From: Rubripirellula reticaptiva
Lineage (GTDB): Bacteria > Planctomycetota > Planctomycetia > Pirellulales > Pirellulaceae
Assembly: GCF_007860175.1 (NCBI RefSeq)
Contig: NZ_SJPX01000002.1
Coordinates: 1,302,001-1,366,000 of the forward strand
Length of the DNA stretch: 64,000 bases
Reading direction: 5' to 3'
Positions 1 through 64,000 of the stretch are shown here, piece after piece. The number at the start of each line of letters is the position of its first letter. Position 1 is the stretch's first letter. Made by a program: the position numbers and the translations under genes. The notes beneath the pieces were generated by a model, which searched no databases, had not been told where the DNA came from, and saw nothing but the letters and a program-made list of their open reading frames with translations.

Positions 1-228
1 GCCGCCAACGTAACCCACAATGCCGCACATAGTCTTCTCGTTCCCATATCGATCATTCATTGAACCAGAGCGATTCAACGATTTCGAAAGTCTAGGCCAT
101 AAAATCGATTAGCGCCCGCGCAACTTTTCAGCTTCGCAAGCCTCGATGGCTAAACACGATAGGCGCACACGGCGCCCTAGGGAAGTCTCGATCGACAGTC
201 GCGCCGCGACGGGGGCGATCACCCGCCA

Positions 229-1026
229 TTAGGCTGCGCGGCGAACCGGCGTTTCACTGGTCGTGGGCGATTTCCACGCGTCACCGTCACGAACCAAAAC
301 TTTCGTATCAGCGTGCGAGACACGTCCGATCAGCTTGGCAATCTCAGGCTTGTCCCATTGATCCGCCGGTGCGGCAAACAAGATTAAATCGACTGCGCCG
401 ATCGTATGGGCGACACGAATAAGTCCGCGATCGATCGGCTCGGGATAAACTTGGGGCCGGATATCCGCCCCACGTAGGGTTTGATGGAACTGCTTCAGCG
501 TGGTCGCACCACCCGCCATTTCAAACTGATCGATCACGATGTAGCGGACACTTGGGACAGCCGCAGCCACGGCATCGTCAGCTGCGTCGCCCGCATCGAT
601 GTCAGCAATTTTCACGGTTGTTGCGGCAACTGGTAGCGTCTTGGCCAACGTCTCAAGCACCGCGATCGCACGCGATCCGTCTTCGGCACTGATTTCCAGC
701 ACCGTTCGAATCTCACGTACGCTCGCTTCGCCGCGACCGGGCGTCGTCATCGACTTGATTTGCTTGCAAAGCGCAGCGTGAGGACTGGCGGATCCAAAGA
801 TCCCCAGCGCAGAAATACGTGACTTGGCTGGAGCGGGAACGGCAGCAGGTGCCGGAGCGGCGGCGACGGGCGCAGGATTCACAGCTTTCGCCGTTTTCGA
901 ATTCACTGGTGCACCGGTAGCCGGCTTGGCCGAATTCTCGCTGGGGTCCTGAATCGATTTTGCCGGTTCGGCAGCCTCAGAATTGGATTTGCCCCGAATT
1001 GAGTTCCAAAGTTTCAGCAGTGGCAT
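229..1026 (-). CDS. Hypothetical protein with Ala/Pro-rich linker
   Basis: Unrecognised protein of 265 residues. The frame stays open upstream to 1542, but that extension runs antisense through the subtilase gene and has no family character. The ATG at 1026 gives a basic, hydrophobic start (MPLLKLWNSIRG). Residues about 15-70 are a low-complexity Ala/Pro/Lys linker. A globular alpha/beta region follows, with strands such as VRYIVIDQFE and VDLILFAAP. No P-loop, signal peptide or catalytic motif was seen. The divergent subtilase begins about 190 bp away, so a shared control region is possible. Function unknown. Confidence 0.6.
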   Translation of the reverse strand: MPLLKLWNSIRGKSNSEAAEPAKSIQDPSENSAKPATGAPVNSKTAKAVNPAPVAAAPAPAAVPAPAKSRISALGIFGSASPHAALCKQIKSMTTPGRGEASVREIRTVLEISAEDGSRAIAVLETLAKTLPVAATTVKIADIDAGDAADDAVAAAVPSVRYIVIDQFEMAGGATTLKQFHQTLRGADIRPQVYPEPIDRGLIRVAHTIGAVDLILFAAPADQWDKPEIAKLIGRVSHADTKVLVRDGDAWKSPTTSETPVRRAA

Positions 1027-1216
1027 CGGACGAAGCCTCAAAATCCAGAAGAACAGGCGCGAATGTAACGACTTACCCAGATTTATCGGCACCTTCCGCC
1101 ACCTTCGTGGAATGCATCTCGCGAAGATCCGGTTAGGTAGACCGTGGGCGAGTGTACGACCTAGGCTTCCTTGAAGGACGGCCCTGGTTCTGGTGGTAGA
1201 CACCAGGTATCGCGCG

Positions 1217-3418
1217 ATGGACACCACTGATCGCCCCCCCTTTCCCTTCGGATCGCCTGCTAAACGGCAACGCATGAAAAGCGACGTACAAAAAAAAAAG
1301 CCGATCGACGACGGAATCGAGGCTAATCGTTCGCGCATCGAACCGTGCGAGCCGCGGCTCGCGCTTTCGGCGTCGTTAGCCGGCGACGTGCTACTGCAGG
1401 CGCTCGACAGCGCCCATCTGTTTGACGATTCGCTGCTGGACGATTCGCCAGATCCTGAACCCGCTTCCAACGTGATCGCCCAAGCAGCGGACTTGCGTGA
1501 AACAGTAAACCTGACTGGCGCCGGACAAACCGTGGCTGTCATCGACAGCGGAGTCGCCTGGGATCACGTCGCACTGAAATCCGACATAGCACTCCCCGGA
1601 TTTGGGCCGGGCTATCGAGTGGTCGGTGGCTGGGACTTTGCTGAAAACGACAGCGACCCGTATGACGACGGACCCGCCGGCTACCACGGCACTCACGTCG
1701 CCGGCGTGTTAGCGGGCAATACAAATGACTTCGTCGGAGTCGCTCCCGAAGCAGACATTGTCTCGCTGCGCGTCTTTGATGACAACGGTTACAGCGAACT
1801 GGAATGGATCGAATCGGCGCTGCAGTGGGTTCACGCGAACCAACACTCGTTTGAATCACCGATCACGACCGTGAACTTATCCGTCGGTGCCGCACTGTCG
1901 GACGCCAATCGCGTCGTCGCGATGGATATGCTTGAAGACGAATTTGCGTTGCTTCGCCAAGACAACATTCTTGTCTTCGCCGCCGCCGGCAACTTTTTCG
2001 ACGATGGCGATGACGACACGGGACTGCTGTATCCCGCGTCCAGCCCGTTCGTCGTGCCGGTATCGTCGACTGATCCCGACGGCAGCCTCAGCGACTTTGC
2101 TCAAAGAGAATCCGGAATCTTTGCTACCGGCGGTCGCCAGATCGTCAGTTCGGTTCCCGATCATGTGTTTGGCTGGGACGGGAAAGTCGACGACTTTGCC
2201 GGCCTGGACGGCACCAGCATGGCAACGCCGCAGATTGCCGGCGCTTCGATGCTCGTTCGACAAGCGATGATCGGCGAAGGACTCTCGCCGACCGCCAATG
2301 ACATCCTGGAACGAATGCGAGATTCGTCGATCGAACAAATCGATCCCACGTCGGGCCTAACTTATCGCACGTTCGACTTGGCCACTGCGGTTGGCAATTT
2401 TGACGGTGAGACAACATCGCCATCAACCCTTGATCACTTTGACGGATCCAACAGCAGCGACGAAGTTGAACTGGATCTTCGCGATGGGATCGTGCTTCGA
2501 GTCGGCGGCGTCGCCTACTCACTCGCCCCGAGCGCAAACGATGCGGCAATCGTGATTGATGTCAGCGGCGGTGACGACACCCTGACGATCTTAGGCAGCA
2601 CCGGCGCCGAACGATTGATCGCCAGCGCGGGCGGCAATGCCGATGGCGTAAGTTCATTATCGACCAATGCGTTCACGATTGAACTGCGTGGCTTCGAAAA
2701 CATCTCGTTTCATGGCGGCGGCGGCCCCGACCGAGCTACTTTGTTTGATTCACCTGGATCGGACACTTTGGAATCGCGTCCGGGGAATGCCACGTTGAAG
2801 GGCACTGGCTTTTCGTTCGAAGCGATCGATGTGCCGCGAATCTATGTCCACGGAATCGGCGGCGGCAGCGACGTTGCGTTTTTGCAAGACAGCGCCGGCG
2901 ACGACAACCTTGCTGTGCGTCCGCAATTCACAAGTTTGAAAAGCGACAATGCATTTCAACTAGCCTACGGATTTGAACGCGTCTACGCTTACGCAACTCA
3001 GGGTGGATTCGACAACGCCGAAATCTATGACTCGGTTGGCGACGACACGATGAGCGTTTCGAGTGGCCGGTCGATCATCACCGGAACGAACTATCACGTA
3101 TCGGCTAGCGGTTTTGAATCGACCACCGGCTACGCTTCAAACGGTGGCGATGACATCGCCAAAATCTATTCGGAACAAACCAATTCTCAGTGGGAATCTG
3201 CACCGGACCGATTGCAATGGACCGGCAGTGACGGTGCGGTCCGGATCGCACGCGGCTTTGAACGCACCGAAGCGTTCGAACAATTCCAGGCCATCCAGCT
3301 AAGCCCTCAATCCCAGGGTTCGGCACCAACCGAGTGGTGGGCTGAAGACTCGAAAACACGCGCCGCTCGAGACGCCGAAGCGGCGAGATCGGTCTTTGCC
3401 GATCTCGGCAATCAGTAG
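1217..3418 (+). CDS. S8 (subtilisin-like) serine protease with LEPR-XLL-type leader and 47-residue repeats
   Basis: Secreted subtilase. Numbering from the GTG at 1193, the catalytic residues are Asp118 (AVIDSG), His165 (HGTHVAG) and Ser342 (GTSMATP), with oxyanion Asn267 (AAAGN). The N-terminus is not a classical signal peptide. It is a charged leader followed by EPCEPRLALSAS, close to the LEPR-XLL sorting motif of planctomycete surface proteins. Residues about 460-700 hold one degenerate and four regular repeats, with GG-x-D at 511, 558, 605 and 652, an exact 47-residue period. Starts are possible at 1193 (GTG), 1217 (ATG) or 1274 (ATG); the last best fits the short leaders of LEPR-XLL proteins. 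The protease assignment is secure, the surface location is inferred. Confidence 0.88.
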   Translation: MDTTDRPPFPFGSPAKRQRMKSDVQKKKPIDDGIEANRSRIEPCEPRLALSASLAGDVLLQALDSAHLFDDSLLDDSPDPEPASNVIAQAADLRETVNLTGAGQTVAVIDSGVAWDHVALKSDIALPGFGPGYRVVGGWDFAENDSDPYDDGPAGYHGTHVAGVLAGNTNDFVGVAPEADIVSLRVFDDNGYSELEWIESALQWVHANQHSFESPITTVNLSVGAALSDANRVVAMDMLEDEFALLRQDNILVFAAAGNFFDDGDDDTGLLYPASSPFVVPVSSTDPDGSLSDFAQRESGIFATGGRQIVSSVPDHVFGWDGKVDDFAGLDGTSMATPQIAGASMLVRQAMIGEGLSPTANDILERMRDSSIEQIDPTSGLTYRTFDLATAVGNFDGETTSPSTLDHFDGSNSSDEVELDLRDGIVLRVGGVAYSLAPSANDAAIVIDVSGGDDTLTILGSTGAERLIASAGGNADGVSSLSTNAFTIELRGFENISFHGGGGPDRATLFDSPGSDTLESRPGNATLKGTGFSFEAIDVPRIYVHGIGGGSDVAFLQDSAGDDNLAVRPQFTSLKSDNAFQLAYGFERVYAYATQGGFDNAEIYDSVGDDTMSVSSGRSIITGTNYHVSASGFESTTGYASNGGDDIAKIYSEQTNSQWESAPDRLQWTGSDGAVRIARGFERTEAFEQFQAIQLSPQSQGSAPTEWWAEDSKTRAARDAEAARSVFADLGNQ

Positions 3419-3463
3419 AGCGACTGCCACAGGCAACGAGCCATCACCAGCGATCAACCGTAA

Positions 3464-4936
3464 CTAGCGACCAATCATGGACTCGATCGATTTGGCAATT
3501 GGCGACGATTCCAAATGAGTGTCGCCATACGATTGCGCGTACTCTTGCAGTGCATGGGCAAGCGACTTGGTAACCGCTGCATGATCGGGACGCCCAAATT
3601 GGTTCACCAATTCATCGGGATCCGATTGCAAATCAAATAACCACGGATCATCAGAAACCGACACGACCAATTTGTAACGATCGCTGACCGCAGCCAACCA
3701 ACCGGGCTTCATTCCGGCTGATCGCAAGAAAGTGACGTCATTCCAGTCGTCATTGGATTCGCCCAATAACAAGGCAGAGGCATCGCGTCCTTCGATGGCT
3801 TTGGGTTGAAGTTTCGAGTCGATTCCCAACAATGTCAAGATCGTCGGCGAGAAGTCGACCGTGCCTAGCGCTTGATCAACTCGCGTGCCCGCCGGAATCT
3901 TGCCAGGTGCAGCCACGATCATCGGAACCTTGGCACTGCCTTCATACGGGTTGCCTTTGTTCAGACGCCCATGCTCATAACACAAGTCGCCATGGTCCGA
4001 CGTGAACACGACAACCGTCCGATCGGTCAAACCAAGCTGGTCAATCGTCTTCGTGATTTTGGCAACGTTATCGTCGATGCAACGAACCATTCCGAAATAC
4101 AACGCCATTTGCTGAGCCGAAAACTTCAAACTCGAATTCTTTCCACCGCCGGATACCCAGCCCGGGTTTTCGCCCTCATGCGCAAATGTCATTGGTGGTC
4201 GAATTGGCAAATTCTCGTACATCGAATCGTAGGGCGAACGCACCGCGTTGGGACCGTGCGGATCAGGCAGGCTGAGGTGATAACAAAACGGATCGCCCGC
4301 ATGTTGACGAATAAATTCCACAGCGCGATCGGACAACCAGTCGGTCGAAAAAGACTTTTCATCAGCGCCGGCGAGTGAGTAGCTTGGTTCGCCATTTTTG
4401 CCTCGCGCGGCAACCTGTGGCCCCTTGTCCGTGATTTCAAACTTTTTCCAATGTCCGCGGTTGAACATGAAACGGTTGTCTTGAAAACCGAATTGCCGCT
4501 CAGGCGCCCACTGAGGTTTCCCCGGACCGTCGAGATGCCACTTGCCCGCGTAACCGGTCGCGTAGCCGTTTTGTCGAAGCACTTCGGCAAACGTGACGAT
4601 GTCACCAGCCAACGGCAGATCGTTTTGCCAACTGCCTGTGTTTTGCGGATAGCGTCCTGAAAAGAAGGCTGCTCGTGACGGCGTGCAAACAGGGCTGGTC
4701 GCATAAAACGATGTGCAGATGGCACCGCGATGAGCAATCGCATCGATCGCGGGTGTCTGCACAACCGCTTGCTTGCCCCACACTAGCGCTTGCTCGGCCG
4801 GCAACGTTTCGCGGTAACACCCAAGCGTCCGAAAATTATGCTCGTCGGTTTGAATGATCACCAAGTTCATGGGCGTATCGGCCGTCGCAGTGACGACGCC
4901 GACAAGGCACAAGAAAAACGTTCCCAAACTTCGCAT
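3464..4936 (-). CDS. Secreted type I sulfatase
   Basis: Arylsulfatase-family hydrolase of 490 residues that removes sulfate from sulfated polysaccharides or similar substrates. The formylglycine motif C-T-P-S-R is present (Cys84 from the chosen start, within SPVCTPSRAAFFSGRYP). N-terminal metal-ligand residues are in IIQTDEHN and a second metal/His region in FTSDHGDLCYEHG. The ATG at 4936 gives a signal peptide (MRSLGTFFLCLVGVVTATA); the longer frame to 4978 puts 14 polar residues in front of it. Planctomycetes carry many sulfatases for algal sulfated glycans. The substrate cannot be read from sequence. It is convergent with the subtilase, with a 45-bp gap and no terminator seen. Confidence 0.92.
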   Translation of the reverse strand: MRSLGTFFLCLVGVVTATADTPMNLVIIQTDEHNFRTLGCYRETLPAEQALVWGKQAVVQTPAIDAIAHRGAICTSFYATSPVCTPSRAAFFSGRYPQNTGSWQNDLPLAGDIVTFAEVLRQNGYATGYAGKWHLDGPGKPQWAPERQFGFQDNRFMFNRGHWKKFEITDKGPQVAARGKNGEPSYSLAGADEKSFSTDWLSDRAVEFIRQHAGDPFCYHLSLPDPHGPNAVRSPYDSMYENLPIRPPMTFAHEGENPGWVSGGGKNSSLKFSAQQMALYFGMVRCIDDNVAKITKTIDQLGLTDRTVVVFTSDHGDLCYEHGRLNKGNPYEGSAKVPMIVAAPGKIPAGTRVDQALGTVDFSPTILTLLGIDSKLQPKAIEGRDASALLLGESNDDWNDVTFLRSAGMKPGWLAAVSDRYKLVVSVSDDPWLFDLQSDPDELVNQFGRPDHAAVTKSLAHALQEYAQSYGDTHLESSPIAKSIESMIGR

Positions 4937-5183
4937 CACAAGAGTCTCGTCGTTATTTTTGAAAGATAGGGAACACAAAATGTCCCGTCGTCATAAGTTG
5001 ACAGACATTCTACTGCATTCGGATATCAAAAATCCGATTTAACTAAATGACAGATATTGCCGCCAAGGTAAATTGAGCCGAACGAACGACAGAACTTACT
5101 CCGACGCGGTGACAAACCGCCCGAGCGTTCGTGCCCGCTAAAGTGGTACGATGCCCCAATGACCTGCGCCCCCAGAGGAAAAC

Positions 5184-6356
5184 ATGTTCGGATACTTTCG
5201 CCGCGTAAAAAGTGCGCTTGGCGCCATGATCGTCGGTTTTTTGATGGTTCCGGGCGCAGTGGTTTTGCATGGATGGAACGAATACCGAACGGTGCACCGC
5301 ACACGCGGATTGGCCGAAGCGGCAGAGCTAGTCGAAACGATTTCGGATCCGAACGCGGTCGATCCTGCACGCGAGGGCCAATTGGTTCACTTGACCGGAC
5401 TCGCCGAAACCGACGAAACGCTCGAGGATCCGGACTTCCATGTCTCGTTGCCCGCCATCCATCTGGCGCGGCGGGTCGAAATGTTTCAGTGGCAGGAAAA
5501 TAAGAAGTCGAAAAACAATTCAAACTCGAATTCAAAACACACAACGACCTACACCTACAACCAAACCTGGTCCAGTAACGTCGCCAACAGCGATCAGTTC
5601 CACCGTTCGGCGGGACACGAAAATCCACCGATGAAGTACCCGAACCGCGAAGTCATGGCGAAACATGTCAACATCGGCGCTTACTCGCTAAATGAACCGT
5701 TAAAACGTTCAATGCAGGATTGGCAACCAATGGAGTTCAGCGGAACCGACTTTTTAGCGACCGTGCCCGAATCTGAACGCAACCAGTATCTGATGCAGGG
5801 CAACCAATTGTATTGGAGCAGCAGCGTTCCCCAGCCCGACCAACCGCAAATCGGTGACTTGCGAATTCGATTCGAAAAAGTAGTACCGGGAACGGTAAGC
5901 TTGATCGCCCAACAGAATGGCAAATCGTTTTCTCAGTTCCACACCAGCAATGGCGAACCGATTGAGCGACTCTACATGGGATCGCTAACAGCAACCGAAG
6001 TGATCGGAAAACTGACAACCGAGAACACGGTGATTGCATGGTTATTGCGAGTCGCTGGCCTAGCGTTATCGGTGATCGGCTTCTCGATGATCCTGAAACC
6101 TCTCAGCGCGATCGCTAGCTTCGTTCCTCTGCTAGGCGACTTTACCGGCGCGGTCCTGTTTCTGATCGCGGCGCTGCTAGGGGTGATCGTTTCCTGCATC
6201 GTGATCGGCCTGTCATGGATTGCCGTGCGACCGTTGTTGGGCATTGCCTTGTTGACCTTGTCGGCACTGGCGATCTACGCCGTGATCCGGTTGAAGAAAA
6301 AGTCGCATCACAGCGACGAACCAGAACTGGTGGACGCGTCCATGTTCGTTCAGTGA
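5184..6356 (+). CDS. TMEM43 (LUMA)-family membrane protein
   Basis: 390 residues. One N-terminal membrane segment (about 11-32, ending GAVVLHGWNEYRTV), a large extramembrane domain of about 240 residues, then a C-terminal block of three to four hydrophobic helices (about 282-370) ending in a Lys/His-rich tail. The opening around LAEAAELVETI, a stretch like QLVHLTG, and the four-helix end match the TMEM43 family (DUF1625). That family is an inner nuclear membrane protein in animals and of unknown role in bacteria. A Ser/Asn/Lys low-complexity insert lies near residues 110-125. It appears monocistronic. Family call from recognition of layout and motifs; function unknown. Confidence 0.75.
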   Translation: MFGYFRRVKSALGAMIVGFLMVPGAVVLHGWNEYRTVHRTRGLAEAAELVETISDPNAVDPAREGQLVHLTGLAETDETLEDPDFHVSLPAIHLARRVEMFQWQENKKSKNNSNSNSKHTTTYTYNQTWSSNVANSDQFHRSAGHENPPMKYPNREVMAKHVNIGAYSLNEPLKRSMQDWQPMEFSGTDFLATVPESERNQYLMQGNQLYWSSSVPQPDQPQIGDLRIRFEKVVPGTVSLIAQQNGKSFSQFHTSNGEPIERLYMGSLTATEVIGKLTTENTVIAWLLRVAGLALSVIGFSMILKPLSAIASFVPLLGDFTGAVLFLIAALLGVIVSCIVIGLSWIAVRPLLGIALLTLSALAIYAVIRLKKKSHHSDEPELVDASMFVQ

Positions 6357-6357
6357 C

Positions 6358-6383
6358 TCAGTGGACGGGTTCAGTGGGCGGGT
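6358..6383. repeat. Two 13-bp tandem repeats
   Basis: TCAGTGGACGGGT (6358-6370) is followed directly by TCAGTGGGCGGGT (6371-6383), one mismatch. They begin two bases after the stop codon of the TMEM43-family gene and lie just upstream of the 16-bp repeats. Confidence 0.75.
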
Positions 6384-6409
6384 GGATCGATTACGTCGGT
6401 CGCAAACGG

Positions 6410-6457
6410 GTCGACTCGGCACTCAGTCGACTCGGCCCCAAGTCGACTCAGCCCCAA
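6410..6457. repeat. Three 16-bp tandem repeats, iteron-like
   Basis: Units at 6410-6425, 6426-6441 and 6442-6457 each begin with GTCGACTC, followed by GGCACTCA, GGCCCCAA and AGCCCCAA. The palindrome GTCGAC therefore recurs every 16 bp. The array lies 137 bp upstream of the DUF1553 gene. It could be an array of regulator sites or simple tandem duplication; the sequence alone does not decide. Confidence 0.8.
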
Positions 6458-6560
6458 GCGGACCGCGGATTCCCGACGGGTGGAGACCGCCGCACCGCTC
6501 TCAATCGATTTTGGATGCTCTTTGCCATTTCGTGCGAGACATTCGAGTGTTGGGTGGGTT

Positions 6561-6582
6561 AAAAGAGGTGACCACCTCTTTT
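6561..6582. promoter_or_regulatory. 22-bp palindrome upstream of DUF1553 gene
   Basis: AAAAGAGGTG at 6561-6570 and CACCTCTTTT at 6573-6582 form a perfect 10-bp inverted repeat with a 2-bp centre. It ends 11 bp before the ATG at 6594. GAGGTG looks like a ribosome site but is too far from the start (about 23 nt). A dyad operator, or an RNA hairpin near the ribosome site, fits better. Confidence 0.6.
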
Positions 6583-6593
6583 CGGATCTCATC

Positions 6594-9146
6594 ATGCTCT
6601 TTCATCGCTTACCGGTCGCTTTCGCGTTCCTGGTCCTCGCTTGCCAGATCGGCATTGCGGACGAAAAACCAACGCCAGAGCAACTCAATTTCTTTGAAAC
6701 CAAGATTCGCCCAGTCCTCGTCAAAGAGTGCTATTCATGCCACTCCGACGAGGGCGGCAACGTTCGTGGCGGACTTCGGCTGGACACCCAATCGTTCACC
6801 CTGATCGGTGGCAGCAGTGGCCCAGCGGTCGTTCCGGGTGAACTGAATGACAGCCTTTTATGGTCGGCGATCAACCACGAAGACATGGCGATGCCGCCAA
6901 AGAAGAAACTGTCCGATCAGCAGATCGCTGACCTGGGGCGTTGGATCGAGATGGGCGCGCCGGATCCTCGAGTCTCTGAAGTTGTTGAATATCGATCCTC
7001 GATCTCAGAACACGACATTGAAACGGCCAAGCAAGATTTCTGGGCATACCGACATCCAGCACCGTCGACACCGCCAAGCGTCAAACAAACGGCCTGGCCC
7101 AAAACAGACATCGATCGTTTCATTGCTTCGAAGCTTGAGTCCGCGAACCTGCCTCTCGCCACCGACGCGACACCGAATCTGATCCTGCGCCGGCTGAGTT
7201 TTGATCTCACCGGGTTGCCACCAACGCCGCAACAAATCGACACCTTTGCTCGCCTATTTGCATCGGATCCCGACCGAGCGATCGCAGCATTCGTGGACAG
7301 CCAATTGGCAAACGAAGCTTTCGGTCAACGTTGGGGCCGGCACTGGCTGGACGTCGCTCGCTATGGCGAATCCACAGGCGGTCAAGTCAACATGACTTTC
7401 CCGCACGCCTGGCGATACCGTGACTATGTCATCGAATCTTTCAATGACGACAAACCCTATGATCAGTTCATTCAAGAGCAAATTGCCGGCGACCTTCTGC
7501 CTGCCGAAAGTGATGCGCAGTGGGCACAGAATTTGGTCGCGACAACGTTTTTGGCGATTGGTTCGAAGAACTTAAACGAGCAAAACCGAATCCAGTTCGC
7601 AGCGGATGTTGCTGACGAACAGATCGACGCGACGACGCGAGTCTTTTTAGGAACGTCGGTTGCTTGTGCGAGATGCCACGACCACAAGTTTGATCCGATC
7701 CCGCAATCGGATTACTACGCAATGGCAGGCATCTTCCAAGGCATGAAGACCTACTTTGGAAACCCGCCCTCGGAATTCGGCAGCTTCAATACCGTCCAGG
7801 CAAACCAGAACAGCAGCTTGCTAGTCTTGCCCGTCGATGACCCGAACCCGTTCGACCGGGGATACACGGCGTCGGAGCTTGCGGATTTGCGTCAGCAGAT
7901 CACGAGCAAGATTGACGAAGCTCGACAAACCCGCAGCAACCCGAACCAAAACCAAGCGGCGCGGATACGAATCAACAACGTGATCGCCGACCTTTCGGCA
8001 AAACTGGCAGTTGTCGATCAAAACGGCCAGCCGCTTAGCTATTGCATGGGCGTACAAGAATCGCCAAAGCCTTCGAACGCAAAGCTCTTAACCCGCGGCG
8101 AAATCGACTTGCCCGGACGAGCGATCCCGCGTGGCATTCCATCGGTGCTGACAGCATCGCCCGTCAAAATCGACGATGACTCGAGCGGTCGTTTAGAGAT
8201 GGCCCGATGGATTGGCAGCGACCAGAACCCGCTGGCCGCTCGCGTGATGGTGAATCGAATCTGGCAACATTTGATCGGCACCGGACTGGTCACCTCGACC
8301 GAGAATTTCGGCACGACAGGCTCGCCGCCCAGCCACCCCGAGCTACTCGATTTCTTGGCGATCGAATTTGTGAAGTCTGGCTGGTCCGTAAAAAAACTGG
8401 TCCGACAAATTACAACATCACGTGTTTATCGAATCGCGTCGACCTTCGATCAAGACAGTTTCGACAGCGACCCCGACAACACGTTGCTGTGGCGAGCCAA
8501 TCAACGACGACTCGATTCCGAAGCCATTCGCGATGCGATACTGGCAGCCAGCGGACAGATCGACATGGATCCACCACGCGGGTCCGAGGTCGCCAAGGCT
8601 GGCTACCTTCGCGTTCGCGGAGGCATCTTGGGTGACCCTCGCGAACTAATGCAACAACAAATGGTGGGGATGTCACGGCGGTCAGGATTTGGCCGTGGTC
8701 GTCAACCGGCAAGTTCAGCCTATGAACGCCTCAGTCAACAACTGGACATGAACGACGCAACCTTTCGCAGCGTTTACCTGCCGGTGGTCCGCGACGAATT
8801 GCCTCGATCGATGGAAGTATTTGACTTCGCCGATCCTAGTGCCGTGATTGGAACCCGCGAGGAATCCAATACCGCAAACCAGTCGCTGTTCATGATGAAC
8901 AACCCGATCGTGATCTCGCAAAGCGATGCGATGGCACAACGAATCGCGAGTTTCGTCAAGCGACCAACCGGTCAAGTCAAAGCCGCCTTTGTCTTAGCAC
9001 TCGGACGGCCCCCAACGGATGCCGAACGCTCGGCCACGTTGGCGTACATGAAGTCCGTCGAATCCGAGCAGGGTTCTGCGATGCAACCACTTGCATCAGT
9101 TTGCCAAAGCCTGTTCGCGTCCGCCGAATTCCGATACCTCGATTAG
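6594..9146 (+). CDS. PSD1 / planctomycete cytochrome c domain protein (DUF1549/DUF1553)
   Basis: Large secreted protein of 850 residues with the planctomycete order PSCyt1 - PSCyt2 (DUF1549) - PSD1 (DUF1553). The ATG at 6594 gives a signal peptide (MLFHRLPVAFAFLVLACQIG); the frame continues upstream but without one. A haem-binding CYSCH motif is at about 46-50. A second CxxCH motif lies in the DUF1549 part (CARCHDHKFDPIP). The C-terminal domain holds the usual MVNRIWQHLIGTGLV and RRLDSEAIRD stretches. The family is always paired with DUF1501, as here with a 22-bp gap. A role in periplasmic electron transfer or polysaccharide breakdown is often suggested but unproven. Confidence 0.93.
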   Translation: MLFHRLPVAFAFLVLACQIGIADEKPTPEQLNFFETKIRPVLVKECYSCHSDEGGNVRGGLRLDTQSFTLIGGSSGPAVVPGELNDSLLWSAINHEDMAMPPKKKLSDQQIADLGRWIEMGAPDPRVSEVVEYRSSISEHDIETAKQDFWAYRHPAPSTPPSVKQTAWPKTDIDRFIASKLESANLPLATDATPNLILRRLSFDLTGLPPTPQQIDTFARLFASDPDRAIAAFVDSQLANEAFGQRWGRHWLDVARYGESTGGQVNMTFPHAWRYRDYVIESFNDDKPYDQFIQEQIAGDLLPAESDAQWAQNLVATTFLAIGSKNLNEQNRIQFAADVADEQIDATTRVFLGTSVACARCHDHKFDPIPQSDYYAMAGIFQGMKTYFGNPPSEFGSFNTVQANQNSSLLVLPVDDPNPFDRGYTASELADLRQQITSKIDEARQTRSNPNQNQAARIRINNVIADLSAKLAVVDQNGQPLSYCMGVQESPKPSNAKLLTRGEIDLPGRAIPRGIPSVLTASPVKIDDDSSGRLEMARWIGSDQNPLAARVMVNRIWQHLIGTGLVTSTENFGTTGSPPSHPELLDFLAIEFVKSGWSVKKLVRQITTSRVYRIASTFDQDSFDSDPDNTLLWRANQRRLDSEAIRDAILAASGQIDMDPPRGSEVAKAGYLRVRGGILGDPRELMQQQMVGMSRRSGFGRGRQPASSAYERLSQQLDMNDATFRSVYLPVVRDELPRSMEVFDFADPSAVIGTREESNTANQSLFMMNNPIVISQSDAMAQRIASFVKRPTGQVKAAFVLALGRPPTDAERSATLAYMKSVESEQGSAMQPLASVCQSLFASAEFRYLD

Positions 9147-9168
9147 CTTACCCCTGGGATTCCTTATC

Positions 9169-10545
9169 ATGTTCTCTCGACGCGAAGCTCTTCGCAGTGT
9201 TTCAGCCGGTTTCGGTTACCTCGCTTTCGCTGGCCTCAGCAGTGCCGCAGCGGCCAAGGAAGCGAGCGTGAACCCGCTTGCGCCCAAAGCACCGCACTTT
9301 CCGGCTCGTGCCAAACGCGTGATCTTCTTGTGCATGCAGGGCGGCCCGTCGCATGTCGACACGTTCGACTACAAACCGCAATTGGTGGCCGATCACGGCA
9401 AGCGAGGTCGATATGGCGGTCAGCTACTGAAGTCGCCGTTTGAATTTCGGCAACGTGGCGAGAGCGGTTTGTGGATTTCGGACCTGTTCCCCGAAGTCGC
9501 TCGGCACGCCGACCAGATGACTCTGATTCGATCGATGCAGTGTGATCAACCCGTTCACCCCGGCGCGATGACCCAGATGCACACGGGTACCGCTCAGTTC
9601 ATACGTCCGTCGCTTGGTGCTTGGACACTGTACGGACTGGGAACCGAAAACGATTCGCTGCCCGGATCCGTTTCGCTGAGTCCACAATCTGGGACCGCAC
9701 GAAACTACGGAAGTTCGTTCTTGCCGGCGATCTATGCCGGCACCAAAGTCGGCGGTCCAAGTGCCCGGTTCGCGTCTCGCGGCATGACGGGTGCGAGTAG
9801 TCAATCAGTGCCCGACATCAAGAATCCAAAACTGTCCAAAACAGCTCAGCGACGGCAACTCGACTTCATCCAAACTCTCAACGAACAGAAACTCGAACAT
9901 GACTTGGTGAACCCCGGCGTCGAGGGCGTGATTGAGTCCTACGAGTTAGCATTCCGAATGCAAGACGTGATGCCCGATTTGATGGACACCTCGGGCGAGA
10001 GCGAATCGACGCTGGCGATGTACGGCGTTGACGGCGGCCCGACCGATAGCTTCGGCAAACAGTGCTTGCTTGCCAGACGCTTTGCCGAAGCGGGCGTGCG
10101 TTTCATCGAGGTCACGCACGGCAATTGGGATCAACACGTCCGATTGTCGACCGACCACAAGACTCGCGCCGAAGAATGCGACAAACCCATCGCCGGACTA
10201 TTGCAAGACTTGAGTGATCGCGGACTGCTGGAAGACACCTTGGTGATCTGGGGCGGCGAGTTTGGTCGAACACCGGCCGCGCAGGGCACCGATGGTCGGA
10301 ATCACAACAACAAGGGATACACGACTTGGATGGCGGGTGGCGGAGTCAAAGGAGGGTTCAGCTATGGTGCGACTGACGAACACGGATATGAAGCCGTCGA
10401 AAACCCCTGTCACATCCACGACTGGCATGCCACGATCCTGCATCTGCTTGGACTCGATCACGAGCGGCTAACGTACCAGTATGCCGGCCGCGACTTTCGT
10501 TTAACCGATGTCCACGGAACGGTCGCGAAAGACATCTTGGCGTAA
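9169..10545 (+). CDS. DUF1501 protein with Tat-type signal
   Basis: 458 residues, partner of the upstream DUF1553 gene and probably co-transcribed (22-bp gap). The chosen ATG (9169) starts MFSRREALRSVSAGFGYLAF, a twin-arginine-type leader followed by a hydrophobic stretch and Ala-rich cleavage region; the longer frame from 9091 overlaps the previous gene. DUF1501 belongs to the alkaline-phosphatase/sulfatase-like fold. Typical stretches here are FLCMQGGPSHVDTFD, HPGAMTQMHTGTAQ and WGGEFGRTPAAQG. Tat export implies folding in the cytoplasm, often with metal. Enzymatic activity is undetermined. Confidence 0.92.
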   Translation: MFSRREALRSVSAGFGYLAFAGLSSAAAAKEASVNPLAPKAPHFPARAKRVIFLCMQGGPSHVDTFDYKPQLVADHGKRGRYGGQLLKSPFEFRQRGESGLWISDLFPEVARHADQMTLIRSMQCDQPVHPGAMTQMHTGTAQFIRPSLGAWTLYGLGTENDSLPGSVSLSPQSGTARNYGSSFLPAIYAGTKVGGPSARFASRGMTGASSQSVPDIKNPKLSKTAQRRQLDFIQTLNEQKLEHDLVNPGVEGVIESYELAFRMQDVMPDLMDTSGESESTLAMYGVDGGPTDSFGKQCLLARRFAEAGVRFIEVTHGNWDQHVRLSTDHKTRAEECDKPIAGLLQDLSDRGLLEDTLVIWGGEFGRTPAAQGTDGRNHNNKGYTTWMAGGGVKGGFSYGATDEHGYEAVENPCHIHDWHATILHLLGLDHERLTYQYAGRDFRLTDVHGTVAKDILA

Positions 10546-10680
10546 CACGTTTACTCTGACCGTTTGTTGATTTGGCACAGTCCTTCAGACGCACGACCAA
10601 CGGATTGGTTGGTTGCGAAACTCAGGGAAGGTCCTGAACACTGCTCTCGAGAGCCAACATGGGAGGTCGATTGTGCCCGC

Positions 10681-11088
10681 CTATTCCAAGGCGACATTTT
10701 TGCGGTTCATGTCGACGATCATCGGAGTGTCGTGGGCATCGAATGCGTTTAGCAGAGCTGGGATTCCTTCGTCTATTTCGAGTTGCCGTTCTTCGGTGTA
10801 AAGCGGTGTCATACAATAGAGCCAGATCTTGTCGCCGGTGTCGTTGGTAAGCGATTGGTCGGCCAACATTAACAGGGTCGTGAAGGCTGTGTTGGAGGCC
10901 AGTGGCTGCGGTGGCTCGCCATTGGCGACTAGTGCGAAGGAACCACCCAGCCATGCGTCGTGTTGCTGGGGATACTGAGCCATTGATCGCAGCCATTGTT
11001 GTGGCCATCCCCAGTTAGAATCTTCGTAGTCGCGGAACTTCCAGTCGGCGAAGGGCAGCAAAGGAGTCAGGCCTGTTTTGTCGCCCAT
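10681..11088 (-). CDS. SUFU-domain protein fragment (5'-truncated, likely immunity remnant)
   Basis: 135 residues matching only the C-terminal part of the bacterial suppressor-of-fused (SUFU) domain. Visible family features are NWGWPQQWLRSMAQYP, HDAWLGGSFALVANGEPP and IWLYCMTPLYTEERQ. The usual N-terminal 80-90 residues are absent. The apparent start codon (11088) sits in the loop of a large inverted repeat (11054-11120), so the first dozen residues are encoded by the repeat. The frame upstream has no homology and soon stops. Bacterial SUFU proteins often serve as immunity proteins to polymorphic toxins. No cognate toxin is seen. Probably a decaying gene, though the fragment itself is open. 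Confidence 0.6.
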   Translation of the reverse strand: MGDKTGLTPLLPFADWKFRDYEDSNWGWPQQWLRSMAQYPQQHDAWLGGSFALVANGEPPQPLASNTAFTTLLMLADQSLTNDTGDKIWLYCMTPLYTEERQLEIDEGIPALLNAFDAHDTPMIVDMNRKNVALE

Positions 11089-11120
11089 GCGTGCAAAAGA
11101 GGCCTGACCACTTTGCTGCC
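11054..11120. repeat. REP-like 27-bp imperfect inverted repeat
   Basis: Arms at 11054-11080 and 11094-11120 pair at 24 of 27 positions (mismatches at 11064/11110, 11065/11109 and 11075/11099), with a 13-base loop. Both arms contain the core AGGCCT, flanked by TTTG/CAAA-type ends. Size and shape resemble REP or MITE-like palindromes. No second copy was noticed in the window. It coincides with the truncated end of the SUFU fragment. Confidence 0.75.
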
Positions 11121-11152
11121 GACTCGATACGCTAAGACCGCTTCTCCTTCGC

Positions 11153-11521
11153 CTACATCAATTTCGGGTGCAACGGTCTGACCTCGGCAACGAGAGTTGG
11201 CTGTAGCTCGGCGAACCTCGTTGGGACGTCCATCGAGCCATGTAGCACCGTCAACACGAAGATGCCATTCGGCTGGCGGTCACAAATGAGTAAATGCTTG
11301 CCAGCGGAATAGAACTGAAACTTAGCATCGAAGTCCGTTTCGCCGTGAAGTAGCTCAGCGTTCTCGCTGATGTGTGTCAACGCCACTTCTAGGCTCGCGA
11401 CGCACTGCGTGGCTACTCGTTTAACAAACTCCTTGACTGAATAGACGCGTATGCCTTCGATGTCTCGAAGCGCCCTATCGGTCAGGTGAATTTGGGTCAC
11501 GCCAGATTGCTTCTTGGCCAC
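11153..11521 (-). CDS. RelE/ParE-type toxin
   Basis: 122 residues of the RelE/ParE superfamily. The pattern includes an N-terminal ALRDIEGI, a central ENAELLHGETDFDAKFQFYSA and the strand FVLTVLHGSMD near the end. It starts with GTG at 11521, sharing one base with the stop codon of the upstream antitoxin (TAGTG), which implies translational coupling. It would act on ribosomes or gyrase depending on subfamily; this is not decided by the sequence. The pair lies in a small accessory patch between DUF1501 and the cofactor operon. Confidence 0.8.
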   Translation of the reverse strand: MAKKQSGVTQIHLTDRALRDIEGIRVYSVKEFVKRVATQCVASLEVALTHISENAELLHGETDFDAKFQFYSAGKHLLICDRQPNGIFVLTVLHGSMDVPTRFAELQPTLVAEVRPLHPKLM

Positions 11522-11766
11522 TAGCGAACTTTCTTGAGCAACGAATCTAAATCGCCCTTGAATTCATGCGTGCGACCTGCAATCGCATCCTGGTATCCAT
11601 CCAGGATAGCTTCTCGTGCCGCGTGCGCTTCTTGTCGTACCTTTTGCTGTCGCAGTAGGTCGCGAACGTATTCGCTGGGAGTGGCGTAGAGTGTGCCGTC
11701 CCCGGAATTGGCATCGACGAATGCTCGAAGCTCATCGGTCAGTGAGAGATTAAGCGTATTGGCCAT
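11521..11766 (-). CDS. ParD-like (RHH/CopG) antitoxin
   Basis: 81 residues. Begins MANTLNLSLTDELRAFVD, a short beta-strand and helix of the ribbon-helix-helix DNA-binding fold, followed by the ParD-typical SEYVRDLLRQQ. The charged C-terminal part would wrap the toxin. An AAGGAA ribosome site lies about 7 nt before the ATG. It is the first gene of the pair, so it would repress its own promoter, probably within the 177-bp gap upstream. Confidence 0.85.
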   Translation of the reverse strand: MANTLNLSLTDELRAFVDANSGDGTLYATPSEYVRDLLRQQKVRQEAHAAREAILDGYQDAIAGRTHEFKGDLDSLLKKVR

Positions 11767-11943
11767 AGGTAGTTCCTTGCTGGTGTTCCCTAAAAGACAG
11801 CATCAGTGGCAATAGATGGCAAATATTGTCATTGCATCTAGCCGAAGACGCTCTGCATGACACGTGTGACCGAAGCAAGAAAAGTCGGACGAAACTATCG
11901 AGCGGAAGATCGGGGACGAATCGAGGGGCACGATTCCGGCGCG

Positions 11944-12534
11944 TCAACTCAACACTCGCTGCGAGACTCGTTTGCGAAAGTGACGAAAGCTTTCGTTTCC
12001 GAAACGGCTTTGCTTGGGCACGATCGCATATTCAAACGGCCCCGAACTGACCAGGAAACCGCCTCGGAAGCGGTGTAATTTCAAAAACATATTCGGCCAC
12101 CGAAACGTGTCGACCGGCGTGACCAACACGAATTCGCTTGGTGAACTTTCGACTTCGCAAGATGCGCCCGCGACCAGCCCCATTTCCGACAAACGTTTCC
12201 GGACGGCCATCTTCGATCGGTGAATTAAAGCTAAGTAAACGACCGTTGACGTGATCATGCTTGCCGCGACTCCCGCGGCAAAAGCCAACGCGCCCATCGA
12301 CGTCGCCCGGACAACAACCATCAGGCTTAAGAAAATCAACACCAACGACGCCAGCGACAAACGGGTCATGTGTCGCTGCAACAGATACTGGTCTTCGGCT
12401 CGCTTTAGCACCCGGCGCGTCAATTCAAAACTGGCCGTGCTGATCGAAACGTCATCGGCGACGCGTTTCCCAGGCGACCTGTGATCGTCATCCACGGGCA
12501 TCACGGGTTGATACGGATTGATTCCGTTTTTCAT
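11944..12534 (-). CDS. Two-helix membrane protein with NPYQP N-terminus
   Basis: 196 residues, not recognised beyond its N-terminal NPYQP, a short motif common at the start of planctomycete membrane proteins. Two adjacent hydrophobic helices lie at about 57-105 (LSLASLVLIFLSLMVVV and an Ala-rich second). A soluble C-terminal domain follows, with KLHRFRGGFLVSS and FEYAIVPKQS, resembling YcxB-like C-terminal domains. The start overlaps the stop of the hydrolase gene by ATGA, so they are likely translated together. Confidence 0.65.
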   Translation of the reverse strand: MKNGINPYQPVMPVDDDHRSPGKRVADDVSISTASFELTRRVLKRAEDQYLLQRHMTRLSLASLVLIFLSLMVVVRATSMGALAFAAGVAASMITSTVVYLALIHRSKMAVRKRLSEMGLVAGASCEVESSPSEFVLVTPVDTFRWPNMFLKLHRFRGGFLVSSGPFEYAIVPKQSRFGNESFRHFRKRVSQRVLS

Positions 12535-13088
12535 TCGCTGGTCTTACAGCGAGCGAACCAAGCATCGCAGTCAATGACTTCGCTGATGAACATTTGCTGA
12601 GCCACCAAGGTTGCCGTGTGCAGTTGTTCGGCCGTCACTTTACCACCCTGGTTTTCAACGGCTAACGTGCCTGTGGCATCGCGTAGAAATTCGACTTTAT
12701 AGCCGCGGTGAAACGCTTGTCTCGCTGTCGTGTCACAACACATCTGCGTCATGTAGCCGGCAATGGTAACGATCTCGGCACCGATCTGACGCAGCCAGTC
12801 GCCCAAGTTGGTTCCGGTGAACGATCCCGGCAACTGCTTGTCAATCAGAACTTGTCGCGGACGCTTCTCGACTTCCGCATGCAGTTGCCACATGTCGGAA
12901 TTTTTTTGAAAGATCGGCGAATCGGGACTAGGTTGATGATGCCGGATCACCGCCGTCGGAATTTTCGCCTCGGCGGCAAAGTCCATGACCGACAAAATGC
13001 GTTCTAAGTGACCGTCGGGGTGCGTGATTGGGAACGCGCCGTCGAAGTACTCGCGTTGAACATCAATCACTAACAAAGCTCGCGACAT
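12531..13088 (-). CDS. Isochorismatase-family cysteine hydrolase
   Basis: 185 residues from the ATG at 13088 (MSRALLVIDVQREYF). The longer frame to 13322 runs into moeA. The catalytic triad is visible as Asp9 in VIDVQ, Lys in LIDKQLPGSF and Cys in YMTQMCCDTTAR. The family hydrolyses isochorismate, nicotinamide or other amides; the substrate is not apparent. It lies 91 bp after moeA and overlaps the downstream membrane protein by 4 nt. It may be part of the cofactor operon or have its own promoter. Confidence 0.88.
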   Translation of the reverse strand: MSRALLVIDVQREYFDGAFPITHPDGHLERILSVMDFAAEAKIPTAVIRHHQPSPDSPIFQKNSDMWQLHAEVEKRPRQVLIDKQLPGSFTGTNLGDWLRQIGAEIVTIAGYMTQMCCDTTARQAFHRGYKVEFLRDATGTLAVENQGGKVTAEQLHTATLVAQQMFISEVIDCDAWFARCKTSE

Positions 13089-13179
13089 GAGCGATCTCTT
13101 TTCCAAAGTGTTTTGCAGACCAGGGTCGCCCCTGGCTAAAGTCCGCGACCGGGAAGCCCCCGGACCAGACCCGGCAAGT

Positions 13180-14415
13180 TTACCACGGGTAAAACGGCCA
13201 TGGGCCAGCGGCGCTGCAAGTGCCGCCAGGTTCAGTCGCTGCGACTTCGACAAAACCATCGCTTTGTGCCATCGAGACGAGGTCACCTGAGCCTCGACTT
13301 TCAACGACGACGGCTTTGCCATGATCAGTCAAGCGAGCTAGCCTCATCCAGTGCAGCGGCAGCGTCTTCGAACCTGCCGCATCGAGTTCGACCACAGCCT
13401 GCTTGGGCAACCAATCCGTTTGCCCGCTGATTTTCGCGATCAGCGGCAACGCCATCCGGCGACATCCAATGGTGGCGCTGACGGGATTACCAGGCAAACC
13501 GAGAATCAGCTTTCCTTCGCCTGTTACCGCACCCAGGATCGGTTTCCCTGGGCGAATGGGCAATCCGTGAAAGACGACTTCGCCGCCCACGTCGCGGACG
13601 ACGTCCGGAACGTAGTCATAGTCGCCCATCGAGACTCCGCCCGTCATCAGCACGACATCGCACATCGCAATCGCTTTGACGAGCCCTTCGGCCAGCGACT
13701 GTTTGTCGTCTCGGCAATGCTCGTTCAAACAGCGCTCGATCCACGGCTTATTTTCCAACAAGCCATCCAGCGCAAACCGGTTACTGTTTTGCAACTGCCA
13801 CGGTTGGGGACATTCATTGACGAACAAACCGACTTCGTCACCTGTCGTGATGACGCCCACTTTGACCGGTGTATGAAAATCATTTTCGAAGCATCCGAAG
13901 TTGACTGCAACGGCTTTGTCGGCCGCCGTCATTAGTTTGCCGGGCGGAAGGACGGATTTCCCCGCCGACGCATTTTCGCCCGCGCGTCGGATGTTCTCGC
14001 CCATCGATGTCTGCATCGCGACGGAGTGAAAGCGAATCTGCCCGTCACCTTCTGCTATGTTTTCATCCGTGTCTTCACGTTTCACAACCGCTTCGGCACC
14101 GCTGGGGATGATCGCTCCCGTAAAAACCTGCACAACTCCCTCGGCGGGCATCGCCGGCGGTGGACCGCCCGGAACCGACTGCCCGACGACAATTACCGGT
14201 GCATCCAACTGCAATTGGCTGATCCGGACCGCATAACCGTCCATCGCCGAAACATCAGCCGCTGGACTGTCCCGGTCAGCCATCACCGACCGAGCCAAAA
14301 CTCGCCCGCCGCCATCTTGGATATCCACGCACTTTTCGATTCCTACGACCGACAACTTCTCGGCAATCGCTCGCAGTGCTTCGTCGGGATGATCAAACGC
14401 AAACTTACCGGCCAT
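13180..14415 (-). CDS. moeA: Molybdopterin molybdenumtransferase MoeA
   Basis: 411 residues. Inserts molybdate into adenylylated molybdopterin to give Moco. Family marks are SAMDGYAV near residue 50, VFTGAIIPSGAEAVVKRED, VGVITTGDEV, the MoCF-type LMTGGVSMGDYDYVPDV, and GLPGNPVSATIG with the LPLHWMRLARL tail. The ATG at 14415 (MAGKFAFDHPDEAL) was chosen because the longer frame is antisense through mobA. It overlaps mobA by 11 nt, so the two are likely translated from one message. Cytoplasmic. Confidence 0.95.
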   Translation of the reverse strand: MAGKFAFDHPDEALRAIAEKLSVVGIEKCVDIQDGGGRVLARSVMADRDSPAADVSAMDGYAVRISQLQLDAPVIVVGQSVPGGPPPAMPAEGVVQVFTGAIIPSGAEAVVKREDTDENIAEGDGQIRFHSVAMQTSMGENIRRAGENASAGKSVLPPGKLMTAADKAVAVNFGCFENDFHTPVKVGVITTGDEVGLFVNECPQPWQLQNSNRFALDGLLENKPWIERCLNEHCRDDKQSLAEGLVKAIAMCDVVLMTGGVSMGDYDYVPDVVRDVGGEVVFHGLPIRPGKPILGAVTGEGKLILGLPGNPVSATIGCRRMALPLIAKISGQTDWLPKQAVVELDAAGSKTLPLHWMRLARLTDHGKAVVVESRGSGDLVSMAQSDGFVEVAATEPGGTCSAAGPWPFYPW

Positions 14416-14980
14416 GGTGTTCCAAGTCTTCGGGTGTATTGATATTGCGACATCGAAGGGGATCGATCGACACAGTCGAGTGAGGCACTGCATCGCGTCT
14501 AAAGAAACGAAAAAGACTGCGATCTTCACTCGCAGCCAAGCGATTAATTTCGGGCAGGTTTGAAACCGAATAGATGCCAATCAGCGGTTCAGTCCGATCC
14601 GAAACCGCAAGCGTTGTTTGCCCGGTTTCACGCCAAGTCGACTTCAATTGCTGTAGATCGTTGATGCTGAAATCGGGCACATCGACAGGAATAAAGAAAC
14701 AGGCCTCGAAGTCTTTACCGGCCGCAAATGCGAGCGCTGCGGAAATGCCAACCACCGGACCACGATGCGCGACCGGATCGGGAATCGACACGTACGGCGG
14801 AAAAATCGCATTGCCGCTGATCACGACCTCGTCACAGACTCGATTCATTCGATCGATCGCATGACTCAAAAATGTGCCGCCGCTGGAACCGCCGCTGGAA
14901 TAGGGCAGAGCCGACTTGTCACGTCCCATTCGCGAGGAACGTCCACCACACAGCACGACACCAAGCAAACGCTCGCTCAT
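14405..14980 (-). CDS. mobA: Molybdenum cofactor guanylyltransferase MobA
   Basis: 191 residues. Transfers GMP from GTP to Moco to make the bis-MGD form used by DMSO-reductase-family enzymes such as nitrate reductase. The nucleotidyltransferase signature is LCGGRSSRMGRDKSAL near residue 11. FIPVDVPDF is the metal-binding region and EPLIGIYS the product-side motif. Overlaps the CMD gene by ATGA (14977-14980) and moeA by 11 nt. Its presence suggests a bis-MGD enzyme elsewhere in the genome. Confidence 0.93.
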   Translation of the reverse strand: MSERLLGVVLCGGRSSRMGRDKSALPYSSGGSSGGTFLSHAIDRMNRVCDEVVISGNAIFPPYVSIPDPVAHRGPVVGISAALAFAAGKDFEACFFIPVDVPDFSINDLQQLKSTWRETGQTTLAVSDRTEPLIGIYSVSNLPEINRLAASEDRSLFRFFRRDAVPHSTVSIDPLRCRNINTPEDLEHHGR

Positions 14981-15291
14981 TGGGACTGTTTCTTGATGAC
15001 GTCTTCAACCCAAGACCGAGATCGCATCATGGTCGGAAAACCAACCGTCGGCGCTGTGACCACGGCAACGTGCCGCAGGTCATCAGGGGTGCAGCCAGCT
15101 TCAAGAGCTTTACGGCAATGCGAATGGGCGGCTCCCTCGAGTCCCGCGCCCAACGAGACGGCCAACTTGACCAGAGATACTTCGCGTTCCGAAAGTGGCC
15201 CAGCCTCTTTGGCTGCTTTTCCAAACGACTCGTACGCTTGCATCAATTCAGGATAACTCTGATGCATTTGCTTGTATGGCTTGGGGATCAT
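14977..15291 (-). CDS. Carboxymuconolactone decarboxylase (CMD)-family protein
   Basis: 104 residues. AhpD-like all-helical fold with EGAAHSHCRKALEAGCTPDD, which fits the ExxxHxxxAxxxG pattern of CMD proteins, but there is only a single Cys next to the His rather than a CxxC. The ATG at 15291 (MIPKPYKQMHQSYPELMQ) overlaps the cobA-hemD stop by 4 nt; the longer frame lies inside that gene. It sits between siroheme and Moco genes. A redox or decarboxylase role is possible, not established. Confidence 0.85.
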   Translation of the reverse strand: MIPKPYKQMHQSYPELMQAYESFGKAAKEAGPLSEREVSLVKLAVSLGAGLEGAAHSHCRKALEAGCTPDDLRHVAVVTAPTVGFPTMMRSRSWVEDVIKKQSQ

Positions 15292-16805
15292 GATTCGCTT
15301 TGCGATTGAGTGATGGACTGGATCAACGATTCGATGGTGTAGGGATCGGCTTCGGCGGCAATCGAGTAACCAAGGTCTTGCAGCGCCTTCGATGTGATCG
15401 GCGACAGACTGGCGAGTTTGCATTGGTGCAACGATTGACCAAACATGCGGTGCAAGCTCTCGCCGGACGCACTGCTGGTGACGGTAACCCAGTCGACGGT
15501 CCCCGCCGCAACACGTGCAACGATCGCCGGATCGGCCGACTCAACATCACGATTTTGATAGGCGACGACCTGAGTGACCTTCGCGCCCGCCGTGGTTAGT
15601 TGTTCTGGCAACACATTTCGGCCACGACTGGCGCGAACCAACAACACTCTCTGATTGTGCACATCCGATGCTAAGTCCGCCGCTAGCGACTCGGCACGAA
15701 AGTCCGTGGGGACCAGATCAGCACGCAAGTGATAGCTGGCAAGCGTCTCGGCAGTTTTCGATCCTACGACCGCAATTCGCAACCCTGCCAACGACCGCAT
15801 GTCGTAGCCGATTTCGCCCAAGCGATCCAAGAAGTACCGAACACCGTTGTGGCTGCAAAAGACGACGACGTCAAAGTTTGCCAGGTCTGCGATCGCCGCA
15901 TCGACGTCGGTCCAATCGTCGGGCGGTACGATTTCGATTGCCGGCTGAATGATCACGTCGGCGCCCAAGTCACGCAGCGACATGGCCATCGATTCCGCTT
16001 GATCGATTGGACGGCTGACCATCACCGTTTGTCCGAACAGTGGCCGACGCGTGACCCAGTCCATTGACTCGGCGAGTCCCGTGACCGGTCCAATGATCAC
16101 AATCGCGGGAGGACGGAACTTGCTAGCCGGTGTCATCCGATCCGCTACCTCGTCCAGCCGGCAATGAACCGTCTGCTGGTCGGGAAGACTGCATCGCCGC
16201 ACCAGCGCGACTGGCGTGCCGGGCGGTTTCCCGGCCGCCATCAAGGCACCGCTCCAAACCGCAGCCGTTGTCACACCCATGTAAATCACCAGCGTTCCGG
16301 GAAACCGCGCCAATGCGTCCCAGTCGAGTGCCGACTCGGTCTTGTCCGGTTCTTCGTGCCCGGTCACCAATGCAACCGCCGACGCCAGCCCACGGTGGGT
16401 GATCGGGATACCGGCAAACGACCCTGCGGCCAAAGCGGCCGTGATGCCGGGGACAATTTCAAACTCAATTCCAGCGGCTCGTAAGGCATCAACTTCCTCG
16501 GCCGTACGAGCGAAAACAGCCGGATCCCCCCCCTTCAGCCGGGAAACGACCTTTCCTGCCCTGGCGTGAGTCAACATTTCGTCAATGATTTCGGACTGCG
16601 TCCAAATCCGCGTCTGACCATGCTTTCCGACGCAAATATGGCGTGCAGCGGCCGCGTGGACAAGCAAGTCAGTGTTGCTAAGTCCATCGTACAAAACGAC
16701 ATCCGACCGACGCAGCAGCTCGGCGCCGCGCAGCGTCAGCAGCCCCGGATCGCCGGGGCCTGCGCCGATCAAATGGACTTTCCCAAGGGGGTTTGAGTGG
16801 TTCAT
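15288..16805 (-). CDS. cobA-hemD: Uroporphyrinogen-III C-methyltransferase / uroporphyrinogen-III synthase fusion
   Basis: 505 residues joining two enzymes of the uroporphyrinogen branch. Residues about 8-245 are SUMT (CobA), with VHLIGAGPGDPGLLTLRG, the SAM site VSRLKGGDPAVFAR and GIPITHRGLASAVALVTGHE; this part makes precorrin-2 for siroheme or cobalamin. Residues about 255-500 are HemD, with the loose VMVSRPIDQAESMAMSLRDLGA start and VFCSHNGVRYFLD, closing hydroxymethylbilane to uroporphyrinogen III. First gene of the cluster with CMD, mobA and moeA, in which each junction overlaps. Combined siroheme and Moco supply suits nitrate/nitrite assimilation. Confidence 0.95.
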   Translation of the reverse strand: MNHSNPLGKVHLIGAGPGDPGLLTLRGAELLRRSDVVLYDGLSNTDLLVHAAAARHICVGKHGQTRIWTQSEIIDEMLTHARAGKVVSRLKGGDPAVFARTAEEVDALRAAGIEFEIVPGITAALAAGSFAGIPITHRGLASAVALVTGHEEPDKTESALDWDALARFPGTLVIYMGVTTAAVWSGALMAAGKPPGTPVALVRRCSLPDQQTVHCRLDEVADRMTPASKFRPPAIVIIGPVTGLAESMDWVTRRPLFGQTVMVSRPIDQAESMAMSLRDLGADVIIQPAIEIVPPDDWTDVDAAIADLANFDVVVFCSHNGVRYFLDRLGEIGYDMRSLAGLRIAVVGSKTAETLASYHLRADLVPTDFRAESLAADLASDVHNQRVLLVRASRGRNVLPEQLTTAGAKVTQVVAYQNRDVESADPAIVARVAAGTVDWVTVTSSASGESLHRMFGQSLHQCKLASLSPITSKALQDLGYSIAAEADPYTIESLIQSITQSQSES

Positions 16806-16928
16806 AGAGGCTTATTCTGCGCTTTTTGTATCGACTCTGGACAGGAGGCCGACGGATTGGCATACTACCCGGCCCTTAGAAATACGTTTCACCTCAATTA
16901 ATCGACGCCGTCGACGCGTCCCTTTGAC

Positions 16929-17195
16929 ATGCCAAATACCGATAGTGCGAAGAAGCGTCTCCGCCAAAACGAAAAACTCCGCGTCTCGAACCGCGCCAAG
17001 CGCAGCACGCTACGTGGCCAACTTCGCCGTGTCCGTGACGCCGTTAAGGCTGGCGATGTAGCGACGGCGCAAACCGAGCTGCGTGTTGCCCAAAAGAAAA
17101 TCGACCAGGCCGCAGCCAAGAACCTGCTGCACAAGAACACGGCCGATCGCACCAAGAGCCGTCTGAACAAGATGGTCAAAGCGATCGCATCCTAG
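16929..17195 (+). CDS. rpsT: 30S ribosomal protein S20
   Basis: 88 residues, highly basic. Starts MPNTDSAKKRLRQNEKLRVSN and ends NLLHKNTADRTKSRLNKMVKA, the usual S20 pattern. S20 binds the 5' domain of 16S rRNA early in 30S assembly. Divergent from the cobA-hemD cluster across a 123-bp gap and followed closely by a rho-independent terminator, so it is likely a single-gene transcript. Confidence 0.97.
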   Translation: MPNTDSAKKRLRQNEKLRVSNRAKRSTLRGQLRRVRDAVKAGDVATAQTELRVAQKKIDQAAAKNLLHKNTADRTKSRLNKMVKAIAS

Positions 17196-17224
17196 TCGAT
17201 CCTTTGCTAATTCAAAGAACGAAT

Positions 17225-17253
17225 CCACTGGGCGAAACCACCAGTGGTTTTTT
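17225..17253 (+). terminator. Rho-independent terminator of rpsT
   Basis: CCACTGG (17225-17231) pairs with CCAGTGG (17241-17247) across a 9-nt loop, followed by a run of T to 17253. It starts 30 bp after the rpsT stop. Confidence 0.85.
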
Positions 17254-17281
17254 CGTGCGCTCACTTTGCTTACATCGCAAT

Positions 17282-18457
17282 TCACTTTTCGGTGAAGTCC
17301 TCCAAGCGAACTTGCCCCAGTTCGTCCATCAGAATCGACTGGACTTCGCTAAGGCGTTCGCGATCTTGTTGTCGCGTTAACTTTTCAGAATCGACGGGAC
17401 GAAGGACGTATTCGGCCATTGCCAATTCGCCGTCGCGAATCAGATTCCGAGCCGAACGGATCCGCGTCAATTCTTGCCGATTTCGTTGTTCGATTTTCTC
17501 CACTTCCTTCTGCAAGCGAGACAAATTGACCGGCGCGTGATCGCTCGTTTTGACATAACGGTAAGTGCCGCCGGTCTGATCCGCGATCTCTTGCAATCGA
17601 CCTTTGGCGAATGGATTTTCAAAGGCAATCGCGTGAACAGGGATCTCTTGATCTACGAACAGGTGCTCGATGGCCAAATCGAACGATTCCGTATAGGGAT
17701 TGCCATCTTCATCAACCCAGCCACTGTCACGGCGAAGCTGATCGGGCTCGTTGAAGTCACCGTCAGTCAATAAAAAAACTGCGTCAGGATGCATGTGGCT
17801 AGCCAGGGCAAGTGCTCGCCTTGGATCCGTGCCGGGACCAAGACTTGCCCGGGTGACCCACTGACGAAGTTCAGCAAGGTGTTCGCCCGTGGCGCTGCGA
17901 TACCGCGGCTTAGCTTCGTGATACATCGCCGCTGTTTCCCAACTGAACAGAAACACGCTATACGACTGATGCGAACGGAGACCTTTGACCGAGCGAAGTA
18001 GTTCTCGGCAAGCTCGCTGGTATCGCTCGCCATCACGGGCATCCATGCTAAGCGAGTTGTCGAGCACGAAAACGAAATGGTCGCCGCTGGCTTGCGCACC
18101 AAAGAAGTCGATTCGAGGGTCCAAATCCGCCTTCATGGCTTGCGAGACGGGCTGAACCAGCGATTCAGGCGACGGTGGTTCGGGCTCGGTCGCTGTGACC
18201 TCTGCGACGACATTTTGGGACGAAACTTTAGCCGGCAGAGTTGCTGGCTTGACCAGTGCGATCGACTCATCCGCCTGGTCCGCAGATTCAATTGCGGCCG
18301 AAAATTCAAGGACGATTGGCTTGCGGATGACCGTGGTGCGAATGATCAGAGCCATCAAGACCGCGATCACGAGATGCAGCAGCAACGACACCACGAATGA
18401 CGACAGTCGCTGACGATGTGTCGGTGGTGCTTCAGTCAATCGCAGTGGTTCGGGCAT
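17282..18457 (-). CDS. Membrane-anchored VWA-domain protein
   Basis: 391 residues. A single hydrophobic helix at about 20-42 (VVSLLLHLVIAVLMALII), a Pro/Glu-rich linker, then a von Willebrand A domain from about 127. The MIDAS motif DNSLSMD (DxSxS) is intact, with the later acidic strand AVFLLTDGDFNEP. The C-terminal 80 residues are charged and helical, possibly coiled coil (LQKEVEKIEQRNRQELTRI). Similar planctomycete proteins are of unknown role; metal-dependent protein binding at the envelope is likely. Its start lies 7 bp after the hrpA stop, so the two are likely one transcript. Confidence 0.82.
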   Translation of the reverse strand: MPEPLRLTEAPPTHRQRLSSFVVSLLLHLVIAVLMALIIRTTVIRKPIVLEFSAAIESADQADESIALVKPATLPAKVSSQNVVAEVTATEPEPPSPESLVQPVSQAMKADLDPRIDFFGAQASGDHFVFVLDNSLSMDARDGERYQRACRELLRSVKGLRSHQSYSVFLFSWETAAMYHEAKPRYRSATGEHLAELRQWVTRASLGPGTDPRRALALASHMHPDAVFLLTDGDFNEPDQLRRDSGWVDEDGNPYTESFDLAIEHLFVDQEIPVHAIAFENPFAKGRLQEIADQTGGTYRYVKTSDHAPVNLSRLQKEVEKIEQRNRQELTRIRSARNLIRDGELAMAEYVLRPVDSEKLTRQQDRERLSEVQSILMDELGQVRLEDFTEK

Positions 18458-18464
18458 GGCAGGT

Positions 18465-21400
18465 TCAGCTCAACAATTTTTCGCATCGTGTTGGTGAAAC
18501 CTTGACGGCGGTACCGAGCGGCTGGGCAAACAGGCTGACACGCAATTCTTCGACCATCCAGCGAAACTCACTTTCGACATGATCGACTGGTTCATAGGTC
18601 GTTTGCGTCGAAAGCCAACGTTGCCACAGACTTTGAACCAGCTTACGAGATTCGTCATCTCGCCCAGCGCTACCGCTCTTCATTTTATCCAGCCGATACG
18701 CGATCGCTTTGAAATAGCGAGGATAGTGCTTTAGCCAAGCCCATGGCGTACGACGCATAAAGCCATCATGCACCAACCACTGCAACTGCAGCTTTACGTC
18801 ACCCACGGCCGGCGAACCACTTCCGCTCTTGCCAACCGATTCAATTTCCTTTCGAGCATCAAAGTAAGCGTCGGCAAGATGCCCTACCCAACTGGCAACT
18901 TCTTGTGCCGCTTCGGCAATCCGGCGAGCTCGTTCCGTTCGACGCGATTCAAACTCGGCCGCCGATCGAATCGCGGGTTGATTTTCGACAAACGCAATCC
19001 GCGCCATCAAGTCTGTCATTGCTTCTTCCATGTCGCCAGCCGAGACGACACCCGAGAGCTTGATTTTTGCTTGGTCCATTCGTGGCAAGTGTCGCACTTG
19101 CGATCGAAGTTCTTTCTTTTCGGCGATCGCAAACAAACGCACACAACCGTTGCGGATCGACGACTCGGCCGAAGTCGCATCAGCAAACAATGTCGTTTTC
19201 ACAAACGCTCCCTCGTCGATCAGCCCAGGGTACTGTGCCACCCGCACACCGCCACGAACACGAACGACTTCCCGAGGTAGTTGATCGATATCAAATGTCG
19301 TCGATTTGTCGCGTGACCAAACGTCGTCGATTTTAGCGGTCGACTCAGGCAGGTTTGCTGGCCCCGCGCCGACTTTGGCGACTAACGGCGCGATCTGTCG
19401 GCCTTCGGCAATCGAGTTTCCTTCATCGTCAACAACTGTGACCAAGAACTGCAAATGGGGATCGAGTTTTTCGTCTTGAAAATCGAATGGGGACACCGGG
19501 ACTTCGGCGTGACGGGACATTGCCGCACAAACGGCCGGCATGAAGGGGACCTTTCCGTAGTCGTCAGCCAATTCATTTGCGATCTTTTCAGCCACATCGG
19601 CCGCGGGCACCAAATTGCGACGAATCCGCTTGGGCAGCGACTTGATCATCGCAACGATCTTGGGTCGCAGCAGTCCCGGTACCAGCCATCCAAGCCGGTC
19701 GTCACTAATTTGAGACAGCGCTGCTTGATGAATCTTGACGTTGACGCCGTCACGGTCCGATCCCGGTTCAAACCGATAGTCCAGCGGCAATCGTGAACTG
19801 CCGACTTCTAATTCATCCGGAAACGCGTCGCGGGTAATCGTCTTCGTTTCCGTTGCAATCAAGTCATCTGGCCGCATATACAACGACGGTTCGTCGGACT
19901 CCGGGGGTGGCTCGGCCAACCACTGCGACACGCCTGCCGAATCACGAATCGATTTGGTCCAATCCGGTGTCTCGATCGAACGATCAAACTTTTCAAGCCG
20001 GCCACGGTCGCAAATATCCGCGGGCAAACGCGACTGGTAAAACGCGGCCACCACATACTCGTCGATCACCATGTCACGACTGCGCGTTTTGGCGGCGAGC
20101 CCGGCAATCGATTCGCGCAGCGTTTCGTTATGACGGACGAACTTGGCGTTGGTACGCAATTGGCCTTCGGCCAACCCGTGGTCGATCAACAAGTCGCGCG
20201 CGGTCGCAGGATCGATCGGTGACAACGGCACTCGACGGCGAGTAACGACAGGCAGTCCAAACAACGTTTGATTCTGGTAACAGAACGCTGCCCCCGACTT
20301 CTCGCTCCAGTGCGGATCATGATGCGACCGCTTCAGCATGTGAGCGCCGGCTAACTCGATCCATCCGGGTTGAATCTGCGCCACCGTTCGCGCAAAGGCT
20401 TTCGCCGTTTCAACCAACTCGCCCGCGACGATCCATTTTGGCTTTGCTGCAAACACACCACTGCCCGGCCACAAGAACAACTTCAACCCACCGGCGCCGG
20501 TGTACTCGTTCTTGTCGCCTGCCAAGGCAACGCCCGACAGCAGTCCCGCCAACAGCGATTGATGGATTGCCGCGTAGTGGTCTTCGGCGACCAGTTTGGT
20601 TTCGTCATCGACGAAACGCATCTTGCCCACATGAGCTTTCGGTTTGCCTTTGTCCGAAAGGGCCTGCGTTGCCATCTCGCGAAGTTGGCGATAGACATCG
20701 GACCATTCACGCATGCGTGTCGGCGACAAAAACTGTTGCCGCAGCACACGGATCAGCTTATTCTTGCTGTGTTCTTCGCGTGCCGATTCGTAGTACCGCC
20801 ACAGTCGCAAGTACGACAGAAAGTCACTGCGTCCATCCGCGAATTTCGCGTGAGCTTCGTCGGCTGCTTGTTGTTTTTCGGGCGGGCGATCGCGAGGATC
20901 GGGCAGCTCCATTGCCGCCGCGATCGGCAAGACTTCTGCCAGGACTCCGTTTTCGTGCGCGGCCAAGATGATCCGTCCGACTCGCGGGTCAACGGGCATT
21001 CGACCGAGCTTCCAACCGATCTCGGTGACGTCATGCCGATCGTCAATCGCACCAAGTTCCGTCAGCGTTCGCAAGCCTTCGCGGATCGCCTCGGGCCGCG
21101 GCGGGTCGAGCAACGGGAACGCCTCGAGCCGTCCCAGTCGCAACGTTTTCATCTGCAGAATAACGGACGCCAAATTGGTGCGGCGAATTTCGGGCGTCGT
21201 GTAGTCTTCGCGATTTTCAAAATCATCAAGCGAAAACAGACGGATGCAGACGCCGGGGCCAACACGACCACACCGCCCGGATCGCTGGTTCGCACTCGCC
21301 TTGCTGACCGGTTCGATCGGCAAACGCTGGACTTTGCTGCGGACGCTGTAGCGGCTAATCCGCGCAGTTCCCGAATCAATCACAAACCGAATCCCAGGCA

Positions 21401-22448
21401 CGGTCAAAGAACTTTCCGCAACGTTCGTCGCGAAGATGATGCGGCGTTTGTTGCCCGACGGGTTAAAGATTTTTTGCTGTTCCGATTGCGGCAACCTCGC
21501 GTAGAGCGGCAACAGATCCACGCGTCCGGTCGCGCCCAATCGCTTGTAGTGCCCCGCAACCCGGTGCGAAACTTCACGGATATCACGTTCGGTTGGCAAG
21601 AAAACCAGCATGTCGCCGTGACCGGTACGGCTGGCAACTTCGATGCCTTCGATGACGTGCCGCGAAACGTCGTAGCCGCGAGTCTCGTCACGGTTAACGT
21701 CTTCCCATGGCAGGTACTTGATCTCGACCGGATACCCGCGGCCTTCGACATTGACGATCGGCGCAGGGCCGTCGTCATCGCCAAAGTGTTCGGCAAATCG
21801 ATCCGCGTCGATCGTTGCCGAAGTGATGATGATCTTCAGGTCCGGACGTTTCGATTGAAGTTGCCGCAGATAACCCATCAAGAAGTCGATGTTCAACGAC
21901 CGTTCGTGAGCTTCATCGATGATGATGACGTCGTAGGCATCCAGTCGCTTGTCCGACTGTGTTTCGGCAAGCAGGATGCCGTCGGTCATCAACTTGATCA
22001 TCGTTTCAGGCGTCGTATGATCACCGAACCGAACTTGGTATCCGACCCACTTGCCAAGTGGCGTTTCAAGTTCTTCGGCCAAGCGAGTCGCGATGCTGCG
22101 CGCGGCCAGACGTCGGGGCTGGGTGTGGCCGATCATACCCCTGCGACCGAGCCCGGCTTCGAGGCAAAACTTTGGCAACTGCGTGCTCTTGCCGCTGCCC
22201 GTTTCGCCGCAGACAACGATGACCTGTCGCTCGCGAATCAGTCGCACAAGGTCTTCACGATGCGCTGTGATGGGCAGTTCGGCCGGGTATTCGATCTTGG
22301 GATTTGCTGCCTGCCGAATCTCCACCGCCGTCGCCTTGTCTGACGATAACGCGGGAGTCAATTTCGGCCCGGGCGGTTTGGCATCAGATCGTTTCGTTGC
22401 TCCACTGGGCGGCGACGTCAGCGATGGTGAACTCGGTTTTGGATTCAT
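18465..22448 (-). CDS. hrpA: ATP-dependent RNA helicase HrpA (DEAH-box)
   Basis: 1327 residues, matching the length of bacterial HrpA. Walker A is GETGSGKST at about 81-89, the DEAH box at 178-181 (IIIDEAHERS), the SAT motif near 211, and motif VI is NQRSGRCGRVGPG. After the two RecA domains come the winged-helix/ratchet region, the OB-fold and the long DUF3418 C-terminal domain (PLDYRFEPGSDRDGV is typical). HrpA acts on structured mRNAs and stalled or collided ribosomes. The start follows a Pro/Ser-rich segment (MNPKPSSPSL), so the true start could be somewhat downstream. Confidence 0.95.
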   Translation of the reverse strand: MNPKPSSPSLTSPPSGATKRSDAKPPGPKLTPALSSDKATAVEIRQAANPKIEYPAELPITAHREDLVRLIRERQVIVVCGETGSGKSTQLPKFCLEAGLGRRGMIGHTQPRRLAARSIATRLAEELETPLGKWVGYQVRFGDHTTPETMIKLMTDGILLAETQSDKRLDAYDVIIIDEAHERSLNIDFLMGYLRQLQSKRPDLKIIITSATIDADRFAEHFGDDDGPAPIVNVEGRGYPVEIKYLPWEDVNRDETRGYDVSRHVIEGIEVASRTGHGDMLVFLPTERDIREVSHRVAGHYKRLGATGRVDLLPLYARLPQSEQQKIFNPSGNKRRIIFATNVAESSLTVPGIRFVIDSGTARISRYSVRSKVQRLPIEPVSKASANQRSGRCGRVGPGVCIRLFSLDDFENREDYTTPEIRRTNLASVILQMKTLRLGRLEAFPLLDPPRPEAIREGLRTLTELGAIDDRHDVTEIGWKLGRMPVDPRVGRIILAAHENGVLAEVLPIAAAMELPDPRDRPPEKQQAADEAHAKFADGRSDFLSYLRLWRYYESAREEHSKNKLIRVLRQQFLSPTRMREWSDVYRQLREMATQALSDKGKPKAHVGKMRFVDDETKLVAEDHYAAIHQSLLAGLLSGVALAGDKNEYTGAGGLKLFLWPGSGVFAAKPKWIVAGELVETAKAFARTVAQIQPGWIELAGAHMLKRSHHDPHWSEKSGAAFCYQNQTLFGLPVVTRRRVPLSPIDPATARDLLIDHGLAEGQLRTNAKFVRHNETLRESIAGLAAKTRSRDMVIDEYVVAAFYQSRLPADICDRGRLEKFDRSIETPDWTKSIRDSAGVSQWLAEPPPESDEPSLYMRPDDLIATETKTITRDAFPDELEVGSSRLPLDYRFEPGSDRDGVNVKIHQAALSQISDDRLGWLVPGLLRPKIVAMIKSLPKRIRRNLVPAADVAEKIANELADDYGKVPFMPAVCAAMSRHAEVPVSPFDFQDEKLDPHLQFLVTVVDDEGNSIAEGRQIAPLVAKVGAGPANLPESTAKIDDVWSRDKSTTFDIDQLPREVVRVRGGVRVAQYPGLIDEGAFVKTTLFADATSAESSIRNGCVRLFAIAEKKELRSQVRHLPRMDQAKIKLSGVVSAGDMEEAMTDLMARIAFVENQPAIRSAAEFESRRTERARRIAEAAQEVASWVGHLADAYFDARKEIESVGKSGSGSPAVGDVKLQLQWLVHDGFMRRTPWAWLKHYPRYFKAIAYRLDKMKSGSAGRDDESRKLVQSLWQRWLSTQTTYEPVDHVESEFRWMVEELRVSLFAQPLGTAVKVSPTRCEKLLS

Positions 22449-22574
22449 AGCTTGAATAATCGTGGGGATGGACAGCTCGTATCCTAGCCTGTTTGGGCAA
22501 TTGTCCCTATCGGCGGCTCGTTTGGCGAACCGAAATCGTAAACCGCGACCGGGCGTCAGAACTTCGCCCAGCGA

Positions 22575-24224
22575 CTAGCTTTCACGCCAAAACTGGACAC
22601 CCCAAGCCATCATCAACAGCGAGATCGCGACGATATCAGCGCGTCGAATCCGATCGCTCGTCGCCGTTAGCCGAATGTAGTCAATCAACCGCCCCGTTGG
22701 ACATCCCAGCCGGCAGTACCCCATCGGGATGAACGCCGACGCCACCAATGTGACAATCGCAAACCCTAACGAACTACGACTGGCGATTCGAAACAAGTAA
22801 GCATGAAACGGCTCCCACGATGCCAGATCGATCGTCGGAACAAACACGACGGCAACGTAAGCAGCTACAAGCGTGACTCCTGGGATCATTTTCAGCCAAG
22901 GTATGACACGCGGTGACAGCCGGATGCGACGCCTTGATCTTGCCGACGGTTTAACCAGCTGCTGAAGTGCGCCGTGCGGACACAGATGATTGCAGTAGGG
23001 GTTCGCTTTTTTCATTGGCGGCACCAAAAACGCCACCGCAGCCATCGAGGCTAGCCCTGGTGCCAATCGCCAAGCGATCCCGTGCGCCGACCAACCCGCC
23101 AGCAGCGCCATCGACATCAAATTGCCGGTCCAAAAACCGATCACGAGGACCACCGCGACCAACCAGGCTCGACGCCCGACCGGTGACTGAAAGGCTCCCC
23201 AGCGACTTAGAATCGTGATCGCCAAAATCATCGCAACCGTGATCCAGTCGACGATCGTCCAGCGAACCATTGCCGATGTCGACTTGTCGTGCGACTCGGT
23301 TCTTTGCCGGATGATGCCACTGCTGGCTGCGACGATCGTATCGGCAACTGCCAGACTGGTCATCGTTGCACCGGAAACTCCTTCGATACCCTCGGCCGCC
23401 GGATCCATGGTCGAAAGATCCGCAAGCGTGCGTCCGGTAAACCGCTTCCAAAATCCGCGTTCGGTTCGCACGTAGTCGACATACGGTTCGTTATCGAAGG
23501 ATTTTCGAATCGCCAGTTTCTCGACACGGTCGTCGGAGCCAACTTTCAACAGCAACTCGGTTGGTCCCTGATATCCGATCACTGAATCGGAATAGGGCCC
23601 GCTACGCAGCAGCTCGCTGACGTCGTCATCATCCGCGATCGATTCGCTGCGTTCTTCATCCGTAACGTCGTCGGGAAAAACCAACGACGGTCGTTGGCCT
23701 CCGATGCGTTTGATAACACCCTGGGCAATCGCGAGTGAAGTCAGTGTTGCGCCCGAGACACCGTCAATGCGAGATTCGCTTCCACCGCCGCCCCACCGCC
23801 AACCCACAAACTGAGCAAAGAACGCGGGATTCGCTTGAACCGCTTCGACGTGCTCGGCCGTGTCGTCGCTCGACAATAAATGGACAGCTACGATCTGCAG
23901 CTCGTTGTCTAGCAAAATCATCGCTTCACTAGGACCGCGATAGCCGACAATGTCGCGAGCGATCGGCAGTGTTCTGGTAATCGTTCCAACATTGCCGCCG
24001 GAGGCATCGGTCAGCCGCCACATTCCGTTTACGTCTTGACCACTGAATTGAACGCTCGGTCGCTGCAGCAGGTCGCGCACCTTGTCGATCGGCGGTGGCT
24101 CGGACGAGCCAACGGGTTTCCGATGAGGTGCTGGGATTGCTAGCAGCAGTGCGGAGACCAACGCAAACCGAATCGCATGGACGACTCGAGCTCTGATGTT
24201 TGAACGTCCGGCGGCCCGCGTCAC
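22575..24224 (-). CDS. NosR/RnfG-like membrane flavoprotein with Fe-S motifs
   Basis: 549 residues. An N-terminal membrane segment is followed by two FMN-binding domains, each with the covalent-flavin type motif (DGVSGATLTS and EGVSGATMTS). A multi-helix membrane domain follows from about residue 315. Between helices are two CxxxCP motifs (YCNHLCPHG and YCRLGCPTG), as in the polyferredoxin half of NosR/NapH-type proteins, but no full soluble 2x[4Fe-4S] domain. This layout moves electrons across the membrane. It overlaps the FAD oxidoreductase by ATGA (24221-24224), so it may exchange electrons with that enzyme. It is not NosR proper: no nos genes are nearby. Confidence 0.8.
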   Translation of the reverse strand: MTRAAGRSNIRARVVHAIRFALVSALLLAIPAPHRKPVGSSEPPPIDKVRDLLQRPSVQFSGQDVNGMWRLTDASGGNVGTITRTLPIARDIVGYRGPSEAMILLDNELQIVAVHLLSSDDTAEHVEAVQANPAFFAQFVGWRWGGGGSESRIDGVSGATLTSLAIAQGVIKRIGGQRPSLVFPDDVTDEERSESIADDDDVSELLRSGPYSDSVIGYQGPTELLLKVGSDDRVEKLAIRKSFDNEPYVDYVRTERGFWKRFTGRTLADLSTMDPAAEGIEGVSGATMTSLAVADTIVAASSGIIRQRTESHDKSTSAMVRWTIVDWITVAMILAITILSRWGAFQSPVGRRAWLVAVVLVIGFWTGNLMSMALLAGWSAHGIAWRLAPGLASMAAVAFLVPPMKKANPYCNHLCPHGALQQLVKPSARSRRRIRLSPRVIPWLKMIPGVTLVAAYVAVVFVPTIDLASWEPFHAYLFRIASRSSLGFAIVTLVASAFIPMGYCRLGCPTGRLIDYIRLTATSDRIRRADIVAISLLMMAWGVQFWRES

Positions 24225-26485
24225 TTGACTTCGACCAGCGACACAGCGTCGACATGGACAAAGCCATCCGCGGAATCAGTGCTCAATTCAACAACAACGT
24301 CTTGACCTTCGTTAACTGACAATTGCTCCACAACGATCCATCCAGCGTCAAGCGCCGCGCGCTGGTCAATTGTGTACGAACGTGCCACATCACCTTGCCG
24401 AACTGTCACTGGCGTTTTGGATGACCGGTTTTCATGCGGATGGGTATAGAAACGCAGCTCGACTTTCCCCGACTGCTTCGGCCGGATCGTGAACGTGGCA
24501 GTTGCATCTGAATTGGGCGACGCATATCGATAGCCGTAACCGACGAATCCCTTCAATCCGCTTCCCTCGGTCCACGCACCCGTCAACTTGGCGTCAGAAT
24601 CGTCGACCACGACGCCTTCCATGGTGGCGGGATTGTATCCCGGCGGTGGCCCGTTGGGACCGGCTTTCTGCATCGCGTCGTCCGGGATGATGATGTCGGC
24701 CGATGGCGTGCTGCGTCTGGCTTTGCCGGGCAGTTCCAACAGTTCCAGCAGCTCGTCAAGGTGTTCTTCGTAGACGTCCCGTGGGCTGCACTGGTTCAGC
24801 GTACAGATCGAGGCTGCCTTACCAACGACTTCGCCCATCATGCCGCACGTCTTCATCACACGCGTCGTGCCGAGTGCCTGGTGAGTCACGCTGATGTTGC
24901 GACCAGCCATGAAAAGGTTGTCAACGTTACGGCTGTAGAAACATCGATAGGGGACTGGATAGCCATAGGATCGGTCGACGCGTCGGTCGTGGACGGCGAC
25001 AGAGATGAACGGATTGTCGGGAAACTTGTCCGCGTATTCTTTTTTGGGATAGTGCAAGTCGATCGACCACGTACTGGGGACACAGCCGTCGGGAAAGTCG
25101 CGTTTGGTGACGATGTCTTCCTCGGTCAGAACCACATCGCCTAGCAATCGCCGACTCTCGCGCGGTCCACCAATGTAGGCGACCCATGTCAATTCGGCTG
25201 TCTTGTGCTGGTCGGCACCGTCACGGTTCTTCATTGCATTGAACGCGCCAAAAACCGCTCGCAAATTCCAGTCGCGAATTGCTTCGGCGCCGCCGATGGC
25301 ATCCTTATCGAAACCACTTTCCCAAAACCATTGACCGTGATGATCACGTGGGTACGGAAAGTCTTCCATTTTCAGGTCGAGTGCCCACGGAGTGTCGGGA
25401 AACGTAGTGGAGGATTCGGCTTCGTCCCAAGCCCACATATTGCTCATCCCCATCCGACCAGCGTCGGTCATGTCCAAATCAGCACTGGCCCAATGCCCAA
25501 CCCAACCGTGGCCGGTGCAGTCAACGAAGAAATCGCCTGTGATTTCGACGTCGCTGCCCGTTCGTGTATCGATTGCGGTAATCGAAGCGATCTTCGAACC
25601 GTCCATGCGAACCGACATTGCGTGATGATTCAGCATCAAATCAATGTTCGGTTCGGCGCGGACGATTTGTTCTTTCAACTCGTCACCAAACTCTTCGTAC
25701 GTTCCCGGTGACTTTGTTGCCTTGTCCGCAAACTCTTCGATCATCTCGCCGATGCGTGGGTACTTACCACGGCGAATGTTGCCCATTGCCCAGACTCGCA
25801 CTTCGCTGGATCCATTGCCGCCCAGAACGGGCCGATCTTGCACAAACGCCACACGACATCCCATGCGAGCCGCCGAAATCGCCGAGCCCATGCCCGCGTA
25901 CCCGCCGCCGACAACCACCAAGTCATAGGCGCCGCGAATCGGCAGTTTGTCGGACAAGCCCAATTGCTGGCGGCGCCAAGGCAGCAGCATTTCGGGGTCG
26001 GCTGGCGGCTTGGCATCCAACGCCGTGGTCAAGTAGACACTGTCGCAGCGGCCATCGAACCCGGTCTCGTCGTGCAACCGAATTTCAGCTTCGCCCGCTT
26101 CCAAAGACAAGATACCCCCATCATGCCAAGACCAGTCCGCGCCTTCGGTGCCGAAGGTCACGTCAAGCGGCTTGCCGTTGACGATTAACTTGAACTTGCC
26201 AGGTGATGGTTTTGCGTTCCAACGCGCCACCCAGTCGATCGTTCGCACCCAGACCCGGTATTGACCATTTTCGGGGATAGTCACCGTTACCGACGCGTCG
26301 TCGACCGGTTTCCCTAAACCGTGAGCGATCAAATAGGGTGATCCCATTTGCTGGACAAACTGGGTGTCCAATTTCCATCCACCATGATCGGCAAAACTCT
26401 CGGCTTCGACGAATACTTCCGCCGCCGGCGCAAGGGCTCCAAGGATCAGCACAGCAAGCAACGAACAAGAAAGTCGAAAGGGCAT
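24221..26485 (-). CDS. Secreted FAD-dependent oxidoreductase with CBM-like and golvesin-like domains
   Basis: 754 residues. The ATG at 26485 opens a signal peptide (MPFRLSCSLLAVLILGALA); an ATG 33 nt upstream would add a polar extension. Residues about 22-155 form a carbohydrate-binding-like beta domain (FVEAESFADHGGW). The FAD_oxidored domain follows, with the dinucleotide fold YDLVVVGGGYAGMGSA, then RPVLGGNGSSEVRVW and a GRNISVTHQALGTTRVM region near its end. The C-terminal about 130 residues resemble a golvesin C-terminal domain. Likely oxidises a sugar-like compound outside the cytoplasm. The 4-nt overlap with a NosR-like protein suggests a paired electron acceptor. Confidence 0.87.
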   Translation of the reverse strand: MPFRLSCSLLAVLILGALAPAAEVFVEAESFADHGGWKLDTQFVQQMGSPYLIAHGLGKPVDDASVTVTIPENGQYRVWVRTIDWVARWNAKPSPGKFKLIVNGKPLDVTFGTEGADWSWHDGGILSLEAGEAEIRLHDETGFDGRCDSVYLTTALDAKPPADPEMLLPWRRQQLGLSDKLPIRGAYDLVVVGGGYAGMGSAISAARMGCRVAFVQDRPVLGGNGSSEVRVWAMGNIRRGKYPRIGEMIEEFADKATKSPGTYEEFGDELKEQIVRAEPNIDLMLNHHAMSVRMDGSKIASITAIDTRTGSDVEITGDFFVDCTGHGWVGHWASADLDMTDAGRMGMSNMWAWDEAESSTTFPDTPWALDLKMEDFPYPRDHHGQWFWESGFDKDAIGGAEAIRDWNLRAVFGAFNAMKNRDGADQHKTAELTWVAYIGGPRESRRLLGDVVLTEEDIVTKRDFPDGCVPSTWSIDLHYPKKEYADKFPDNPFISVAVHDRRVDRSYGYPVPYRCFYSRNVDNLFMAGRNISVTHQALGTTRVMKTCGMMGEVVGKAASICTLNQCSPRDVYEEHLDELLELLELPGKARRSTPSADIIIPDDAMQKAGPNGPPPGYNPATMEGVVVDDSDAKLTGAWTEGSGLKGFVGYGYRYASPNSDATATFTIRPKQSGKVELRFYTHPHENRSSKTPVTVRQGDVARSYTIDQRAALDAGWIVVEQLSVNEGQDVVVELSTDSADGFVHVDAVSLVEVK

Positions 26486-26626
26486 GTTGGGTTCGCACAA
26501 AGTTGAGGCTTCGGTCATTCAAGGTGCGCTGCGAATTGAGCGACGCGGCATCACCGACTTCGGTGTAGAGTATAGTCGTTGTGAGATCGGCTTGCCGTGC
26601 AGAGCAGCTTCCCTACCAACCAATAT

Positions 26627-27253
26627 CTATTTCAGTGCCGACCGTCCGTGATGTGCACGAATCTGGTTGACCAGCGTCATAGCAGGCGAGTGCGATTTCA
26701 GCAAATTGACGATGCTGCTGGTCGAAACGGACCAAGACTTCGTGACCGCACTCGGTTGACCGCCAGCAGCATGCAAATCATCCAGCAGTAGCGTCAGCAC
26801 CCTCGGTCGATCGGGGTTCGATTCGCGGAACTTTAGGGAACCGTGGCGGTACTTTTCTCTCAGCTGGTGAGCCGGACCCACGGGATCTGCGTCCCAGACC
26901 GACAGAGTACGCCGTTCCACCGCGAGACGAAATCGCAATCGCGAGAGTGCGACGCTGCGGTTATCAGCTTGGCTTCGTCGTTCGGTTGCTTCGGCCGTCA
27001 CGTTGGTGGGTTCGTGATGCAGGAACACACCAGAACTCGTTTTATTGCGGTGTTGGCCGCCAGGACCGCTGCGGCGTTGAAATCGCAAGTCGCACTGCGA
27101 CAATAACGTCTCGTCATCCAACAGCGCCGGATGAGGCGAGCCAACAAACACGACCGACATGCGATCGGCTTGGCGAGGCATCACAGGTGCAATGTCCTGA
27201 TCACCGTCGTTTTTCGCGATATTTTTGCCGCCGCTATCTTTTTCGTTACTCAC
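26627..27253 (-). CDS. Peptide-chain-release-factor-like protein (GGQ domain)
   Basis: 208 residues. Contains the RF-1 catalytic domain with the peptidyl-tRNA hydrolysis motif SGPGGQHRNK (GGQ at about 65-67) but none of the codon-recognition domain of RF1/RF2. This resembles ArfB/PrfH-type rescue factors. The C-terminus is basic, as needed for the mRNA channel in ArfB, though the match is loose. It overlaps the preceding M50 gene by 8 nt, so it seems to be the last gene of that operon, an odd pairing. Confidence 0.8.
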   Translation of the reverse strand: MSNEKDSGGKNIAKNDGDQDIAPVMPRQADRMSVVFVGSPHPALLDDETLLSQCDLRFQRRSGPGGQHRNKTSSGVFLHHEPTNVTAEATERRSQADNRSVALSRLRFRLAVERRTLSVWDADPVGPAHQLREKYRHGSLKFRESNPDRPRVLTLLLDDLHAAGGQPSAVTKSWSVSTSSIVNLLKSHSPAMTLVNQIRAHHGRSALK

Positions 27254-29267
27254 CGAGAAAGTCTTTGCAATTTTGCCACAGGTCTTCGGCCATTGTCCGA
27301 TCTGGCATGCGAACCGCCGCTCGAACCTGACTGCCGAGCAACTCGAGCATGTCGGTTTGCAAGACTTCGATCAAGGGGCACACGACTTCATAGCCAGCCC
27401 GACGCACCACCGATTCAGTCTCTTGGTCGATCGGCGAAACGCTTTCGATTTGCGACACAAAGACTTGGCCGGGGATCGCTGTCGCCGTGATCCGAACCGT
27501 TGTCCCTAGACGAATCCTTTGACGATCGCGTGCATCGATCGTGATTACGGCGTGCAGTTGACCGTCGCCACTGATGCGACACCAAGCTTGACGTGATGTA
27601 GCGAGCGAACCGACGCGCCGGGCCAGCGACTGAGTTCCGTTGATTGGATCCATTTCGAGCGTAGATTCAGCAGGTAACAACACTCCACCAATGTTGGTCC
27701 GAACATTGGACCGATCGGCACGAGTCTGAACCGAGACCAGCCTTGCTTGCAGTCCCTCTTCCTGAGCCTGCAGCGTTCGCAACGTATCGGCGTTGTCTCC
27801 TTGACCCATCGCAGCGCGGCGTGAAAGTTGGCTCCGAACTTTTGCGATCCGAAGCTGGCCTGTGATTCGAGTTTCTTCGAACTCAATCGCTTCATCCCGC
27901 AGTCTAACAATCGTTTGGCCAGGTTCGACCCTATCACCGAAATCAACTGCGGCAACTTCAACAAAACCGTCACTGGGTAGGAACACTTTTTCGGCATCAA
28001 CCGCGTCGATCATCCCGGTGGTCGTCCGGTAACGAGGCGTTGGCCAAAACAGTATCGCCGCGCCGCCACCCATCAACATGATCACAAACGCCAAACGCCG
28101 AATCGCCGGCACCTTGATCCAATTACCCTGGCCGCCAACGATCTGGGCGATGCGTTTTGCACTTCGAAATGTCATCATGATCACCACTATTGCGATCACG
28201 GCGACCATCAAGGGCCGCAAATGCATTTGGTCGGCCACCACCAGCAGCATCGCAGCGATCCCGAGCAACACAAAGCACCGGTACACCGTCGATGCAGCAT
28301 GATAGATCGACAGTCCAATCGAACGAGAACTTGATTCTGGCTGGGTTGCGAAACCCGAACCGGCAAATCGAGCCACCACAACGTCGCGAAACGCGTTCTT
28401 CGAATCGGCTCGCAAGTTCACACTGCCGATCCAATCGGCCAACACAAAATACCCGTCGTAACGCATCAGCGGATTGGCGTTGAAGATCAACGTGCTAATG
28501 CTGCACACGAACATCAAATGGAATGCATGCCACTGAATCACCACGTCGCGGGCCCCAAGCCAAACCAATGCCGCGAGCGATGCGATGATCAGTTCGACAT
28601 AGATCCCTGCTAGCATGACGGACGCACGCTGCCATGCTGACGGATTGCGTGAGGTATCTGACACATCGCAGTAAGGACATGGCATTCCGCACAACAACAG
28701 CAGGCCGACCGATCCACAGCGTGAACCGACTCGCCGGCACATCACCGCATGAGCCAGTTCGTGAATCACTTTTGTGATGACAAACCAAATCCCCAGAACA
28801 ACCGGACTGGTTTGTGCCAGAAACATTCCAAGCGAACCGAACAAAGTCATCCACTGCTGACTTCGACTGAGTACCAATCCGGCCGATAAAGCGACCAACG
28901 CCAGCCAAAAAGTGACCGCAGTTTTTGAAAACAGCCATCCCGTCCAAGGAGTCAATCGGCGGGCAATTCCATCGCCCGATCCAATCGGAATGCGAATATA
29001 CAGCGGCGAAAATTTGCTGAAGATGAACGCACGACTTGTTACCGTTCGCCGGCGTGTCCAGCCGACTTGATCCGCTTGACGCCATTGATCGGGGGAAGCA
29101 TGGCCGGACTGCAAAGCTTGCCACAGGTCCGCAGAAACACGAGTGAACCGTCCGCTGATTTCGTCAATCACGATCCGCATGCTACGACGAGACGAATCGG
29201 TGACCACACAGCTCAGGTCCCGCCGCAATCGATTTGACGAATTGTCATTGGCCGATACATCACTCAT
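27246..29267 (-). CDS. PqqD-like / M50 zinc peptidase / HlyD fusion membrane protein
   Basis: 673 residues from the ATG at 29267 (MSDVSANDNSSNRLRRDLS). Residues about 12-70 resemble a PqqD-like (RRE-type) domain (VVTDSSRRSMRIVIDEISG). A membrane domain follows with the S2P/M50 zinc site HELAH (169-173) and distal NANPLMRYDG (Asp271), plus a Cys-rich CGMPCPYC. The last about 230 residues form a HlyD-type barrel and lipoyl domain. The layout matches 'putative peptide zinc metalloprotease' proteins, some of which accompany RiPP or secretion systems. It overlaps the HlyD gene by ATGA. Likely processes or exports a peptide or surface protein; substrate unknown. Confidence 0.85.
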   Translation of the reverse strand: MSDVSANDNSSNRLRRDLSCVVTDSSRRSMRIVIDEISGRFTRVSADLWQALQSGHASPDQWRQADQVGWTRRRTVTSRAFIFSKFSPLYIRIPIGSGDGIARRLTPWTGWLFSKTAVTFWLALVALSAGLVLSRSQQWMTLFGSLGMFLAQTSPVVLGIWFVITKVIHELAHAVMCRRVGSRCGSVGLLLLCGMPCPYCDVSDTSRNPSAWQRASVMLAGIYVELIIASLAALVWLGARDVVIQWHAFHLMFVCSISTLIFNANPLMRYDGYFVLADWIGSVNLRADSKNAFRDVVVARFAGSGFATQPESSSRSIGLSIYHAASTVYRCFVLLGIAAMLLVVADQMHLRPLMVAVIAIVVIMMTFRSAKRIAQIVGGQGNWIKVPAIRRLAFVIMLMGGGAAILFWPTPRYRTTTGMIDAVDAEKVFLPSDGFVEVAAVDFGDRVEPGQTIVRLRDEAIEFEETRITGQLRIAKVRSQLSRRAAMGQGDNADTLRTLQAQEEGLQARLVSVQTRADRSNVRTNIGGVLLPAESTLEMDPINGTQSLARRVGSLATSRQAWCRISGDGQLHAVITIDARDRQRIRLGTTVRITATAIPGQVFVSQIESVSPIDQETESVVRRAGYEVVCPLIEVLQTDMLELLGSQVRAAVRMPDRTMAEDLWQNCKDFLGE

Positions 29268-30220
29268 CGGATCGAGGTTCCGTTCGCCGAGCGTGCTGTC
29301 GCCGCCGAAACGTAGATCGTCATCTGAACTTCCATTCCCGGCATCAGAACCCAACCGCCGGAGTCACCGCCGACGTTCTCGTTTTGAATTTCAGCATGCA
29401 AGCGAAACACGCCATTGGGGAGCATTTGCGGGTCGACAGACAACACGTTGCCGCGGAGAGCTCGCAACTGTCCCGTTGACGAAGCGTTCCAGCGAACACT
29501 GACGGGCAGCCCTTTGCAGATTGCCGGCGAAAGATCTTTGCTGTCGACAAGTGCGTGAACATGAAGTCGATCGATCTGGCCAATGGTTGCGATCGTTTCC
29601 CCCTTGTTGATCCATTCACCCGCAGAATGCGACAGATTCAGCACCACACCGCTGATCCGGCTTTCCGCGTGAAGTTTGCTCAGTTGGTCATCGATCAGCG
29701 ACACTTCGGCTTGACGAACTTCGCTTTCCATCACCGCACGCTTCTTGCGAAGTTCAGCTTGGGCGATTTCAAGTTTGCCGCGTTCGACAGCGAGCCGAAG
29801 TTTCGTCAGGTAGGTTTCAGGAATCACACCGCGAAAATCTTTTTGCGAAGACTTGCTCATCGCCAACTCGGCTTCCGCTTCGTCCCTAGCGGTTTTTGCG
29901 TACTGCAGTTCGCTATCGTCGGCCGCGTCCGACATTGCGGCTTCCAATTCCAGAGCCGCCGCACGTCGACGTTTTAGCAAAGTTTGGTCATCGAGTCGTG
30001 CGATCTGGTCACGGGCGGTGACCATGTCATTCTGTTTGACCTTCAATTCTTCGATCAAGCCAGTCTCTAGCGCCGGCACCTTCAACTCACTCGCAAATCG
30101 AACAATGCAGTCCGCCACTTCGACCTGTGACGCGGACTGGGCGGTTTCAAGATTTGCGACTGCGACACTTGCCAGTGCAATCGCGATCAGAACAGCGGTG
30201 GTTTGAATCGTCGGTTTCAT
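29264..30220 (-). CDS. HlyD-family periplasmic adaptor
   Basis: 318 residues. N-terminal signal/anchor (MKPTIQTTAVLIAIALASVAV), a lipoyl half-domain (VPALETGLIEELKVKQNDMV), a helical hairpin of about 110 residues rich in Glu/Ala/Arg, the second lipoyl half (ISGVVLNLSHSAGEWINKGE) and a beta-barrel. This is the standard membrane-fusion protein plan. It lies 2 nt from the preceding GAF-HlyD gene and overlaps the M50 gene. No ABC or RND pump is present in the cluster. Confidence 0.88.
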   Translation of the reverse strand: MKPTIQTTAVLIAIALASVAVANLETAQSASQVEVADCIVRFASELKVPALETGLIEELKVKQNDMVTARDQIARLDDQTLLKRRRAAALELEAAMSDAADDSELQYAKTARDEAEAELAMSKSSQKDFRGVIPETYLTKLRLAVERGKLEIAQAELRKKRAVMESEVRQAEVSLIDDQLSKLHAESRISGVVLNLSHSAGEWINKGETIATIGQIDRLHVHALVDSKDLSPAICKGLPVSVRWNASSTGQLRALRGNVLSVDPQMLPNGVFRLHAEIQNENVGGDSGGWVLMPGMEVQMTIYVSAATARSANGTSIR

Positions 30221-30222
30221 GA

Positions 30223-32307
30223 TCAGTCTCTCGCGTTGTCAGTATCGGAATGCGAAGTCTCGCGGGCAAAGTAGAGCGACGTTGTGCTGCTGACCCAGTG
30301 GATCAAGTCTTGGAACGCCACATACGCAGCGGGCCGATTGCCACACCGAAACATGACCCGGGCTGGTGCCCCGGACGGATCCGAATGTCGGTGGCCAGCT
30401 TGAAGCCCTCGCCCAATGCTGCTTTCCCATTCTTGTCCGCCGAGCTTCAACAGTGCAGCGGTCGCTGGCGCCGGATCGCTAGCCGAGATCACGGCGGGTC
30501 CGATCTGCAACAGTTCGGCGCCGAATACTTGACCGGGGTCGGCATCGAACGAGACGTGCGCCACGGGATCGTTTAAATGGGCGATACGGTTTTGCGGAAC
30601 GTGAGCCTCGACCAACCAAGCTGAATCGCTCGCGATCACTCGCATCAAACCGTCGCCGCGACGTACGGGCCGTGACTGCAATCGCGACTCGACTTGCCAT
30701 GCGTCGACGATGCCGTCTCGATCGGCGCGTATGACCAGATTCTGTTGCGTGCGCAGCAATACATTGAGTTGGTCGTTGACCGATTGAATCTCTTCGGTCA
30801 CCAGCATTCGTTCGTCTTGTGTTTGCTTGGCTCGATCAAGTTGAGATGATGACGCGTCCATCATCGCCTCGGTCAACCGAGCTCGTTTCTCTCCCAACTC
30901 CCTCAGCGAGCTGCGCAGAACCTCAAGCTGTTCTTCGAGCCTCTCGTCCGACATCGTCAGCAGAGTTTGGCCGGCTGTGACAGTGTCACCGTGTGTGACC
31001 GAAATTGAATCAACCACTGCGTCACGAGGCGCGCAAACCACTTGTGATTCCGCAGGACGCACAATCGCTGGCGCGTCGACCGTCAGGGGGACCGGTATCA
31101 TACCAGCGACGAGAACAGTCGCGACCGCAGCACCACACTTCAAAGCCTTTCGAAGCGGTGATGCGGAACCTTCGCCGCGGATCATTCTAGCAACGGAAAA
31201 CCACGACGATGACGTAGAAGTTTCTAAGTTCGCAATCGCCAATCCTGCGTGAACGACCAGACGCAGCCACTGGTCTCGCGACTCGGACGAGATCGCCGGG
31301 GTATCGGCGGTCTGCAATCCGATCAATCGGAACGATGATTCTTTATTCGCATCAGGACGGCTGCTAGCGACCGCACGAACGATCAACGAATCCTGTTTTG
31401 GTTCGGCGTCCGGGTCGGCGGATCCATCAAGCCATTGGCACCCATCAGCGGCTAGTTTGGTTTCGGCCGCGTGACGCAATTGCTGGGCAGCAGGTGATTT
31501 CTGATCGATTGTGTGAACATGGCTGACGGCGATCAACGTGGCTTTGGTTCGCGACAGCGTGCCATCGATCCGCACCAATCCAACGCGATCAAAACCGAAA
31601 GCGTCGGCCGCCGAATCAACGATCAACTCATTCAGTTTCGCTGAGTCTAAAATTTGATGGATCCTTGTCGTCAACTGATCGATCGTCGATGCCATCGATT
31701 GGCGCCGACGGAGAACTCGAAGTTGATCGGCCCTTAGGAACTCACCGGCCAAGTCGGCCATTTGAGCAACGAATCGCAGATAGCCTCGCTGAGTCGCGAC
31801 GCCGCCACCGGATTCCAAGAAGACTTCCAGGATCATATCAGCACCTGCGGCGGTCGAATCGCAATCGATCGGTGCCAGCGCTACAGGAACGTCGGAAGGA
31901 TTGGCTGGGACATCGGAATCCGCTGCGCCCGGCGTGGGCGGTACAACAACGGGCGAACCATCGTGGCCGATTTCAACCAACAAACGCTGGTGAGCGCCAG
32001 CCGATTCGTCCGGCAGAGTTCGATCCGTCACACGTCCCAGGCGATGCACACATCGATAGGTGATTCGTTTCGCGTCCGGATTACGCTGCCAAATCACGAC
32101 TCCTTCAGCCGCCATCGCTCGCAACGTGCGATCGGCTAGCAGAGCTAGAAATTCAGCACGAGACCGATCGCTGCGAACCGCCGCAGCGACTTCACGAACG
32201 ATTTCGGAGATCTCACGACGCGTATCAACGACAATGTCCGAGGTCCCCGCCGGCTGATTAGCCGAGGGGCGAAAGACAAACGGTTCGTTCGTGGTCGCCG
32301 GACTCAC
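30223..32307 (-). CDS. GAF-domain and HlyD-domain membrane protein
   Basis: About 694 residues from GTG 32307 (SPATTNEPFVFRPSANQ). A longer GTG start at 32463 adds an Arg-rich, unlikely segment; no ATG lies in the first 100 codons, so the start is uncertain. Two GAF-like sensory regions (about 10-180 and 190-370 from the chosen start; SKLNELIVDSAADAFGFDRVGL opens the second) are followed by one membrane helix near 395-410 (AAVATVLVAGMIPVPLTV), then HlyD lipoyl and helical parts with CAPRDAVVDSISVTHGDTV. It combines a cytoplasmic sensor with a periplasmic adaptor, so export may respond to a ligand. First gene of the four-gene cluster. Confidence 0.78.
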   Translation of the reverse strand: MSPATTNEPFVFRPSANQPAGTSDIVVDTRREISEIVREVAAAVRSDRSRAEFLALLADRTLRAMAAEGVVIWQRNPDAKRITYRCVHRLGRVTDRTLPDESAGAHQRLLVEIGHDGSPVVVPPTPGAADSDVPANPSDVPVALAPIDCDSTAAGADMILEVFLESGGGVATQRGYLRFVAQMADLAGEFLRADQLRVLRRRQSMASTIDQLTTRIHQILDSAKLNELIVDSAADAFGFDRVGLVRIDGTLSRTKATLIAVSHVHTIDQKSPAAQQLRHAAETKLAADGCQWLDGSADPDAEPKQDSLIVRAVASSRPDANKESSFRLIGLQTADTPAISSESRDQWLRLVVHAGLAIANLETSTSSSWFSVARMIRGEGSASPLRKALKCGAAVATVLVAGMIPVPLTVDAPAIVRPAESQVVCAPRDAVVDSISVTHGDTVTAGQTLLTMSDERLEEQLEVLRSSLRELGEKRARLTEAMMDASSSQLDRAKQTQDERMLVTEEIQSVNDQLNVLLRTQQNLVIRADRDGIVDAWQVESRLQSRPVRRGDGLMRVIASDSAWLVEAHVPQNRIAHLNDPVAHVSFDADPGQVFGAELLQIGPAVISASDPAPATAALLKLGGQEWESSIGRGLQAGHRHSDPSGAPARVMFRCGNRPAAYVAFQDLIHWVSSTTSLYFARETSHSDTDNARD

Positions 32308-32517
32308 GCGTTGGAAATGACCTTGGCCGAGGCAGCCGAAGCGAGGCAAATGGGACGGCGCCGGTAAACGGCGGCGAAAACGCCTACGAAAATGTCGACG
32401 CTTGCCTGGAAGCCATACCAAATCCGACCACCCGGCGACAATGTCGCTTCGGATCCCCCACAAGTTGCAAGATTTGCTATCACCTTGCTTTGCGTCACCG
32501 GCGGGTCTGCAGCTCGA

Positions 32518-33339
32518 CTACTCGTCTCTGCAAGTATTGGTCAGCATGCCGATACCTTCGATTTCTACACTGCAGACGTCTCCGTGCTTCAAGAAGACGG
32601 GCGGTTTGCGAGCCGCACCGACACCCGGCGGCGTGCCAGTGAAAATCAAATCGCCGGGCTTCAGCGTCATCACTTTGGTTAAGTGTGCGATCAAGGCTGG
32701 GATATCAAAAATCAGTTGGGCCGTCGTGCTGTTTTGGACTGTTTCATCGTTTAGCTTCATCCGCACGTTTAAATCTGTGGGATCTTGCAGGTCACATTTG
32801 GCAACGACACAGGGACCAACCGGCGCAAATGTGTCGAACGTCTTGCCCAGCAGCCACTGACCTGCGGGCCGGCCTTTCTGCCAGTCTCTCGCCGAAACGT
32901 CGTGGCCACACGAGTACCCGTAGACATAGTCCATCGCGTCGGCCGCCGAAACATGTTTCGCGGTTTTTCCAATAACGACCACCAATTCGGCTTCGTAGTC
33001 GACTTGAGATGAAACCTTGGGCAATCGGATCACGTCGCCGTGGCCCGCCAACGCCGTTCCAAACTTGCTAAACACGACCGGTTCAAAAGGAATCTCTGCG
33101 CCCGTTTCAATCGCATGGTCACGATAGTTCAAACCGATACAGATGATTTTTTCGGGCGTCGGCGTCGGCGGTAACAAAACCTTGGGCGCGTTCCGCCAAG
33201 TCTCGCCCGACGGGTCAAAAACCGGGTGCTGTTCAAAAAAGTTACTGTCGTTCAAGTGCGGAAGCGGACAGATTTTTCCGTCACTGTAAATCGCGTACTC
33301 AACCTTGCCATCTTCATTGATGTATCGACACGAAGCCAT
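32518..33339 (-). CDS. Fumarylacetoacetate hydrolase (FAH)-family protein
   Basis: 273 residues from the second ATG (33339, [17 protein letters not shown]); the first ATG is three codons upstream. The catalytic core holds [16 protein letters not shown], the metal-binding [11 protein letters not shown] and a [10 protein letters not shown] stretch. The end is [16 protein letters not shown], all typical of FAH/YcgM/ureidoglycolate-lyase-like enzymes. These cleave C-C bonds or decarboxylate/hydrolyse diketo acids with Mg2+. Specific substrate not evident. It lies alone between the export cluster and the hydroxylase gene. Confidence 0.9.
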
Positions 33340-33506
33340 AGTTGCCACTCAAGAAATGATCGTTTCAAAAGGCTTTCGACCGCTTGCCGAAATCGCCACT
33401 GTGATTGGCGTACTGCGAATAGATTCGAGCACCACCAACGAAAAGGCGAATCTTAACAGCTTGACCGAGTGGAAGTGAGCCGAGTTGATGACATTGATAT
33501 CCACAA

Positions 33507-34301
33507 TTAATGAGCAACAGGATCCGTCTTTGCAACACTTTCGACGCCGAGATTCATCACCGTATCCGAGTGACCGGCGAGGCTCTTCTTGGGTTGAGTT
33601 CCGAGCACTTGGTCGCCCGCCAACATCGTCAGTCCGTACCAGTAGTTTTCGTTTTGAAAGTGATGCAGGCGATGGTTGCGCCACAAACGCCGATACAGGC
33701 GAGTCTTGGGAACATACGAAGTGTGGATCAAATAATGGATCCATTCGTAGTTCAAGATCAGGGCAAATGTGATCAAGTTGCCAGTCATCGCTGCTCCGAT
33801 CGGCAACCATCCTAACAAGTAGGGAACGGCCCACATCATGGGAACACCGCCAACGAAAGCGATCACAAAGTAGGTCGTGGTTAAACCGAATCGTGGGTCC
33901 CAAGGGTTTCGATGATGGGCCCGATGCGTCTTCGTGATCAGCAACTCGACTTCGCGACCGCCGACGCGAATGGGGGGGCGGTGTTCCAACCAAGCGTGGA
34001 TCAGCCATTCTTGAATTGGCCAAGACACGATCACACCAACGGTAACAATCAAATCCGACCAGGCAAAATCGCCAACCACGATCCGAACGGCCAAGCTTGC
34101 CAAGCACACGACCACTAGAACACGCGGTCCCCAGAACTTGAACATGTCGCGAGCAGCGGTCGACAGATCGATTCGGGCGCCAAAGCCAGGCTTCTTATCC
34201 GCCGGAGGCAAAGCGTCCGCTTCGGTCCAAGTGAACGCTCGCGTCCAAAAAAACAGCCCCACGACTGCGACAAAATACAGTCCAAAACCTACCGCCGTCA
34301 T
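33507..34301 (-). CDS. Sterol desaturase / fatty acid hydroxylase family protein
   Basis: 264 residues, integral membrane di-iron enzyme. Histidine clusters are HAWLEH, HRAHH, HYLIH and HRLHH, with the usual NYWYG after the last. Four hydrophobic segments flank them. These enzymes hydroxylate or desaturate sterols, fatty acids or carotenoids with O2. Planctomycetes are known for unusual lipids, so a lipid substrate is reasonable but unproven. Confidence 0.9.
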   Translation of the reverse strand: MTAVGFGLYFVAVVGLFFWTRAFTWTEADALPPADKKPGFGARIDLSTAARDMFKFWGPRVLVVVCLASLAVRIVVGDFAWSDLIVTVGVIVSWPIQEWLIHAWLEHRPPIRVGGREVELLITKTHRAHHRNPWDPRFGLTTTYFVIAFVGGVPMMWAVPYLLGWLPIGAAMTGNLITFALILNYEWIHYLIHTSYVPKTRLYRRLWRNHRLHHFQNENYWYGLTMLAGDQVLGTQPKKSLAGHSDTVMNLGVESVAKTDPVAH

Positions 34302-34510
34302 TCCATCGCTCCGAAGGTGTGTCGATCGATTTCATCGAATCGCCGATCCGTTCGTTGCATCGTAGCCCTTCCACAGCCACCACCGCCATACCGTAACGGA
34401 TCGCCAAGGATCCTGGAATCAATCTGATACGTTTCATTCCTTCGAGCAAAATGGGCTTATGAAACGGCCCGTTAGCGACCTTCGACTGCCAGTCAACTAG
34501 GTTCGCGACT

Positions 34511-35260
34511 TTAGTTCAATGACGAACCGGCAGTTCTGCGACGCCGTCGCGTGACGATGGCAGCAACACTTGTTACGGCCAAAATCGCTAGCGAACCGGG
34601 TTCGGGCACTGCAGTTGCGTCTCCGACAATAAAACGAAACGTTCCAACGTCAGTCACCGAACCGCCCGCTGCGAAATCGGCGACAGCGGTAACGCCGACG
34701 TCATAGATACCTTCGGCAGTGAAACCGTAATTGTAGTGGTCATGACCGCCGATGCTGAGGTTCAGCATATCGGTACTATCAATGCCGTTATTGCTTTGCC
34801 AACGAACAGTTGCTCCACCAATCCCACCCGCCTGCCACAATGCGAACTCGCCCGGGCCGCTAAATGACGACATGCTGAGCATTGCACCGGCGAAGGAAGA
34901 GTCAAGTTCCTCCGCTGCAATGCCCAGGAACGGCAGCCCGGCAGTATTGGATTGAGGCAGCAACCAAACGGAATCGCCAGCGAAAGTTCCCAGGAAAGAA
35001 ACGTCAGCAGTTGTCGTGACCATCGCACTGTCACCGACGCGAACGTAGGCCTCACTTGGACCATATTCAATTTCACCTACAAGGGGAGATCCGCCCAAGA
35101 CAGCTCCGTCGCCAAAGTGATAGTGGAGTTCCAGCTCGCCATTTTCGTAGGCCAAGCCGATGTCTCCGTGGCCAGAGGCGAATTCAACGACGGCGGCATT
35201 AGCAGCGGTGAACGGAAGGAACCAGAGTATCGAGAGAACCCAAAGCAGTTTCGTTTTCAT
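34511..35260 (-). CDS. PEP-CTERM surface protein
   Basis: 249 residues from the ATG at 35260 (MKTKLLWVLSILWFLPFTAANA), a clear signal peptide. The middle contains GHDHYNYGFTAEGIYDVG, like the repeat of surface-anchored 'choice-of-anchor M' proteins. The C-terminus is a PEP-CTERM sorting signal: VPEPGS, a hydrophobic helix and RRRRR. An exosortase would cut it; none is in the window. Upstream of the DUF1559 gene in the same direction (71-bp gap to its stop codon, reading from the other end). Confidence 0.87.
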   Translation of the reverse strand: MKTKLLWVLSILWFLPFTAANAAVVEFASGHGDIGLAYENGELELHYHFGDGAVLGGSPLVGEIEYGPSEAYVRVGDSAMVTTTADVSFLGTFAGDSVWLLPQSNTAGLPFLGIAAEELDSSFAGAMLSMSSFSGPGEFALWQAGGIGGATVRWQSNNGIDSTDMLNLSIGGHDHYNYGFTAEGIYDVGVTAVADFAAGGSVTDVGTFRFIVGDATAVPEPGSLAILAVTSVAAIVTRRRRRTAGSSLN

Positions 35261-35331
35261 GGTAATTATCAAATCAGAGAGGTGGATCAATCAGGATTGC
35301 GTTGTTTGCAGGAACAGGGTGTTCTGTTTGG

Positions 35332-36480
35332 CTATGGAGTTTCTTTGATCACTTCACCTCCGTTCCGACTGCCCAAAGCCCAATAGAGTTCGCGATCGAT
35401 CGTTTCGGTCATAAAACGCACGCTTCCATCGGCCATGGAGACATGGACGCCACCCGAGTGATGGCTGCTAGGAGTGACCAAATTCATGCCGTCATCTTCC
35501 CCGCCGTAGACGTGGCAATTCCTTTGATTGACGGGTATCACCGGCATGAAATGGTTGGCGGCAAAGGTCCAGCCCGCGATCCAGGCGTGCCCGTGACTGA
35601 CGCTGTAGGAAACGTCAGCTAGCGACACTCCTTCGCAATACCGCACCCATTTCGATAACGATCGCCCTGTCGACCCGCCGCCACAAAACGACTGCATCGA
35701 AATCGGAGTGTTGGAACTAATAGACGAGCCTCCGAACGCGTCTCGAGTTTCGAAGACCTGAGCGATCACACGTTCGCCAACGACCATTGTGTTTGACAAA
35801 CCGTCGGTGATATCGGCAAACCGAATACGAGGCTGTTGCCATTGGTCGGGCGATGCCGGATTGAGCAGCCCAATCACACCGTTCTGTTTTTGCAGCGGTG
35901 TCGTTACACCAGGGCCAGTCGACGATCGCGGCCAACCAATGTTTCCGGCATAGCTTCCTGGTCCTGTTTGTGTGCCCAACGTAAATTGCGGCACTGAAGC
36001 AGGGTCACTTGGACACAAAAATGTCGTAACGATAGCCGAAGCAGCTTCAGCATCGACATGCGAGGAACTCAGCGTGTAGTCCAGGTAGTCGGCGTCGTTG
36101 GAGTAGTCGGTACGATCAGCCAGCGTTTGGTCAAAGTGAATTTGGTCATGCAACGCCTGTTCTTCGACCTGCGGCAATATCCTCGCCATCCAACTGTGAA
36201 ACCCGCTGCCCGCGCCACCAGGGAACTGGTCTGCCCCCGTCATGCTGGTTGGCATGACTCGATGGACGTCGTGGTAGTTATGTATCGCTAACGTGATTTG
36301 CTTGAGTCGATTTTGGCACTGCATTCGTCTGGCTGCTTCGCGAGCCGCTTGAACGGCCGGCAACAAGAGCGCAACCAAAACGCCGATGATGCCTACCACC
36401 ACCAACAGTTCGATCAACGTAAAGGCAAGTCGCGAAGGGGTGTTTCCGGAGCAACGGCGAGATTGATATCGAGGCAGCAT
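35332..36480 (-). CDS. DUF1559 pseudopilin-like protein
   Basis: 382 residues. The ATG at 36480 gives a short basic leader and the type IV prepilin motif [20 protein letters not shown] near residue 20. The family signature follows ([21 protein letters not shown]). The C-terminus has the H-X9-DG motif ([16 protein letters not shown]). The longer frame to 36576 precedes the leader with unrelated sequence. DUF1559 proteins are numerous in Planctomycetes; they are likely processed by prepilin peptidase and placed at the envelope, function unknown. Confidence 0.93.
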
Positions 36481-36517
36481 TGAACGGCCCACTATTTGAT
36501 GCAGGGTGTTAGCAAGA

Positions 36518-36600
36518 GCCCCGTGGAGCGCGCACGCTGGCCGGTGAACCAAGGAATTGGTCGGACCAAGTGTCACCCACCCGCGGCGCGACCACGGGGC
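36518..36600 (-). promoter_or_regulatory. Nested hairpin in the leader of the DUF1559 gene
   Basis: A 9-bp outer stem (GCCCCGTGG 36518-36526 with CCACGGGGC 36592-36600) encloses GGTGA/TCACC (36543-36547 and 36573-36577). Inside these are TTGGT/ACCAA (36557-36561 and 36565-36569), which has an alternative ACCAA partner at 36548-36552. It starts 38 bp upstream of the DUF1559 start codon, so it would form in that mRNA leader. Nothing else was seen in 36481-36786. Confidence 0.4.
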
Positions 36601-36786
36601 AAGGGAGAATCAGAATCGAGGGGCGAGAAGACGCGACCGAGAGCGTTTAGCAAACAGCCGACATCACGCGAAATTCATCCGACTCCACTCTGCGATAGAG
36701 GAATCAACCGAAATGAATTGCACGATAGAGCCGGCCCGAAAGTCTTGGCGACCTTCGTGATGCAGGAACGCTTCAAGCAGCGACGT

Positions 36787-37251
36787 TTAGCCAAGCATCC
36801 CTGGAGGTCCGCGAGCGGGCGGAAGAAATTGACCACTGGAAAACGGGTCGGATTCGCAGGGAAGGCAGACCGCTTGCACGAGAAGTTGCATCGGCAATTC
36901 GCTGCAATCAAGCCCTGTGAACCCGCAAGGAGTCGCAAGTGATTGGCAAACCGGACAGGTGTCCGAATCATGCTGCGGCAGCTCTTCAGTCGGGTCACTT
37001 ACAGCATTCACCTCACCGCCAACACCAGCCTCGTCACGGCTCTCGCCAGAGTGCAAGCAACTGTGGTGACAATGCGATTGCGAGCCAGTCACGCCGTGCC
37101 CGTGTGAATGGGCTGCAGTGTGAGCTTCAGCAAACCGGATGCTCACACAAGCAGGGTCGTGGCACTTTGCCACATGAACCCAAACAGGCAGATGGCCCAG
37201 GCAAACCAGGGCCAGCAGCAGCGCAGTCGTGAGGGGTCGGAGTGAGAACAC
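36787..37251 (-). CDS. His/Cys-rich exported hypothetical protein
   Basis: 154 residues, GTG start at 37251. Begins with a hydrophobic stretch (LRPLTTALLLALVCLGHLPVW). The following region is rich in His and Cys (HTAAHSHGHG, SHCHHSCLHS) and then HDSDTCPVCQSLATPCG. The HxxxCxxC pattern recalls DUF2946-type proteins, which associate with copper, and suggests metal binding. No close family recognised. The downstream DUF1559 gene is 306 bp away; the upstream gap is also large, so it may be independent. Confidence 0.6.
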   Translation of the reverse strand: MFSLRPLTTALLLALVCLGHLPVWVHVAKCHDPACVSIRFAEAHTAAHSHGHGVTGSQSHCHHSCLHSGESRDEAGVGGEVNAVSDPTEELPQHDSDTCPVCQSLATPCGFTGLDCSELPMQLLVQAVCLPCESDPFSSGQFLPPARGPPGMLG

Positions 37252-37573
37252 GAAGATCTACGTTTGAATGAACGAGACTTAGTTTGAGTGGTCCGACCAA
37301 AGACACTTCCAAGTACGATAATGTCGACGACAGTGTTCGGCAAGTTGCGTCACAAAATTTCATCGAATCGTCGTCGATCCAAGATCTTGCTTACCGTGCC
37401 AAAACTTGACTGCCCTCGGTTCCCCCGCCGAGGACACCTACCCCAACGGCGTTTGATTCCGCAGCCCAAGGTCACCCGCGCGAGCGCCGGCGAACCCAGG
37501 GAACACTTCGCGAATCGAGATCGCTTCGCGGCGATGGACATTGGATAGACGGGGCAACCGAGAAACAGCGTTC
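37252..37573. other. Intergenic region without a gene
   Basis: Lies between the His/Cys-rich gene and the tolC stop codon. A short stem CCTCGG/CCGAGG occurs near 37412-37431, without a T run. It probably holds the promoter of the His/Cys-rich gene. No coding potential seen. Confidence 0.5.
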
Positions 37574-40498
37574 TTAGAACGTTAACTCTGTCGGCAACGC
37601 TTTCACGTCAACCGGCTCGATGCTCGCCGAACCTGCCGCCGAGTCTGCCGATTCGACTGAGCTAGGGACAAGTTCGTTGATGCCGCCGGCTTCGATCATC
37701 AGTGCGGGCGCGATACCGGTGTCCGACTGAGTTGGAACGCCCGATGTCGTTTGCAAGAAACTCTTGAAACTCGGTTCCGGTGGCAGCGGGTTGTATGGCA
37801 AGCAACAGTTGGTGCATTGTCCATCGATCAAACCACCGGATGTTGTTCCCGGCAGCGTCAGTAAATACTCTGGTGAAAGCTCACCCGGTTCGATCCACAA
37901 ACCCTCGGGCGTGATTTCCATCGTGCCCAAGTCAAAGTCAAGTCCTCGTCGTACGACTTCGTAGTTGACGAAGATATTCAGCAGACCGTTTTGGGCATCC
38001 AGCAAATCGCTAAGTGCACTGATCGCGTCACGAGCAGCCGTCGGGCCGGCCGAGCGACCGCGGGCATCACCGATCGCCCGGATGTCAGCGTTCAACTCGA
38101 TTTGCTGAGCCGCGATGCGAACGGATTGGCGACCGAGTTCGAACGTCAAACGGTTGGCCTGCATCTGACGAATTTCAGCACGCAGCAACTGCCAAATTCC
38201 GTCTTCAAGTCCATAGTAGTCACGCTTGGATTGTTCGTACCGGATCAAGGTTGTTCGATAAGCGTTTCGTTCAAGCAGCCGTGTGATCGGAGCATCCCAA
38301 CGCAAACCGACTCGCAGCCGGCCCGTGTTCGTTCGCAGGTCCAGCGGGTTATTGCCGACGTTTTGCATGTCGCCGCTGAATTCCAAATCCAACGTGCTTT
38401 CCAAGTCATCGGCGACGACTTCGATCGCTCGCCAATTATCCACCAGCGATGCACGAGCGTTGGCCAAGTCGCGACGATTCTTGCGTGCGATTTCAAACGC
38501 AGCCTCAGGCGAGATATCGACCGATGGAAGCACCACTCGTTCGGTACGAGCACGAGCTTGGATCAATTGCAACGCCAACACATCGTCGCCCAAGTTGGAC
38601 AACAAATCTTGAGACGCCAAAATCAAATCGTCACGCAGGGTCTCGGACAGTTTTGCCGGCTCCAAATCGCCCCCCTCTTCGTCCAACACTTCATCAAGCC
38701 GTTCCTGCAGTTTGGTGATCTTGGCAGTATAGGATTCAAACCGCTCTTTCAGCCTAACGTAGGAACTCTTCAATTGCGGCCCCAGGTTCTTGAGCTCGTC
38801 GATGTCGAAGATCGACTCGTCGATTTCCGAGACGTTCAGAAGTCCACAAATGCTTTGCTGTTCGGTGTTGTAAACCTTCATCAACTCTTCGTTTTGCTTT
38901 TGCCGTTCCGCCAGCGATTCGTTGAAGGTTTCAACGTCCTTGGCAACGGCAGGCAAGTCGTCGGCAATCAAGGTTCGATTGAATTCGGCCAACGGTTCTA
39001 GTTCGTCACGAAGCGTTTCAAGTGTTTTCGCCAGCTCTTCGCTCCACTGCAGCGTCGACTCGGGCAGGTCCGTGTCGGGATCGATGTCGAAACTGTTGCG
39101 TTCAAGAATCGCGACATTCAAAACACCCACTTTCGAACGCAGTGCACTGAGTTCTTCGCGGCGCAGCAAGAGCGTACGATCAATCAATTCGAACTGATCC
39201 AAGAACGAGTCGTTCAGTTTCGCACAAATGTAAGGCGGCAAACCAAGGGTTCGCAAAAACGCATCGACCGATCTTTGATAGGTAGCTTGTTGGTTGACCA
39301 AGTCCGACTGCGAACGCAGCAAACTAGATCGCGACTGAGCGACTTGCAGACGCTGGCGGACGATCGATTCAGCGTCATCAGGAATCGTCGTCAACAATTC
39401 AATCAAGGTGTCTTCGAGCACCAGCAAGAACTCACTTTGTCGTGCGATGTTTTCTTCTTGGTTGCGGATTCGCAGCTGGGTTTGCAGCAGCCCTAAATAA
39501 CCGCCCGCGCTGCCGACGTTCCCGACGCTGACGGCCGGCACGTTGTTGCCCAATCCGCCAGAGCTAAAACCGCCGCCGCGCAGTGTGCTTTCGATGCTTC
39601 GGCCGACGGTAACGTTCAAGAAGAAACTACGACGATAACGTTCGAAGGAACGAACATTTGCCAGCAACGCTCGTTCGGCGAACGTCAAGTCTTCCAGCAC
39701 TCGGTCACGACCGGCACGGCGCAGCAGGGGTTGGATCAGCGAAAAGTCCAAAACCGTCGTGGCGCTTTGAGTGTTCGGGCCGCTCAGTTCCCAAACGATG
39801 CTGTTGGCGACACCGGCAACCAGTTCACCGCCGGTTGCAAAGCTTCGTTGCAGTGCCAAGTCTCGCCGACCATTGCTGTTGGGGCCGATTTCAAAACGTG
39901 TGCTGCTGTCGCCCCCTGCACCTCGCCGGCGCGGCCCGTCGGCGGTCAAGAAGGTTTGGGCACCGCCGAAGAACTGAGTGTCAAAGGCGAATCGCTCGGC
40001 GCTGACCTGCAGCGCGGACAAATACAACTGTTCGACTTGAGCTTGATAGTCGGGCGAATGGAGTAGCGCGATTTGAACCGCATTTTCCAGATTCAGCACC
40101 AAGACGCCGTCGTCATCGAGCGGCAAGAATTGCCACCAGTCTGGACTTTCCGAAGTATTGGTCAGCCCCGCCGCTTCCCACATCGGGTAACCACGACGGC
40201 CGTCGACACACTGCATGTATCGGTACGATGACGGATCATCCAGCGGCATCGGCTGGAAGTCCAAATCGAACGGATTGAACATACGGCTGCGACGATCCAC
40301 ATCGATTCGAACGGGTGAGCTCGGCGGGCGGGCGACGTGCGACGACTTTTCGGCGATCAACGCATGGGCCTCGCAATCAGCCTGTTTGCGATATTGTTGG
40401 CGGTGGCATCCGGTCGAAACCGCCATGATCGATGCCAACATTGCCAAGCTGACCGCCATCATGGGGGCAACAGCCGTTAGATTGCGATGAATGTTCAT
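37574..40498 (-). CDS. Large TolC-family outer membrane lipoprotein
   Basis: 974 residues, about twice the usual TolC length. The ATG at 40498 is followed by a signal and lipobox (SIMAVSTGC), so it is likely a lipoprotein. TolC-like halves are visible: ENAVQIALLHSPDYQAQVEQ near residue 140 and AFEIARKNRRDLANARASLVDNW near 690. Between them lies an unusually long coiled-coil insert (about 480-620) rich in Glu/Leu. The protein acts as an outer-membrane channel for efflux or secretion. No adjacent pump or adaptor gene; the HlyD cluster is 5 kb away. Confidence 0.87.
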   Translation of the reverse strand: MNIHRNLTAVAPMMAVSLAMLASIMAVSTGCHRQQYRKQADCEAHALIAEKSSHVARPPSSPVRIDVDRRSRMFNPFDLDFQPMPLDDPSSYRYMQCVDGRRGYPMWEAAGLTNTSESPDWWQFLPLDDDGVLVLNLENAVQIALLHSPDYQAQVEQLYLSALQVSAERFAFDTQFFGGAQTFLTADGPRRRGAGGDSSTRFEIGPNSNGRRDLALQRSFATGGELVAGVANSIVWELSGPNTQSATTVLDFSLIQPLLRRAGRDRVLEDLTFAERALLANVRSFERYRRSFFLNVTVGRSIESTLRGGGFSSGGLGNNVPAVSVGNVGSAGGYLGLLQTQLRIRNQEENIARQSEFLLVLEDTLIELLTTIPDDAESIVRQRLQVAQSRSSLLRSQSDLVNQQATYQRSVDAFLRTLGLPPYICAKLNDSFLDQFELIDRTLLLRREELSALRSKVGVLNVAILERNSFDIDPDTDLPESTLQWSEELAKTLETLRDELEPLAEFNRTLIADDLPAVAKDVETFNESLAERQKQNEELMKVYNTEQQSICGLLNVSEIDESIFDIDELKNLGPQLKSSYVRLKERFESYTAKITKLQERLDEVLDEEGGDLEPAKLSETLRDDLILASQDLLSNLGDDVLALQLIQARARTERVVLPSVDISPEAAFEIARKNRRDLANARASLVDNWRAIEVVADDLESTLDLEFSGDMQNVGNNPLDLRTNTGRLRVGLRWDAPITRLLERNAYRTTLIRYEQSKRDYYGLEDGIWQLLRAEIRQMQANRLTFELGRQSVRIAAQQIELNADIRAIGDARGRSAGPTAARDAISALSDLLDAQNGLLNIFVNYEVVRRGLDFDLGTMEITPEGLWIEPGELSPEYLLTLPGTTSGGLIDGQCTNCCLPYNPLPPEPSFKSFLQTTSGVPTQSDTGIAPALMIEAGGINELVPSSVESADSAAGSASIEPVDVKALPTELTF

Positions 40499-40963
40499 AA
40501 GGTGGGCCAATCGTCGAAAGCCAAGGAATCGTTGTCGTGTGATGAACCGGCACAATTTGCACAGCCGGTCCCGGACTCTCTCGATTTCGGTGTTTTCGCG
40601 GATCAGATCCCGGACTAGATTGCTTTGACGGCCGTTTTTGATGACACTGGCGACCGGTAGTATCGATTAGTCCGAATATTCGGGTCCTTGCGAATTGTCT
40701 CGATTGGCAGGCTTCCACTGGTCCTTGAGCTGATCAAATCAGACAATGAGCTCAGGTTTGCCGAGAAATCCTTGACGGTGCAAATTGCCCAACTTAGTAT
40801 TCGGGGAGGCACTTTCCGCCACTCGTCTGCCATTTTTGGTGTTCACCGCTCAAAAATGAGGGTTTCAGCGGTTCAGATTCCGATACGGACTACTGGACGC
40901 TGATAAATCTGGCGGGAGCCGCTTTTCCCTTTCACTCGCCGCGATGGTGATTTCAAAACGACT
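40499..40963. other. Divergent intergenic region
   Basis: 465 bp between the divergent tolC-like gene and the hypothetical at 40964. Apart from the promoter at 40772-40800, nothing gene-like was seen. Confidence 0.5.
40772..40800 (+). promoter_or_regulatory. Sigma-70-type promoter
   Basis: TTGACG (40772-40777), a 17-nt spacer and TAGTAT (40795-40800). Expected transcription start is about 40807, giving a leader of about 155 nt before the gene at 40964. Strong match to the consensus; found by eye only. Confidence 0.5.
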
Positions 40964-42415
40964 ATGAAGTTTGTCATCCTCGGTTTGTTGGTCGTTCTCC
41001 TGATCGGCTTCTTCGTCATGGTCTGGAAAGCTGCCTCTGGTTGGCGCTGGTTCCAGATCGTGCCCGTCTGCATCACCATGCTATTGGCGGTCCTTTTCCT
41101 ATTCCCGACCGCTGGCGTGCTAAAAAGCCGTTCAGAATGGCACAAGGTTCACGAAAAGCTTGAAAAACAGGCGGCGATCGTCGAAGCCGAACATCGGCTG
41201 ATCTCGCGCGGCGATCCAGCCGATCCGTCGGCGGGCGAGGGTGTCCGTCGGTTGTCGCAACGCCTGTCAAAGCTTGGCATTGAAGCAGGTCGACGCTGGC
41301 GCAATCTTCAAATGAAGAATGTAGCCGACAACCAAATCACGCTGGTCGAACCACGACCGGACACCGACGTTGAGGGCATCCCCGGTGAAGAACCCGCCGC
41401 GCCAGTTGCCGACCAGACCCCGCTGATCCCGGTCAACTTAGTGGTGTACGGCTTCGGCGAAACGCCCAACGCTGAGCTGCAAACACTTATCCCAACGTTC
41501 TATTTGGGTGAGTTCCGTGTCACTGCAAGCACACCGAACCAAATCACAGTCACACCGACCGGGCCACTCGAACCCGCACAACTGCAAGCGATCAGCAGTG
41601 GCAAAGCACGCAGTTGGTCGATTTATGAGCTGCTGCCGCTCGATGGTCACTCGCCATTCATTGCCGAAGGCAGCGTCACGAGCGAAGACAATTACCTAGG
41701 ACGGATCGACGATGAATTGGTCAAATCGCTGTTAGGCAAATCGGTTTCGCCGGAAACGCTGAAGAATTATCTGCGTGACGGCACCCGCGCGACTCAGGAC
41801 GATCCTCCGCTAAGCCGTTGGACCAAAATTCAATTCCTCAAGAATCACTCGATCGAAGTGGACAGCCCGGACCAACGAGGAGCGCTCGAAGGTGGTTTCT
41901 TTGACGGAACCGGACGAGCCGTTGACGGTCGATTGCAGCGTGGCGATGGCGGTTCGGTAAAGTTCAAAAAGGACGACATCATCCTAGTCAAGGAAGACGC
42001 GGCCGATGTTTTGGTGGATGACGGCGCGGCTAAATTGATTGACCGCTACTATTTGCGACCTTTGAACGACTACCGATTCATCTTGCGACACATTCGTTTG
42101 CGTTTGGCCGAACTGGAAAACCGCAAATCGGAACTCTCCACTGCTCAAACGGTGCTGACCGAGGCAATCGACAAGAGCAACGGGATGCTAGTCACCAACC
42201 AGGACATCAAAGTCAAGTTGGAACAAGACCTGAAGCAATTCGAAATCGAAGCCAGCGCCATCAACGACTACATGACTGAGTTGAAGACGAACGTCGAATC
42301 CACTCAAAAAGAGATGTCGCGTCTGCACCGCGAAAATCTGGAACTCGAACAGGAACTCGACCGGATTCACCGATCGGTCGAACAGAGCGTGAACGTTCTG
42401 ACGACGGCCCGCTAG
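40964..42415 (+). CDS. Conserved hypothetical membrane protein with C-terminal coiled coil
   Basis: 483 residues. Two N-terminal membrane helices (about 3-20 and 30-50; FVILGLLVVLLIGFFVMVW and IVPVCITMLLAVLFLFP), a basic linker, then a soluble part with a beta-rich region and a long coiled coil from about 370 to the end (LRLAELENRKSELSTAQT, MSRLHRENLELEQELDRI). No enzyme motif. The next gene, also conserved in planctomycetes as far as can be judged, begins 68 bp later. Confidence 0.7.
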   Translation: MKFVILGLLVVLLIGFFVMVWKAASGWRWFQIVPVCITMLLAVLFLFPTAGVLKSRSEWHKVHEKLEKQAAIVEAEHRLISRGDPADPSAGEGVRRLSQRLSKLGIEAGRRWRNLQMKNVADNQITLVEPRPDTDVEGIPGEEPAAPVADQTPLIPVNLVVYGFGETPNAELQTLIPTFYLGEFRVTASTPNQITVTPTGPLEPAQLQAISSGKARSWSIYELLPLDGHSPFIAEGSVTSEDNYLGRIDDELVKSLLGKSVSPETLKNYLRDGTRATQDDPPLSRWTKIQFLKNHSIEVDSPDQRGALEGGFFDGTGRAVDGRLQRGDGGSVKFKKDDIILVKEDAADVLVDDGAAKLIDRYYLRPLNDYRFILRHIRLRLAELENRKSELSTAQTVLTEAIDKSNGMLVTNQDIKVKLEQDLKQFEIEASAINDYMTELKTNVESTQKEMSRLHRENLELEQELDRIHRSVEQSVNVLTTAR

Positions 42416-42482
42416 TCGCCAGTTTTCGGTACAATGGGATCGTTGTTTGACCAACTTTAACTTGTGCAGAGAATTGACAGTC

Positions 42483-42971
42483 ATGACAGGTACGACGGGC
42501 AAATGGGTAGAGGTTGAATTCGATTGCCTTCCGCTGCGAAGCGTGACTCGAATGGACGTCCCAGTCGATGCGTCACCCGCCTACGAGCAGTTTGTACTGC
42601 GAGTCAAAGAGGCGATGAAAATGCACGGCACGCACAACACGTACTATTTGCATCGTGGGACCTGCATCTATCACTTGACCAACGACCCGGCTCGCGGCCA
42701 AATCGAGTTTGCCTTCGAAGGCACCGTGATGACGGGCGAGAAGGATCTGCAGACCAGGGCCGTCGATGTCCGTGTCACGCTGAAAACGGAAACGTGTTCG
42801 TGGCTAAACGAACCAATGGTCGAGTTCTTGAACGAAAGTGTCCGTCACGCTTTGCTGGTCGAGTTTGATCGCTATATCGCCGCTGGTGATTTGCAAAAAA
42901 CCGAGGAACGTATCAAGACGATCCAAGCCGAAAGCGACTCGTCTGAAGGCTTTGTCGGCATGTATCTGTAA
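42483..42971 (+). CDS. Conserved hypothetical protein
   Basis: 162 residues from the ATG at 42483 (MTGTTGKWVEVEFDCLP); an upstream in-frame ATG at 42447 lacks support. Acidic, without membrane segments. Notable stretches are MHGTHNTYYLHRGTCIYHL and a C-terminal helix KTEERIKTIQAESDSSEGF. Not recognised. It follows the membrane protein in the same direction and may be co-transcribed. Confidence 0.65.
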   Translation: MTGTTGKWVEVEFDCLPLRSVTRMDVPVDASPAYEQFVLRVKEAMKMHGTHNTYYLHRGTCIYHLTNDPARGQIEFAFEGTVMTGEKDLQTRAVDVRVTLKTETCSWLNEPMVEFLNESVRHALLVEFDRYIAAGDLQKTEERIKTIQAESDSSEGFVGMYL

Positions 42972-43319
42972 TCCAGCCAAAGACGAAACCACTGCAAGAT
43001 CGGTGATGGCTGGATTGGCAGTCAGTCGGGCTGACAGTCGATTTCCCAGGCCGCATTGAGGAAAAACGACCAGTATCCGACGTTTCTCAGAACTGGCAGT
43101 GCAGAGTCTGATGTCGTGAGATCTCGTCTGGCAAACGTCGAAGGTGACACCCGCGATCGAGATTTTCAGGTTGTCGCTTTTCGGCCCTGATGTTGACTAA
43201 GATATTGCCGAGTACCAAAAGAACTCAACACGTTTGTATTTCAGCGACGTGCCTCATACTTAACGCTGACTGCGACCGGCTCCCCCCGCTAGCGACTACT
43301 CCCACCTTCACACCATCCC
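42972..43319. other. Intergenic region with an inverted repeat
   Basis: AATCCAGCC (42970-42978) pairs with GGCTGGATT (43008-43016), overlapping the stop codon of the preceding gene, but no T run follows. A TTGACT (43193-43198) has no fitting -10 box. No gene seen. The galK promoter probably lies here. Confidence 0.45.
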
Positions 43320-44579
43320 ATGCCGTCAAACTCCTTAAACTCGACTGACACTACGCCCGCAATCTTTGCGTCGGCGGACGACGGAAACGATGCAGCATCT
43401 CGTTACCAAGCGACGGTAGAGCAGCATTTTCAATCGCAGTATGGCCGGCCAGCAACCGTTGTCGTCTCGGCGCCCGGACGTGTCAATTTGATCGGTGAGC
43501 ATATCGATTACAATGACGGCTATGTGCTTCCGCTGGCGATCGAACGATCAGTCGTGATCGCGGCTGCACCGGCCCCCGAAAACGGACCGGCTGGTCAAGC
43601 CAATTTATACAGCATGGATCTGGCCGAATCGGCGGTCATCCGGTTGGACCAGGAACTTCAACCGGGCAGCGAAAGCTGGGTCCGTTATGTCGAAGGCGTC
43701 CTGGACGGGTTCCGCCAACTCGGTGTAGAGATTCCCGCGTTCGATGCGATCGTCGGATCGACCGTGCCGCTCGGCAGCGGCCTGTCCAGCAGTGCGGCAC
43801 TTGAAGTGGCAACCGCGACTCTGCTTGAACAATTGACCGGCCGAACACTCGGCCAAAGCGAAAAGGCATTGCTTTGTCAGAAAGCCGAACACGACTACGC
43901 GGGCGTTCCTTGTGGGATCATGGACCAGTTCAGCAGTGTCTTCGGTAAAGAAAACGAATTGATGCTGATCGATTGCTGCTCGGAAACCGTCGAAGGGATT
44001 CCGTTCAACGCCAGCGATGTTTCAGTCCTAATCACCAACAGCAACGTCAAGCACGCGTTGGTCAACGGCGAGTACGCGGCTCGTCGATCGCAATGCGAAT
44101 CGGCCCTTAAAAAACTGGGCAAGACGTCGTGGCGTGATGTCACCTTGGCCGACGTCGAACAAGCCAACCAGAAAGACGCTGTCGGCCTGAACGAAACCGA
44201 ATTTCGTCGAGCCAGACATGTGGTAACTGAAATCCATCGAACACTGAAAGCGACGGATGCTTTTCGAAACAGTGATTGGGAATTGGCGGGTGAATTGCTA
44301 TACGCCAGCCACGACTCACTGCGAGATGACTACGACGTCAGTTGCCCCGAACTAGACATCTTGGTCGAGATTGCCAGAGACATCGGCGGCGAAAATGGTG
44401 TCTATGGTTCGCGCATGACCGGCGGCGGATTCGGAGGTTGCACGGTTTCTTTGGTTGCTAACGAACACGTTGACGCGGTCATCGCAACCATAACCACAAG
44501 CTATGAATCCAAAACTGGAATCAAGCCTACTTGTTTCTCGAGTCGTCCGGCACGCGGTGCGCACGTTGTGAAGGGCTGA
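43320..44579 (+). CDS. galK: Galactokinase
   Basis: 419 residues. GHMP kinase that phosphorylates alpha-D-galactose at C1, the first kinase step of the Leloir pathway. The signature GRVNLIGEHIDYNDG is at about 53-67, the ATP-binding PLGSGLSSSAALEV near 153-166, and the C-terminal GSRMTGGGFGGCTVSL near 370. The N-terminal about 30 residues are extra compared with typical GalK. It is convergent with the TIGR01777 gene (39-bp gap). Confidence 0.95.
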   Translation: MPSNSLNSTDTTPAIFASADDGNDAASRYQATVEQHFQSQYGRPATVVVSAPGRVNLIGEHIDYNDGYVLPLAIERSVVIAAAPAPENGPAGQANLYSMDLAESAVIRLDQELQPGSESWVRYVEGVLDGFRQLGVEIPAFDAIVGSTVPLGSGLSSSAALEVATATLLEQLTGRTLGQSEKALLCQKAEHDYAGVPCGIMDQFSSVFGKENELMLIDCCSETVEGIPFNASDVSVLITNSNVKHALVNGEYAARRSQCESALKKLGKTSWRDVTLADVEQANQKDAVGLNETEFRRARHVVTEIHRTLKATDAFRNSDWELAGELLYASHDSLRDDYDVSCPELDILVEIARDIGGENGVYGSRMTGGGFGGCTVSLVANEHVDAVIATITTSYESKTGIKPTCFSSRPARGAHVVKG

Positions 44580-44618
44580 TTCAGATCCGAGCAAACCATT
44601 CAAACGCTGACGTCGCGC

Positions 44619-46007
44619 TCACGCGTTTGAAGCCAATCGATCCCGTCCCAGTGTGTATCGCAGAAACAGTTCCAAGTCGTCGAACCGGAAACGGTAGCCG
44701 GCATTTTGCAATTGAACTGGCTCGGCCCGAGTGCTCGACAACAGCAACGCATCGGCCATCTCGCCAAGCGCCGCGCGAAGAGCAAATGCGGGAGCCGGAA
44801 ACAAAGCTGGACGATTCAAAACTCGCCCAAGAGTGCTGGCAAAATCAGCATTCGTGATTGGCGATGGCGATACAAAATTGACTGGCCCGGACAACGCCGG
44901 ATCAGTGATCGCGTGGTACAACGCACCGACGGCATCGTCGATCGCGATCCAGCTCCACCATTGTTTGCCATTCCCTAGCGCTCCACCGGCGAGCTTCGCC
45001 GGAAGCAGCGACTTCTGCAAAGCGCCGCCCTTCGGTGAAAGGATGACTCCGAACCGAGCGTGCACCACCCGGATGCCGGCATCGACGGCCGGCTGGCAGG
45101 CGGACTCCCATTCTTGCGCAACGCTGGCCAGGAAGGAATCATCGGGCTGCGACTGTTCGGTCAATATCTCGTCGCCGCGGTCACCGTAGATGCCAGTTGC
45201 CGAAGCACAGATCAGCACCTTGGGCTTGCAATCGAGCTTGGCAAGTGCCTGGCAAAGCTCGCGCGTCTTGATCACCCGACTATCGCGAATCTCTTTTTTA
45301 ACTTTCTCGGTCCAACGTTGGTCCGCGATCGACTTACCGGCCAAATGAACGACCGCGTCGACTTCGCCAAGCTTGCTCGCTTCCTGATCGCTTGACCAAA
45401 CAGCGATATCATCGGCGCTGTCGCTCGTCGACCGAACGATCGATCGAGCACGGTGACCAAGTAACGTGACGAGCGCCGACAACTGATTGCCGACCAATCC
45501 CGAGCTGCCCGAAATCGCCACGGTCATCGGTTCGATTGGCCGGTCGGCGTGCAGTTGCAAATCATCGTGAGTCAATCGATGCCGAAAAGCAAACATCGAC
45601 TCAATCGTGCTTCGAGCTTTCGCAGCGCCGAAAAGTTTTCCGACCGCCCCCATCGGCAACTGATAGCTAATCTGATCACACAGCGCCGACTGAGTTCCTT
45701 CGCTGCTGAATTCGTGTCGGTGATCCCAAGATGCAAACGGTCCCGAGATTTGGGTATCGGCAAACAGGTGGGGCGGGTCGTACTGAGTGTGCTCGGCGAC
45801 CCAGCGAAACGGCACCCCGAGGATCTTCGTCTTCATCACCACTCGGCTACCGACGGCCAGGCTGTGATCTGAATGCTCTAGCTCGACAGACTCCCAAGGC
45901 GGAACCAAGCGGACTAGCGCCCCGAGACGCTCGTGATAAGCGAACGCTTCGTCGACCGACACAGGCAGAGACACTTTCGCCGCGTAGGTTTCAGTTTTAG
46001 ACATCAA
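44619..46007 (-). CDS. TIGR01777-family epimerase with N-terminal SRPBCC domain
   Basis: 462 residues. Residues 1-150 form a START/SRPBCC-like lipid or ligand-binding domain (FAYHERLGALVRLVPPWE, RHEFSSEGTQSALCDQISY). Residues about 160-455 form an NAD(P)-binding Rossmann domain of the SDR39U1/YfcH type, with VAISGSSGLVGNQLSAL, VVHLAGKSIADQRW, SATGIYGDRGDE and WSWIAIDDAVGALYH. The typical fused architecture suggests action on a hydrophobic ligand held by the first domain. It lies 44 bp after the DJ-1 gene in the amt-PII direction. Confidence 0.92.
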   Translation of the reverse strand: MMSKTETYAAKVSLPVSVDEAFAYHERLGALVRLVPPWESVELEHSDHSLAVGSRVVMKTKILGVPFRWVAEHTQYDPPHLFADTQISGPFASWDHRHEFSSEGTQSALCDQISYQLPMGAVGKLFGAAKARSTIESMFAFRHRLTHDDLQLHADRPIEPMTVAISGSSGLVGNQLSALVTLLGHRARSIVRSTSDSADDIAVWSSDQEASKLGEVDAVVHLAGKSIADQRWTEKVKKEIRDSRVIKTRELCQALAKLDCKPKVLICASATGIYGDRGDEILTEQSQPDDSFLASVAQEWESACQPAVDAGIRVVHARFGVILSPKGGALQKSLLPAKLAGGALGNGKQWWSWIAIDDAVGALYHAITDPALSGPVNFVSPSPITNADFASTLGRVLNRPALFPAPAFALRAALGEMADALLLSSTRAEPVQLQNAGYRFRFDDLELFLRYTLGRDRLASNA

Positions 46008-46051
46008 TGGGTTCCGTTGGAGAACATGATCGGTGGGTGTCCGAATCCACT

Positions 46052-46588
46052 TTAGGCGGACATCAACCCAATCAGTTCGCGACAGAACGCAGGCAGATCA
46101 TCAGGCCGTCGGCTGGTGACGTGATGACCATCGACCACAACTTCGGCGTCTTCGTAGACTGCACCCGCATTGACCAAGTCATCCTTGATCCCCGGTGAGC
46201 CCGTCACTCGGACGCCTTTGTAGACTCCGGCGGAGATGGGGATCCAGCCACCATGACAGATCGCAGCGATCGGTTTCTTAGCGACGTCAAAAGCTCGCAC
46301 CAAATTCAAGACAACTGGGTCGCGGCGAAGCTTGTCCGGCATAAAACCACCAGGCACAACCAGCGCGTCAAAGTCGTCGGCAATCATGTCGTCAATTGCC
46401 GCATCGCTGGTGCACGGATAACCGTGTTTTCCGTTGTAGTGCGCGGCAGCTTTGGGACCGGCGACGACGGTTGCCACGCCGGCTTCTTCGAGCCGAAGCT
46501 TGGGATACCAAAGTTCGAGATCCTCGTAGATCTCGCCCACCAAGATCAAGACGTTTTGCCCAGCCAACGGCAGTTTTGAATCACTCAT
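46052..46588 (-). CDS. DJ-1/PfpI-family protein
   Basis: 178 residues from the ATG at 46588 (MSDSKLPLAGQNVLILVG). Family marks are GEIYEDLELWYP with the acidic residue near 22, VVPGGFMPDKLR and the nucleophile elbow AICHGGW (Cys near 103) followed by His. Members are deglycases, hydratases or chaperone-like proteases; the substrate is unclear. The ATG overlaps the PII stop by 4 nt, so it is likely translated with PII. Confidence 0.92.
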   Translation of the reverse strand: MSDSKLPLAGQNVLILVGEIYEDLELWYPKLRLEEAGVATVVAGPKAAAHYNGKHGYPCTSDAAIDDMIADDFDALVVPGGFMPDKLRRDPVVLNLVRAFDVAKKPIAAICHGGWIPISAGVYKGVRVTGSPGIKDDLVNAGAVYEDAEVVVDGHHVTSRRPDDLPAFCRELIGLMSA

Positions 46589-46932
46589 ATTGCTTCGTTT
46601 CCTGTTTCGCCGGTTCGAATTCGGATGCAATCGTCCATTGGCAACACAAAGATTTTACCGTCACCGATCTCACCATCGGGACCATTACGTCCCCCAGCAA
46701 CAATGGCGTCGATCGTGGGCTGGACAAACTCGTCGTTGACGGCAATCTGCAATTGAACTTTCCGCAACAAATTGACGCTAGAGTCTTGCCCCCGATACGG
46801 TCCCGTCTTGCCCCGTTGTCGACCAAATCCTTGGCAGTCAAGCACCGTCAAACGAACGACCTCGACATTGCTAAGTGCTTCCTTGACAGATTCAAGTTTT
46901 CCCGGTTGGACGATAGCGATAACGAACTTCAC
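46585..46932 (-). CDS. glnK: Nitrogen regulatory protein PII (GlnK/GlnB)
   Basis: 115 residues starting with GTG at 46932 (KFVIAIVQPGKLESVKEAL). PII trimers sense ATP/ADP and 2-oxoglutarate and gate AmtB. The T-loop is GFGRQRGKTGPYRGQDSSVN. Tyr46 is retained, but position 51, the uridylylated Tyr in E. coli GlnB/GlnK, is Ser. The C-terminal signature GDGKIFVLPMDDCIRIRTGE is intact. It lies 419 bp downstream of amt, with a terminator between. Confidence 0.93.
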   Translation of the reverse strand: MKFVIAIVQPGKLESVKEALSNVEVVRLTVLDCQGFGRQRGKTGPYRGQDSSVNLLRKVQLQIAVNDEFVQPTIDAIVAGGRNGPDGEIGDGKIFVLPMDDCIRIRTGETGNEAI

Positions 46933-47076
46933 GGCATTTTCAGTCAGTAGGACAACACAAAAAAACGAGGGCAAGTCATAGCCGATTCTAGACGCCCAGA
47001 GCTCGGTCGACCATGCGCCGTCAGCGAGTAACGATCTACCAGCAACGATCCGCCAGCGATGAACTCACGTTGGTCT

Positions 47077-47114
47077 AAAAAAAGAGCCCGTTCCTGAAAA
47101 TCAGGAACGGGCTC
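47077..47114 (-). terminator. Rho-independent terminator after amt
   Basis: GAGCCCGTTCCTGA (47084-47097) and its complement (47101-47114) form a perfect 14-bp stem with a 3-nt loop. On the minus strand it is followed by seven T (47083-47077). It lies 238 bp after amt and before PII. The rest of 46933-47351 contains no gene. Confidence 0.88.
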
Positions 47115-47351
47115 GGTCAAGAAAGCATCTCGGATCACCCAGTTAAAAAATCCCAGACTCGAGCGAGCGAGGCGGACGCCCGCCCGAGCTGGGGTCTTCT
47201 GGCCCAGGCAAGAGCCAAGAAGCTTTCTAGATTCCCCGACTTACTGGTCATCAACCTTCCGATCAATGATTTTACTTTCGTACCACGGGCGCCCCATCAC
47301 CACCGATCAAGACGATCGATGGTGACAGAGCAGCGGTGGGTAGACGTTTGC

Positions 47352-48803
47352 TTAGATCACCGCACCGCCGGAAACGGCGTCCGATGGGTAAGCGTGCATG
47401 CCGTGCTCAGAGATATCCAAGCCAGCAGTTTCTTCTTCGGCGGTGACTCGCAACATCCCAAGTGCCTTCAGCACCAAGAACAGTCCCCCCATCGTGACGA
47501 ACGACCACGCACAGATCGACACGGTTCCGATCAGCTGAACCATCAAGCTGGTCGCACCACTTTCAAGGTGTGTGTTGGGCAACAGTCCGAGCGACAGACA
47601 GCCCCAGACACCGCACAGTCCGTGAACGGGCCATGCACCGACGGGATCATCGATCTTGGCCTTGTCAAGAATGATCACACCCAACACCACCAATGCACCG
47701 GCGACGCCGCCAACAACGATTGACCAGACATTCGAGAAAGCGTCGCAGCAAGCCGTGATGCCAACCAGGCCACCGAGTGCACCATTAAGGCTCATCGTTA
47801 GGTCAGGCTTGCTAAACATAGCCCAGCTAAGTGCCGTCGCTATCACCGCACCAGCGGCAGCGGCGAGCGTTGTGTTGACCGCGATGAAGACTGTTGCGTC
47901 AATGTCGCCGGTTCCTTGGAAAGCCAGTTGGCTACCTGGGTTGAATCCGTACCATCCCACCCACAGGATAAACACTCCAAGTGCAGCAAATGCAATGTTG
48001 TGACCGGGCAGTGGCACGCTCTTGCCGTCAGCGGTGAATCGACCCAGACGTGGGCCCAAGATCATTGCACCAGCCAAGCCAGCGAAACCGCCGACTGCGT
48101 GAACGACTGCGGATCCGGCAAAGTCTTGGAAAGCCATCGTGTATTCGCCGTCAACCAAATCGCCGAACTGCATCAACCAGCCGCCGCCCCACTTCCAGTA
48201 GCCACTGATCGGATAAATCAAGCCTGTCAACAGAGCACTGTAGACCAAGTAAGCGGTGAACTTCATGCGTCCAGCAACTGCACCCGAAACAATCGTCGCT
48301 GCAGTCGCAGCAAAGACAGCTTGGAAGAACCAGTCCACTTGAGGCGAGAAGGTGCGATCAGCCGCTGCGTCATAAATTCCGCTGCCGCCGAAGGCAAAGT
48401 AGGCGTTATCAACTTCGCCGTAACTGCCTGGATACATCAATCCAAAGCCAACGAAAAAGAACAACAACGCTCCCACAGCCAAGTCCATCACATTCTTCGA
48501 CAGAATGTTGATCGTGTTCTTGGCCGAGTTCAGGCCGACTTCGACCATGGCGAATCCAGCTTGCATGAAGAGCACCAAAACGGCACACAAAAACAAGACT
48601 GCGTTGTCCAACGCGTAGCCGACGCCCAAGTCAGCATCTTCAACGGCTTCCTCTGCCGGAGTTTCTTCTGCCACAGCTACTTCAGCCGACTCTGCGGCTG
48701 CGGCATCCTGCGCCATAGATTGTGGGGCCAACGCGATGTTGACGCCTAGGATCCCTCCCAGGATCAAACACGTAAATAGTGGTGCTCGCAACCAATCGAA
48801 CAT
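47352..48803 (-). CDS. amt: Ammonium transporter (Amt)
   Basis: 483 residues from the ATG at 48803, with an excellent ribosome site GGTGAG 6 nt upstream. A signal-like N-terminus (MFDWLRAPLFTCLILGG) and an Ala/Glu-rich linker precede the eleven-helix Amt core. The pore residues are visible as the paired His in VVHAVGGFAGLAG and PVHGLCGVWG, with FMQAGFAMVEVGLNSAKN in the first core helix. The long acidic N-terminal linker is unusual. It imports ammonium under nitrogen limitation and is gated by PII, encoded downstream. Confidence 0.95.
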   Translation of the reverse strand: MFDWLRAPLFTCLILGGILGVNIALAPQSMAQDAAAAESAEVAVAEETPAEEAVEDADLGVGYALDNAVLFLCAVLVLFMQAGFAMVEVGLNSAKNTINILSKNVMDLAVGALLFFFVGFGLMYPGSYGEVDNAYFAFGGSGIYDAAADRTFSPQVDWFFQAVFAATAATIVSGAVAGRMKFTAYLVYSALLTGLIYPISGYWKWGGGWLMQFGDLVDGEYTMAFQDFAGSAVVHAVGGFAGLAGAMILGPRLGRFTADGKSVPLPGHNIAFAALGVFILWVGWYGFNPGSQLAFQGTGDIDATVFIAVNTTLAAAAGAVIATALSWAMFSKPDLTMSLNGALGGLVGITACCDAFSNVWSIVVGGVAGALVVLGVIILDKAKIDDPVGAWPVHGLCGVWGCLSLGLLPNTHLESGATSLMVQLIGTVSICAWSFVTMGGLFLVLKALGMLRVTAEEETAGLDISEHGMHAYPSDAVSGGAVI

Positions 48804-48840
48804 TCTAAACTCACCTTCTGTATCGAAATTGAAAATTGGA

Positions 48841-48898
48841 CTGAGCGGCGGGGCAACAACGCCCCGACAGCCGCCTGGGTGACGCGAGCTCACCTCAG
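48841..48898 (-). promoter_or_regulatory. Structured leader element of amt
   Basis: CTGAG (48841-48845) pairs with CTCAG (48894-48898) to close two stems. One is CGGC-GGGGC (46-54) with GCCCC...GCCG (61-65, 70-73). The other is GTGA (48879-48882) with TCAC (48890-48893). It lies 38 nt upstream of amt. On the mRNA it contains GGTGAG (48894-48889), identical to the amt ribosome site (48815-48810), and TCACC (48882-48878), complementary to both. Elsewhere in 48899-49256 no gene was seen. Confidence 0.45.
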
Positions 48899-49256
48899 TC
48901 TTTCTCACCATTAACTCCTGCCCGGGCCATCTTCAGATATGCTCGTGAGCCAATTGTGCGACGCTTTGGATCCTTTTGCTCGCTTGAGTGGACCGACAAC
49001 GCAAGAAGCGGGCCAACACTTATCAAGCGGCAAAAATCTGCCGCGTAAGCCCTTTACACGAAAGGCTTTAGAAAAAACAGAAATTTTCCGGTCACGGCGA
49101 TTCACGCGATTACCACGCTTGACGTTGCCTGGCACGCAGGCACCCGCAGCACGAATGCCCTGATTATGGGCAGCCGAAACGGGCTATCCAGACTGCTTCG
49201 ACGCCAGATTTCAAACACTGCGTCGAAACACAAAATCGAACACAGTGTCGAAACAG

Positions 49257-49295
49257 AAAAAGCCCGCTTCCGACGATGTCGAAAGCGGGCTTTTT
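49257..49295. terminator. Terminator of the first beta-barrel gene
   Basis: AAAAAGCCCGCTT (49257-49269) and AAGCGGGCTTTTT (49283-49295) form a 13-bp stem, with T runs on both strands. It lies 64 bp after the stop codon at 49359 (minus strand). Confidence 0.85.
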
Positions 49296-49358
49296 GAAAC
49301 TTTGTGATGGCCGGTCGCCGCCCGGCGAGGGCATGGACCGACTTGTCTTCATTCGATT

Positions 49359-50738
49359 TTAGTAGGTAAAGATCGTATCGATTCCGAACGTGGTTTGGTC
49401 GCCAGAGTTGTCTTCCAACAAGGCGAAGTCAGCGGCGGCCAGACGGTTCTTGTTGCCGTCCACCCAATCCCAACGAATCTCGGGGCGAACCATCACGTTG
49501 GCGTGAGGCTGGACATTCAAGCCCAACGTCATCGCGTAAACGTCGTAGTCACCGATCGCACCGGCCGGCAAGCCGTAGCCAGCGCTGTCGGCTTGAACTT
49601 GCCACCATTCAAAACGGGTGCCAACTTGAACGTAGTCGTTGATCGTGCGGAACAGGTACTGGTTGATATCGAACGTTTCGCGATCGGTATTGCCAGCGGC
49701 ATCTTCAGTGTCAAGCAAGTCCGTTTGGAAAACGTAACTCAGCTTTTCGGTCAGTTGAACCTGTGCGACCGTCGACGACATGAAGCCTCGTTCGGACCGT
49801 CCAGCCCGGTCATTGAAACGACCAGCGATCAACGTCGAAGTGATGTTGATGTCGTCGGTCAATTGAACGGTTGTACCGCCCATAACTGAGTCACCGTTGT
49901 CATCAAATCCGCTGTCCCAGCCCATCACGTAGCCGCCGAACACGTCGACATCTTCGCTCATGCTGTACGTGATCATCGCACCGGTGTGCGTGAACGGCTC
50001 AGAATTGTACATCGTGTAAGCGTGGCTATAGAAGAAGTTGCCAGTCGCCGGCACGACTTCATAACCGATGGCGGTAAAGAAGTGTCCGACCTTGACGGAC
50101 CAGTCGCCGTAGCCGGCTTCCAAATACACCTGAGGCAACGCATGTCCATAGTCGGGGCCATTGTCCCAGCCAGTATCCCAACTGCCGGTATCGACACCAA
50201 AGGCTTGAGTGTCAGGACCGTCGGTACCGTAGAGGTAGTCAATGCGTCCGCCGATGTCGAAACCGCCTGATGTGTCGATCGCCTTTTCGGCGTACACCCA
50301 TGCTTGGTGCAGTTGGTACTCGTCTTTGCGGCTGTTGAACGACGACAAGTTCTTGTTGTGGTATCCCAGTTGGGCCCATCCGCCCATCGAAATTCCACAG
50401 GCTTCGCCGAGAATTTTGTAGGGATCGCCAAGGCAGCTATCGTCGTTAAGGATGCCTTGATCAAACAAGCTGCCATCACCGCAGTCGCCATTTCCGCAAC
50501 CGCTGTCGCAGGTTTCCACCGGCATGCCGCAGTCGCCGCTGCCGCACCCGCCGGAACAGGATCCGTCGGGCGATCCGCAATCACAGTAGCTGACCTGGGA
50601 AACCCCGGATCCGACAGATTCAAATCCGTACGAATCGTCCGCGGGCGACTGCCCCCAAGCGTTCGAATCGGATACGCCGGCGCCGATGACAGTGCCAGTA
50701 CAAAGGGCGGCGAGGAACGCCAATTTGCTAAGTCTCAT
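49359..50738 (-). CDS. Outer-membrane beta-barrel porin-like protein, Cys-rich N-terminus (copy 1)
   Basis: 459 residues from the ATG at 50738 (MRLSKLAFLAALCTGTVIGA), a signal peptide. A Cys/Gly-rich segment at about 45-110 holds ten Cys (CDCGSPDGSCSGGCGSGDCG). The rest is a beta-barrel of the planctomycete BBP2 type with alternating aromatic strands, such as FDIGGRIDYLYGTDGPDTQ and VYLEAGYGDWSVKVGHF, ending in Phe-Thr-Tyr (TIFTY), a typical barrel end. It is paralogous to the next upstream gene, with long near-identical stretches. Probably a passive porin or surface protein. Confidence 0.82.
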   Translation of the reverse strand: MRLSKLAFLAALCTGTVIGAGVSDSNAWGQSPADDSYGFESVGSGVSQVSYCDCGSPDGSCSGGCGSGDCGMPVETCDSGCGNGDCGDGSLFDQGILNDDSCLGDPYKILGEACGISMGGWAQLGYHNKNLSSFNSRKDEYQLHQAWVYAEKAIDTSGGFDIGGRIDYLYGTDGPDTQAFGVDTGSWDTGWDNGPDYGHALPQVYLEAGYGDWSVKVGHFFTAIGYEVVPATGNFFYSHAYTMYNSEPFTHTGAMITYSMSEDVDVFGGYVMGWDSGFDDNGDSVMGGTTVQLTDDINITSTLIAGRFNDRAGRSERGFMSSTVAQVQLTEKLSYVFQTDLLDTEDAAGNTDRETFDINQYLFRTINDYVQVGTRFEWWQVQADSAGYGLPAGAIGDYDVYAMTLGLNVQPHANVMVRPEIRWDWVDGNKNRLAAADFALLEDNSGDQTTFGIDTIFTY

Positions 50739-50980
50739 TCGTCCTGGACTCCCATCCATGTTTCATTGCCGGCGTTCTTGTTTGGTTAGCACCGGGCTGC
50801 TGCAACAGTCATCGGCTCGCGCTTTCGTCAAAATCCAACCTTCCCGAAAAAGCCAAATAACCGAAACCACCCGTTTTAACACTCGCTGGTAAAGTTTGCC
50901 GGTCAGGAGACCTTTCGCGGCAGGCGGGCGGTAGACCGCAGATGAATCAGGACGCAATCACCGTCTGGATCAAGCCAATA

Positions 50981-51017
50981 AAAAACCCGGCCGCCCTTTT
51001 TCAAGGGCGGCCGGGTC
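50981..51017 (-). terminator. Terminator of the second beta-barrel gene
   Basis: ACCCGGCCGCCCTT (50986-50999) pairs with AAGGGCGGCCGGGT (51004-51017) across a 4-nt loop, followed on the minus strand by six T (50986-50981). It lies 103 bp after the stop codon at 51121. No gene in 50739-51120. Confidence 0.88.
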
Positions 51018-51120
51018 GTTGTTTAGCAGAAGAGATCACACCACCTGAGATGCCGAGAACGTCGGGGAGAATCGCTTGGGCCTCCCTCTGTGACCTTTTC
51101 GACTGAGATTCGGCAAATGC

Positions 51121-52419
51121 TTAGAACGTGAAGATCGTATCGATTCCAAACGTTGTTTGGTCAGATCCGTCTTCCAAGCCGGCGATTTGATCGTCGTCCC
51201 AGTCCCAACGGATTTCAGGTCGAACCATGACGTTGGCGTGCGGCTTGTAGTTTGCACCCAAGGTCAAAGCGTACACGTCGCTGGCATTTCCGGCGGCCAA
51301 GTCAGCATTCCACCACTCGAAACGTCCACCAACTGCCCAGCAGTCGTTAAGCGTCTTGATCAGGTACTGGTTGATGCCGAACGTTTCACGAACGGTATCG
51401 CCAGCCACGTCTTCAGTGTCCAAGTAATCGCTTTGGAAAATGTACTGGACGCTATCGCTAACGGCATAGTCAGCGATGATCGAGTGCATGTATCCACGCT
51501 CGTCGGCACCGTACCGGGCTTCACCAAAACGACCGAAAGTGGTCGTGTAGATCAAGGTCAGATCGTCGGTCAAACCGGCCGAGAAACCACCCAAGAACGC
51601 GTCGCCGTTATCGTTAAAGCCACTGTCCCAACCCGTGGTGTATCCACCCCAAATGGTCAGGTCATCGCTTGCATTGTAGGTCGCCAAAGCACCGGTGTGC
51701 GTGAAAGGCTCGCTGTTGTACATCGTGTAAGCGTGGCTGTAGAAGAAGTTTCCGGTCGCGCCAACGACTTCCCAACCAATGATGGTGTAGAAGTTACCGA
51801 GCTTGACCGACAGGTCTCCGTAACCAGCTTCCAAGTACAACTGTGGCAGTGCATGACCATAATCAGGACCGTTGTCCCAACCGTTGTCGTAGCCTGTGCC
51901 CGTACCGAATGCTTGAGTGTCTTGCGAGTCAGTACCGTACAGATAGTCGATACGACCACCGATATCGAAACCATTGCTGGTGTCGATCGCCTTCTCGGCG
52001 TACAACCAAGCCTGCTGCAACTGCAACTCGTCGGGACGGCTGTTGAACAGTCCGTTACCCTTGCTGTGGTAGCCCATTTGGACCCAACCGCCAGCCGACC
52101 ATCCACAGTGTTCGCCGAACAAAGTGTAGGGGTCGCCCAAGCAGCAATCGCTGCAGCTACCCAAGTCGGCCAAGCCGCTCAAGCAGCTTCCCGAATCGCA
52201 ACCGCTGTCGCAGCCCATCGAGCATCCGCCGTCACAGCTATTATCGCCGCAACCGCAAGAGGTGTCGATTGACTCGCAACCGCAAGCTGGCTCGCCGCAG
52301 TCGCAAGCTGCTGCACAATGCGAAACCAATTGAATATCGTTTGTCTGATCTGCAAACGCGTTGCCGGCGTAGGTACCACAAGCAAGCGCAGCGACCAGTG
52401 CTAATTTACTAAGCTTCAT
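51121..52419 (-). CDS. Outer-membrane beta-barrel porin-like protein, Cys-rich N-terminus (copy 2)
   Basis: 432 residues, signal peptide MKLSKLALVAALACGTYAG. Sixteen Cys lie between residues about 33 and 105, many as CGC, CDSGC and CSMGC. The barrel shares FNSRPDELQLQQAWLYAEK, FDIGGRIDYLYGTDS and NFFYSHAYTMYNSEPFTH with copy 1, so the two arose by tandem duplication. It ends GIDTIFTF, a barrel-assembly-type terminal Phe. Each copy has its own terminator, so they are separately transcribed. Role as for copy 1. Confidence 0.83.
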   Translation of the reverse strand: MKLSKLALVAALACGTYAGNAFADQTNDIQLVSHCAAACDCGEPACGCESIDTSCGCGDNSCDGGCSMGCDSGCDSGSCLSGLADLGSCSDCCLGDPYTLFGEHCGWSAGGWVQMGYHSKGNGLFNSRPDELQLQQAWLYAEKAIDTSNGFDIGGRIDYLYGTDSQDTQAFGTGTGYDNGWDNGPDYGHALPQLYLEAGYGDLSVKLGNFYTIIGWEVVGATGNFFYSHAYTMYNSEPFTHTGALATYNASDDLTIWGGYTTGWDSGFNDNGDAFLGGFSAGLTDDLTLIYTTTFGRFGEARYGADERGYMHSIIADYAVSDSVQYIFQSDYLDTEDVAGDTVRETFGINQYLIKTLNDCWAVGGRFEWWNADLAAGNASDVYALTLGANYKPHANVMVRPEIRWDWDDDQIAGLEDGSDQTTFGIDTIFTF

Positions 52420-52959
52420 TGCTATTTAACTCCCCAGTTATCCGTTTTGGGTTGCCGCAAAAACGGCTCGTTTGAAATGGGCCCGACCGATCCATCTTGG
52501 ATCGACGAGATCAAAGGAACACTCCTTTGACCGGTTGCTCGTTGTCAGTGTCATCCGCCGATCTACTGGCGACTGGCTATCCAACCCACGATCTGTCATC
52601 GAAAGTATTCATCGGAGTCTCTTTCACGTCATGCGAGGCAATACCGCCTGACATTCCGCAAATCAATCCAACGCCGCGCTACTTCTAAGCATCGGAAGGG
52701 TCGCACCGAATGATCGGCGAATTCCCGTCGGGAAAGGTCCACTCGTTAAGAAAGAAGCCCGACTTCGGTAAGCTGTACCGATTAGCGGAACTATACGACG
52801 AGCGTGCACACGGGGGTCACCAAGCCACCGCTTGGTCAACGGCCCTACCGAACTGCTCGAACTTGCGTCAAACTGGGTGATTCAGGCGTTCCCGCACCAA
52901 CGTGCCTCGCCTGACAGTTGATCGAGCCTGATAGTTCCCTGACCAATGTGATTGCTCCT
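52420..52959. other. Intergenic region between beta-barrel gene and ftsY, with inverted repeat
   Basis: 540 bp. TCAAAGGA (52511-52518) and TCCTTTGA (52523-52530) form an 8-bp dyad separated by ACAC, 92-111 bp upstream of the barrel gene start. A second short stem, TTCCC/GGGAA (52722-52726 and 52730-52734), is nearer ftsY. No gene seen; presumably the promoters of both genes are here. Confidence 0.5.
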
Positions 52960-53922
52960 ATGGCGTTCTGGAATTCCAAGAAGACCGAAGACAAGACCCC
53001 CGAGCCAGAAACCGGCGTGTTTTCGAAAATGCGAAACGCGCTGACGAAAACTCGCCAGGCGCTCAATACCGACATTCGAGACCTCTTCAAAAGCGAAGGA
53101 CGCCTGGTCGACGACGAATTCCTTGGCGAACTGTTCGCGCGTCTGATCGGCACCGACATGGGTGTGTCGTCGGCCGAAGCGGTCCGCGACGACATCGGAC
53201 GCCGCTTTCGGGCTCGGGTGGTCCACCTTCCCGATGTATTGGACTCGATCACCCAACAGACCAGCGAACGATTGTCGCAAGAATCCACCGATATCCAATT
53301 TGCCGAATCTGGCCCCACCGTGATCCTGGTCGTTGGGGTCAATGGCAGCGGCAAAACGACCTCGATCGGCAAACTGGCCTATCACCTGCATTCGACCGGT
53401 CACAAAGTGGTCTTGGGCGCTGGCGATACTTTCCGAGCCGCTGCGGTAGAGCAGTTGACTGTTTGGGCCGGCCGCATCGGATGTGAAATCGTGACCGGCA
53501 AACCCGAAGCCGATCCGGCCAGCGTCGCTTTTCAAACCGTCGAAAAGGCCGTTGAAATGGGCGCCGACGTTGCCATTATCGACACCGCCGGTCGACTGCA
53601 GACGCAAACCAACCTGATGCAGCAACTCGACAAGATTCGCCGAGTGATTGGCAAAAAGATCGAAGCGGCGCCGCATGAAGTCCTGCTGGTACTCGATGCG
53701 ACCGCCGGACAAAACGCAATCAGCCAAGCCCGTGGGTTCAGCGACGCAGCCGGCTGTACCGGAATCGTATTGTCGAAACTGGACGGATCCGCCAAAGGCG
53801 GCGTGATCTTGCCGATCCGCGAACAGTTCCAATTACCGGTCAAGTTTGTCGGACTCGGCGAAGGAATCGAAGACATCGCCAAGTTCGACGCCGCATCGTT
53901 CGCCAAAGCACTTTTCGAATAG
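52960..53922 (+). CDS. ftsY: Signal recognition particle receptor FtsY
   Basis: 320 residues from the ATG at 52960 (MAFWNSKKTEDKT). N-terminal charged segment and N domain, then the SRP GTPase G domain with G1 GVNGSGKTT (near residue 125), DTFRAAAVEQL, DTAGRLQTQTN and SKLDGSAKGG, ending in FVGLGEGIEDIAKFD. The A domain is short compared with E. coli. It docks SRP-bound ribosomes at the membrane for co-translational targeting. A weak ribosome site; an in-frame GTG lies 12 nt upstream. Confidence 0.96.
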   Translation: MAFWNSKKTEDKTPEPETGVFSKMRNALTKTRQALNTDIRDLFKSEGRLVDDEFLGELFARLIGTDMGVSSAEAVRDDIGRRFRARVVHLPDVLDSITQQTSERLSQESTDIQFAESGPTVILVVGVNGSGKTTSIGKLAYHLHSTGHKVVLGAGDTFRAAAVEQLTVWAGRIGCEIVTGKPEADPASVAFQTVEKAVEMGADVAIIDTAGRLQTQTNLMQQLDKIRRVIGKKIEAAPHEVLLVLDATAGQNAISQARGFSDAAGCTGIVLSKLDGSAKGGVILPIREQFQLPVKFVGLGEGIEDIAKFDAASFAKALFE

Positions 53923-53968
53923 ACGGCAAGGTTGGATTCGTTGACGCACCGTCCCCGACGACGAACAA

Positions 53969-55498
53969 TCACTCACTCTCTGATGCGGTTTCCGCCGCAT
54001 TTGACTCTGGCTGATGAAACAGTCGGTCGGTCGACACCGCTTCCAATTCCCTGTCACCTTTGGCCATCAAGAGCTCTAGCACCTGGTCGCCCTCGTCTTC
54101 GTAGAATTCGATCCGAATCGGATGTAACCCTGCCTGCAGATCGACCCAGTCGGTCCGGACGATCGGCGCGTGATTCCCGTTGTTGTCGATCAACAACTCA
54201 TCATGCACATACAGCTTCGAACCGTCGTCCGAACGTAGACCAAGTCGATAGACGCCCGCATGATCCACTTTCAACAGTCCTTCGATCAACAACTCGTAGT
54301 GATCCTCTTGTGACAAAGAATCTGGTTTAGGCCCGACGACTGTCATGATCGTTGGCGGTCCTTCGGGACGTTGACCCTCATCAAGCGGGTTTGGCAATCG
54401 AGGATCGTACGGCGATTGTCGACACAACAAACCTGGCTCCGTCGCCGCGACCTGTTGTCCCGGCCGTCCAGTCCGCTGGCTAAGCTTGATCGATGCCGAC
54501 ATCGTTTCGTCCCCGCGCCGAATCCCCAGCGTGCACTGATCGCCCGGTCGCCAATCGAACCGAGTGAACTCCCAATCAATGGGATCGCGGAGTCCACGCC
54601 CACCAACAGAAATGATTTGATCACCAGGTTGGATACCGGCAGCCGATGCGGGCGATTCACCGGCAACTTCGCTCACCACGACGTCTGCCAATTGCGGATC
54701 GATCGTAATTCCGCTGATGTAACGGTGGCGCAGTTCACTGTTGAGAATCGCCGGGATAGAGTGCCGGATTGTTTTCAGTGGCAATGCAAAGTGGACGCCT
54801 TCTTCGCCCGGAATTCCGCTAACAGCCATTCCGATCTGTTGTCCCAACAGATTGACCAGCGGGCCACCTGAATTGCCCGGATTACTGGCCGCATCGAACT
54901 GCAACATTTCGTCAAACGCGGTCGACGACTGCGTCGCCAGCGCCAGCGGATTGACCCCCGTGAAAGCGACCGCTGACAAAATCCCCTGCGTTGCAACAAT
55001 CCCACGCCCGCCCGGGCTGCCAATATTCAAAACAGTTTCCCCCATGCGAACGTCCGCTTCCACGCTTAGCCGAATGAAGTCCGGCGGTAAATTCGCCCGC
55101 GGATGCGTCGGAGCACCGGGTCGATGGAGCGCCTGCTCACCCAGCTTCAAGATCGCCACATCAAACTCGGGCATGGTTCCGATCAACGACGCACGAAGCG
55201 GCGGACGACCGCCTAGCAGAACGATGTGATCCTTCATCACCACATGTTTGGCTGTCAAAACGTAACCGCGAGGGTCAATCACCGATCCGCTGCCGGTCCC
55301 ACGCCGACCGTCGTCAAACGCATAAACAGCCGCAACCGCCGGTTGTGATTTCTCGATCGCAGTCACCGTCGCTGATCGCCGCACATCAACAACCTGAAAA
55401 TCATCTTGCGAGTAACCGATCGGCATGCGACCAAACAACAAAGTCAAAGCAAACACAAACCCCAAGAACGGTCGGTAGCGAAAGGAAAATAACAGCAT
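53969..55498 (-). CDS. HtrA-type serine protease with PDZ and PA14-like domains
   Basis: 509 residues from the ATG at 55498 (MLLFSFRYRPFLGFVFALTLL), a signal or anchor. Trypsin-like domain with the triad His (LTAKHVV), Asp (PEFDVAILKL) and Ser (FDAASNPGNSGGPLV). One PDZ domain follows at about 270-350 (AGIQPGDQIISVGGRGL). The last about 110 residues resemble a PA14 domain: GLRSDDGSKLYVHDELL and LQAGLHPIRIEFYEDEGD. DegP-type proteases do not usually carry PA14, which binds carbohydrate. Periplasmic quality control or processing, maybe on glycans. Convergent with ftsY. Confidence 0.87.
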   Translation of the reverse strand: MLLFSFRYRPFLGFVFALTLLFGRMPIGYSQDDFQVVDVRRSATVTAIEKSQPAVAAVYAFDDGRRGTGSGSVIDPRGYVLTAKHVVMKDHIVLLGGRPPLRASLIGTMPEFDVAILKLGEQALHRPGAPTHPRANLPPDFIRLSVEADVRMGETVLNIGSPGGRGIVATQGILSAVAFTGVNPLALATQSSTAFDEMLQFDAASNPGNSGGPLVNLLGQQIGMAVSGIPGEEGVHFALPLKTIRHSIPAILNSELRHRYISGITIDPQLADVVVSEVAGESPASAAGIQPGDQIISVGGRGLRDPIDWEFTRFDWRPGDQCTLGIRRGDETMSASIKLSQRTGRPGQQVAATEPGLLCRQSPYDPRLPNPLDEGQRPEGPPTIMTVVGPKPDSLSQEDHYELLIEGLLKVDHAGVYRLGLRSDDGSKLYVHDELLIDNNGNHAPIVRTDWVDLQAGLHPIRIEFYEDEGDQVLELLMAKGDRELEAVSTDRLFHQPESNAAETASESE

Positions 55499-55865
55499 CA
55501 CGTATTGTCTCTCCGAAAGGGCACTACCGCTGAAAGCCCCGATTCTAAGTGACAGACGACCACCAAGTACGACCGACAACAAGAAACCAGCACACCGTCA
55601 TGCTGGATAAGGCCAAGAAGCGAAACAAACTACCCACCACAATCACCAATCGCAGTCCCCAAAACAACAATTGCTTCGATTGAACTATCGAAACACAACT
55701 CGCGTGATGTTATTTTGGGATGCTGATAATGTAAGAGCCCCCAACACCTCGAGAATGCAATTCTGAATTCACCGGTCTCGCAGCTCGACTGGCGGGCAGC
55801 TTCCCTGACAAACCACCGCTGAGCGACTTCTTCGAGACGCACGCACCGCATTCAAGAGCAAATCT
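55499..55865. other. Divergent intergenic region
   Basis: 367 bp between the HtrA gene and the exported hypothetical. AT-rich in part. A GATAAT at 55725-55730 could be a -10 box for the gene at 55866, but no good -35 is found. No gene seen. Confidence 0.4.
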
Positions 55866-56822
55866 ATGAATCGCCCCGTCGCAATCATCTTCTTTCTTGT
55901 CGCAACAACTCCTGGAACAATTCGCGCGGACGATGCGAGACAAGATCTCTTCAGTCGGATCGACAATTTCTTGTCAAACTGGCAAGAAGGATACGTCGAC
56001 ACGAGTGTCATTTGCCAAGGCGAAACGGCCGACATCAAAGTCTGGTGGTCAGGTGAATCCGAGCGGCGGGAACGCATCGATCGAGAGAGCAACCCAAAAT
56101 TAAATGATCGACGATCGATCGAACTACGTTCAAAGAACGCCTACTGCGTCACTGCGCCCGATCTGCTGACCGCCCGATGCGGTCGTCTGATCGATGGACG
56201 CGATCCCCTGCCCATTGTGCGTGTTCGTCCGAACGAAAGCTGGACCGAAGTCCTGAACAACAAATCGACACGACGATGGATTGAAGAACCGCGATTAGCC
56301 AACACAGTGCTGAAACTGGCCGACGACAGCTTCTCGTTCCTTCAGGGACGCCAACAAAGTGACGTTGATCAAGTCGCAGTGGCCCTGCGTGATCAGAAAG
56401 AGCTCGCCGAACTTGTTATGGATGGTTACGTTTCACGCAGCGTTTTCAATGCAAACGGGTTGCTTGTCCACACTTCACGAATTGGCAACGTACCCGCTGA
56501 CCAGCTAAATAAAGTCGACGTTCAGGTACTGTGGACCTCTGCGAACCCACCTGCACTCAAGAAGCTTGTTCGCCGGGTTAGCCGGGATGGCGGCAAGACG
56601 TTTTCAATTGACCTGCAAGTCAATGTTCATGCGGCGACCAACAAGCTTCCCAAAGACGCTCCGTCACTCTCGATTCCGCCTGATGATTTGCCGTTCGGCA
56701 CCCGTGTAACGGACTCGCGACAAAAGGTTACCAAGAAGTTCTATGTTGGTGGCAAAGAGGGGGAAGCCCACCACATGATGATTCACGCAGCGCGTGAAAT
56801 GAAGAAACTCGATTCTCAGTAA
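55866..56822 (+). CDS. Exported hypothetical protein
   Basis: 318 residues. Signal peptide [21 protein letters not shown]. The mature part is mixed alpha/beta, with two Cys near each other in sequence ([16 protein letters not shown]) and a positively charged C-terminus ([16 protein letters not shown]). The layout of paired strand blocks recalls outer-membrane lipoprotein-sorting (LolA-like) folds, but no clear motif. It lies 14 bp before the C39-like/DUF1559 fusion and is probably co-transcribed with it. Confidence 0.62.
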
Positions 56823-56836
56823 GCGAGCGAAATTTG

Positions 56837-58414
56837 ATGATGCGTTGGCTATGCCTCTTCCTTAGCTTCACTCTACTCGTGGCGGTCTACACGCGTGTGC
56901 CAGCGACCGAACCACCGCTACGTCAACGATCAAACATCGATTTCAAGAATTCCAATTTGTACGGCAACAGCGGCGCTCGGTGTCTCTACATGGCATTGGC
57001 AGCCAAATCGAAGTCGCCACCTACTTTCGCGGAATTCTTAGCGAGCGACGAAAACTACACAAAACAAACGATGTCTCTCGCATCTCTTTCGGATTCGGCA
57101 AGCAAGCATGGGCTTGAAAACCGACTGATTTCATTTGATACCGGTGCGAATCTGCCGACATGCGAGTACTTGATCGCACGGTTGCAAAGTGAAGACCACT
57201 TGGTGATTCTGAGCCAAAACAATCGAGGGCTATGGTTCTACAACGATCCGCCTCTGCGCCCCGAACTCCTGTCGCCAAGGCATCGAGAACGCCTTTCCGG
57301 TGACGCCCTCGCGATCGGGCTAGAACCGCCAACGATTTCGCGTCGGAGCTTAGGTTCAATCGTGGGCACGCTGACTCTTTTAGGGTTGGCGTTTTGGTGG
57401 CGCAAGCGTCGCCGGCTAACGAGCGAGGTATTCGCGCAGCACCATGGTTCACCCAACAGCCTAGGTTCCGGCTTTGATTCGACTCAATCGCGAAAGCGAG
57501 ATGCGTTCACTTTGATCGAGCTATTCGTATGCCTTGCCATCATTGCAATACTAGTGGCGTTGCTGACGGTGTCCCTTGGGACTGCTCGTGAGGCCGCACG
57601 ACGGACTCAGTGCTTGAACAATTTGCGTCAGCTCGGAATGGGACTGAAACAGTTCGTCGATCGCACTTCTGGTGTGCTTCCGAAACAACGGCATATCGGT
57701 TCTCGCAACGATGGTCCTTGGTACCAAATGGCCGATGTCTTGCAGATTCAATCGATCGCCGACTCACTTCGCATTGATGCAGGGGAGCGTTTAAGTCTTT
57801 CCAATTCCAACGTCCCCCTTCTTTCTTGCCCGAGCGATGGTGTCGAGGGATGCAACTACCGGACTTGTGGATCGTCCGGCTACTCGCTGTATGGACGTCA
57901 ACGCCCGTTTCCGACTCCGACCGATTCAGGAAACGGCGTCATTCCGATGATTGATGGGGATCACTATTTGTCGAAGGTACGCGATGGCCTGTCCCACACG
58001 GTCTTCACGTCCGAACGTCTGATAGGGGGATTGGGACGCAAGCGAGCCGAAAGCGCCTGTAACACAGGCATATTGCCACAAGACTATTCCGATTCTCCGC
58101 CCCACGATGCCTTGATTGAAGTGTTGGCGGCGAATTGGAACGTGTTTGAAATGGCCCCTAGTCCCGGAAAGTTTTGGTACCTAACCGGGCTTGGTCAGAC
58201 GGCATACAACCATGCCGCATCGCCTAATTCGCTCTACTCGGGGACCTTTTCCGGAAGCTTGTTAGAGACGGCCGCAATGGGAATCGTCTCGCCCACCAGC
58301 AACCATCCCGGCGGCGTTTGCATCTGCCGACTCGACGGCAGCGTGGACTTCATTTCGGATCAGGTAGACCAAGACGTGTGGGTAGCTCTCGCCAGCATTG
58401 ACCAGCAAGACTGA
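56837..58414 (+). CDS. C39-peptidase-like domain fused to DUF1559 pseudopilin domain
   Basis: 525 residues (ATG 56837; the frame opens with TTG at 56834). Residues 1-20 form a signal or anchor. Residues about 35-145 resemble the C39 peptidase fold: [12 protein letters not shown] in place of the usual DCGxNALYxxL, and DHLVILSQN where a catalytic His stands. The Cys position is Ser, so activity is doubtful. A second helix at 165-185 ends in WWRKRRR, then comes a prepilin-type motif [17 protein letters not shown] (about 222-238). The DUF1559 body follows, with [17 protein letters not shown] and [16 protein letters not shown]. Alternating topology would place the prepilin motif cytoplasmic. Confidence 0.75.
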
Positions 58415-58438
58415 CCAGCAAGACTGACCAGCAAGACT
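58400..58438 (+). repeat. 13-bp tandem repeat over the stop codon
   Basis: GACCAGCAAGACT occurs at 58400-58412, 58413-58425 and 58426-58438, then a degenerate copy (GTTCAGCAAAATT). The stop codon of the fusion gene (TGA 58412-58414) lies at the first junction. Length 13 is not a multiple of 3. Confidence 0.85.
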
Positions 58439-58952
58439 GTTCAGCAAAATTACCCTAGCAGGTCTATCGAGCACTCCGCGATCCAACCGATCGTACTTGA
58501 GCGCAACCGCGGCCGACTCAAAATTTTCCGCTGTATTGGCATGTAACCTAGCGTGCGAAGCAAGATGGGTTCGCCGAGTGGGTCTCGACGAAGAGCGAAC
58601 ACAGCGTGCTGCCGGAACCAGTGCGGCTATAGACTCGGATTCTGCCTGAGCTCTGGTGGGAACAGACGGCGAAATCGTTACGACCGGTTCAATTGGTTCG
58701 CGGCAGGCGTGCATTAGGTTTGACGGGCGAAACGATCCGCGATTGGGGCTCGTCATCTTCGGGGCGACGTACTTTTTCTGACGGAAGTAAACCGGCGGGC
58801 TACAGGTCCGAAATGCGTTCGTTGCTATTCGGCATTTCTAGACCGGTGCACTTCTATTACTTGCCACTCGGCCTCATTACAGGCTGATTCGACAACGTTT
58901 GTGCTGCCATTTCCCGGCAAGCTGGTAGTGCGAGAACCTGGTAGCGGTCGTC
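58439..58952. other. Intergenic region without a gene
   Basis: 514 bp between the fusion gene and the kinase gene. A 64-codon frame at 58693-58887 shows no family character. No terminator or clear promoter recognised. Confidence 0.5.
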
Positions 58953-61505
58953 ATGACAAACTTTGATTCAACCACCGACGACCTAACGAATCGCCCGGAC
59001 GATCCATCGAATCGCAGCGATACAGATCCACGAACGCGCGTTGAAGACTCTTCGAAAAAGAGTCGCGTACGATCGCGCCGAAAACGATCGCCAGCGGCAG
59101 TCGATCAAGATCAGATTCAAGACGCAACCCTTGCCTCGGGTTCGGGACAACCGTCAAAATCAATCGCCACAACGGGCGACACCGTAGCGACACCGCGGTA
59201 TCACAACATTGGCGAAGTGGGCAGGGGCGGCTGGGGCATCGTGGAAAAGGCGATCGATCGCCAGCTCGATCGCGAAGTTGCGGTGAAACGATTTACCGAT
59301 GCGGACGATGTGACCATTGATGAACGTCGTCGATTCTTGCACGAAGCCAAAGTCACCAGCCAACTTCAGCATCCCGGGATCGTGCCTGTCCACGAATTAG
59401 GTGACCAGGAAGGTGCCTTTTATGTGATGAAGTTGCTTGACGGCATCACGCTGCAAGAGTTCGTCCATCGCCATCACAACGATCGACAGCGTGACCAAAC
59501 CCAAAACCGATTTCAGTTTGGCGAATCGTTGGAACCGTTGCTGCAGCGGTTCGTCGATGTCTGCAACGCCGTTGCTTACGCGCATCAACGTGGCGTCGTT
59601 CATCGTGATTTGAAACCGTCGAACGTAATGATTGGCGAATTCGGTGAAACGGTAGTTTTAGACTGGGGATTGGCCCAGACCACAGGCATGTCCGCAGCGT
59701 CACCCCAACCGCCACATAACGGACGCGGCCTCAATTTTAGTGCCGAAGTTTCTTCGCTGACCGAGCCTGACGGAACGGTTGTGGGAACGCCCGCCTTCAT
59801 GTCACCCGAACAGGCAGCGGGCGAAATCGCGGCGATCGGTCAACCTTCGGACATTTATTCCCTCGGCGTCATCCTCTATGTGCTGATTGCGGGACGCCAT
59901 CCCTACCAAGGGCAACCCGTCGAAGAAATCCTGAAACAGGTCAAAGCAACAACTCACCCGAGTCTGCGATCGTTACAGCCTCTTGCACCGTCGTCGCTGG
60001 TTTCGATCGTTCAAAAGGCAATGTCGGCGAATCCTAACGACCGTTACGCAACTGCCGAACTGCTGGCGCAAGACGTACGGCGATTCATCGCTGGCGACGC
60101 AGTATCGGTACACCAAGAAACAGCGATTGAACGAAGTATTCGCTGGTGCCGGCATCACCAAGGGATCGCCGCAACCATCGCAATCTGCGTCTTGACTTTG
60201 ACGATTGCTGCGATCGGCTTCGGCATCGTGATCAAGCAAGCACATCGTGCCGAACGAATTGCCCGCATCGAAGCTGAACGGTCGCACCGAGAGGCAATTT
60301 TTAGCCTAGGCGAAGCTCGCGAGGCAACCGATGTATGGCTGACTGAACTCAGCGGATCGCTTCAGTTCTATCCCGGCATGAAAAAGGTACAGGCGGAGTT
60401 GCTTCAGAGGGCAATCGACCAATACGACCGTATCGAGAAGCAGAACGTTAAGTCGTCGAATGTTCAAGTACTGCCTGAAGCAACCGAACTCGCCCCGTCC
60501 GATACATTTCTTCGACACACCGATCGAATGGCCATTTTGGAACGAGCCAAGGAAACATTACGGCTTGGCGATCTGTATCGACTAACCGGCAAAAAAGCTC
60601 AAGCCCTCGATCACTACCTCGCTGCTGAGCGACTGCTAAAGGTTCACGCAACGAGTGACCCGGCATGGAAAATGACGCCAGATTCGTCGACCGGCATTAC
60701 GGCAACCAACCTCCGAATTGACTACTTTCTTGACTCACAATTTGAATTAGAACAAATCAACTCGCTGATCGGAAAATTGCTTATCAAAAACACGATGGTC
60801 AGCGACTCGTCATCCGCAGACTTTCCGTCGTCAGACCAGATCGCAAGGGCAAGGCGATGGTTACAACAGAAAACTGAACCTCATTTTGACGAAACCGACA
60901 CAGCGATTGGCAAACCGCTTGACGGCTTTGCCGCTCGCACTGCCTCGGCACTCGTTCGAATGGAGTTGGCTTTGCATTCAGCGAACGCTGCGACTCAGCC
61001 TGACTGTGAACATTTCGAGCAGGCCATCCGTTTAGCACGTTGGTTAGCCGAGCGCAGCGGAACTGTTGGCAATCGCCGACTATCCGAAACGATTCAAACC
61101 GAAGCTTGCCGTCAACGAACCAAAGCCGGCCAGCACCAAATTGCGGTACATCTCTGGACCGTCTTAATCGATGACTTGAGCCACTGGTTGAAGACTGCCC
61201 CTGATCGTATCGACTATCTGCAGACACTGGGATGTGCGTTGTTGCAGCGAGGCATTTGTTGGATGGCAATAGGCCAACATGATGATGCGTCGAGTGATTT
61301 CGAAAGTTCGATCGTTAAGATCAAGCTCGTTCGGCAGTTGACGGACAACGACAGGTTTTGCCAAGAGCAACTGACAACCGCGGAGACCAATTTGGCCCAG
61401 TTGCTGGGCACCGGCAAGACAAACACCCGCGAATCAATCGAACATACTCAGGCACCAACGTCCACGTTCCAGACGAAAGCGACGCAGGACCGCAGCAACC
61501 GGTGA
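58953..61505 (+). CDS. Transmembrane Ser/Thr protein kinase
   Basis: 850 residues. An Arg/Lys-rich disordered N-terminus is followed by a Hanks-type kinase domain (about 83-380): Gly loop GEVGRGGWGIV, Lys112 (VAVK), HRD with Asp219 (VHRDLKPSN), and D237-W-G in place of DFG, common in planctomycetes. Activation-segment motif SPEQ. One membrane helix at about 404-427, then an extracytoplasmic helical, TPR-like region (ALDHYLAAERLLK; ILERAKETLRLGDLYRLTG). It phosphorylates Ser/Thr targets; the FHA protein downstream is a plausible partner. Confidence 0.92.
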   Translation: MTNFDSTTDDLTNRPDDPSNRSDTDPRTRVEDSSKKSRVRSRRKRSPAAVDQDQIQDATLASGSGQPSKSIATTGDTVATPRYHNIGEVGRGGWGIVEKAIDRQLDREVAVKRFTDADDVTIDERRRFLHEAKVTSQLQHPGIVPVHELGDQEGAFYVMKLLDGITLQEFVHRHHNDRQRDQTQNRFQFGESLEPLLQRFVDVCNAVAYAHQRGVVHRDLKPSNVMIGEFGETVVLDWGLAQTTGMSAASPQPPHNGRGLNFSAEVSSLTEPDGTVVGTPAFMSPEQAAGEIAAIGQPSDIYSLGVILYVLIAGRHPYQGQPVEEILKQVKATTHPSLRSLQPLAPSSLVSIVQKAMSANPNDRYATAELLAQDVRRFIAGDAVSVHQETAIERSIRWCRHHQGIAATIAICVLTLTIAAIGFGIVIKQAHRAERIARIEAERSHREAIFSLGEAREATDVWLTELSGSLQFYPGMKKVQAELLQRAIDQYDRIEKQNVKSSNVQVLPEATELAPSDTFLRHTDRMAILERAKETLRLGDLYRLTGKKAQALDHYLAAERLLKVHATSDPAWKMTPDSSTGITATNLRIDYFLDSQFELEQINSLIGKLLIKNTMVSDSSSADFPSSDQIARARRWLQQKTEPHFDETDTAIGKPLDGFAARTASALVRMELALHSANAATQPDCEHFEQAIRLARWLAERSGTVGNRRLSETIQTEACRQRTKAGQHQIAVHLWTVLIDDLSHWLKTAPDRIDYLQTLGCALLQRGICWMAIGQHDDASSDFESSIVKIKLVRQLTDNDRFCQEQLTTAETNLAQLLGTGKTNTRESIEHTQAPTSTFQTKATQDRSNR

Positions 61506-61701
61506 AATCATTGCGACCGATCCAGACGAGCAAACTGTCGGCCAATTCTTATCGGCCGACTAAATGCATTCGAGAGCGTCGCTCACGATGGCAAGGGGTG
61601 ACCAATCTTTTCGATAGCAATTCAATGCACCGGCGTCAGCATTCAGATCCGGCGTCTCTTTTTACGCAGAAACAGCACCACGCAAAGACAGCATCAAGAT
61701 C

Positions 61702-62670
61702 ATGACGAACATTGCCCCTACGCCAAACGACCTTGTGACCGAAGTCGCCTTGAATCAACAAGCTGTTTCGACAAGTAACGCAGCGACGCCACATGAAGAG
61801 GCAACGCTTCGGCGAAAACCGACGACGCTTCCGCAAACCACCGAAAACGAAAGCTGCCTTGTTCAAATTTATCCTGCCGATGTAATCGCAGGAATGCTGT
61901 TATTAGAGCAAGCTGAGTTCTCGGTCGGACGCTCGCCCGATGCTGATCTATCGCTTTCGGACAGCAGTGTTTCGCGTCAACACGCCAAACTGATTCGCAG
62001 CGAAAACAGCTACGTCATCCGTGATCTTGGCAGCACGAACGGAACCCTGGTCAATGAAACTCTTATCGATACCGATTACACGCTGCGCACCGGCGACACG
62101 GTTCGCATCGGCAGCTTCCTGTTTCGATTCCTGTCGGCCGGTTCAGTAGAAACGCAGTATCACGAAACGGTCTATAGCGCACTAACACGTGACGCGCTGA
62201 CCGGAACAATGAACAAGCGGTACCTGTTGGAATCGATGAATCGCGAGGTATCTCGTTCATCACGATCGGCAACGGAGTTGGCGGTGATCATGATTGACAT
62301 CGACTTCTTTAAGTCCGTCAACGATACCCATGGCCATTTGGTCGGCGACCAAGTGCTGCAGACGTTCGGCAAACGAGTCGGTGACTTATGCCGATCTGAC
62401 GATCTGCTTGCACGATATGGCGGCGAAGAATTCTGTTTGATGCTGTCTGCCACCGGACGCGAAGAAGCGTTCGAGATGGCGGAACGATGTCGCCGAGCCG
62501 TCGGCGAGAAAGCCTTCGAGACGTCTGCCGGCGATCTGACCGTCACCGCTAGTTTCGGACTTTCGATTTTGGATCCCAAAAAACCGACCACGTCCACTGA
62601 GTTGCTAGAGGCCGCCGATCAACAGCTGTACCATGCCAAACATGGTGGCCGAAACCGAGTGTGCGGCTGA
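61702..62670 (+). CDS. FHA-GGDEF diguanylate cyclase
   Basis: 322 residues. An FHA domain at about 72-143 (FSVGRSPDADLSLSDSSVS, GSTNGTLVNE) recognises phosphothreonine. A GGDEF domain follows, with DIDFFKSVNDTHGH, the active motif GGEEF (240-244) and an I-site RxxD at 231-234 (RSDD), five residues before GGEEF. It makes c-di-GMP from GTP and should be feedback-inhibited. It follows the Ser/Thr kinase by 196 bp in the same direction, so the kinase may switch its activity through the FHA domain. Confidence 0.92.
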   Translation: MTNIAPTPNDLVTEVALNQQAVSTSNAATPHEEATLRRKPTTLPQTTENESCLVQIYPADVIAGMLLLEQAEFSVGRSPDADLSLSDSSVSRQHAKLIRSENSYVIRDLGSTNGTLVNETLIDTDYTLRTGDTVRIGSFLFRFLSAGSVETQYHETVYSALTRDALTGTMNKRYLLESMNREVSRSSRSATELAVIMIDIDFFKSVNDTHGHLVGDQVLQTFGKRVGDLCRSDDLLARYGGEEFCLMLSATGREEAFEMAERCRRAVGEKAFETSAGDLTVTASFGLSILDPKKPTTSTELLEAADQQLYHAKHGGRNRVCG

Positions 62671-63044
62671 TCGCTGATCACCAGTGGGATCGAGACGGTT
62701 TGGCCACAAGGTTTCGCAACTAAATCAGCCCTGAATGTTGGTCCTGGATGTCACCGCGTCAGTCCTTACAACGTGGGGACCAGAACGGCTTGGCGGCAAG
62801 CCGATCGCCATGAAACGAGAGTGTGCCCGCCGGGCACACCCAATCAAGGCCGTCGTCGAAGCAAATTCACCCCGCGACCACGGTGGTGACGGCATCGCGA
62901 TTAGGTTGCGCTGAAATTCACCGGAGCAACCCGTGCCGTTGTGGGGAACGGCCACTAACACGCCAAGGGTCCCGGATTACCCGTAGGTCCGTACCGGCCA
63001 ACTTTTTGCTAGGATTCGTTGCAAACCCAACTCGAGCCCCGACG
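62671..63044. other. Intergenic region with short palindrome
   Basis: 374 bp between the cyclase and pta. GTGTGCCC (62821-62828) and GGGCACAC (62832-62839) form a perfect 8-bp stem with a 3-nt loop and no T run. No gene seen. Confidence 0.5.
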
Positions 63045-64000
63045 ATGCCTGAAAGTCTTTACCTAGCAACGAACGAGAACGCGACTGGCAAGCGAATGAT
63101 CGCGCTCGGCGTGATGGAACTGGCAGTTCGACGGTTCAATCGCGTCGTCTTCTTCCGCCCTGTGGTGCGTGAATCCGCGGAATTGGATCAGAGCATTCAA
63201 TTGATGCGAGCACGATACAAATTGCCGCACACGGCAGGGCAGATGTCGGGTGTAACACGAACCGAAGCACGTAAATTATTGGCCGAAGACCGCTACGATG
63301 AACTGATCCAACGAGTCCAACAGCGTTTCAAGGCAATTCAACAGGACGCGGATTTCGCAGTGGTCGAAGGCACTAGCTTTCAAGGCTTGGTGCCGGAGCT
63401 TGAGTTTGAATTGAACGCAGATTTTGCGGTCAATTTCGGCTGTGCGATCATGCCGGTCTATTCGGCGCATGGCAAATCGGTGGGTGATTGCGTGCAGTCG
63501 ATTCAGATTGGCAACGATTCGTTGACCGATCACGGCGGACACGTTTTGGCAACGATTGTCAATCAAATCGATGACGACAAGGCTAAATCGATTCGTGAGG
63601 CTTTTGAGGAAACGAAGCTTGGCGGTGACGAGCCGATCTATTTCATTCCCGAGTCCCCATTACTGCGCCAGCCTACGCTTCGCGAGATTCAAGTCGGCTT
63701 GGACGCCAAGGTGCTCAATGGCGATGAAAAGTCTCTCGACCGCGAGGTAACTCGGTTGAAAGTTGCCGCCATGCAGTTGCCTGGTTTTTTGGAACGGTTG
63801 TATTCTGGGTCGCTAGTGATCACGCCGGGCGACCGCAGTGACATTGTTGCCGGATGTGCGCTGGCGTGCTTGAATTCCGATGGCCCATCACCGGCCGGCA
63901 TGGTGTTGACCGGCGGCTTGGCTCCGCCCGAGGCCCTGCTGCGACTGTTGCGATTTCCTGGCTGCTTGCCAATCCTGACGACGACCGACGACACGTTCAC
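63045..64000 (+). CDS. pta: Phosphate acetyltransferase, N-terminal part (cut by window end)
   Basis: 318 complete codons, running off the window. Starts MPESLYLATNENATGKRMIAL, the P-loop-like AAA_26 (BioD-like) domain found at the N-terminus of long-form Pta, with DADFAVVEGTSFQGLVPELE after it. The DRTGG-type domain then begins (LVITPGDRSDIVAGCALACL). The C-terminal catalytic PTA_PTB domain would lie beyond 64000. Pta converts acetyl-CoA and phosphate to acetyl phosphate. Family call from domain pattern; the catalytic end is not visible. Confidence 0.88.
   Translation, partial: MPESLYLATNENATGKRMIALGVMELAVRRFNRVVFFRPVVRESAELDQSIQLMRARYKLPHTAGQMSGVTRTEARKLLAEDRYDELIQRVQQRFKAIQQDADFAVVEGTSFQGLVPELEFELNADFAVNFGCAIMPVYSAHGKSVGDCVQSIQIGNDSLTDHGGHVLATIVNQIDDDKAKSIREAFEETKLGGDEPIYFIPESPLLRQPTLREIQVGLDAKVLNGDEKSLDREVTRLKVAAMQLPGFLERLYSGSLVITPGDRSDIVAGCALACLNSDGPSPAGMVLTGGLAPPEALLRLLRFPGCLPILTTTDDTF

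Follow-up and report, generated by a model that had tools for sequence, protein, structure and literature searches.

A prepilin motif in a typical DUF1559 pseudopilin is N terminal, behind a short leader, but the window (the whole 64-kb stretch of DNA that was analyzed) encodes a protein in which the motif falls at residues 222-223, behind an exported domain. Where did such a protein come from, and what could it do? The sequence-only reading of this locus had described a C39-peptidase-like domain ahead of a DUF1559 pseudopilin in one frame, with an internal prepilin motif about 220 residues in and an exported gene 14 bp upstream, and in all these respects it was right. The frame is open for 525 codons, and 14 nt separate its start from the stop of the upstream gene at 56822 (Table 1). 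Pfam placed DUF1559 (PF07596) at residues 249 to 512 (85.5 bits; cutoff, 23.3) and N_methyl at residues 219 to 243 (22.1 bits; cutoff, 21.2); TIGR02532 of NCBIfam matched at 19.4 bits (cutoff, 16.3). Hydrophobic peaks on a simple hydropathy scale were at residues 1 to 17, 171 to 187, and 229 to 245, and a net charge of +4 follows directly after the second. There was no in-frame ATG, GTG, or TTG between residue 184 (in helix 2) and residue 226 (in the motif), so the pseudopilin half has no common start codon and short leader of its own; a separate translation start for it was thus ruled out. A gene for prepilin peptidase is present in the same genome, on contig C4 at 432766 (PF01478, 65.2 bits). 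A 13-bp tandem repeat of 3.8 copies (TGACCAGCAAGAC) spans the stop codon of the fusion gene (window positions 58399-58447).

Table 1. Features of the fusion locus in window coordinates
Feature	Coordinates	Strand	Basis or remark
Gene 1 of the remnant cluster, for an exported, possibly LolA/LolB-like protein	55866..56822	+	Homologue in G069
Fusion ORF, 525 aa	56837..58414	+	C39-like domain behind a signal segment, then helix 2, prepilin motif, and DUF1559 pseudopilin
Signal segment, residues 1-24 (end set by eye)	56837..56908	+	Hydrophobic peak at 1-17
C39-peptidase-like domain, ~residues 42-165, without the catalytic Cys	56960..57331	+	Held-out HMM, profile versus PDB, AlphaFold2 model and Foldseek
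Ser45 (AGC), at the catalytic Cys position	56969..56971	+	Alignment and column tally
His121, catalytic His position, retained	57197..57199	+	Alignment and column tally
Asp137, third active-site position, retained	57245..57247	+	Alignment and column tally
Second membrane helix, residues 171-187, then WRKRRR	57347..57397	+	Hydropathy scan
Internal prepilin motif AFTLIELFV, residues 222-230; predicted cut A222/F223	57500..57526	+	N_methyl above the Pfam cutoff
Third helix, pilin type, residues 229-245	57521..57571	+	Hydropathy scan
DUF1559 domain, residues 249-512, cluster-specific branch	57581..58372	+	Pfam, tree, leave-one-out profiles

Residues ~42 to 165 of the fusion are a C39-fold domain. 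Direct searches with residues 1 to 218 were empty: Pfam returned no family at an E value of ≤5, so the gathering score of PF03412 was not reached, and phmmer against the PDB chains gave chance matches alone (best E value, 0.35). Kinship to C39 could therefore be demonstrated solely via relatives. When 22 genomes of the genus were scanned with the N-terminal part (E ≤ 1e-3), only the window's own genome matched; a scan of 241 genomes of the family added one strong match, in genome G069 (E = 1.3e-11). The G069 relative is a 198-aa protein consisting of a C39-like domain and one helix, with the Cys intact, and its gene lies nine bases downstream of a homologue of the window's upstream gene. Used as the query, it gave weak matches in six further genomes at an E value of ≤0.01, including C39-helix proteins in G127 (6e-4), G121 (0.0015), and G123 (0.005) that were all above the PF03412 cutoff. 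That cutoff (22) was passed by 7 of the 9 relatives' C39 domains tested (32 to 58.7 bits); the two below it, from G069 (14.2 bits) and locus L139 (19.1 bits), have the layouts nearest to that of the window.

A profile of eight relatives, built without the window row, scored the window protein at an E value of 3e-15, and still at 1e-9 when the nearest relative, G069, was also removed; the best of 2000 shuffled sequences had an E value above 1. The nine-row family profile, which includes the window, matched PDB entry 6mpz, a double-glycine protease, at an E value of 3.3e-12. An AlphaFold2 model of residues 30 to 196, made from a three-row alignment, was of middling quality (mean pLDDT, 66.9; pTM, 0.57). 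Nonetheless, Foldseek ranks 1 to 15 were all C39 or C39-like domains or transporters containing them; 3zua and 7sgr were among the fold matches, and the best was 3k8u (E = 1.6e-3; probability, 1.00), with none at an E value of ≤1e-3. The C39 assignment of the sequence-only reading is thus borne out by the held-out profiles and the fold matches; a protein without any match to the papain/C39 fold, the outcome named beforehand as counting against it, did not emerge from these checks.

The search for the two parts as separate neighbors, which had also been suggested, found relatives in which a Cys-bearing, exported C39 protein is encoded apart from the DUF1559 gene. The fullest clusters contain a Cys-rich peptide ORF and genes for an exported protein, a C39 protease with a single C-terminal anchoring helix (C39-helix), a DUF1573 protein, and a pseudopilin of the DUF1559 family. 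In G069, G127, G124, and G034, the gene for the exported protein is followed by the C39-helix gene, the third gene, and DUF1559; this order holds also in G121 and in part in G123, two genomes in which a single protein combines C39 with the third-gene part. G103 has no third gene, its C39-helix protein and pseudopilin being encoded by separate, neighboring genes. The third gene or part is DUF1573 above the Pfam cutoff in G127, G121, G123, G124, and G034, and leave-one-out profiles recovered 5 of the 6 third genes. The exception was that of G069, which had no Pfam match and was missed by the profile of the other five, so it is a positional counterpart only and is not shown to be DUF1573. A second set of genes arranged in this way is present in G069 (L238), with C39 at 38.2 bits (Pfam), a first gene recognized by eye, and a DUF1573 part of 21.3 bits, which is under the Pfam cutoff.

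The gene upstream of the fusion corresponds to the first gene of these clusters. Its G069 homologue lies at the same place (22% identity over 318 positions; E = 4e-20), and a profile of seven relatives' first genes, built without that of the window, found the window gene at an E value of 3e-5. Altogether, 6 of 8 first genes were recovered by a profile of the others (window, G069, G127, G121, G123, and G103); those of G124 and G034 gave leave-one-out E values of 1.2 and 26, and homology between them and the others was not found. Pfam, NCBIfam, and PDB profiles gave no identity for the upstream gene, and there was no PDB sequence match. A low-confidence model of a relative's first-gene protein (L123; mean pLDDT, 48.2) best matched LolB (9tpm; E = 8.6e-3), with several LolA structures among the lower-ranked matches; going by this model, the first-gene protein is possibly LolA/B-like.

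We tallied the partners of 68 C39 frames, which were drawn from part of the profile matches and include ABC transporters. By local profiles, 2 were fused to DUF1559 and 14 to DUF1573; in 28 of the 68, DUF1559 was either fused or encoded on that strand at a distance of up to 3.5 kb, DUF1573 was so placed in 30, and 26 had none of the three partners. The local lol, d73, and d59 profiles were built from cluster members, and so match those members by construction; the co-location probability takes no account of the choice of loci by kinship. Some of the C39 loci had other architectures. In six genomes of the same order (family f17), C39 domains with a QC[AS]HW motif are fused to a DUF1573-like part in proteins of ~500 to 550 aa (L225-L230, L234). 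At L138, L145, L239, and L242-L244, a C39 domain is followed in one protein by a rhodanese-like C-terminal region, identified by Pfam for L138 only and by eye in the rest. An 884-aa frame, L137:5298-7952, combines an extended exported region at its N terminus, a stretch that resembles a lipobox by eye, and C39-like and DUF1573-like parts, both under the Pfam cutoff, so that several cluster parts are present in one chain.

In G127, G124, G034, and G121, a short Cys-rich ORF with a hydrophobic start lies 5' of the first gene (motifs, for example, LLSSEQSSKIRGG, VTSDVAESIVGGG, LTKDESLKLIGG, and VKLSDAECALVKGS). The double-glycine-like motif is internal to the cluster's Cys-rich peptide, usually behind a signal segment. 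G069 has a peptide-like ORF (DLSEAEASAVLGGQQPC) without a signal segment in that frame, and the G123 contig stops short of the expected peptide position. NCBIfam contained no family for the seven GG-type ORFs compared with it, and Pfam contained none for the five compared with it (both at E ≤ 0.1). A double-glycine pattern was found in 15 of 1904 ORFs of 80 to 260 aa in 69 stretches around C39 matches and in 1 of 766 in control DUF1559 stretches, which are a smaller set (281 versus 707 kb) (one-sided Fisher P = 0.033); the pattern was devised with several of the peptides already known, it has two forms that catch different members, and the broader form misses the G124, G034, and G069 ORFs. Because the protease is of the C39 family, the peptide has a GG-type motif, and the two are neighbors, the ancestral C39 protease would most likely have acted outside the cytoplasm and trimmed the peptide at this motif.

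Other short Cys-rich ORFs with hydrophobic starts were seen near C39 domains at L128:5294-5620, L128:6081-6518, L127:8135-8632, L133:4152-4652, L230:200-751, and L240:702-1088. Their motifs include VSISEASALYGAG, LTNVELVAIRGG, and LSHEEMVNVIGG, and they are a candidate family of exported double-glycine-type peptides.

The pseudopilin half of the fusion also belongs with the clusters. We built a tree of 86 DUF1559 domains, of which 10 came from C39 clusters and 76 from the window's own genome and genus; the 10 cluster pseudopilins fell on one side of a branch with a support of 100/98. Within this group, the window pseudopilin was placed with those of G034 and the second cluster of G069 (95/89), a placement that carries a long-branch warning for the window and the G069 second-cluster member. 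The L139 pseudopilin was the earliest of the ten to branch, a position consistent with two independent fusion events. When each member was left out in turn, 9 of the 10 cluster pseudopilins scored better with the cluster profile than with that of the general set; for the window pseudopilin, the scores were 204.6 bits (cluster profile from the remaining nine) and 143.1 bits (profile of the 76). L139 was the exception (182.4 bits on the cluster profile versus 194.2 on the general profile). None of the 60 others tested (of the 76; not leave-one-out) preferred the cluster profile. The tree and the profile scores rule out that the pseudopilin half came from the general DUF1559 set.

What, then, sets the window apart from its relatives? 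Its kinship with the cluster is clear, as are the loss of the catalytic Cys and the absence of the other cluster genes nearby. The Cys column was scorable in 55 of the 68 C39 frames: 53 had Cys, G103 had a gap, and the window had Ser. Among the 13 frames in which the column was unaligned, twelve had a C[GAS] motif by eye and one, L152, did not. The His column was His in 67 of 68 frames, and the Asp column was Asp in 62 of 68. The replacement of the catalytic Cys by Ser that had been read from the sequence is therefore real, Ser45 (codon 56969-56971) being the sole Ser in the scorable rows. To judge from its active site, the window domain is no longer a cysteine protease, and the simplest role for a cysteine peptidase that has lost its Cys is that of a binding domain.

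It is improbable that the domain is instead a live protease with a Ser nucleophile. Ser, His, and Asp are all in the right columns, a Ser-His-Asp arrangement could work in principle, and AGC is one base away from TGC; but Ser is found in the window alone, against Cys in nearly all scorable relatives, and no candidate substrate ORF was found near the fusion gene. The double-glycine pattern, which also misses three known peptides, was found in 0 of 160 ORFs in the window, and no peptide candidate was seen by eye among the ORFs of 40 to 250 aa that overlap positions 55400-55900 and 58400-58960.

At the window locus, only the first gene and the fusion are present; no match to the local DUF1573 profile was found in window positions 50001 to 64000. 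A peptide-like ORF, a third gene or part, and the Cys are all present in five clusters (G069, G127, G121, G124, and G034). G103, like the window, is without peptide, third gene, and Cys, yet its C39 and pseudopilin are unfused. For the joint absence of all three at two loci (the window and G103) versus five, the Fisher P value was 0.048, in a tiny sample and with kinship ignored; counted without G069, two loci versus four is 1 arrangement in 15. The fusion looks to be the last stage of a series of changes: the window lineage would have lost its peptide gene and the third gene between C39 and DUF1559, the protease would have died as its catalytic Cys became Ser, and the C39-helix and pseudopilin genes would have been joined into a single frame, the order of the steps being one that we infer.

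That three things are missing at one locus, and that the N-terminal part has no match (E ≤ 0.001) in 21 other genomes of the genus, would also be expected of a decaying remnant, with the peptide lost, the locus no longer under selection, and the fusion a step on the way to loss. We consider decay unlikely: a frame of this length has acquired no stop, the upstream gene is intact, and the His, the Asp, the prepilin motif, and the DUF1559 domain have all been retained.

The search for the same fusion elsewhere, another suggested check, found one of the same layout at a second locus in G123. L139 encodes a 541-aa C39-helix-prepilin-DUF1559 protein with the Cys retained; a GG-type ORF precedes it, and a DUF1573 gene (34.7 bits) follows it. 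Since L139 retains the Cys, the peptide, and the DUF1573 neighbor, fusion does not require loss of activity, and its presence in another genome of the family argues against an artifact. The occurrence of two separate genes in most relatives could still raise the suspicion that an assembly or sequencing error had joined them in the window. Such an error is extremely unlikely, given that the assembly has 13 contigs and is 99.93% complete, that a separate pseudopilin would have no start codon, and that the intervening gene is wholly absent, which a one-base error would not explain. The window ORF is a real fusion of two genes that are kept apart in the relatives' cluster.

Internal prepilin motifs are not confined to C39 fusions. 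The window's own genome has 61 PF07596 matches, 54 of which fall in the 50 stretches examined or in the window. Among the 54 DUF1559 frames there (local profile; some partial or repeated), three have a prepilin motif that lies past residue 200 when numbering begins at the earliest possible start: the window fusion, L250, and L249. L250:453-2252 (contig C5, near 171400) encodes a 599-aa exported protein with a PEP-CTERM helix, RRKRQR, a prepilin motif, and DUF1559, the same layout as that of the window fusion. L249:995-2749 (minus strand; contig C3, near 953653) has a DUF2306 membrane protein ahead of a DUF1559 pseudopilin, with the motif at residue 232. Other genomes have two MauE-DUF1559 fusions (L138 and L143). 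The charge after the last helix before the motif is +4 to +8 in the window, L139, L250, L249, and L143 and +2 in L138, and this positive charge predicts a cytoplasmic prepilin site in all six fusions. A 959-aa frame on the minus strand, L158:414-3293, contains a methyltransferase, a glycosyltransferase 2, a prepilin motif (~residue 658), and DUF1559.

Prepilin peptidase acts on the cytoplasmic side. By the charge rule, the C39-like domain of the window fusion would be outside, helix 2 would run out to in, the linker and the prepilin site would be inside, and helix 3 would run in to out; the charge pattern fits this topology, which had been proposed in the sequence-only reading. Prepilin peptidase would then cut between A222 and F223 and produce two membrane proteins in a 1:1 ratio, a membrane-anchored pseudoprotease and a pseudopilin. 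The pseudoprotease would keep its ancestor's binding role, and the C39-like domain would probably hold or recognize a peptide or a partner for the pseudopilin. All told, we think it likely that the C39-like half is a repurposed pseudoprotease, probably split from the pseudopilin by prepilin peptidase.

The fusion might instead stay uncut; the prepilin motif would then go unprocessed, and the pseudopilin would remain permanently tethered to the C39-like domain. At 222 residues and with an exported domain in it, the leader would greatly exceed that of PilB (7 residues), and the extra module of PilB-type pilins comes after the pilin, not before it (PMC8179133). We nevertheless regard an uncut fusion as rather unlikely, because the motif is above the N_methyl cutoff, because the net +4 charge after the preceding helix would put the site in the cytoplasm, where prepilin peptidase works, and because the motif has been kept in five other DUF1559 fusions behind membrane helices. 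As to layout, the modular type IV pilins, such as PilB of Streptococcus sanguinis, likewise combine a functional module and a pilin in one gene, but the PilB module is C terminal to the pilin and displayed (PMC8179133), whereas the C39-like domain of the window precedes the site and would be cut off. With typical DUF1559 proteins, the window fusion has the prepilin motif and the DUF1559 domain in common; it differs in the position of the motif, behind an exported domain, and in belonging to a separate, cluster-specific branch.

In the amyloid (Fap) system of Pseudomonas, the periplasmic C39 peptidase is FapD (PMC5557850). The likeness to FapD would lie in a stand-alone C39 domain with a Sec signal, acting outside the cytoplasm, in a dedicated export cluster (PMC5557850); the putative Sec-type signal of the window protein is a hydrophobic N-terminal segment on the simple hydropathy scale. 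FapD needs its Cys, as a C38A change abolishes secretion (PMC5557850), whereas the window domain has Ser. The window domain also differs from FapD in its C-terminal helix, its fused pseudopilin, and its other neighbors.

The double-glycine proteases of the peptidase C39/PCAT type (PF03412) have a homologous fold, and the window domain's relatives adjoin ORFs with a GG-type motif; the window member, unlike PCATs, is exported and has neither an ABC transporter nor the Cys. The C39-like domain of T1SSs is part of a cytoplasm-facing ABC transporter, and HlyB is an example of a T1SS in which this domain is inactive. The window protein, in contrast, carries a signal segment and lacks an ABC part. 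In one subgroup of T1SSs, catalytically inactive C39-like domains are known (PMC5557850).

The pseudoprotease-pseudopilin fusion is derived from a planctomycete peptide cluster, and this cluster is new relative to the literature searched: no description of a peptide/C39/DUF1573/DUF1559 cluster was found there, most subscription papers and all bioRxiv preprints being outside its scope. DUF1559 proteins are very numerous yet unexplained in planctomycetes. Rhodopirellula baltica has 74 DUF1559 genes, called a solute-binding family there (PMC2754498), and Planctopirus limnophila has 68 DUF1559 paralogues, its biggest paralogue group, two of them essential (PMC10632474). As a tentative wider reading, somewhat doubtful in our own estimate, the clusters may represent an undescribed planctomycete system in which a C39 protease anchored in the membrane would trim a Sec-exported, Cys-rich peptide outside the cytoplasm, and a LolA/B-like carrier and the DUF1573 protein would pass it to a dedicated DUF1559 pseudopilus; internal prepilin sites would be general cutting points of polyproteins, the window gene being one case of several. 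Through this cluster, one branch of DUF1559 would be linked to the maturation of peptides by C39 proteases, a candidate substrate being encoded alongside, and the fusion raises the testable idea that prepilin peptidase may split polyproteins at an internal site.
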